A stretch of 64,000 nucleotides of DNA from Antennarius striatus (Eukaryota; Chordata; Actinopteri; Lophiiformes; Antennariidae). Below are positions 1 to 64,000 of the stretch, one piece after another (the stretch's first letter is position 1; every line of letters begins with the position of its first letter). The position numbers and the translations under genes are program-made. Location of the stretch: the NCBI RefSeq assembly GCF_040054535.1, contig NC_090794.1, forward strand, positions 1,363,501 through 1,427,500, given 5' to 3'. The notes under the pieces are model-generated. The model did no database searches, was not told where the DNA came from, and worked only from the letters and a program-made list of their open reading frames with translations.

Positions 1-1499
1 CAGAATGAGACGACATAAATTGCGGCCTTCTGCTACACCTTCACTGCGTCTGTCGCCATTTTCCAAATGGATGTTTTGCGCCAAGCAGCCGGTTCTTTTA
101 CCTCTCCGACACGCGCTGCTGCCCCAACACAGTCACCCCATTGAGACGCAAGGCAAGGCTGGCTCTACACTGCAGCCGTAACGACTCAAGTCAAAGCCAA
201 TGATGGTAATTCACTGTTAAAATCCGTGCTACCCAAGTCCAACCTTGCATCGCTCGCACAGAATGTCCCATTAGACACGTAGAATCTAACATGTGACATA
301 CAGCAGGCATGTCTCTGTATACAAGAATCAAATGGAGACCTTCTGACTGACAGTCTCTCTCTGGAATACCTCCAATGAGATAACTTATTCCTCTCGGCCA
401 TGCGTTTGAAGAAAGAGGAATATGTGTGTTACTCTTGAGGAATTTCTCCTCGTATATCTCCGGGCTGTTGAACGATGCTTCTCAGCTGCCTCGCTCCTTC
501 AAAGTCAATCAGACTTGATCGGACGACGGAGGCAGGAAAGACCTACCAAAGCGCCTCACAGGTAGACCGGTCTGGATCTGGTGTTGGCGATCGACGTCGC
601 TACTAACCGCCACTGGATTCCCCTTCAGGGGTGATTTCTATTTATAGCAGATGTGATGCTAACAGATGTGGATTAAAGAGAAACACAAGTGCTGCCGTCT
701 GCAGACCAACGCGGCTGGTGCGCCTGCAAAACACGTGAAACACAAAGACGGCTCAGAAAAGCGTGATTGACGCTTGTTTCGAGCACCTCGTCGGCCAGCG
801 TCTCACGAATCTGGAAGTAGAGACGGGGAATCCGGAGCTTTTGGAAACATCGCACCTTGAAAAGTCATCAGAAACCAACAAGAAGACATACATGGAAACT
901 TCTGGAACGCAGTTTCCCCCAAAGAGACTTCCGTGACAATAATATAGAATTAATCACTCCGCATTAAAAAACATCCTCAATGCTCGCGTTGGGGTGGAGG
1001 TTGAAGAGGGGGGGTTGTGGTCTCTGGCTGGTTGGCTCAGACTCACAAGTCTGGATGGAAAAGTCAGATCACAACAGGAGCTGCCTGCACCGGCTGGCCG
1101 GCTAAGTGGAGACGACGGCCAACAAACAGAAGCACATGGGCGGGACGACAGCAGCAGAATGTTGGATGTTTATTGGGGTTGTGGGTACAACTCGTCGGTC
1201 TCACGGCTCGTATACGGAGTGCGAGTCTGAATACTCAAATGCCACAACGTGTAAAGTCTGACTAGACGGCGTTTGTAATCAGATTACTCCGCGTGATGTG
1301 AACTCGCACACAAACCAGCCGAGGATGATGTGTTTTAGCATCTGTCGGTTCATTGTTTTAACTTTACGACTCATTTAACTGCTTTGTTTGTTTTTTGAAA
1401 AAGCAGCTGTGTCTAAAGATGAGCTGATGCTAACAAGCCTAGCCTTGCTAACGATGTAAAAGTGGGCGTGGTAGACCCATTTGAACTTGCAAATCAAAG

Positions 1500-1673
1500 T
1501 TGATACTGCCTGTTGTACTGCCTATTGTACTGCCTGTGTTGTCCTGCCCATGTTCTACTGCCTGTTGTACTGCCTGTTTACCGTGGGTCAGAGAGGACTG
1601 CAATTTCATCTGTGCTGTATGTCGTGCATATATGGTACACTTGACGATAAAACTGACTTTGACTTTTAAACGT
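1500..1673 (+). repeat. Short tandem repeats plus probable non-LTR retrotransposon 3' tail
   Basis: Positions 1504-1580 carry degenerate copies of a roughly 12-nt unit (TACTGCCTGTTG). They are followed by a segment ending in a CATATATGGTACACTTGACG / ATAAAACTGACTTTGACTTT stretch. A unique body ending in a short GACTTT-type reiteration is typical of 3' ends of fish LINE-type elements. The family cannot be named from sequence alone, and no reverse transcriptase frame lies nearby, so it would be a 5'-truncated copy. Confidence 0.45.
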
Positions 1674-4600
1674 GTCGGATCATCAAATAACCAAAAAATC
1701 TTGTATTTTCCTACGGATATTCTTTATTTTAACGGATAAATCAGAATGATTTAGTCGTCCGATTTTTCCTCTGGCGTCGATCGCAGGTTGTGAATCAATG
1801 GAAATTATCTCAACAACTCTGGATGGAACTTCACACAGTTTGGTGCAAAAACAAAAAAAACAAACAAAAGAAGCATCACCACGATTGGAAATACCCTGAC
1901 TTTTCATGGCGTCATCATCACGGCGTCTGCCTGAAATCTTTTGGCAGCTTTGCCTGAAAACTCTCACAAAGAGCTCGGCGGTTCCAGCAGACGGACGAGC
2001 TTGGCTCTGGGGTTTGTTTATGGCGCTAACAGTATTTATTTAATCATTAGCACACGCTGCTTGACTGTTTCAAGCGGAGCTCTTTCCACAACAAGGCCGG
2101 TCGTCTGCTGCTAATTATGCGCAAAATCGTTGATATAACGCCGCCGGTTTTTCAACAGGCCGGTCGATTACCGGCGGTTCGTTTGAACCCACCGGACTCC
2201 TGTCGGTCCTGTTCCGCGGTAACGAGCTCATCAACAATGGGTTCCATCCTCCCAGGGATGGAGTTTCATCATAGAGGAAGAAGAGTAGGAGGGATAGACA
2301 AAGAAACAGGCCACAGAAGGAATCACTCCTCATTTCAATCTGTTTCAACTTAATTGTCATAAAAGCTTGCAGGAAATTCAACTCTTGGACGTTAGCATCA
2401 GCGGAGAAGAAGCTGAATATACGAGTGGGTATACTTGACAGGCTTAGAAGTGTACTGGAAGAGCGACGTGGGCGTGAAATGAACAGGAGGAAACAGTGTT
2501 GAAAGAGGGAATGGCATTGAGGAAGTGGGTGTGAATTTCGTTGGGATGGCGGAACGACCACTTCGAGGGTTGAGGAAGTCGCAAATATCACATCCGTACC
2601 TAGAGAAATCCCCTGGCAGGACAATATTTTGATCTCTTCTATGACGGCCTCTAACTTTAACCTTTGCTCTCCAGCCTTGCCCCTACAAGTCATCTGATTT
2701 TACCCAGAATGCTTCACACCGCGGCCTCTCCTGTCAACTTTTTATATGTAGGCCTTTAATATGAAACGTTTAGATCTGGAATCTCGCGTTCCGGATCTTA
2801 GTGTGGACCATAATGAACCTCATGAGAATGTTTTTATCAGTTCACGACCGTTCTGGCTGGACGCCTGGATGACCACAGCTAAAACAACACGACTCTTTGC
2901 CGAATAAGGGATTAAACGTCTCTTTCATCGACGACGTTTCTCATCACCGACTATGTGGTCATCTGAACCAGAACGAAGTCCAGGAATGAGGCAAAATCCC
3001 AAAAACCAAATGAACTTCCAGAGAACCCTGGGAATGTGAAGGAACGCTGACAAACTGGAGACTAACCTCGTCAGCAGATGGAGGTTTTTTTCGGGGATTG
3101 AACACTAAAACATTCAAATATCACTGAATAAAACAAACGGTTAGGCTTCTTTTTGTCATATTTGATGCAAGTAGTCTATTTTCAATCCGGATTCAGACTC
3201 GCATGTTCTCTGAAACAAGCTGAAATGTTCAAACCTGGTAAACAAATCACGCGTTGTTACGTTTGAAATGGCTTTTTGACCCCAACTAGTTTTCCCTCTT
3301 TTCAAAAACACTTTCTGTCGTGACCCTGTCAGTTTTTCCGTGCTGGTTCCTGCTCCCAGTTTTCCATGTGAAGATGTGTTTAGACAGACAATGAAATATA
3401 ACAGACCGGAATGATAAATGGTTTCTGATGGATTCTTGTAGAAATACAGACAAACAACTCCTCTGTCCAGCATGATGTCATCATGAAGTCCGCCGAGAGC
3501 AGTTTTCATATTAAAGCAGGTTGCCGTGTTTATTGAAACCATTGCTCATCGGTTTTCAGTGGAGATTCCCAATCATCCAGGATATTAGATGTCAAAGTCG
3601 ACTTTTTTATTTCATCCTTTCAGATGTTTCAACACTCATCTGGAGGAGCGTCATTTTAAAGATATTTACGAGAAAAACCGCACGATGCTTTCCTTTATTT
3701 TCCTCTTCCGCTCACGTGTCGCGTCAGGATCACAAAGTTCAACTCTTTGACTCTTGATGCGCGACACAAATCAGTCGGATTTGCGCGACATCTGCGTATG
3801 CTAACCTGGCAACGCCTCACATTTGCACAGAAAGCTGTTTATCCGTCTTTGACGCGAAGCATAAAACTGGTTAGCAGCTAGCAGTTTGCAGCTAAGACTA
3901 GCCTGCATTCACATTATTGACACCTGAGTAGCCTCTGTTGCCATCCTGGATTCCTGTGATTGGAGGAAGGATACTGTCGTTCTATTGGCTGTAAACGGTG
4001 TCTGCTGCAGGTAAAGATACTATATCATGTCATAATATCCGACATCCTGAGTCTCCAGCCAAAACAGGAAATGCTGACTCTCAGGATGAGAAGAGACGTC
4101 CAGGTTCTGACAGAAGAATGTTTCGGCCTCTCTTCATTAAATCCACTGGGATTGTTAAATCAAAACCCACCTTTAATTTCCAAGGGGGATAAAACGGTAA
4201 CAGAGGTAGCAGCTTTAGCGATGACGGACGCGGACGCCAAAAAACACGGGGGAATTAAGACGTTTAGTTGGGGGTTGTGGGGCTTTTGGGCCGTTGAGTT
4301 CCTGAGGTTGATCCCGGCTCAGGAACATATCCATGAAGGGTAGTCGGAATAAATGTGAGCAATTGCGATCTCAGGTCTACTTTTTGCCCTTATATGGGCG
4401 ACCCCCCCCAGGCCCACATTGATTTATCACGCCGAAGCTGCCTGAATGAAGTCCACCTGTGTAACACAACCGCCAAGAATTACCCCAACACAGTCACGCC
4501 TTCTCCCGACAACTACCCCTTTCCCTTAAAGACCAGAGGCTCAAGACGGATTATCAGGTGAAGAAACTTTAACGCTCAGATGAAACGCCATCAGACGCAG

Positions 4601-6544
4601 AAGCCGTGGCGAGCTGATGAAATATGGAGCGTACAATGATACTTTATTCGAGCTCTGGAGGGTGGTGTTGTGTCTGTCAGCAGCCATGATGAATCAATCA
4701 TCCTCTCAGGCCGAGGCACAAAGTCGTCCAACAAAACCCTCAGACCCGCTGAAACGTCTAGTTCCTGGCTCGCAGCCCTCTGGCGGAGAACTCCATCTCC
4801 CAAGCGCCTGGGCTCGAGCCCAAACGGGTGCTCTGAATTTAGCTCCGTCACCCCCGCTGCCAGGAACAACGGATGGCAAACGCTGGAAAGTTTTACCTTC
4901 TAAATGTTGACACTTGACTGTTTCTAATGGCTTTCCAGTGCAAAAAAGGACAGCGACGGCCTATGTGGGACAAGGAAAACAATGTGGAGCCCATTTGGAG
5001 GGCGGAGCCTGGAGATTGGAGACGTTGACCTCCACTCGGGGGAAAATGTCATGCATGAGTAGCTCGGGTATCGGATTAGCTTGCAAAAAAGCACATGTTG
5101 ATCTTTGGCTAAAGGTTTCCAACATTCATCATCAGTGTTTCTCTACTACTGTGAGCTAAGCTAACTTTTTATTTAACATTTGCTTTCCGTACATTTACTT
5201 TTTCACCATTTAGCAAACTATTTCAACCTTGAACTCATTATCTTTAGCTAACTGGCTAGCTCACTAGCTACCATTAGTCTCTGAGGTGACTCGGTCTTTC
5301 TTCTAGGGAACTTTTTGTAGGTTTTATTCTGCGCCTGTCTCTTCTTCTGAACGGCGCATCAACCCAACCATGAAGCCATCTCCCTGCATTTTAACACTGA
5401 TTAAGAAACCCAACAAAAGTTTAAAAAGCATAAAAATGGCAAAAACTCATTATTCTATACTTTTTTTTACAGTTCCAGAACAAGAAGAACGGCCTCTTTG
5501 TGGTAGTTTGGGCAGGACTTGAGTAGCTACTTTTGCCCAGACAATGAAAATAAGGATGTGAAACAAGGCCACAGGAGACTCTCACTGGTCTGCAGGCACG
5601 AGCAGTGGAACACATTTCATAAAAAGAGAATCCTTGAATACAGACGGCCAAGAAAAAACTTCTCTGTCCGATCAGCTCCCGTCCAACGGTGGTTACCGGA
5701 TGGAAACCCAACGCGGGATGAGCGACTGAGTTTAACGCCAATGTTTTACTTTCAACTGTTTGCATGAAAATAGCTTTTAGTGGTTGTTTCTTGGAAGGAG
5801 AATGACGGAATGAAACTGAGGAAGATTTGAAGGCAGTTAAACTCATCGACTGAGATACTTTCCTCTCTCCACTTCCATAGATTAAAAAAAAAAACTACCT
5901 CGGGTGGATTCTAGTTCTTTACAAGCGGTGGAAGAGGAGAAATAACATTTGGCAAACAAACTTTTATGGCACAAACTCACCTTGTAAATGTAGAGACTTG
6001 TTTTTAAGGGCGACATCTTCGCGACAAAACCGCCTCAAACTTTGCTTTTATTTATGGATGAGAAATAAAAGTTTTATTTTGCCATTAATTCCAATAATAG
6101 CCTGAAGTCAGTTATTGGGTTTAAGAGCATCCGATGACAACAGAGTTCGCTGATGTTGATCTAAACTTTAAAAGACGTTTTATTTTTGGACATCCACATC
6201 CTCGCCTCCACATCCAGATACGACCTCCAGAAAAAGGAAGAGACCTCTGGAACGCAATATTCCCACCGGAGAACTGGTCAGTCGGTCGTAATCACCGACA
6301 GGAAGTGCAGAGCGACCGACAGGAGATGGAACAGCTGGAAGCCATTCGTGCAGTTCAAGAAAGATGGTCCTTGACCTTACCTTGAAGGAAATCTCTCGCA
6401 GAATGAATCGTTCAAGGACTTTAAAAACCGCTGGCGGCAGATGAATAGATTGTGTTTTAGAACATACGACGCTCAAGTAAAATCATGAAACATTAAGAGA
6501 AAAATGTGACTACTTGAGGAATAATTGTGTAAACCTTAGGAAAC

Positions 6545-6559
6545 ACTGCCCCCTGCTGG
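6545..6559 (-). promoter_or_regulatory. CTCF-like motif
   Basis: The minus strand reads CCAGCAGGGGGCAGT, which agrees at all 15 positions with the CTCF core consensus CCASYAGRKGGCRSY. It lies about 400 nt beyond the sod2 poly(A) signal. Occupancy is inferred. Confidence 0.5.
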
Positions 6560-6959
6560 AGCCACTGTGATTCAACAGGAGCGATCACGCCACACTGATG
6601 AGGTCATGAGGTCATGGTTTCCAACGAAATCTTTTGATTGGATGGAAGCCATTGGCCTGTGGTTTAAAAAAGCAAATGTTAAAAAACAAACAGAAACTAA
6701 CCAAATATGGTCATCGTGCAGCTCCATTAGATGAAAGTGACTGATTGAATTCAAAATTTGCTCCTCGCTTCACCAAATTTGATTCAATGAAATTCATGTA
6801 CTTCCATAAAATTCCATCAAGTATTAAATGTAATGAGTCTCTGATTTACTGATATGATATAAAGAAATCTGTTGCTAACAAAATGAGCTTTAATCAGGCT
6901 TTAATATATCATCACAGAACGACCCGTATGTCCAACGTTCACTATTATTATGGTGATGT

Positions 6960-6965
6960 TTTATT
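6960..6965 (-). terminator. sod2: Putative sod2 poly(A) signal
   Basis: AATAAA on the minus strand, about 255 nt after the sod2 stop codon, a normal distance for a short 3' UTR. No closer AATAAA was seen. Confidence 0.5.
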
Positions 6966-7219
6966 AGAATACATCAGAAACATGGACTGCCTTTACATTG
7001 TCTGGTTTTGGTGTGAGTTTGACACCTCAGTGTGAAAATATGTGCGTTTGAAAAAGGCTGACAAACAAACAAACAAAGACAACTGCAGCGATGTCAAATG
7101 TATTTCAGAGGATCATCAACTCCTCTGTGGAAACTCCAAAGTAAAGTTGAGTATCATCTGCAAAGATTATTCATCCAGGTAAAGGTGGAAGGGATTGTGG
7201 GAAATTTGAGAGTGAGGTT

Positions 7220-8244
7220 CTACTTTTTGGCAGACTGAAGTCGCTCGCTCACGTTCTCCCAGTTGATGACGTTCCAGATGGCCTTAACGTAGTCCGGCCG
7301 TACGTTTTTGTACTGTAGGTAGTAGGCGTGCTCCCAGACGTCGATACCAAGCAGTGGGATGAGACCTGAATGTCAGAGACAGGAAACAGTCACCCTGCAG
7401 GCTCCGTCTGACACCAGATGTTCAGCAAAGAGTGTAAAACTGATGCACTCGACACAAAAGCTGCTGAGAACCGACCTGTGGTTCCCTGCAGGGGATCCTG
7501 GTTAGCGCAGGCGGCGATACGGAGTCTCCCGCTGTCCTTGTCGTATCCGAGCCAGCCCCAGCCTGAGCCCTGCACCGCCACCGTAGCCGAGGACATCTTC
7601 TCCTTCATCGTCTGGAAGGAGCCGAAATCTCGCTTGATGGCCTCCATCAGCTCGCCTGCAGAAGGTGACAGACAGGCGCTACATCAGAGCGGGGCTGGAT
7701 GACAAACGCAAGAGATTGAATTCTGGACAACACCCTAAATTAGGACAAAATGGGGTGTAAGCTAAACAAGCCAATCTGTTCAGAGTCGTGTCGTCTCACC
7801 CTGTGGCTCGCCGCCACCATTTGGGGTGAGGTTTGTCCAGAAGATGGTGTGGTTGATGTGGCCTCCTCCGTTAAACTTCAGAGCGGGCTGCAGGGCAACC
7901 TGCGTCGTCACATCTCCTAAAAAAACATGTCAAGCACAAACAGCTGAATGAAAACACGCCGTTGTGTCAGCCCCTGTGCAGCAGTGACGTGACGTCGGCC
8001 GTACCCTTTGCCAGCGCCTCCTGGTACTTCTCCTCGGTGACGTTCAGGTTGTTGACGTAGGTGGCGTGGTGCTTGCTGTGGTGCAGCTGCATGATCTCTG
8101 CATTGATGTGGGGTTCCAGAGCGCCGTAGTCGTACGTCAGGTCTGGGAGTGTGTGCTTCTGCCTGGAAACACACACGGCTGCTCGGCTTACGGTGTGGCT
8201 CAGGCTGGCTGCACACCTGAAACAAAGCAGAGGCACATGTGACA

Positions 8245-8295
<51 letters not shown>

Positions 8296-8431
8296 ATAAG
8301 CGCAACCACTTCACAAATAACACTAAAATAATATGAATGATTGAACTGGATGATGACAGCCCAGGTTAGGCTAGCACTGTTAATCTGGTTTGATAATTCA
8401 CTTGCAGGGATACGCATTTTCAATAATGTTT

Positions 8432-8471
<40 letters not shown>

Positions 8472-8902
8472 GAGGGACATTTTTTTTTAAATATAAAAAC
8501 AGTATAAATATAATAAATATAAATTATAATTATTTTTAAAAAATTAATAATGTGAACTAAATATGTACTAAAGTTTAACTATACATTCGCTGTATAATCA
8601 GGTGGCACCGAGTTAGCTAGCTAGAAAATAAAACGCGTGTTTAAGTTATGCAATCACTAGGAATCACTAATACATGTCGAATATCCCGATCAATTAATCA
8701 ATGCGCCACGAACGAACCCCGAGCAGCTAAAGTAAAAGTTAGCAGTATGGCTAGCTGTCACAACTACGTCAAGTTCATGGCTAAGCTAGCAGCAGTCAGC
8801 TGAACTCGTTTTTTTGTGCATTTTGAACTGGGAACAGGAATAAATGATGAGTTTATGTCAGTTTTACCTGCGTATTTGTCCAACTCTGCAAAGCATATTC
8901 AT
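7220..8902 (-). CDS. sod2: Mitochondrial manganese superoxide dismutase
   Basis: Dismutates superoxide in the mitochondrial matrix. Five coding exons (minus): 8868-8902, 8005-8216, 7800-7916, 7476-7655 and 7220-7365. They give 229 residues with every junction in phase (GT-AG). The N terminus is a basic, Ser/Ala-rich targeting sequence (about residues 1-31); the mature enzyme would start KHTLPDL and has 198 residues, the family length. Predicted Mn ligands are His57, His105, Asp190 and His194, in the contexts [13 protein letters not shown] and DVWEHAYY. The first ATG at 8902 is followed two codons later by a second ATG (8896), which would give 227 residues and resembles the zebrafish start. 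Intron 1 carries a GT and a TA microsatellite. The gene lies head to head with wtap. The enzyme looks intact and identification is secure. Confidence 0.97.
8249..8294. repeat. (TG)n microsatellite in sod2 intron 1
   Basis: About 23 uninterrupted TG units lie roughly 30 nt upstream of the sod2 exon 2 acceptor (in transcript sense, CA repeats just before the polypyrimidine region). Length polymorphism here could affect acceptor use; that is inference. Confidence 0.95.
8436..8467. repeat. (TA)n microsatellite in sod2 intron 1
   Basis: About 16 TA units followed by an A/T-rich tract to about 8540. Confidence 0.95.
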
Positions 8903-9950
8903 GGTAGTTATCAGACGACGGGAGGAAGACAGCAGACGCTCTAATAACTGCCCTTGAAGTGAGCTATTTCAATTTGACAGGGTGTGGACTGTACCATTAT
9001 CATCTCGCAGGGGGGGGGGTGAAAAAAGATGGTCAATAATTAGTAGAATTTCAAATAAAAAGAATAAAAATAAAAAGAGACGAATTTTTCACAACAATTA
9101 TTTATAACTTTTCTTTATTGATAAGTAATCGTTTATGTTTCGAAAAAGCTGTATATTAGCATAATTAATCATATTTGATAATAGCTTTCCCCCTACAGTG
9201 CAAGAAGCGTTTTTTTCCAGACAGATTTAAAGTATTCAAAACGTTTATTGTTACTGTGATAGTAAAATAAATAATAGTTGTAATGACGTCTAATATAACC
9301 ATAATAATTGAAAATAATTTGTAGAAGTCGCATTATTAACATTATTATCCAACTAACGTCAAACTGAAGTATCACGTGATCAATCCTACGACAACGGAGG
9401 TAATACCAGAGATCGTCTATATCAAGATGATCGTCACTATACACAAACGAGATCTTTACCTTTGCTATGAAGTAATTTTACGTTTTCAGGTTTTAAAATG
9501 TTCTTCTGGTCTAAATAACGGTTAAAAAACACGTAATAATAAGACATACAAGGCGATAAATCAGTAAAAAAAATTAGGGTGCAAAGGAAACAAAGATGCT
9601 GGCAATGACACACAGGAGTTTGGCAGTTTTTGTTGATGATCCTGTGGGTTGACTTCCAAAATGAACAAAATTCCCGATTAACCAACAAAAAATGTCAGTA
9701 TTTAAGTTTTTAAATGATGACTTAAATGTTTAAGGAATTATTTCAGTCGGTCTTAGAGTTGTTTAAGCTATAATTTTAACTTTAAATCCCTCGGGTTCTC
9801 CTCCGCTTGACAGTTCAGAGTGAGATCTCGTGATTATGTTGAGGATCTGTGGCTGCTCTCCGCCGCAGCCCGGGTGAACGCAGCGGCCGCGAGCCATTCG
9901 CTTCTGTCTTCAGTGACGAAGATGATGTCTGCCAGGCCGAAGCGACTCAA
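8903..9950. promoter_or_regulatory. Shared head-to-head region between sod2 and wtap
   Basis: Roughly 1 kb separates the sod2 start codon from the wtap TATA box. The sod2 side has no obvious TATA box and contains a G9 run near 9011-9019. The centre (9040-9780) is A/T-rich, and from about 9790 the sequence becomes CpG-rich toward wtap. The divergent order is as in human. Exact transcription starts are not determinable here. Confidence 0.55.
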
Positions 9951-9960
9951 CTATATATAA
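9951..9960 (+). promoter_or_regulatory. wtap: wtap TATA box
   Basis: CTATATATAA at the edge of a CpG-rich stretch. It sits about 100 nt before a good donor (CGTCTG|GTGAGTG, donor after 10056), so a 5' UTR exon of roughly 9980-10056 is predicted. The first coding exon follows at 10527. Confidence 0.55.
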
Positions 9961-10534
9961 ATCCACCTCCAATTCCACCACGCAGTTCAACCTTTGCGCC
10001 TTAAAAACAACCTGCGAAGCCGAGAGAATCTAGAACCGTCGACAGAAGCGCGTCTGGTGAGTGTTATTGACGGTTTGAGGCCTGAAATTGGCTGCCAAGA
10101 TCCCGCTAGTTTGAGGAAAAGGAGCGCAAAGGGAGGGAGTCGTTTCCTTCTCCGCCATTTTGTGATAACAAGGAGCCGAAAACGGAGCCAGCACTCGCAT
10201 GCAGCCAGACAGAACCTAAAATACCGACACGTTTCACTTTCAAAGCTTTTATTTGCATCGCTAGCCGATGCTAAACGTCAACCGCGCGCGAGCGTTAACC
10301 TTGGTTAGCTTATTTCATCCCCGTTAGCCGACGTGCTAATCGAGCGTTTGGCTAGGCTGCGCTTATTAACCGGTAATGCTAACGTTTATTTGATCCAACA
10401 GATGGTTAGCTGAGTAATTAGCATCAACACCAACGTGTTATACATGTCAGATTATGCTGCCTTACGGCTTAACAGGACTCAAGGTGTGGCTAACGATGGC
10501 TTCCTGTCATGTTTTCTCCTCCTCAGCCGTCAAG

Positions 10535-13021
10535 ATGACCAACGAGGAGCCGCTGCCCAAGAAGGTGAGCCTCCTTTACAGCCTGGTGATGGTTTACAAC
10601 CATCTAACGAGGCCCCCCATGTCTGAAACGTGAGCTAACCCTTCCATCTAACCGGGCTTTGGTGTCTGCAGGTTCGTCTGTGTGAATCTGACATGAAGAC
10701 CCTGACCAGAGAGGAGCTATGCACCAGGTAAACAGCAGCTCTGGTGTTGGCACCTCCGTTGTGTTGTTGGTTCGGATCAGCTGATGTTTGCACATGCTCT
10801 GCTCCTTTCAGGTGGAAGCAGCATGAGGCCTACGTGCAAGTCCTGGAGGCAAAGTATGCAGATTTATGCTGTAAGTATATTTATTCAATTCATTTTCTCT
10901 CATGGGCAATCGTGGCTGCGCATCCTAACCGAGTGTTTCTTTCTTGCACCGTCTCCTCTTCGCCGTCTCAGCCAACGACGTGACGGGACTGAAGGAGTCG
11001 GAGGAGAAGCTCAAGCAGCAGCAGCAGGAATCGGCACGCAGGGAGAACATCCTGGTGATGCGACTCGCCACCAAGGAGCAGGAAATGCAGGAGTGCACGG
11101 TACGTGAAGGGTTCAATGCCCTTCAATTCAGATTTTCCACTTTGGTGTAAACTCCTCTCTACTTCCTGCCTGCAGCTGGATGCAGCTTTCACTATTGTGT
11201 GATTATTGGATTTTTGGCGTGTTTGTGGGCTGAATTTTTGACATTCTCATCCATCCTCCTCTATTCTAATCAATGGTAAACATCCCACGGTGTGCTGCAG
11301 AGTGAGCAACATTTCAATAAATGTGATGCGTAAAAATTGACTTGGCACTGGAGATTCTCTCATTTAATCTGGTAATTGTTGTTGCCACGCCTCGTAATCA
11401 CTCGTCATCCTGATGTGCAGACTAAAGATAAAGCGTGGAGGAGGTGTGACCGCTGACGAAACAACCAAAAGACAGACTAGACTTTCTCATTTCATCAGGA
11501 AAATAGAAAGTTTGTGTCTAGCTTTTTCCATTCTTAATTTATCGTCAGTACAATTAAAGTTCAGAATTAATAAATAGAATAAAGTAGAATGCAGTTCTGT
11601 AAAGTTCAGATTTTTATGTGTATTACTGATTAATAGTATTATGGTTGGTGTGAGAGAAGAGGATGCAGAAGACAGGGTTAGATGGAGGCAAATGATTGGC
11701 TGTGGCGACTCCTGAAGGGAAAAGCCCAAAGGAGAAGAAGTTATCATCTGTAGAACGTGGGCTGATTTCACCAAAAACAGCAATTATCAGCCAAAAAACG
11801 GAGAAAACTAAGCAGAACAGTGAGTTTCATGCTAATATGTTTTGCTTCTAATATATTTCCCTCTTTAAAACAATTCTGAAAAGGGATTTGTTGGTAAAAT
11901 AATTTTTGTTCTGCATCAGGCTGAATTTATGATCTCTACCCGACCAGAAGTCGACCTGCTGGAGTCGCTCGTGTTTAATTCTGTCGCGGTTCATCTGAAA
12001 ACGCTGCTGCTGTTCAAACCAGATGTACTCGTTCTTATTTCTTGCTCCACCTGTCACTAATACCCATGTGTTTTGCCCCCCACCCACACAGACCCAGATC
12101 CAGTACCTGAAGCAAGTCCAGCAGCCGAGCGCGGCGCAGCTCCGCTCCTCCATGGTGGACCCGGCCATCAACTTGTTTTTCCTCAAAATGAAGGCAGAAC
12201 TTGAACAGACTAAAGACAAACTGGAGCAGGCCCAAAATGAACTGAGTGCCTGGAAATTTACACCTGATAGGTAAAGACGAACAAAAATAACCCCCCTCCT
12301 CCTCCCCCCCTCAAAAAAAAAAAAAGCCAAGACTTCCTGACCCTCACTCTCACTGCAGGCATGCAGGAACAACGGTGGGGGGGAGGCTGACACGCTGTAC
12401 TCACCACGAGAGAAAAACGTGTGTGTGTTTGTTCTATATCACATAACCTAACGTCAGGTTTTCAGCTCGGAGCCCCTCAAGAAGGAGTCCGGACTGTTCC
12501 CGAAGAGGTGGTCACTCCCTCCCCAGCACGGATATACGCCCCCACCCCCGCCTGCGCCCCAAAGCAGACAGTTTGATGTTAACTCTAGGGGGGGTTGTGG
12601 CGCAGGGCGAGACAGGCCCTAGCCTCCACATTGAACACTTTGCAGACGCTCAGCACACTTTGTCGGTACAGACGTTAACTGTGGATCGCCCCCCCCACAC
12701 ACACGCACACACTAGTCGCCTGGGAAACACAAAGACTTCTGGGAGTCTAGACACATCACAGGGACATGAGGAAGGTTTCTAGGAGTCACAGTTCAGACTT
12801 TTTTTGGGGGAAGAGACACTAGAAATGATGCTGGGAGCGGAGCCAGACGTCCCCCCCCACACACACACCTCCTCCCCCCAGAGGACTTTGGTTCAGGGCC
12901 CATTCACCTGCAGGGGGCGCTCACGGTAGAGTGTTTCCATGTTTTATTTTGCGACTTGTTTGGTTTTGATTCATTTGAACTCTGATACGAACTCTTACTG
13001 CAGTGTGTGTGAGCGTGTGTG

Positions 13022-13055
<34 letters not shown>

Positions 13056-15051
13056 AACCTGAGAAGCACAACTGCTGCTGTTTATTCTTGTACAAACCGT
13101 TAAAGATGAATTAATCTTTGTTTAATTCATCGGACTCCTGCCAGAGTCCTGTTTTTCAAGCTGTGAATGCAAAAATGTCTTCAACTGGTCGTGTTCATGA
13201 GTTCCTGACATGTATTTACTGTATTTGTGTGTATTGTTGTTGTTGTTATTGTTTACCTCCATCTCTCCCTCAGCTGTTTACACTCTGATCTGCGTGAGGT
13301 ACGCCGGCACACGTCGACACGCACCCTCGGAAATTCTATGCAGATGAAACTCGAACACAGACTTTAGATGTTTGCTCCAGTCGTTTATGTAACGACTCCC
13401 ATGTCGGGCTGTTACCAGTTTAATGCCCGCTTCTTGTAAACTATAACTAAATATTTGATTTTCCTCTGGTGGAACAACTGAACAATCGTTTCTAATCGTG
13501 GTCACACAGAGGGGACGCGCTGGGTCCCCTCTGGGTTATGCTGTGAGCGTAGATCAAACAAACCAAACTGAGTCCTCCTGAATATGTCTGTGACTCGTTT
13601 CTCCTGCTTCCTTGAGTTTCCTGTTAGCCTTTAGACGGCTGCACCTCTGCTCCGGTTTGTGAAATGTTCTCTTGTTGTTTTCATGCTCCATGTTGGGTTC
13701 GGGTTCCAGCGGACCTGAAGATTTGATGCTTCATCCAAAGCTGTTTAGATCAATCCACTGGACTGTAGGAAAGTTTCTTGATGTTTCTTTTCTCATTAAA
13801 AAGAAGCTTCTTCAGTTCTGGCGGTGTCCCCCCAACACTAGAACTCTTGGATGAGAGGAGAAACGTCTTCAAGAAACTTTCTTACAGTCAAGTAGATTGA
13901 TCTAAAGAGCTGTGGAGAACTGAGAACTCACACAGACATTTGATGGTTTAGTCACCGAAACGAGGGTTTGGATGTTTATCACCCCGACAGGAAGCTCAGT
14001 GTTTGATATGTGCACCGAAATTCACGTGATTCTGGTTCACAAGTGTTTGATTTACGTGTTGATGTTGAAACTGAACTGTAACGGCTGTGATGAAGACCTC
14101 TCTGTAGAAACCGGGTCGGTTGGCATCTCCGTTGGTCTCCTGCTTCACTGTGTGATGTGACACTTGTTTCCCTTGCAGCCAAACGGGGAAGAAGCTGATG
14201 GCCAAGTGTCGCATGCTGATCCAGGAGAACCAGGAGCTGGGCCGCCAGCTGTCGCAGGGCCGCATCGCCCAGCTGGAGGCCGAGCTGGCGCTGCAGAAGA
14301 AGTACAGCGAGGAGCTGAAGAGCAGCCAGGACGGTGAGCCCAGCAGCAGCCGCACGTTTATCAAGGGGGGGTCTGAGAGATCTGACACTGTCCTCCCCCC
14401 CTAGAGTTAAATGACTTCATCATCCAGCTGGACGAGGAGGTGGAGGGGATGCAGAGCACCATCCTGGTCCTGCAGCAGCAGCTGAAGGACTCCCGCCACC
14501 AGCTGTCCCAAACGCCGGGTGCCTCAGCCGGGGCGGGGCCCAGCAGGACTTCCCCCACCGCCGAGCCGCCCGCCCCGCCGGAGCAAGGCGGTGCCCCTGC
14601 CGAGACGCCGCCGGGCAAAGATTACGGGCGGGTCTCCAACGGGCCGAGCAACGGCGGCTCATCCCAGCGGGGCGAGGCGGCCACGCCCGGCCTGTACCGC
14701 GAGGTGAGCAGCACCGAGGAGGACTTCCCCATGTCGCCCGCCGCCTCCAGCCCCGGCGACGCCGAGGCCAAACTGTCCAACCACTCGGAGGAGGCGTCGG
14801 GGAGCCAGGTGGCCGCCGCCGCCGGCGGACGAGCCGGGGGGTTCGGGAGCCAGCTGAGCGCCGGCTACGAGAGCGTGGACTCTCCCACGGGCAGCGAGAC
14901 ATCGCTGACTCAGCACTCGAACGACACAGACTCCACCACCGACCCCCACGAGGACAAGGCCGCCGTGGTGACCAAGGGCACCAGGACTGCGGGGTCACGG
15001 CACGCCCAGAATGGCCTGGACTCCTGCACGGGCGACAGCGCGGTTTTGTAA
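10535..15051 (+). CDS. wtap: WTAP, pre-mRNA splicing regulator and m6A methyltransferase subunit
   Basis: Nuclear scaffold that brings the METTL3-METTL14 m6A writer to nuclear speckles. Coding exons: 10535-10564, 10672-10727, 10812-10870, 10972-11099, 12092-12270, 14179-14333 and 14405-15051. Phases agree throughout and the product has 417 residues (human 396). The start MTNEEPLPKKVRL matches the vertebrate N terminus. Residues about 20-245 form the near-invariant coiled coil, with blocks such as EEKLKQQQQESARRENI, VDPAINLFFLKMK and QGRIAQLEAELALQKKY. The last exon encodes a GC-rich, low-complexity tail (Pro/Ser/Gly/Ala) and retains QLSAGYESVDSPTGSE and SRHAQNGLDS. The fish tail is longer than human, which accounts for the extra length. 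Intron 6 (12271-14178) begins GTAAAG, so reading through it ends the frame after one residue (see findings). Identification is secure. Confidence 0.97.
11100..12091 (+). other. wtap: wtap intron 5 with retroelement-like tail
   Basis: About 1 kb of non-coding DNA between GTACGTG and an acceptor in ACCCACACAG. The only notable content is the repeat fragment near 11641-11745; elsewhere nothing is seen. Confidence 0.8.
11641..11745 (+). repeat. Probable fish non-LTR retrotransposon 3' end
   Basis: Contains GGGTTAGATGGAGGCAAATG and TGTGGCGACTCCTGAAGGG followed by AAAAGCCCAAAGGAGAAGAA. This closely resembles a 3' end frequently seen in teleost genomes (GATGGAGGCAGATGATTCGC type, then GCGACCCCTGAAGGG and GAAG-rich end). 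That resemblance is from memory. No coding part is present, so it is a truncated insertion in wtap intron 5. Confidence 0.55.
12907..12921 (+). promoter_or_regulatory. CTCF-like motif in wtap intron 6
   Basis: CCTGCAGGGGGCGCT matches the CTCF core consensus at 14 of 15 positions (T instead of A at position 3). Binding not shown. Confidence 0.4.
13003..13054. repeat. (GT)n microsatellite, interrupted
   Basis: GT repeats with two GC interruptions inside wtap intron 6. Confidence 0.9.
13739..13911. repeat. Long imperfect inverted repeat in wtap intron 6
   Basis: Left arm about 13739-13798 (CTGTTTAGATCAATCCACTG and AAGTTTCTTGATGTTTC) pairs with the right arm about 13849-13911 (GAAACTTTCTTACAGTC, GATTGATCTAAAGAGC). 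The loop is about 50 nt and includes AAGAAGCTTCTTCAGTTCTG. About 60-nt arms with few mismatches would give a strong hairpin in pre-mRNA. The words resemble a dispersed teleost repeat (CTTGGATGAGAGG..GAAACGTCTTCAAGAAAC), from memory; family name unknown. Confidence 0.75.
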
Positions 15052-15260
15052 TCCACCCACCACCACCACCACCTGTACAGTCTTTTTCTTTTTTATACGA
15101 TATACAAACAAAGGCAACAAACGCTTAGTCCGACGCTGCGCCGTTTTGTTTTCCCCGCCCCTTTGCCTCTCGTGATGCCTCTGTCACCTTTTGTGTTGCT
15201 TAACAGGGATCTACCAGGTCTGGGTTGTTTAGATGTGAATGGAGTGGATGTCTGATTTAA

Positions 15261-15266
15261 AATAAA
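15261..15266 (+). terminator. wtap: wtap proximal poly(A) signal
   Basis: AATAAA about 210 nt past the stop codon, followed by a GT-rich stretch (TCTGTCGTGTCC), as expected for a cleavage site. Confidence 0.6.
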
Positions 15267-15536
15267 GCTCGTCTGTTTCCTGAGCGCGTCTGTCGTGTCC
15301 TCGTTCCAGCTCGGGCGTCTGGCCGTTCACTCGTCCCCCAAAACGTCGCTAGAGTCACTGAACTGCAGTTGTTTTCCAATAATCAGGTTCGTTTTAGATG
15401 TTGGCCTGTATTTCTTTTTAATGCAATTTTAATTTTTTCATGGAGAAAAAAAAAAAAGATTCTGTTTAAATGTGAGTAGTTTATATGCCACATTCATATT
15501 CTGACATCAGTCCTTTTCATGTACTGACCAAATACC

Positions 15537-15542
15537 AATAAA
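15537..15542 (+). terminator. wtap: wtap distal poly(A) signal
   Basis: Second AATAAA about 490 nt past the stop with a T-rich downstream element. Two signals imply alternative 3' UTR lengths. Confidence 0.6.
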
Positions 15543-16059
15543 GTTTTTTTAATACTACGATGTGAAAGCCGTCATTACGAACCGACGGAAAGTCCACCGA
15601 CCTCTTAACGCGTCTCGTACTTCGCTTTTTAAAGACGACGCCTTGGATTAAATGTCCAGCTGGAGGATGAATGTGTGTAAAAATAATTTAATTAATTTAT
15701 AATATTCCACACAACATTAATAACACATAAAAACAACGGGAGAACAGATTAAAATAAAGATTAAATTAAAAATAAAGGTGCCATTCAGCTCAAATTACTC
15801 ATTTTGAAGCGCTGTGTCATACCCGCCCCGCTAGGGGGCGCTGTTCCGCCGCTGCTAGCTAAAAGATGTTCCTCTTCCGGGTTTGTCAGTGCTACGTCAC
15901 CACGTTAAACCAATTGAACGGGGGAGGGGCGGGTTATGGCGGAGCTGGAGTTTATTTACCGGGTTCTCCTGTAAACGTTCGTCATTATCACGGAGTTCTG
16001 TTAACCCTCCGGTCCCAGAGAACCGGAAGTCGTCATCCAACTTCCGTCCGTCCGTCAAC
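15543..16059 (+). promoter_or_regulatory. acat2: Intergenic and acat2 promoter region
   Basis: About 500 nt between the wtap 3' end and the acat2 start codon. The first 250 nt are A/T-rich. From about 15820 the sequence is GC-richer, with a CTCF-like motif and a GGGGGAGGGGCGGG Sp1-type box near 15920. No TATA box was seen, and the acat2 5' UTR should start within this GC-rich part. Confidence 0.5.
15828..15842 (+). promoter_or_regulatory. CTCF-like motif upstream of acat2
   Basis: CCGCTAGGGGGCGCT matches the CTCF core at 14 of 15 positions (G instead of A at position 3). It lies between the wtap 3' end and the acat2 promoter, a typical place for a boundary element. Confidence 0.55.
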
Positions 16060-19053
<2,994 letters not shown>

Positions 19054-19154
19054 GACGCTAACGCCAACGCTAACTTCTACTGGACAAGACCGACAAGTCC
19101 AGATGGGTTTACAGAACGCCGTTCCCCCAACAAGGGCCGGAAGGTTGGAATTAA

Positions 19155-19160
19155 AATAAA
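19155..19160 (+). terminator. acat2: acat2 poly(A) signal
   Basis: AATAAA about 100 nt after the stop codon. The next 300 nt have no second clear AATAAA, so the 3' UTR is short. Confidence 0.6.
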
Positions 19161-19483
19161 ATGTTAATTTAACTATTTAAGTTAATAAGCTAAAGACTAA
19201 ATATTAAGATACATCACGAAACGTTCGTCTGGAACGTTTAAGTTAAAACAAGAGCTTTAATCTCATCTCGTTTTTTCACACTAATAACCTGACGTTTCTT
19301 CTGGTGTTGCGTGTTTGAATCTCTAATCCCAATCTGAGAATGGTGTTCGCCTGCCTTCTGTGATGTCACTTCCTGTACGTTGAAATGTTTTCTGTGAATC
19401 ACGATCTATAAAGGAAAACCGTTAAGTCGTACTTTTGTTTTAAATAACTGAATGAACCAATAGTCATTTACAACCACTGAAGC
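19161..19483. other. Gap between convergent acat2 and tcp1
   Basis: About 320 nt lie between the facing poly(A) signals. No gene, repeat or RNA fold was seen. It matters because the mammalian orthologues overlap here. Confidence 0.65.
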
Positions 19484-19489
19484 TTTATT
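19484..19489 (-). terminator. tcp1: tcp1 poly(A) signal
   Basis: AATAAA on the minus strand, about 115 nt past the tcp1 stop codon. Confidence 0.65.
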
Positions 19490-19601
19490 ACACGTCCAAA
19501 AACAGTCAACAGGAAGCGGGCGAAGTGCTACGTTCCACGCTAGAGCGGCAGCTACGAAGCTCCTTACGTATAAATACAGAACAGATCTGGACCAATGGCG
19601 T

Positions 19602-22600
19602 CTAACCATGCAGGGACCCTGAGTGGACGGCGTCCTGGTACGACTGACCGCCCTCCTTCTGCTCCGGGAACAGTTTGATGAGGTCGTCGATGCGGAGGAT
19701 GGTGATGGCGGCCTCCGTGGCGAACTTCAGGCTCTTGGTTTTGACCATGGTGGGTTCGTAAACGCCGGCCTGGCGGTTGTCCCTTGGCTTCCCGTTCACC
19801 AGATCCAGACCGATCCTACCAGACAGAAACATTTAAACATGATCGGAAAAAGACGACTCAATATTCTCGGACAGGAAGCGGAAAAGACGGACGGGATCTC
19901 GGAGACTCACCACTTGAGGTTCTTGCGTTCAGGATTGACCTGAGCCTCGTTGTGGAACGCCCGAAGCTTCGCCACCAGATCGGTGGAGTCCTGCGCCGCG
20001 TTCACGGCCAGCGTCTTGGGGATGATGAGGAGGGAACGGGCGAACTCGGCGATGGCCAGCTGCTCCCGGGATCCCTGGATAGTGGAAAAAAACATTCAAT
20101 ATAGGCATGACTTCAACATACTCTCCAGGTTTCTACAGACCGACTGGGGCTCGCCCGATAAACCCGTCTTTCGTGGGTTTCCTCTCACCATGCTGGTGGC
20201 GTAATTCTCCAAGTAGATGGAGAGCGCCGCCTCTACGGCGCCTCCTCCCGGAACGACGGACTTGGACTCCAGCACCCTCTTGACCACGCAGAGGGCGTCG
20301 TGCAGCGAACGCTCCATCTCGTCGCACATGAAGTCGTTGGCCCCGCGCAGGATGATGGACGCCGACGTCCGAGCTTTGGTGCTGAAACCGATGCGTTAGC
20401 GTGTCAGACACGTTCACCGCTGAAGGGGCGGTGTTGTACCAAATTAACTCGTAACTCGCAAGAGGAAAACGGAAACGCTGCTCTTACTTCTTGACGAGGA
20501 TGAGCTCATCGTCACAGATGCGCTCCTGCACGACCTCCTCGGCTTGACCCAGCATGGTGGCCTCGAACGTCTCCTCCCCCTCCAGATTGGTCAGAGAGGG
20601 GCAGAGGGTGGCTGAGGAGGGACCAACACGCTCAATAAAAGACGACTAAATAAAAATGTTAGCACGTTTCAAACCTACCTCCTGTTGCCTTGGCGATGCG
20701 TTTCAGGTCCTTCTTCAGAACCCGTCTGACTGCCATCGCTCCTACATCCACAAAGTACTTGAGACACATGTCGTCGATGCCGCCGGTGGTCAGGATGACG
20801 TTGGCGCCCGACGCCAGAATCTTCTGGATCCTCTCCTTGGTGATGTCCGATTCTCTGGAGAGACAAAAACCCAACGGTGACTTCGTTTTGCCTCCGCAAA
20901 ACAAAAAACAAAACTGTTGAGCTCAGCGTTAAACGGCGTATCGGCTCGGAGAGGAGCCGCCGCCGCCTTGACGCCGGCTGCTGGTGCTTTCTCCCACGCG
21001 TATCACCGTGGAAACTATCAGTTCAGCATCACGGCAAATGTAAATGGGATTCAACCTTAAGGGGGATCAAGTTCGTACCTTTGTCTGATCTGGTCCAGCT
21101 TCTCCGGGTCGTTGATGACGACCTGGACTCCCATCTTCATCTTGGTCTTCTGCAGGCTGAAGTCCAGGCAGGCGATCTTTGCGTTAACGACACGCTTCAC
21201 CATACCTTTAGAACGGAAAGACAACACATTTGATGGGTGACGCACTCAACCGGCAAACGGAACGATGATACGAAATAACGCTTTGGTTTGTCTGGCGGAA
21301 GGGGCGGTACCACAGCTCAACTGACTGCGTCTTTACTCCTTCACGCCAGCATTCTCTCTCCCACGCGTATCACCGCCAACGCCACACCAGACATGGCGGC
21401 AAATTTAAATGGGAGTCCGATCAGACGCGGGCGACGCTTCTCAAACATACCTTGCGCGCCGACTGTGCAGTTCAGCGCGTATCCGTTCACCAGGAAGCTC
21501 TCCTTCTGGCTGCGCCCGTGGGCTTTCAGCACGTTGACGGAGTTGATGGGATATTTGGCCACGCCCTTGCTGTCCACGAACTTCACAGCAATCGCAGCGT
21601 CCACCACCATGTTAGCGAAGAACTCTGCATCGCTGATGGCTACGGGTTAAGTGTTAAAATCGATCGTACATGGCGTCACCTAGCTAACAAGGTAACAGCT
21701 GCACGGCCAAAAAGGATACACCCCAATGATCTTGGAGGACATGGACGTCTTGGCGGCGTTGAGTAAACAGTCTCTGCCCAGATCGTCGGCGGCGATGGTG
21801 AGATTCTCGTTGATGTAACGAACCGCCTCCCTGTTAAAAAAAAAAAAAAAAAAGTTAGCATCTCAACAAGACGATTAGCATCCATCCACATCGGCGGCGT
21901 CTTACTTGCAGGCCAGCCGATACCCGCTGATGACCGACGTGGGGTGGATCTTCTGCTTCACCAGCTCATCGGCGCTCTTCAGCAGCTCTGCAGCGATAAT
22001 CACCTACAGAGGATTTGAACTTTAAAACGGGAAGCGGCTCTGATTCGCCGCCGACAACACAACTTCCTGTTTGTACCATTGTTTCATTAGGGGCGGCAGA
22101 AGAGCGGCTGCTCCAACCCCTTCAGACATGAATGGATGATTTTTCTTTCCTGTTAGCATAGCCACGCGTCCGTGATGAAAGGCAGACGCGTGGTACTACA
22201 ACAGGAAGTGTTACGTACGACGGCCTCCGTCCCGACTCACCACAGACGTGGTTCCGTCTCCGACCTCCTTGTCCTGCAGGTCGGCCAGTTCACACAAGAC
22301 TTTGGCGGCGGGGTGCTCCACCTCCAGCAGCTTCAGGATGGTGGCGCCGTCGTTGGTGATGGTCACGTCCTGTCAACACAACTCGTGTCACAACGGATGC
22401 TTGGCGAATAGACGCAAATATGAACCGAGAGGTAATGGTACAGACCCCGATGTCGTCCACCAACATCTTGTCGAGTCCCACCGGTCCCAGGGAACTCTTG
22501 ACTATGTTGGCGATGGACGACGCCGCCATGACTGCAAAGATACAGATGAATCAAAGAAAACGGGTCACCTTGAACGCCCTCCAACCGGTGGAAGGTTCTA

Positions 22601-23361
22601 CAAACATCTACGACTGTGAGTCTGAATAGAGACCCAGAAAAGAGGCGATTATATTTTGAGGAACTGATGCAGATTGTGGATCACAGCTGGTAGCTAATCT
22701 ACAGGTAATCTATCTGATTAATCTACAATCAATCAGCTGTTTGCAATAACCAATCACACAAGAACAGTTTAAACTGATCAGATTAGCATCCACCTGTGAG
22801 CAGTGGAGGATGTTCATGCTAACCTAGCTTAGCATTAAATTTGCGAAAACAGTGGAGGTTCATGTTAATCTCTATCCTGTCAATTAAACACAGTTTTAAT
22901 CTGATAATTTAATCTAACGCACAGCCGACACGTTCTGTCAGATTATTTGAGCTAAAGAGTAAATTAGCCACACCCTCAGACCATGACTGTGTTCTCTTCA
23001 TTCAGAGGAAACTGAACGGTAACAAATCAATTACGATTCGATATTTAATAATATCGTAAAGTTCGTGTTACGTAAACGCAGCTGATTTCTTTTGTCTTCG
23101 TTAAACTTCACCGGAAACACAACGACACACGATAATAAAACAGCGTCAAGGTAAGCTAGCGTTAGCTGTAGCCACACGTGTGTTAGCGGCACACGAAAGC
23201 CCCTTCTGGCGTCGCGAGCTCGCGACGCGGGAGTAAAGACACGCGAAGCGGACGTGAAACACGAGACGGAGCTGCGTTCGAAACCCACCGTTCTGCGTGC
23301 GAACCGACTCCCCGGTGGTTCTCTGACCGAGAACGTTTAACGGACCGTCTAGCAGCGACAT
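19602..23361 (-). CDS. tcp1: CCT/TRiC chaperonin subunit alpha
   Basis: Subunit of the cytosolic chaperonin that folds actin and tubulin with ATP. Twelve exons (minus): 23289-23361, 22446-22531, 22241-22369, 21906-22003, 21720-21830, 21451-21632, 21079-21205, 20679-20854, 20488-20611, 20189-20381, 19911-20074 and 19602-19815. The product has 558 residues (human 556), all phases consistent. Group II chaperonin signatures are visible: [19 protein letters not shown], the ATPase motif GDGTTS (residues 90-95, with Asp91) and [11 protein letters not shown]. At exon 5/6 only the donor GGGGT|GTATCC with acceptor CCATCAG|C keeps the family spacing (IIGVDAEFF). Introns 3, 6 and 7 carry H/ACA snoRNA-like folds on the same strand, as expected for a snoRNA host gene. 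The promoter side has ZNF143-like motifs. Identification is secure. Confidence 0.97.
20912..21049 (-). ncRNA. H/ACA snoRNA-like RNA in tcp1 intron 7
   Basis: Transcript-sense sequence starts TCCCATTTACATTTGCCGTG and closes the first hairpin with CGCGTGGGA (TCCCA/TGGGA base stem). It is followed by an H box (AAAGCA), a GC-rich second hairpin (CGGCGT..ACGCCG, inner GGCTC..GAGCC) and an ACA three nucleotides from the predicted 3' end. The length is about 138 nt. The 5' half is clearly related to the RNA in intron 6. The base of the second hairpin is less regular, so confidence is lower. Such RNAs guide pseudouridylation with dyskerin; the target is not assigned. Confidence 0.6.
21286..21415 (-). 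ncRNA. H/ACA snoRNA-like RNA in tcp1 intron 6
   Basis: The 5' hairpin is closed by CTCCCA/TGGGAG, with an inner stem GCCGCC/GGCGG. It is followed by the H box AGAGAA, then a second hairpin closed by TGGCG/CGCCA with GAAGG/CCTTC above it, then ACA followed by AAC. The length is 130 nt, the usual H/ACA size. Human TCP1 is known to host SNORA20 and SNORA29; this one is most likely the SNORA20 equivalent, by host and size only. The fold was done by eye, without energy calculation. Confidence 0.75.
22069..22208 (-). ncRNA. H/ACA snoRNA-like RNA in tcp1 intron 3
   Basis: Hairpin 1 has the outer stem TTCCTGTT/AACAGGAA, a pocket TGTAGTA/CTATGCT and the upper stem CCACGCGTC/GACGCGTGG (9 perfect pairs). 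The H box is AGAAAA. Hairpin 2 has the outer stem CCATT/AATGG, a wide pocket and the upper stem GGGG/CCCC with AGCAG/CTGC inside. It is followed by ACA and AAC. The length is 140 nt. This is a textbook two-hairpin H/ACA architecture, probably equivalent to human SNORA29, which has the same host and a similar size. Guide targets were not worked out. Confidence 0.78.
22532..23288 (-). other. tcp1: tcp1 intron 1
   Basis: A 757-nt intron, the largest in the gene. No H/ACA fold, C/D box pair or repeat was convincing. The 5' (high-coordinate) part is CpG-rich and likely belongs to the promoter domain. Confidence 0.7.
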
Positions 23362-23400
23362 TTTGGGACCACCACACAAGCGAGAAGAAAGGGGGAGGCG

Positions 23401-23420
23401 CGGTGCATTGTGGGTAAACC
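23401..23420 (-). promoter_or_regulatory. tcp1: ZNF143-like motif near tcp1 start
   Basis: The minus strand reads TTTACCCACAATGCACCGCG, resembling the short ZNF143/Staf site (CCCANAATGCANYGCG). It lies about 40-60 nt upstream of the tcp1 ATG. Confidence 0.4.
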
Positions 23421-23584
23421 GGCTTCGGAAGAAGCTTCGAGAAAACAATTATCCGCTTTAAAGTCAGCCATTCAGGCGCGCAGACTTTTAATTGAGCGTA
23501 AATTATTTCCAGTTATTAAGTTTGACGTCACACAGAACCATTAGCGAACTGGAAAATATCGGTTTTAGTGGGTGTTTCTAGAAA

Positions 23585-23604
23585 ACTACTTTTCCCAGCA
23601 TGCC
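23585..23604 (+). promoter_or_regulatory. tcp1: ZNF143/Staf-like motif
   Basis: ACTACTTTTCCCAGCATGCC agrees with the classical ACTACAATTCCCAGCATGCC site except for two or three central bases. ZNF143 commonly activates TATA-less housekeeping promoters and co-occurs with CTCF, and a CTCF-like motif lies 47 nt away. Confidence 0.6.
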
Positions 23605-23650
23605 TCACGCTCTCCTTCTACGTAAAGATTGATTTCCAATGGGTCCCTAG

Positions 23651-23665
23651 AGCGCCCCCTGCTGT
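23651..23665 (-). promoter_or_regulatory. CTCF-like motif between tcp1 and plekhg1
   Basis: The minus strand reads ACAGCAGGGGGCGCT, 14 of 15 to the CTCF core. Its orientation is opposite to the motifs at 12907 and 15828, i.e. convergent with them. Confidence 0.55.
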
Positions 23666-23853
23666 TCACTTTGGTGTTATTGGCGGAAGTATGGATACTA
23701 CTATTTTTTTTATACATTAGCAAAACTTTATTTAGAAACTGACCATGACAATGGGTCTTATCAGAGTGTTTTGAAGGTCTAAACAATAAAATTAGAAACA
23801 ACTGATGTTTAATCTATAATAAATACAACAAACACAGGCAAGTTTAATCTGAA

Positions 23854-26012
23854 TTTATTACCTCCGATACATTGTTTCGTTGAGCAATGGCAACTAGGCA
23901 GTTAAAAAAATACAGTACACTTAACTTAAACATTAAACCATTATAAAGCATACCTATAGCATACAAGAATAACTTTCATAAAATGTACATCTTTACAAAG
24001 TGTTTACAAATAAAACGTTAAAAAAAAGAAAAATAGGAAGAAAAGTGCAAACAGAGTTGATGAAGACTGATCATCCCCAACAGTGAAAACAGAGGACAAT
24101 AATGCACAATGAAAAAAAAAAGTACTTCATATTACTATTATAAGTTGCTTTTTGACGCACATTTCCTGATATAACAGTCAGCTGTGATCTTGTGCTTTTA
24201 AACTTTTATTGAGATTTGGAGTTTGAATTAAACAGTGCGTGATAGAAAGTCTGGAAACATTCACAGCATTCGATTCAAATTTTTGTCTTTGCCCCTGAAT
24301 CTGAATAAAATCACCTTTATAATAAATAACGTTTATTGTACAACTGATCTGTTTCTTAATGGTAATGTGGGCCAAAATAAATCGGACTCCTCTAATGATT
24401 TTTTTCAGATAAATCTGTTGAACTTTAAAAGTGAAACTAATTAAAGACCAATCATTGTGTGATGTCCATCGTGTGATCCTTCCAGGATGCATTATCAGTA
24501 GTGTGACAGTGTCCCGTAACGTAAACCAAGTAAACGAATAGCTGATTTTAATCTGAAAAATAAAGAAAATACAGTACTGTAGAGTTTGAACTATCTCTCC
24601 TTCGTGGTCCCTCTTAAAAACAAAGGTTACAGTTAGCGTGATTTAAAAAAAGACAAACATCATCCACTCGTCGAGACGCCTATTTCAGTCTACGTGTCCC
24701 CAGATCATAAGACGTAAAAACACCTGATTTATTCACAGATTTAAAATAAATATGACGTCCTACGGCTCCTTATTGATGGTCTAAAATATCTCCTGTTAAT
24801 ATTAAAGCGCGATACCCTGCGGATGACAGCGGCGGTAGGTCGGTAGAGTCAAATACAATAACTTCAAATAGACTTACAGGTACTTAAAGGAAGAGTTCTC
24901 CCACATAGTCTACTCAAGAAAAGGTCACCGGAAAGTCAAGATAATTTTATTCATTGACAATATTTTTGGAGCTACACAGCGAAGCAGTCCTGATGCATTC
25001 TGCAAGACAACTGAAGCAGATGGGGACTTGTTTTAAAACTTAAAGAACAACCAAAAGAAATTTAAATGGCTCCAGTTCAAGCTCAGAGTTTAACCAAGTC
25101 TCAAGTGAATAGTGAAGACTTCAACTGTAAGGATATCTGCAAATAACTCAAATTTAAAAGGTTGTTAAATTGTCCATTTAGATTAAACCATACAGAAGTA
25201 TGTTCTGTCTTCTGACAGAAATGTCTTTACATTCTAAAAGTGAACCCCCAACTCCTTTCTGTGTTTCAGAGAATGCTGCAAAGCCTTCTTGCCTTGAACA
25301 TACTCAACTTTCCATGAGTGAGTAAATCAAGACTAAATTGTAATTTTTATGTGAATCTTTCCTTTGAATTTTCGTATCCTTTGAAAGCCAATGTGTGTTC
25401 TTGACATGCAACAGTTTAGTTAACCCTACTACTTAAAAAAATGCCTTTAAAACTCTAGCAGAAGATTGCATTCCTTTTATTCAAAACCGTTTGATCGCTG
25501 AAGCACAATTAAAAAAACGAGAGCAACTCCTACACAAGTCAAGATTAACTAATGCTGAAAATGCAGTTTAAATAATCTTAACGACAAAGGAAAAGTTTGA
25601 CAGGGACTTGCCCATTACCAAAGATTGTTAGACTTTTGATAACTGATACTGGGCGTGACGCAGATGGTATTCCTTACAACCTGGAACAGATATCCTGAAT
25701 TGAAGAGTCATTTGAGTCTTCCTGACTCAAAGGAGGCTCACAAGCCATGTTGTTTGCTCTAAACCCATTAGACGTGATTGATTGTTGTTACTTTGTCCAC
25801 CTCTAGCTAAATATTCAATACCAGAACAAGAGGACCAGGAACTGCAGGAGGCGACCTTGATTTTAACCAATTGTGTGCATTTTACACCGAAGTCCAGTGA
25901 ATTCAGGTGTCATACGAATTGTTCGGAATTTGAAGAAGTTGCTTCTGATCTGAGGAGAGTCACGTGTGAATTAATTAATGGCGGTATGTTTCTACATATT
26001 TGGCTTTCAGAC
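23854..26012 (-). other. plekhg1: plekhg1 3' UTR (probable) with several poly(A) signals
   Basis: About 2.1 kb of A/T-rich, stop-dense, repeat-free sequence lies downstream of the plekhg1 stop. AATAAA signals on the minus strand lie at 25476-25481, 24946-24951 and 23854-23859. No other gene fits in the interval, so a long 3' UTR with alternative ends is the simplest reading. The real cleavage sites are unknown. Confidence 0.5.
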
Positions 26013-43592
<17,580 letters not shown>

Positions 43593-46045
43593 GCTGAGGG
43601 CGGAGCAGTAGCGCAAGGACGTGTGGCGAAAGGCCGGGTTGCGGAGGCAGCGGGCCGGAATGTCGACGGAGCTCAGGGCCGAGCCGGAGTCCGGGACTTC
43701 AGGAAGAGGAGGCAACACATCAGGCAGGTAGTTATAATCGTCTAGAGGAGAAAACGAGAGGAAGCAGGTTCAAATTTATCTGAAGTGTTAAAAATCTGAG
43801 TCTGTTGTTTTAGTTCACCTTGATTTGGAACGCCCCAAAGAAACGCAAACATTTGGTTTGTCATTGTCACAATAATGCTTTAGCCAACAATAAAGCATCT
43901 TATGTATAATTTAGACAATTTTATTATTCTGTTCTTTTTACTCCAATATCCAGTTATTTTCTTTGCATTTTTATTTTCAAATCACCTTTTATTCTCAATT
44001 TACGCTCAAAATCACACTTGTCCCTTTCAGATGTTGCTTATTTCGACCACTTACTGTTCTGTACTGTTTGAAAAATACTCCATTCATAATTATTATTATT
44101 ACTGCCTTGCAAGCGTGGAGTTAAGTGGTGATTGCCTGGAGTTCTTCCCTAAATTGCACAATCCAGACTCGGAGCTGCACAAATGCTCGTATTCCATCTT
44201 CAAACTGGACCGTATCTCCGTCAACCTGCAGCAACACGCCCACCCTCACCCACCCAGCGCTGCCGGGCGACTGCTGGTTGAGAATACTCCACAAACAAAC
44301 ACTCTACCTATTACATTTTTTAAATACATGTTTGTCACACCAGTCGTGATGGCTGGGTATAATTACTAAAAACAAATAAGCCCACGGTCTAGACTATCTC
44401 CAACTCTGGAACATGCCATCGTTGAAACCCCGGTGTTGCTAAACAAATGGTTGGACTTGTTATGCGTGTTGTTGATCTTAGCGACAATGATGTCGCCACT
44501 TGTTTTGGTTTCTTTTTCGCATTTTGCAAGAAACTATAAAAGTTTTTAGTTTCCTGAAGACCAGAAGAATGGATCTCTTGTTCCCCTCGTTGTTTTCCAG
44601 CGAGTTTTAAGATAATCTTGCACAAGAAGACTAGACAGAAGGTGCAGAAGGGCCCTTGAAACAGATTAGTCAGACCACTTAATGTCGAAGTGATTTAATG
44701 GCGCTCAAAAGTCCCATGCAGAGCCAGTAAAATTCAAATTAAACGTGTCTGTTAAAACTGCATCGAACCTGTATCCCCCTCTTTCAGACTAAGCCCTGAA
44801 AAGAGTCTCTATACAACGTTCACCTTCTTAAAATCTCTTGTTTAGCATCTTAATTCCTCACATTCCTGTTGACCGCAGTCCAACTGACCACCCGCCATAC
44901 GAGGACCGCTAGACCTCCAGGACTCTTCTAACCAAGGAAGCGTTTCAGACGAGGCGACAAGACATTTGTGTGAGCGCTAAACGTGTAAGCAGGACAGAGT
45001 TTAACGACGAGATGTAATGCTGAGAACGCCCCGCACCGAGGCAATGAATGGAATCCCTATTTCAGGAGGCGGTGTTGTGTGTTTGTGTGCGTCCAACTAC
45101 AAGAGTCTATTTGGCATCGAGCCGCTGCCAAAATGCCTCACAACCGTCTTTGTGGAGAGATCCGTTGGGATACGGTTACCGACTTCCAAGAACCTGGATT
45201 CTGGCCGGCTGAGGCGAAACCACACACGCGGAGTTTCGACCCCTCCAAGTTTCCCTTAAAGTTTTACAAGATTTCGCTTCACGGAAAGATGGGAAGAAGA
45301 AGGAGAGAAGAAAAGAGTGAGAGAAGGAACACGATAGAGTCTCAAACCAGCTCAGTGGGAGTTTGACACCATTGTCACGAAACGTCTTGATGCTCTGGTG
45401 TTGGGATCCAAATGCCCTTCAGGAACAGCGCCGTTGTCGTTTCATTGAGGTGAAAAATAAACTCCCCTCACTTCAAACAGCATCAGATCACAGACTCGCA
45501 TTCAAAAATATGAAAGGTGAAGCTGAGAAACAAGCTCAAAGCATCCTGGTGCAAACCCCCTCTCACCTTTCAAACAGGTACCTCTAGGGTCTTTTTTTAT
45601 ACGTCTGGTGACTTTAGCTTTAGCTTTAGCCAAGTTTGTCAGACTGGAGAACTCACAGGCCTGGTTCTGGAACCCACCACTGCACTGACAACATGTCAAG
45701 AAACCAGTAAAGTGTTGATTTATTGGCTGCTTAGCCAGTATTTTAAGTGGGTCGGTTCAAAAATATGTAATGAAATGACTAAATCACCAATGAACATATT
45801 CTTGTTTATTTAATGTGTAGAAAAGCAGCAGCGGTTGCACAGGTGCACTGGCACCTTGCTAAGCTAAGCTAGGGTCATCAGACACCCCCTGACTGAATGA
45901 AAACAAAAACTTATGTTCATTTTGTGGCAGAAATTTGGCTAATTTGCAGCTCAATGCTAAACTTTTCTCGCTAGCTATGATAAAGACTGAAAAGAAACGC
46001 AAAAGTCACGAGAACACACAAGCTACTTCTTTACTCCACCAATGA

Positions 46046-46140
46046 GAACGAGATCCGGTCTCACTGATGTCGTATCCATCCGCCAACATGTAAAGAACGA
46101 GATCCGGTCTCACTGATGTCATATCCATCCGCCAACACGT
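46046..46140. repeat. Two-copy 49-bp tandem duplication
   Basis: GAACGAGATCCGGTCTCACT..CATCCGCCAACA occurs at 46046-46094 and again at 46095-46140, with two or three differences (CGTATCC/CATATCC, ACATG/ACACG). Confidence 0.9.
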
Positions 46141-48364
46141 GGGTTATTTTTATGCACAGAAGGAGCGTAAATGTAAAACCGAGTCTTCATCAGTTGTTTA
46201 GAAGAAACCTGCTAAAATTTTTGATGTCAACCTCCATCATCATCATCATCATCCGTCCTGTTTCTCTGAAACATCATGACGTTGCTTTTCTCAACAGAAT
46301 AAAAGTCCTTTCTTCAGAATTCCTTGTGTGAAGCTGCGATTTTTCTGCGGCGCCGTGCCAAGAAAAACACAAAAGGGTTGGAGCGTCCAAAAACACAAGT
46401 GGAATGATAAGAGCATTTCCCTCAGAGGGGTTTGGATCCCATCCATCCTGCATGTGTCAGCAGACAAACTGTTAAAAGCCCGACACGGGGAGGAATCCGC
46501 ACTGAAGCAACACATTCAATTTAACTTCTGGCTTTCTGATTAGCGTCATATTAGCAGGTATTCAACCCTTTGGCAAATCTATGATATTTACCTCCTTATC
46601 ACGGGAGGTGGTGTGCTCAGATCTCTGCAAGTTCCACACAAAACGCATTACTTTTATCATTCCAAAGATAACGCTAACCTGAGCTAACAGCTTAATGGTC
46701 CCCACGCCGGCTTTCAGCCACATGTGTGATCGCTGAGCGTTGGCGGTGAAACCCAAACATCTCCCCAGAGGAGATTGCTCCATCCTGTATTTGCCCAACC
46801 CTGCTTCCCACCTTCCAGCTTCATGTTTGGGGGGGCACACCCCTGGCCGTTTCCTGGGTGAACTGGCTCCATGCACACACACATGCACATACAAAGAGAG
46901 CAAAGATGGCCAGGGTTTAGTTACCTCCCCTCTAGATTATGTTCAACCCGATCCTTGTAAGTGATGTCTAATTATGGTCCAAAGCTTGCAGGTTGGGACT
47001 GTTTCTCCTCGGTGTATGAGGATTAGCTCGCCAGGGTTGCTTTTCCTGCCAAAGGAGCGAGCGCCGGAACAACCTGGCTTTCATTTAGCTCTGAAAACAC
47101 AAAGGGTAGGGGCGCAGCATCGTTCAGCTGACTTTAATATGTCGGTCTTGAGGCCTGTCCGGACAGCAAACAGCCAGAACCAGGAGGAACCAGTCGGAAC
47201 AGACTGTGTACACAGAGGGTTCTCACAGCTTGACTTAAAATCTCAAGAAACTCATCGACATTGAAATGCGTTTCCATGGTTACTGTTGTGAGAATCGGCT
47301 GTATTTGTTTGTACATTTTGGAAAATTTGCCTCCGTCTTCTTCGGTTGTTGAAGATAGTGTCGCGAAAAATGTCGCAGCGAGACAATTTTTTGAGAAGAT
47401 TCACTTACTTTCGTGCAGTTATGAAACAAATTGTGTTTATTGTTTCTCTTTTGATCACTGGAATAAGTTTTAGAGGGAAAAACAAAAGTAAAAATATTGA
47501 AAATTTAATTTGTGGATAATTTTGCGATGGTGAAGCCTAAACTCTAATAAAGATGCACATGTCAGCAGAATGCCATCTCTATTCGTGTTCATTCACTCGT
47601 GCACATGTATGACAAACTAATGGAGATGCAACAAGCCACTCTACCTGTCCGGTCAGGTTTAATGACTCATGCTGCACTTAACCCGTCCACTTGAGGCCAA
47701 CACTTTATGACCACCTGAAGGGCACTTTATCCTGGAGTGGTCGGCAAACAGCCGCCGCCGTCATTTACGACCCTGAAGCCGTTCCGTAACGGGCCAATCA
47801 ACGTCCGCTGGGGAAATTTAAAGTATTACGTCAAAAACCATCCTTATGTTTATCATCAGCTCTTCAGGATCTGTAATCACCGGTTTTAAAACTAATGCAA
47901 TAAACTGGAAATGAAGAGTTGCTGCATCAAAGCAACGTCCAGGGAGGATCGACGAGCTGTAAAACGCAGCTAAAGAGAATCAAAAAGGGAGTTAGAGACA
48001 AAAACAACCCGGAAAATACCTGCTTGCCGTTAGATCTGGTCTTCACAGAGCGAGAACCTGGTCACACCTGAGGGGGAACGGTTCAGGGTCACTTTGGAGA
48101 CGCCAAAAGTTCACGCCGACCAAGAACAGTGCAGATACTCTCTGGATGAGCCTGGAATGACTGCGTGTGTTCGGGCGTGTGCACCGTCCATGCAGTCATA
48201 AATTTAATAACCTTCCATTCAGACTCTTGTGGTTAAAGTACTTATTTATATCTGACATGTGGACTCATGTTTGAGAGCTGGCGCCAAGAAAGACAAACTC
48301 AAGCATGGAGGAAGAAGCTGGACTTGAACGCACCACAAAGACAAGAGATGGCGTAGACTCCGTA

Positions 48365-48379
48365 CCAGCAGGGGGCGCT
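48365..48379 (+). promoter_or_regulatory. CTCF-like motif
   Basis: CCAGCAGGGGGCGCT, 15 of 15 to the CTCF core. It lies upstream of the main plekhg1 coding block. Confidence 0.55.
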
Positions 48380-51300
48380 AGCCAAAGGAAACCACAGGAC
48401 TTCATCCACCGCCGTACGCCAATGTCACTGGACAAGAAACACTAGATTTGTCAACCACATATTTTTAAGGCTGGATTCTTTATTTAATGCAAAAAAGAGA
48501 AAGTCTGCGACCTCAAAGCAGCAACACAAGGTTGAGTTGGACGAGAGGTAACATCTGCCCAACAACTTCCTGTTACTCATGTCTTTCATCTGTTTAAGCG
48601 ATACAGCTTTTAAAGTGATGATGATGGTCAATCAGCTGGTGTGTCTGGAAAACCGTGTCGTGACGAAAGCGACTCTTCGTTATAAGTTTTTCTTTGATGA
48701 GGTTTTTCTTTGACGTAATTTCCAATGTGACGTCAATGAGGAAACACGAGGACAACAAGTCGAGTCAGAGCGCGGAATGACTGTCCCCTTTCATTGATCC
48801 ATCCCTTCTCTGCTTCTTCTTTCATTCCTGTCTTTAGTTTCATCCCTACTTCCCCTTCAAACCCTCTGATTGGTCGTAAAGTGACTTTGCCGTGTCCACA
48901 CGAGTGCCGCAGGACATTCCTCTGAGCCCGGACCATCCCTCTCCCAGCAAATGCTACGCTAAGTAAAAATACACATCGACCACCGCGGCTCCTGTTTGCA
49001 TTTGGAGGACATGTGTTCCAAACACGCCCTGCCCACGCTCGAATTACCGAGTCTCAGCGGGGAGCATTTACGACATGTTGGGTGTCTTTATTTTGTAATG
49101 TTGGGGCATTTTCAAGGACTTATTGTTGAAGTGGAATGTTTTAAATTTGGATTGTGGTAGCGTTAGCTAAAAAGTTTTTGTTAAACTTCTGAAGACGAAG
49201 TGAAGATATCTTGTTTGATGTTTGATGTCTACAACTACTCGTCCAGTACAGTCTCCTGCTTTCATGGGTCACGGGGGTTGCTGGAGTGGATCCAAGCGGA
49301 CTCACGGGCACAAAATCAATCAAATTGATGTTAATTTTTTTTAAAAATCAGAGGAAAACCAGATGATTTTCAATCCGATTCAACCCGACAGGACTCGACC
49401 ACACGCTTCTCTCACACATCCTCTAATCAACTCTGTTTGTCCGTGTGGCTTCTTGTTTGTGCAGCAACGCCATGCGGCTTCTTGCAGAAGTTGTTATTTC
49501 ATGGCGACGACAGGAAACATGGCGGGAAAACGTGGCTGGAGGACAACAGCGAGATATGGTGAGAAATGAGGAGGAGAAGACCCAAAGGAATGAAAGTAGG
49601 AAGAAGAGATGAGAATCGAGGCCAAAGGTCGGACACCACCCACTTCCATTGCCTTTCCCATTATTCCGCTCACTCCATCTCAATTTTGAGACTTGTTGAA
49701 GGACTTTAACTCGTCACGGCGTTGCCTCCAATAGCACGCCATGTGCTTCGTTACGGCCCGACATCATTCGCCGTGTCCGCTTGAGGTCGGCCCTCTTCGT
49801 TCCTGATAGAGACACAGTCTTGATCTCAAGTGACGCTAAAGACCTTAAGGTGTCACTCAGGATTTCACAGGCCGGAACTGAGCCCAACGCCTGCAGGAGA
49901 AAAGATGCCAAAAAAGACCAGGACCCGGCTTTTCCAGCCGGCGAACACGCCGGTATGAAAATTACCATCAAGAAAAGGAGACGAAACAAACATTGCGGTA
50001 CAAAATTGTGCTGCTTAATAGACTTGTGTGTCTTTTTATAACCCTACAAATAAGCAGCTAACACAAACACGAGCACAGCTGGGAGGCTAATTGCCAACAA
50101 ATGGCTTTTTCTTTTCTCGCGTTGGTTGTAAAACCGCTGAAACAACATTCACGGGCGCGTTCGCACATTTTGAACACACATATTAGCGCCCTGTCCTCTT
50201 CAGGTTGTGTTTACGAGCCTCTGTTTGTCGTCAACTCTTTGGACACCGGTTGAGGAATGTGCAGCGAGAGCTAAACCGACCGCACCGGTGTTTACCCTCT
50301 GTGGGAAAATATGTCCACCTGCAATCTTACACCTCCCTATTTTCAGAAGCGCACCCTCTCACACCCGCCACCGGGACACCCCTGCAACCCCCCACCCCCC
50401 AAGTGTGACACACTAGCCTCATTCCCTGGAGAGCACACTACCATAGGTATGCACACTCACTTTGGACTGTTTTAGGCAGATTACGCCGATGGGACCTGAC
50501 CCCCCCACCTCATGCCTCCTCCCTCCATAGGCCTGCAGTTCCTCACACGTGAGTGCTCAGGATTGGGAGGCAGATGTCCTCCACCTCCCCAGAGGACCGG
50601 CCTCACACGGTGGAGGGGAGGAGGAGGACGGAGGGGTCCATTGTCTCCAGCACCTCTAAACCAAAGAGTTTGCTCTAAACAGTAATTATTCTGCCCCCCC
50701 TCCTCTTCTTCTCTGCTTTCCTACACCCCCCATTTGTAGCCACCCAACAACTGCTGCCCTCAAGGCTCTAATTTGGGTCACGGGCAGCTGAATAGCGATA
50801 AATGTGCTGCCAATAAAAGATAAAAGAAGAAGAAACGCGCTTTCCACGTCGGCAACTGGCGACAAGAATCTGCAGCACCAGTAGGAATTTAACGTCTGCA
50901 AGAAGGAGAACACCCTCCATTCATCTGCAGGGGTGGGAAACCAACCAGTTCATACAACCGGGATGGATGCTGGAAACACACTTCACACCGTACCGTCAGC
51001 CGAGGGAAAATTATAACACATGCTGCATAAAACCGCCACCGCCGTCCGAACCATCGGAGAACAGCTGCTGCAGGAAGTTTGTCCAGATGCCACTTTGGAA
51101 GAACCACTTTTGATTTCTGGGATGCCTTAGGATGTCTCATTCAAGTGGGGACACCCACCCACTAGGATGGGGTTCACACCTGCACGGGACCGCCGCCTCC
51201 TCACCTCAAGGAGGCGGGAAGCATCACGTCAAAAAGGGAACTCTCCTTCTTACCAGTCGGCATCGCGGCGTCGGTTCTCCTTCAGCGGCGATCGGAGCGC

Positions 51301-52110
51301 CTGAGGCGGATAGACGAGAAAGAGAGGCGCAAGTTGAAGGAGTTCCCTTCAGCAGATCACATATCCACGGTATTCCAAAGAGAATTCCCAGCAAAGGCCA
51401 GGAAAATGAATTCCTTTAGACGTCCCAGGGTCTCTTGGTCATGCTGATCCTTCCTCCCAGGAGCCAAACTCCCAGACTTCAGCGTGCCGAGGATCTCCTC
51501 CGTCCTCTCCGACTGCATGTGTGCAGTCCCGGAGTGTTCATGTGTGTGTTTGCACGAGTGTGTTTGTGTGTCGGAGTGAATGGCCTCTGCTCCCAACTGC
51601 TCCCTCCCTGCTGGGTCTTCCCCTCCCCCTGACTCCTCCCCCTCTCTCTTCCACAGCAAATTACAAGGAGCCGGGAGTTCAACGAGAAGTGCCTCCTCTA
51701 CTTTTTCCTCTCTTTCATGTTTTCTCCACTCTGTCATTTACGCCTCCTCTTCTCTCGATCCAAAAAAATCTTTCGGAACTTCTCGTTTGGTCCTGTCCCA
51801 AAAATGCTCACACGGGCCGGCAGACACCTTTTTTAGCCTGCAACTCTAGAGATCACACACAAACACACACTTCACAATGCAAAGAGAGAGAGACAGGGTG
51901 TGAGTGTGTATGTGTGTGTGTTTGGAGGGGGGGTTGACGGCCGATTGGCTCAAACAAAAGCTCCTCGTCTTCTGCGGGACACTGCAACGCTCATTGTGTC
52001 CCAGATCAGAGGAAAAGCGGACTGAATGGGCGTCCAAAATGTCAGATGTGGGATTCGAGACTATCTAAGTCTTCAACGTGAAATGACAGCTGGTTATCAT
52101 CCTCCTAGTT

Positions 52111-52135
52111 GGGGTTGGGGTTGGGGTTGCGGGGG
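52111..52135 (+). other. G-quadruplex-type tract
   Basis: Three GGGGTT units followed by GCGGGGG give four G4/G5 runs with loops of 2-3 nt, satisfying the usual intramolecular quadruplex rule. Confidence 0.7.
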
Positions 52136-53344
52136 AGACAACAGTCTCTATTTGTATTTCAGAATTTAATGTGGCCTATTCCAGGCATAGACCAGGCCTC
52201 CCAACGAGTTTCATGGAGACTTGTCATAAACTTTGCAAACCAGCCAAACATCCATGGTGGGGGGTCGTTACCTGTCCAGAATTCATGGATTTGGGATAAA
52301 CTTTAAATATATGAGACTAGAAAATCTAAGGATCTTTTTCATCTGACTCTTGCTTCCGATTGCTTTACAGGTGAATTACGTCATCAATCGATTCCAGTAG
52401 ACGCAATGTAAGTCAAAAAACATTGTAAGTTGAATTAACACGTCTCCAGGATGAATTGAAGATAAACTGAATTTTAATTATGACTGCATTTTTCAATAAT
52501 AATTGGTTAAAAATGAATCTATTTAAGATTTTTTTTTTTTAAAAACCTACATGTAACGGAATTTCCCTCGGATCTATCTTACAATCGAGAATAACATAAC
52601 TTGAAATGATGTAACCGAGGGATACCAATATTCTGGATGTCCTCTTCCAACGATAATCTCTGCTGTTCATTCCGAAGGTTCAGTCTGTTGCCAACGTCTA
52701 ACTAATGCTAACGTCGGAAGATCCAAAAACTAAAGCAAACAGATAGACGGACATCGATGGACATCGACGGACTTCAACGGTCTGGGATTTCCTGAGTTTC
52801 TGCTTTGGGCAAAAGACCCAACCTCAAGGACCCTTTAATCCCAGTCTATGACCCCGCCCCGCCACTGGCCACCAGCGCTTGAAAGCGTCAGTTGATTCCC
52901 ATATGGTCAACACACGTGATACAAAAGGCCTCCAGCCTCCCGCACTGAGGCTTGGGGTGTTGACCATCACTCGTCCTTCTTTAAGGACGGGGACCAGTCC
53001 CAGCAGCATGAGGTCTTGCTTACCCCACCTACTCCACCTCATCAACACAATAATAGAGACCCCCTGGACTCCCCCCCGTCTCTCTCGCACTGACCAGACC
53101 CATGGACCACGACCCCTCTCTCTAATGGTCTGAAGGTCCGTTGACCCACGAAGCCCCTGAACCTCCAGTCCTCCTACAGACTCCGCCCATCGCACACACA
53201 GTAATGAGCTCCTGCAGCTCAGCAAACACTCGGAGGCGGCTCCTGGACTCCTGCGTTCAGCCAAGCAAGACAGGGTGATGACAGAACCCAACAGCAGCAG
53301 AGCAGCTTATCTGATGCCCCCCCATTTCAACCCCCCCAGTTTAC

Positions 53345-53389
53345 CTCGATGGCCAGCAGATCATTCAGGGTGTCGCCCAGGCTAGCCAT
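53345..53389 (-). CDS. plekhg1: Candidate upstream exon of plekhg1
   Basis: Minus-strand ATG at 53389 opens MASLGDTLNDLLAIE and runs into a good donor, ATCGAG|GTAAAC. The frame stays open upstream to possible acceptors (TTGAAG|AGGAGC or TCATAG|CGCTTG). It ends in phase 0, while the exon opening at 43741 needs one leftover base, so it cannot join directly to the PLEKHG1 frame. Either a small exon lies between, or this is 5' UTR with an upstream ORF. Confidence 0.3.
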
Positions 53390-55758
53390 ACCGCTCCTCT
53401 TCAAGTATGACAAGCGCTATGACAGCGTTGACAAACGCGGACATAGCCTTTCATGTAGGGTGTCAAAGGGTCAGGATGTTGTTAGCCTAGCAAAGCTAAC
53501 AGACTGAACTCCATTATAGGTGCTGTTGTTTACATGAAAAGGGTAAAACGTCTAAGCTAATGAAAAGTTAGCATCAGGAAGTAGGATTTAGCACCATTGA
53601 CAGTCTTGTAATTTACTCCTACGAAACGCAGCCGGTTCCCCACACCGACCTCCTCCGCCCTCGCTCAACTCCACTCCGATGTCATTTCTCCCCCTCATGT
53701 CATTCCTCACGTTTCCCCACAGACCTGCCCTCCTTTTTTTGAGGCTGACGACAAGCTAGCGAGACTCAAACATCTCCCTCAGACTCCCTTTCGATGCCCA
53801 GAAACCCAAATCGTCTGACCAGTTTGTAGGTGGCTGGGGGCGAGTGTAGGGACGGGAGCGAGCAGAGAACCCGCTCACGAACAATAACTACTCCATTCAT
53901 CATAATGCTCTGGCAGGGCGAACAAAGACGAAGGGCACGGGTTCACGCACACTCAGCGTTTACTGGTGCAAAGGCTGCGGGCCACTTGAAAATGTTTTAG
54001 TGTGCGTCTAATCAGAAATAAAAACCATCTCCAACCACTTACTCATGGGTGGGGGCGCCGCCGGAGGCTTTTTAATCCTTGTTATTGCAGTGGGGTGTGT
54101 GTTTGAATCCCGTCCAGACTCTTCCTCAGCTTCTTCATTTTCTCAGCTGTCCACAGTTGGGAGGGAGGAGGTAACCGACGGCAACGTGGAGGAGGACACG
54201 GATAGGACAGCCGTGACTAATGGCGACGGTTTGAGGGTGGAGGGGTTGTTCATATACAGTTTCCCCCCTCCCTCCGTGACCCCGTCTGTGTTTGTCATTG
54301 GCGAGATGGATCACCTGTAAACTCGTTTCTTTCGCCCCCGTCACTCTCACATCTTTTGAGCGCCGCTGGTCTTTGTTGTCGACGCCTGAGCTCTTCATCA
54401 ACCCCAAAAAACCAACCCAACAACTTAACACCAAGACATGTCAACGCCTCGTTTGTCAACGGGGCGTGCTGGGCGGAGCTTATTGTTGAAAATCAGGGCT
54501 TCTAATCAGTTAATTTAGCATCAAGACGACCGATCCAGTTATGGAACTGATGATGGAGAATCAGACGAATATGGAAAAGTTGCGGCAACTTACGATGCAA
54601 CAAGGTTTGGGTATGTCAGCACAAACCGAGCGAACACTGTGTCATTCTGAGCAATGCATCATGGGATCAAGGACACCAATAAATGTCTGGAACGTCGAAG
54701 AAAGTCCACCGAAGGAGATCAATTAGTACAAAACATTGGCAACCAATAAGCTAATTATAAATCTTTTTCTTTCCAATGCAGAATAATGAAGAATCCATGC
54801 TCTCTGCTAACCAATGCTAATGCATTAGCTTTTGTATTATCATTGGTGTTGGGGTTCAACACACCTTGGCGATCCTGTTAGATCATGTATCCAGATTTGT
54901 GGACCATAACAACCAATAAGAAGCTTTTCATCTGTAGAAATCTGCAGAATTCCGGCTCGGTTTTCTTTTAGCGTCGCAGATTCCCGACTCCAGAAATCTG
55001 ACTGCAGATCAGTTCATACAAACATAGGAATTCCTCGAAATTGGCTTGAAGAGCATCCAGGAAGACAAAGCGTCTTGGCCCGTCCAGCAGACGAAACACC
55101 AGCAACGCAAAAATAGCTACAGCTGCTACGTCAACAACAACAACAATAACAACAACTCGGTGGACAACCGCAGCTAATGATAGACCAGGGAGGAACCCCG
55201 ACCGGGAAAGTATTTACGATCGGAGATAATGTCGGAAGCCAAGAATGTCGCTTCACCGAGAGACAAGAAAAGCTTTTTTTTTGTCAAATAAGGACATTTT
55301 TTGTGCTTCTGCCTGTGGGTAGATTTGTATATGTGTGCGCCGACTGTGGCGGATACATGGAGGAAGCTGTGTTTGGCTTCAGATTAAAACGCAGGACAAG
55401 GGTTCGACTCCAGGAAAGGAGACCAGCAGAGCGGAGACAGCGGGACGTTTCTCCCAATAGGGAAACACATGACACGACCGACAATCACGCGTAAACGCAA
55501 CACGGGTAAAAGTTTTCTCGTAATATGTGTCGATCGTGATGTGTTTAATGTAACCCAACATATAGAGGTGATTAGGTACAATAAGAAACCCCCGAGGTCA
55601 AACCATGCCTCACCTAACGTCAGATCTCCTGCACCAAGTCCCAGAACATCCCCAGGATCTCATGGAGATCCGTTCTGGTTTTATATAACAAAAGAAAATG
55701 CAAATATTTGCAGGAACCCATCTAGGAGTTTTTGTGTAATCCTGTTGATCGTCAAATT

Positions 55759-55797
55759 CAAACAAACAAACAAACAAACAAACAAACAAACAAACAA
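55759..55797. repeat. (AAAC)n microsatellite
   Basis: About ten CAAA units. Confidence 0.95.
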
Positions 55798-55921
55798 CAC
55801 CGATCAGAACATGACCATAAAATCATTAAAAAACAAAAGCCTTGACTACAAAAGAGAAACGAACCTGTCCATCCCAGTTCGCCTGTGGGTGATCCAGTTA
55901 GAGCTCCCGGAATGGGGACGC

Positions 55922-56032
<111 letters not shown>

Positions 56033-56361
56033 ATAGAACACACACAAGTACACACACTGTCACTTTAAAAGGAATGAAGGTATATTAATGACATTATTGA
56101 AACAGTCCAATCAGACCGGACACATCCTTGTTCTGCTATGTCGAACGCGTCACGGGAAAATAAGTAAAAATGAACTTAAAAGACATCCAGACTGTGAAAC
56201 AGGAAGTGCTGTTATCAACAGATGCACCATGACTTCACAACTTGCACCCAAACTGGGTCTCGAGGTGGTTTTGGAGGTTCCACCTCTGAAGTTAGGATTC
56301 AAAAAGAAGGAATAAACGTGTCGTAATGCCTCGTGAAGATGAAAACAACCCCAACACTCAC

Positions 56362-56424
56362 CTCAGAAGCCACATTCCCACAATTATCCTTTCCTCGGCT
56401 GCCGGTATCCCGGTATCCTCTCAT
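56362..56424 (-). CDS. plekhg1: Candidate first exon of plekhg1
   Basis: On the minus strand an ATG at 56424 starts a 21-codon open frame (MRGYRDTGSRGKDN...VASE) that ends exactly at a strong donor, TCTGAG|GTGAGTG. Upstream of it (56425-56700) lies pyrimidine-rich sequence without a TATA box, plausible as 5' UTR. It is in phase with the candidate exon at 53345-53389 but not with the exon opening at 43741. Could equally be non-coding. Confidence 0.3.
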
Positions 56425-56700
56425 GGGTTAGATCCATGTCCAAACATTTAGAAGGTTACGTGCCCCGTCTCGGAGATGCTGACCGACTTGGTGAAGGAAG
56501 GTAGACTACCAGGTCCACGGTCCACCCCTCGATGAGGTCAGGATAGAGAGACACTGACAGGAGACGGAGAGAGAGAGGGGAACAGATGGAAGCAAAACGC
56601 AACTGAAACGACTGACCACTGGGAAAGGAGGGGGAGAAACTGGAAGAGAGGAGCTTGCACATCCCAGCAGCCCACTTCCTGACCAATTACTGCTGCAAGA

Positions 56701-56762
56701 CTGCTCTCTCTCTGTCTCTCTCTCTCTCTCTCTCACTCTCACTCTGTCTCACTCTATCTCTC
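56701..56762. repeat. (CT)n microsatellite, interrupted
   Basis: CT units with GT and AC interruptions. Confidence 0.9.
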
Positions 56763-57879
56763 TCTTTTTTGTGGAGTGGGATCTTTGCAAGAACTGGAGG
56801 GTGGCCAACGCTGCAGGCGACGCCATCAGTGCCACTGATGAAGAGTCGGCAATCAAGAGTCAGTCTGGGATAACAGTCATCGGCGGGACAAGGGAGCGGG
56901 TGGGTTAAAGGGAAAGAGAAGAGCTGATGTGGAAAGAAAAGCAGGTCAGCGCAAGGATGACTTGTCTCGTCTGGCCCCAAAAACCAGGAGAAGTGGGGCG
57001 AAATGCATTTCGTATGTGTCTTTCTAGGTCTCCATCGGCCTGGGTATCTCGGACACGAGGGGCTGGGTCAGGGTGAAAGCTTAGACGACCCACAACAAGC
57101 CGGACCTGCTGTTAACGAGCCCGTATGAGCACACACAGAAAACATCCACGCCGGCAGTCATTGTGTGAGAGAGTCATTGGGTCATTGTTCTGCATCCTAA
57201 CGGGGCAGGATGGAGGAAAGTCCCCTTTCTTAGAGCCAACGGCGATTGTTCCTGCCTCCTGGTAGCCAGGCTTCCTGGGATTGATAAAGTGGCTCCTGGC
57301 CCCCGTCAAAGCGCTGCACTTTCTCACTTCCATGTTTTCACCGGGCTTCAGTTTTTCCAGGGAAAACCAAACCAAACCAAAAACACTGCAAAATAAATGC
57401 CCCGAGAGCTCTTTAATCCATGATTGGTGGACACGCAACAGCTTTTAACTCCGCTGTCTGATGTCAACGACAGCGGTGGTCGATGCGGGTCAGCAGTTTG
57501 TTACCATTATCTTAACCCGCATATACAAACGCCTCCACCAGCCTTTGTAAGCTAACACCTTTAGAAACAAACAGCCCAGGTCGGCATCAAAGACGAGCCA
57601 ACAGACGAAGAGCCTCCTGTGATAGTCGACACCTGGGATCTGGTTTGGCCGGGCCAGAAGACGGGTCAACATAATACCAAGAAAAGACAGCAGAATCATA
57701 GAAAATAGATGCATACTTCCTGAATTATTAAAATCTGCTACAGGTCGACAGGTCGACCTCTACTCTGGTCTTATGTCTTGATTGCAAAGAGATGTGAGAC
57801 ATGTCGATATCGTCCTCACAGGCATCATCTTTGAGTTTTCCAAGGGCCTTGTCTCAGGTCATACGGGGTATGGAACACC

Positions 57880-58040
57880 CTCCAGGGAGTTCTGGAACTA
57901 TTCTGGGATCTATTTCTACTTGGACGTACCCAGAATTCTACTAATAGGAAGGAACCGTCCTGACCACACACCTGACACATCTCACCTGAGCTCCCTCTGG
58001 ATGTCCAACCGTCTACCAAATCACCTCTGAGTCAGGAATT
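57880..58040 (+). repeat. Degenerate retroelement-like fragment
   Basis: The words ACACCCTCCAGGGAGTTCTG and CACCTGAGCTCCCTCTGGAT resemble a segment common in fish non-LTR elements (CTCCAGGGAGGC..., TCTGAGCTCCCTCCGGATG). This is from memory and the copy is very decayed; no reading frame remains. Confidence 0.3.
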
Positions 58041-61000
58041 TAAGCATCTATGAACAATAAGTTTGTTCTTCATTTTGGTAGGAAACAATCCAAATCTGTT
58101 TATTTCTGGAAATTTTAAAGACAAATTTTTGAACGAGCTATAAAGCAATTTGAGAAAATGACCTGAAGACTCATGTTGTTAGTCACAGCTTTACACAAGT
58201 AGGTTAAGTCCAGCTGGTGCTGATGTCACGCTACCGTGTGATCAAGAGGAAACCAGTCATGTCCCATTAAAATAACACAACCCTATACAGGAAGGGGCTT
58301 CAGCTGGTGAGACGCTGGCATCATTAACGTGTTGACTGATGCCGATTCTTAGACTTCAAGTGGAACTGCGAATCGGATAGACTCTCAGCTAACAACAGGA
58401 AGAGACCCCACCACCACCACACCCTTCCCCTACGACCATTTCCTGCCCGTCTCCTGTTGCTTGTTTACAGATGGAGGACTCAAACAGGATGTGACATCAT
58501 CGGGCAGGTGAATCACACTCATGTGATGGCTTGGTCATAGTTGTGTCACCAAAACTGACTCTTATCGTTATCTCCTCCACCCAGTGATACTCTGGTGGCG
58601 CAGGAAGTGTTGGCGTGAAGTTAAAGAGATCTTTGTTTGTATGATGTCATCACGGCGAATACAAGGAACTTTTATGTCTCACAATGACAACAAAGCTGAT
58701 GATCAAATGGTGGTTTTGAATGGTTGGACATTAATTTGCATGAGCGCCTGAGTTCAACAAAAGTCATTAATTTAGGACTTGACAGGAAAAGAGTTTTGAA
58801 TAACTTTTCGTTGAAGATAAGGGAACAATAAACACAGATTTCCCTTCGGTGATGAAGAATGAAACAGAAAGGATGTGGAAGACATTTTATTCTCAACCGT
58901 TCCATCAGTCGTTTTCTGTCTAATGATAAAAGAATTGAAGCTTGAAAGTGTCACCAAAACCTGCCTGGTAATTTTTGCAGCATAGAAGGAAATGGTTAAA
59001 TTCAAGAAGGAGATGTTATTAAGAAGACTCATCTCCACGTTGGAGGTACCATCCCCTCAGGCAACCAATCATATCCCGCGGCAGTAGGTCCGACTCCTGA
59101 TGGCAGCCAATCTAATCTCTGGAGCAGACTTTAGAACGACTAACTGATCCCAGACCGGCGCTCTAACTACGAATGGGACGTCCTGGTGAACGCATGTGCT
59201 CGACATTAACATTAAACCCTGGAGTTGAAACCGAAAAGGCGGGCCTCCGCCAAACCAGAAGCCGGAGCCGGAGCGCATTACGGCGAGGCGGCGGTGTGTG
59301 CGTCGGCGCCACACTCCAAGGACGACCGCGAGTGCGTTGGAGTGGGATAAAGAGGCAGGAGTGCGTGTTGGCAGGTTCCCTTTGACCTGCCGAGGCTTCA
59401 CCCCCCCACCATATTCATATCAGGCTAATGCTCGGCCTTTCCCATGCCAGTGAAAACCCTGGAAGCCGAGCCCTCTCTTCTCTTTGGGGAACCTAAGATG
59501 TCACCGCAGACAAAAGGAGCCGTGAAAGCCGTCCAACTCAAGCCGGGGCTATTATTTACAGTACCAAAAGAACCCGAACAGTAACCCCCCCCTCCGAGCA
59601 TCAGCTGTCTGCCTCCTTGTAATGCTTCTCCCATTTTTCAAATCCCTTCCTTTCATTTTTCTCCTCTCTCCCCCTCCCCCATAATGAAGCAAATAGCTGG
59701 TTTTGTAACCAGTAAGCTCAAAATTAGGAGTAAGCCCTAAACCGAGGTTTCGTCTGTCTGTGTTGAGCCTCTGAAAACAGGCAGGAGTATCCAGGCTGAT
59801 CCCTCTGAGAGGAGGAACACTGTTTATTAGCTTTAAAAATAAAAGCCTGTGTTTCTCTCTTCAGGGGAATTCGGGTTATAATGATGCAAACCGGCAAACG
59901 GGCCGGTTCCAAACTGGCCAGCTCCAAATGGACCAGTTCCAAACCGAGCACCACAGTTGTGGTGTCGTAAACTCAAAACTAAACTTAAACTTGTGCCTTG
60001 CAGGCTACTGTAGTCCAGAGTCCTGTCCAACTGATGGCTTTTAGTCGCCGTGACAACAGGCAGAACCCGACACCAGAAATACATCTACGGCCTTCTGGAA
60101 CTACAACAATTTCCGAGTCTGGTGTTTACAGTAAATACAGATGTTAGTGACAGGTCTTAACTCGACCCAGATGCGGCCAGGAGGAAGACGGGCCCCCGAA
60201 ACACTTCAGAACCCCGCAGACGTCCTGACACAGCACTTTATACACCCTGGAGGAATGAAGAAGATAAAGTGGAATGCATCCACAATCCAACCGCAACCCT
60301 GGAAGCGTCCAAGTAAACAGAGAAGTTCTACCGCTGTGCTATATTTCATTGTAATTATTTTATTTGAGGTTTTCTACATTTAAGCAGTGCAGAATGACCA
60401 CAAACCACTAGCATAATATTAGCACGACCGAAAAAAATGAGCACAGAGTGGCCAATCCGCCCTGAAAACACCCAAATGTAAACAACATTGTAGATCGATG
60501 TTGGAACACGATGCCCCGCCCCGCAGAGACTATGAGACTATGGCATAACTAGCTAACTAGCTTGACCTTAACTATGGTTTGATTTAAATATTATGTTAAT
60601 TCAAATTTAAAGGTCTAATGAACAATTTTGTTATCAAAGAATCAGCTTAGCTATTATTTGAATTATTACATTTTAGCTAGGTAGGTAGCTAAAAATGGAT
60701 TAAGCCATTCATTTAATAAATTTTTCATTACGTAAATCAGATTGTCGTTAAAGGTCTAACAAACGGTTTTGTTATCATAAGGTCAGAAACAGCTTAAATT
60801 GATACGTCTGAAGCCAACAGCTCGTTAGCTAGTTAGCATTGCTAGCTGACGAAAGACCACACGTTCACAAACGACACGTCAATCGTCCCACTTTGTGGTC
60901 ACTGTCACCTTACCTCTCTCTCTCTCTGCTATCTGCTTCCAGCGTCACGTTTCAGCCAAAGTGTGCTGCGTGTGCTAATATAGGCCATTGAAACACACAA

Positions 61001-64000
61001 ACACACACACATACACACTGACCTTTGACCTCAAGAAAAGTAGGTCAAACAAATGACTTTACAAACAAAAAAGTTCCTGAAGACGGGCGAGAATCGAACC
61101 CACCAACAATGAACGGTGGAAAAACGACTTTGAGTCCATTGTTAAATACACGAGGGACCTTCAGCAGGAACTGCTGCGTCAGAGAAACGCCACAAAAACA
61201 CATGAGTCAGCAAAAACAAACAAACCGAGTCCGGTATAAATAAGGGGCGTGACGTAGAACTGAGCGGACGCCCAATAGTGACAACGTGCGGTCCCGGTCC
61301 GCATGTGGCCTGGATTCAGACTCGGAACGCCGGATGGAGGCGGAGAGGAGGTTCCTATATTTGTAGCGTCGTACCCCTTGAGGCCCCTGATCGAGTTTTT
61401 CGGGATTGGACTCCAAAACAAGGTGGAAAACATGTCCGCGTTGGGGATTTAGGACCGTTTTGCTGGTTTTGCGAACACCTGCCTAGCGCTCGATGCTTCC
61501 TCAAGTACAATTCCTTCACTTCAAACAAGATCACACACACACACAAAGAAAGAGCCCCACTCACGACGTAAGAGGCTATTTATACCCCACTTCCTTTTAT
61601 TTACCCGGCTCATTGTTCACGCCACATCTGCTGAGGGTCGGGGGTACAATGGCTGCTCCGTCCAGCCGGCCATCACAAATATCCAATGTTTTGTTCTCTG
61701 GGCCCGAGTGACAAATTACAAAAAGCTGATGCCACCTGTTGGGCTCGCATTCCGGCGCCAAACATGCATTACTTCACACATGAACCGGCGCAGATGCCCA
61801 ATATTCCTGTTGGCACCGGCGGACATTCGGATGATGACAGCTCATTACACCTCGTCTGTTTGGTGTCGGCTTCCATGCAACTAGAAGTCAGTGAAGGGCT
61901 TCAAAACGCCTCCGGACTCAGACGGACAAACCTGCTGGTTGCATAAACGCTCAACATCCACCCAACCAAGATATGCAATTACAAACACCGTCGTCCCAAC
62001 TGGAGTTATTTCCCAACCGGAGGGGAAATGCCCAACATTGCCCTCGTTGGGGTACCGCAAACCTCAGGGGTGTTGGGACAGGCAACCACTACGATTTCGT
62101 TTTGAGAAGCGCAAACCCAACTCCAGGTATGCAAAACATGCAATTTAAATCTGACTTCCTCCCGAGACTCCTCCCATCGATGTCATGCGGACTTGTGGTT
62201 GGAGGATAAAACACGCATCCTTCAAACTTTTCACCAGGGTTCTGGACGGTCTTCGGTTGCTCCCTCTACATATTTCCCCTGCAGAGGAAACAGCCGTTTG
62301 TCAGCAGCTCAAATAAATGTTGTTTGTTTCCTGCTTGACGGGGATTTTTCAACTCGTTGGACGGATCTTTGACTCCGGCGACACAAGAGACGTGTTTTTC
62401 TGAGCTAAGCAAAAGTTTAAAAAAAAAAAAGAAAAGAGTTGGAGCTTGAGGTGTAGAAAAAGATGTGAAAAGCACTGATTGTGTTGGCAAAGCAGCTGCA
62501 GAGTCGTAATCTGAGCTACAGGATTGAGTTTTTTTTCCTTTGACTCAAACCGGTTGGGGGATTAAATGCGTTGGATTATCTTCACAATGCACAGAATGGC
62601 AGAAAATGCTTCATATCTTTAATCTCAGGGCAAAAATTTGGATTCAGATTTCACCTGGCGTCTTGGAAAGTCTTCAAACCAAGAGTTGGAACGTTCTACA
62701 AACCGGCCGTCCTAATCCGGGTGTTGCGGTGCGAACCTGGATTAGGACGCGGTTGGAACGCCACTCCGGTCCACACGGGGGGTTTTCCCAGCCAAACGCC
62801 ACGGGATAATAAAACAAAGGCATCGTAGGGGGAGGTGTGAGCGCATGCAGGGGTGCGGGGTGGACGGAAAGCTAAAGGAACAGCTGCAGAGTGGGAGAGC
62901 TGGATGGATGGGTTGGGGGGGGCACGGGAGAAAGAAAGAGCCGAAGGAAAACGTGGGTGGGTAGGAGTGTGGGGGGGGGGGTCTGTCTCTTTTCTCTGTT
63001 ACTGAAATAAATTACTTTAATGTCTGCAGCCTGTTCAAGCTGTCCCATCATTAGGACCCCCCCCCCTTCCCCAAAGTTCTCTTTAGGCACATACAAATTG
63101 ACAAGCGCACAATGATACCGCTTAACCAGAAACGGCCCAGTATGGAGGGGGCAGTATAGACACAGTGAACCAGGAGCTGGGGGCGGGGCAGCTGGGGGGC
63201 GGGGCAGCTGGGGGTGCATGACCAGGTCGTACAGGTTAAACACCTGGTTTAAGACCGGGCCGGTCTGGAGATAATTCTTGCCGTTTTTCTCCGATGATGA
63301 GTCGTTTCTCCGCCGCCACCCGAACGACGACAACACCTGTCCTTTTAGCTGGCCCCACCCACCAATTTTCGTGGAAATCCTTCTGCAATTTTACCGGACA
63401 GAGGAAAACGTCTTATCGGTTTGCGCTCCAGTCTTCCAGTGAGCTTCCAGGAAGTCTGTCCAAAGATCCAAAAACCAACTGCATCCCTCCCCCGACTGGA
63501 TTTTATGTTTATTAAGTCACAATTTTATTTATTGCTCTTTAAGTCATAAAGTAAAGCTGTAAAAGCGCCGTTATGACGTCCTTGACCCTTAAAATCTGCA
63601 GATGCGTTCATAGCTCCAGGCTATGTCTCGACAACCTCTGAGTAATAAAGTATCTCCGTAGACCAACCCAAGACTCGTTTCTCGCCTCATGTCGGAGTTG
63701 GTACGACCCGTTGACGGCGTCCGAAAACAGCTGCTAGCTCCCCCCAGCTAATAAAAAAAGAGCCAGAACTTCAAAACTAGATCTATTTTGGAGATTTTAA
63801 ACAAGACGCCGTTTAGTCTCTATTTCAACAGAGGCTAAAATAAAGTCCGATTCGCCAGCTTCCTCGCCGCATATCTTTATTTAAATCAGCTGCTTCATCC
63901 CCTCTTCCGACTCTTCCTCCAGTTAAATAAATGGATGCCAGAAATAGAGCGTGAGTATGAGGAGGCTGTAGACATAACAACATCAGGCAGGAAAGAAGCC

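Follow-up and report, generated by a model that had tools for sequence, protein, structure and literature searches.

The 12-exon coding region of tcp1 (CCT alpha) occupies positions 19602..23361 on the reverse strand of the window, the 64,000-nt stretch of the Antennarius striatus genome analyzed here. The product of this region is T-complex protein 1 subunit alpha, and the joined protein scores 1062 bits against the alpha chain of the solved chaperonin 6qb8 in an alignment that covers residues 4-557 of 558. Introns 1 through 11 measure 757, 76, 237, 75, 87, 245, 224, 67, 106, 114, and 95 nt, the longest after intron 1 (757 nt) being introns 3, 6, and 7 (237, 245, and 224 nt). In this splice model, intron 5, which received no automatic splice option, was placed by hand at 21633-21719, giving a protein that reads ...KIIGVDAEFFAN..., and for introns 2, 3, and 11 one of two splice options was picked. 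We take human TCP1 to be the host of SNORA29. The same gene is given as the host of human SNORA20, a snoRNA with its target at 18S U651 (PMC3766210), and of both ACA20 and ACA29 in the chicken catalogue (PMC2653536), in agreement with the original prediction that the host role of TCP1 is conserved.

Introns 3, 6, and 7 each contain a predicted fold with the box H/ACA architecture of hairpin, hinge, hairpin, and tail, with an ANANNA hinge and an ACA placed 3 nt from the 3′ end. All three lie on the reverse strand, the sense strand of tcp1. The element in intron 3, a relative of SNORA29, spans 22069..22208 (140 nt), with its H box AAAUCA at 22142-22137 and its ACA at 22074-22072, while an alternative ACA 4 nt further along gives an equal score and an element end at 22065. 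The element in intron 6, a relative of SNORA20, spans 21286..21417 (132 nt; H box AGAGAA at 21357-21352, ACA at 21291-21289), and the one in intron 7, described below as its paralogue, spans 20912..21050 (139 nt; H box AAAGCA at 20990-20985, ACA at 20917-20915). The scorer behind these calls demanded an ANANNA hinge with a single stem-loop of at least 10 kcal/mol on each side, and an ACA followed by 3 nt or more; the score is the sum of both hairpin energies, and the smallest scorable length is 102 nt. With scores of −52.0, −55.3, and −54.3, introns 3, 6, and 7 head the ranking of the full 64 kb on both strands, which holds 23 candidates at or below −30 with the next at −46.7, and for none of the three did any of 200 dinucleotide shuffles match the observed score.

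The original prediction of three such elements of 130-140 nt on the tcp1 sense strand, each with the hinge and ACA described, is thus borne out, and its outer limits of 20912 and 22208 are the same in the fold scan. Its contrast with the shorter introns of the gene survives in part: introns 1, 9, and 10 contain no such fold, but introns 2, 4, 5, 8, and 11 could not be scored, so the contrast is partly empty because the scorer demands at least 102 nt. In the shuffle and fold test, intron 5 was taken as 21636-21709, that is, 74 of its 87 nt.

Two further structures were observed. A perfect 10-bp inverted repeat (ACTTCCTGTT / AACAGGAAGT) at 22200-22209 and 22062-22071 flanks the intron 3 element; it would rival the lower stem of the first hairpin and is preferred when the whole region is folded. 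Elsewhere in the window, the top unrelated H/ACA-like fold lies at 35728-35860 on the forward strand (−46.7) and has no Rfam match in the search over 64 kb.

At gathering scores, Rfam returned no match in the 64 kb, which is formally one half of the joint outcome that the original prediction named as its refutation. A rerun over 19-25 kb (6 kb) on an E-value threshold gave six matches, the top three RNA-family bit scores among them being those to SNORA29 and SNORA20 on the tcp1 strand, at the coordinates predicted. SNORA29 (RF00429) matches at 22065-22208 over its full length (1-140) with 39.4 bits and an E-value of 3.6e-4 in 6 kb, and SNORA20 (RF00401) matches at 21286-21416, again over its full length (1-128), with 30.2 bits and an E-value of 0.072 in 6 kb. 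A second SNORA20 match, at 20950-21051 in intron 7, scores 21.3 bits with an E-value of 6 and is convincing for the 5′ half alone. Intron 6 also drew weaker, overlapping matches to SNORA24 and SNORA74, and the sixth match is to a bacterial sRNA outside these introns (E-value 0.42). Over the full 64 kb the E-values become 0.0038 for SNORA29 in intron 3 and 0.77 for SNORA20 in intron 6, and the intron 7 match is absent from the results. All of these fall short of the gathering scores, which are 50 for SNORA29 and 60 for SNORA20.

If the Rfam matches were noise and the folds had arisen by accident in introns rich in GC, then scores uniformly under gathering are what one would expect. Such an accident would, however, have to place 3 of 11 introns at the top of the window, with 0 of 200 shuffles reaching each, and to return the very families that are right for a TCP1 host, and we regard it as highly improbable. 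The E-values of the SNORA20 matches alone are not significant; they carry more weight because TCP1 is the host of SNORA20 in human, where the target is 18S U651, and of ACA20 and ACA29 in chicken. The intron 3 element shares with SNORA29 its location in TCP1 and is read here, on its sequence, as a diverged orthologue rather than a formal member of the Rfam family.

The elements of introns 6 and 7 are alike. Their local alignment scores 49, a value that none of 1000 shuffles reached (maximum 32), and the arms of the 5′ hairpin that bear the pocket are identical at 17 of 18 and 17 of 19 bases. In the upper stem, two pairs have changed on both sides from intron 6 to intron 7 and are still paired (C-G to U-A and C-G to G-C), and one inner A-U pair is lost in intron 7. 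The likeness takes in a little of the 5′ arm of the 3′ hairpin, beyond which it stops. No kinship of intron 3 with either was found, since 109 and 308 of 1000 shuffles equal its scores against introns 6 and 7. Judged by this alignment, and with its kinship to SNORA20 traced through the intron 6 copy, the element in intron 7 is a predicted SNORA20 paralogue of that copy and not a third kind of snoRNA. The snoRNA set of this gene would then have been enlarged by duplication within the gene, so the enlargement originally predicted holds for the number of elements, but what has been added is a duplicate of SNORA20 and no new family.

In the whole genome (548 Mb in 42 contigs), the exact pattern of the SNORA20 5′ hairpin occurs at two places, both in tcp1. 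Used as DNA queries against the genome, the intron 6 and intron 3 elements each retrieved themselves alone, and diverged copies elsewhere could escape these searches and the exact pattern, since the intron 6 query did not return the intron 7 copy. A whole-genome search with the Rfam SNORA20 family came back empty even for the copies in the window and is uninformative. The motif GATACGC, which in the 5′ hairpin forms the right arm of the pocket, is repeated at 20936-20942 within the 3′ hairpin of intron 7, too distant from the ACA for a normal guide role.

How the intron 7 copy is now used admits two other readings. One is that the snoRNAs of introns 3 and 6 are real but that of intron 7 is a decaying duplicate that no longer forms a stable guide RNP, as might be suspected from the lowest Rfam score of the three (21.3 bits), a 5′ hairpin weaker than that of intron 6 (−19.3 versus −28.8 kcal/mol), the lost inner pair of the upper stem, and a 3′ hairpin whose likeness to the intron 6 copy lies mostly in the 5′ arm. 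Decay would nevertheless have left intact the H box, the ACA, and a 3′ hairpin that is strong (−35.0), with the pocket arms nearly identical to those of intron 6, and the two compensatory double changes also speak against it, though two alone may be luck; we think this reading unlikely. The other is that the copy has acquired a new function, its 5′ pocket backing up SNORA20 while a new 3′ hairpin serves another target. A 5′ half held while the 3′ hairpin was remodelled is consistent with this, and so are the partial matches that an assumed 3′ pocket makes best with the assumed 18S sequence, at 18S-116 (7+3) and 18S-686 (4+6), but once G-U pairs are admitted, random targets often gave totals of 10 for both pockets put through this control, and the best fold of this hairpin has almost no pocket, which leaves the new function equally doubtful.

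We consider it very likely that introns 3, 6, and 7 each encode a box H/ACA guide snoRNA, predicted from sequence to be a SNORA29 orthologue, a SNORA20 orthologue, and a SNORA20 duplicate, and we hold with high confidence that the three genes are real and ordinary in kind. Intronic snoRNAs are released by exonuclease trimming up to the bound RNP, and each of the three would be freed in this way from its spliced tcp1 intron, with trimming ending at a bound particle of dyskerin, NHP2, NOP10, and GAR1. The duplicate in intron 7 would have kept the 5′ guide pocket and gained a new 3′ hairpin. Both SNORA20 copies would act at 18S-U651, and for SNORA29 a possible partner of the 5′ pocket is the 28S 5′ end.

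The 5′ pocket of intron 6 is formed by the right guide AUACGC at 21365..21370 and the left guide UUU at 21403-21401; the intron 7 pocket has the same AUACGC at 20998..21003 and UUU at 21038-21036, all on the reverse strand. For pairing we used an assumed 18S sequence of 1869 nt, in which all 38 presumed pseudouridine positions are U. Against this sequence the pocket of the Rfam SNORA20 consensus makes 3+7 pairs at U651, and the chicken table gives the same figures for ACA20 (PMC2653536). On inspection against the assumed 18S, the copies in introns 6 and 7 both carry G instead of U opposite A650, giving 6+3 pairs with one mismatch, and the pairing search found no contiguous match of at least 9 for these pockets at U651. 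We infer that the two copies act at 18S-U651, a role somewhat weakened by the G opposite A650 in both. In the best folds, the 3′ hairpin of intron 6 has an internal loop; the intron 7 hairpin has next to none and hardly any pocket. The 3′ pockets of SNORA29 and intron 3 and the assumed ones of introns 6 and 7 reached totals of at most 10 against assumed sequences of 18S, 5.8S, U1, U2, U4, U5, and U6, and no convincing target for any 3′ pocket was found in these RNAs.

As to the target of SNORA29, the chicken catalogue gives ACA29 as an orphan (PMC2653536), and a bovine study reports 18S-1329 and 28S-4262 as program-made predictions (PMC12427106). The left guide of the 5′ pocket of SNORA29, CATTTGACT, is contained in a published SNORA29 primer (PMC7760958), and the right guide was taken from the Rfam consensus. 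The human 28S end, TAAGCATATTAGTCAGCGG, was derived from a northern probe that appears in two papers and is presumed to be for human cells. Between this pocket and this end there are 5+8 pairs, all Watson-Crick, and among random 7.1-kb targets a total of 13 Watson-Crick pairs was reached once in 400 GC-rich sequences and never in 400 equal-base ones. The corresponding pocket of intron 3 has the right guide UAUGCU at 22155..22160 and the left guide UAGU at 22198-22195 on the reverse strand. For the teleost 28S end we assume AAGCATATTACTAAGCGG. With this assumed end the intron 3 pocket forms 4+6 pairs, again all Watson-Crick; none of the 400 GC-rich random targets reached 10 such pairs, and 8 of the 400 equal-base ones did. 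The crossed combinations fail, both the intron 3 guide against the human end and the human guide against the assumed teleost end, and at the two target positions that differ between human and assumed teleost 28S the changes in the guide match both. The 28S comparison covered the short 5′ piece alone, which was picked after the match had been noticed.

When G-U pairs are allowed, the human duplex totals 14; 16 of the 400 GC-rich random targets reach this value, as do 18 of the 400 equal-base ones, and most random targets attain a total of 10. On the same terms, U2-159 (8+3), 18S-1174 (7+3), and 18S-649 (3+7) equal or exceed the total of the intron 3 pocket in the assumed RNA sequences, and for the human SNORA29 pocket the rivals in these sequences are U2-89 and 18S-649, each with a total of 11. 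We know of no pseudouridine near this site at the 28S 5′ end in the human maps. That the 5′ pocket of SNORA29 pairs with the 28S 5′ end, modifying or chaperoning it, with guide and target having changed together, is a tentative proposal to which we give a little less than an even chance. If it holds, the target may be the first U of the UU in UAAGCAUA-UU-AGUCA of 28S, which we take to be U45 in human numbering; the role may be pseudouridylation or chaperoning of the 5.8S-28S junction; and the co-change may run from UGACU with AGUCA in mammals to UAGU with ACUA in fish, the fish target being the assumed one.

A DNA query and four patterns, one of them allowing up to three mismatches, did not find the rDNA of A. 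striatus in the assembly, from which it may be missing. No 28S letters from a fish were found in the open-licence papers searched, where the sequences met were two northern probes, the nematode primer CTTAGTAATATGC, and a primer called ITS4; a shark paper mentions a fish 28S primer by name but does not print its letters, and the main text of a zebrafish rRNA paper contains no 28S 5′ end letters. The 28S 5′ end ATTACTAAGCGG was read in one contaminant contig (L002) of a bacterial MAG, which shows that such a reading exists in an animal, not that fish have it. Positions 1-3539 of this contig, filed under a Phycisphaerales MAG, are by eye animal ribosomal DNA (5.8S, ITS2, and the start of 28S). 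The 18S and 28S patterns each had 0 matches in viral contigs, as did the mammal 28S pattern in genome contigs. A 28S search of plasmids gave 167 records, and the 20 matches listed were all to bacterial plasmids at 77-80% identity and are probably 23S; one of the 167 records falls in the 90-95% identity band.

The A. striatus locus retains the host role of TCP1 in a genome where standard Rfam thresholds miss it, and it offers an intragenic SNORA20 duplication in which the guide half appears to have been kept and the other half rebuilt. Among the matches listed in a search of the open-licence literature, no title refers to a set of snoRNAs in fish tcp1. As snoRNA genes the three are ordinary, and what should interest specialists is the proposed target of SNORA29, which can be tested directly; the chicken catalogue has this snoRNA as an orphan (PMC2653536).

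Compared with SNORA29 (RF00429), the intron 3 element shares the host TCP1, both hairpins, the 5′ hairpin core ACCAC...GUGG-CUAUGCU, and CUGAAG/AUGAAA in the 3′ hairpin, but its left 5′ guide is UAGU where SNORA29 has GACU. The elements of introns 6 and 7 share with SNORA20 (RF00401) the host TCP1 and a 5′ hairpin with an AUUU / AUACGC pocket; they differ in being two copies in adjoining introns, in having G in the pocket, adjoining the target site, where SNORA20 has U, and in 3′ hairpins that are unlike the Rfam consensus and unlike each other. The chicken table places ACA20 in TCP1 intron 9 and ACA29 in intron 1 (PMC2653536), whereas the A. striatus relatives lie in introns 6/7 and 3, so that intron position may not be conserved between the two species, or the gene models may differ. 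In chicken, duplication into an adjacent intron is described as the main source of new snoRNA paralogues (PMC2653536), and the arrangement here is of the same cis type, with a paralogue in the adjoining intron of the same host and the guide region held, but in TCP1, where the chicken table gives one isoform of ACA20, in intron 9.
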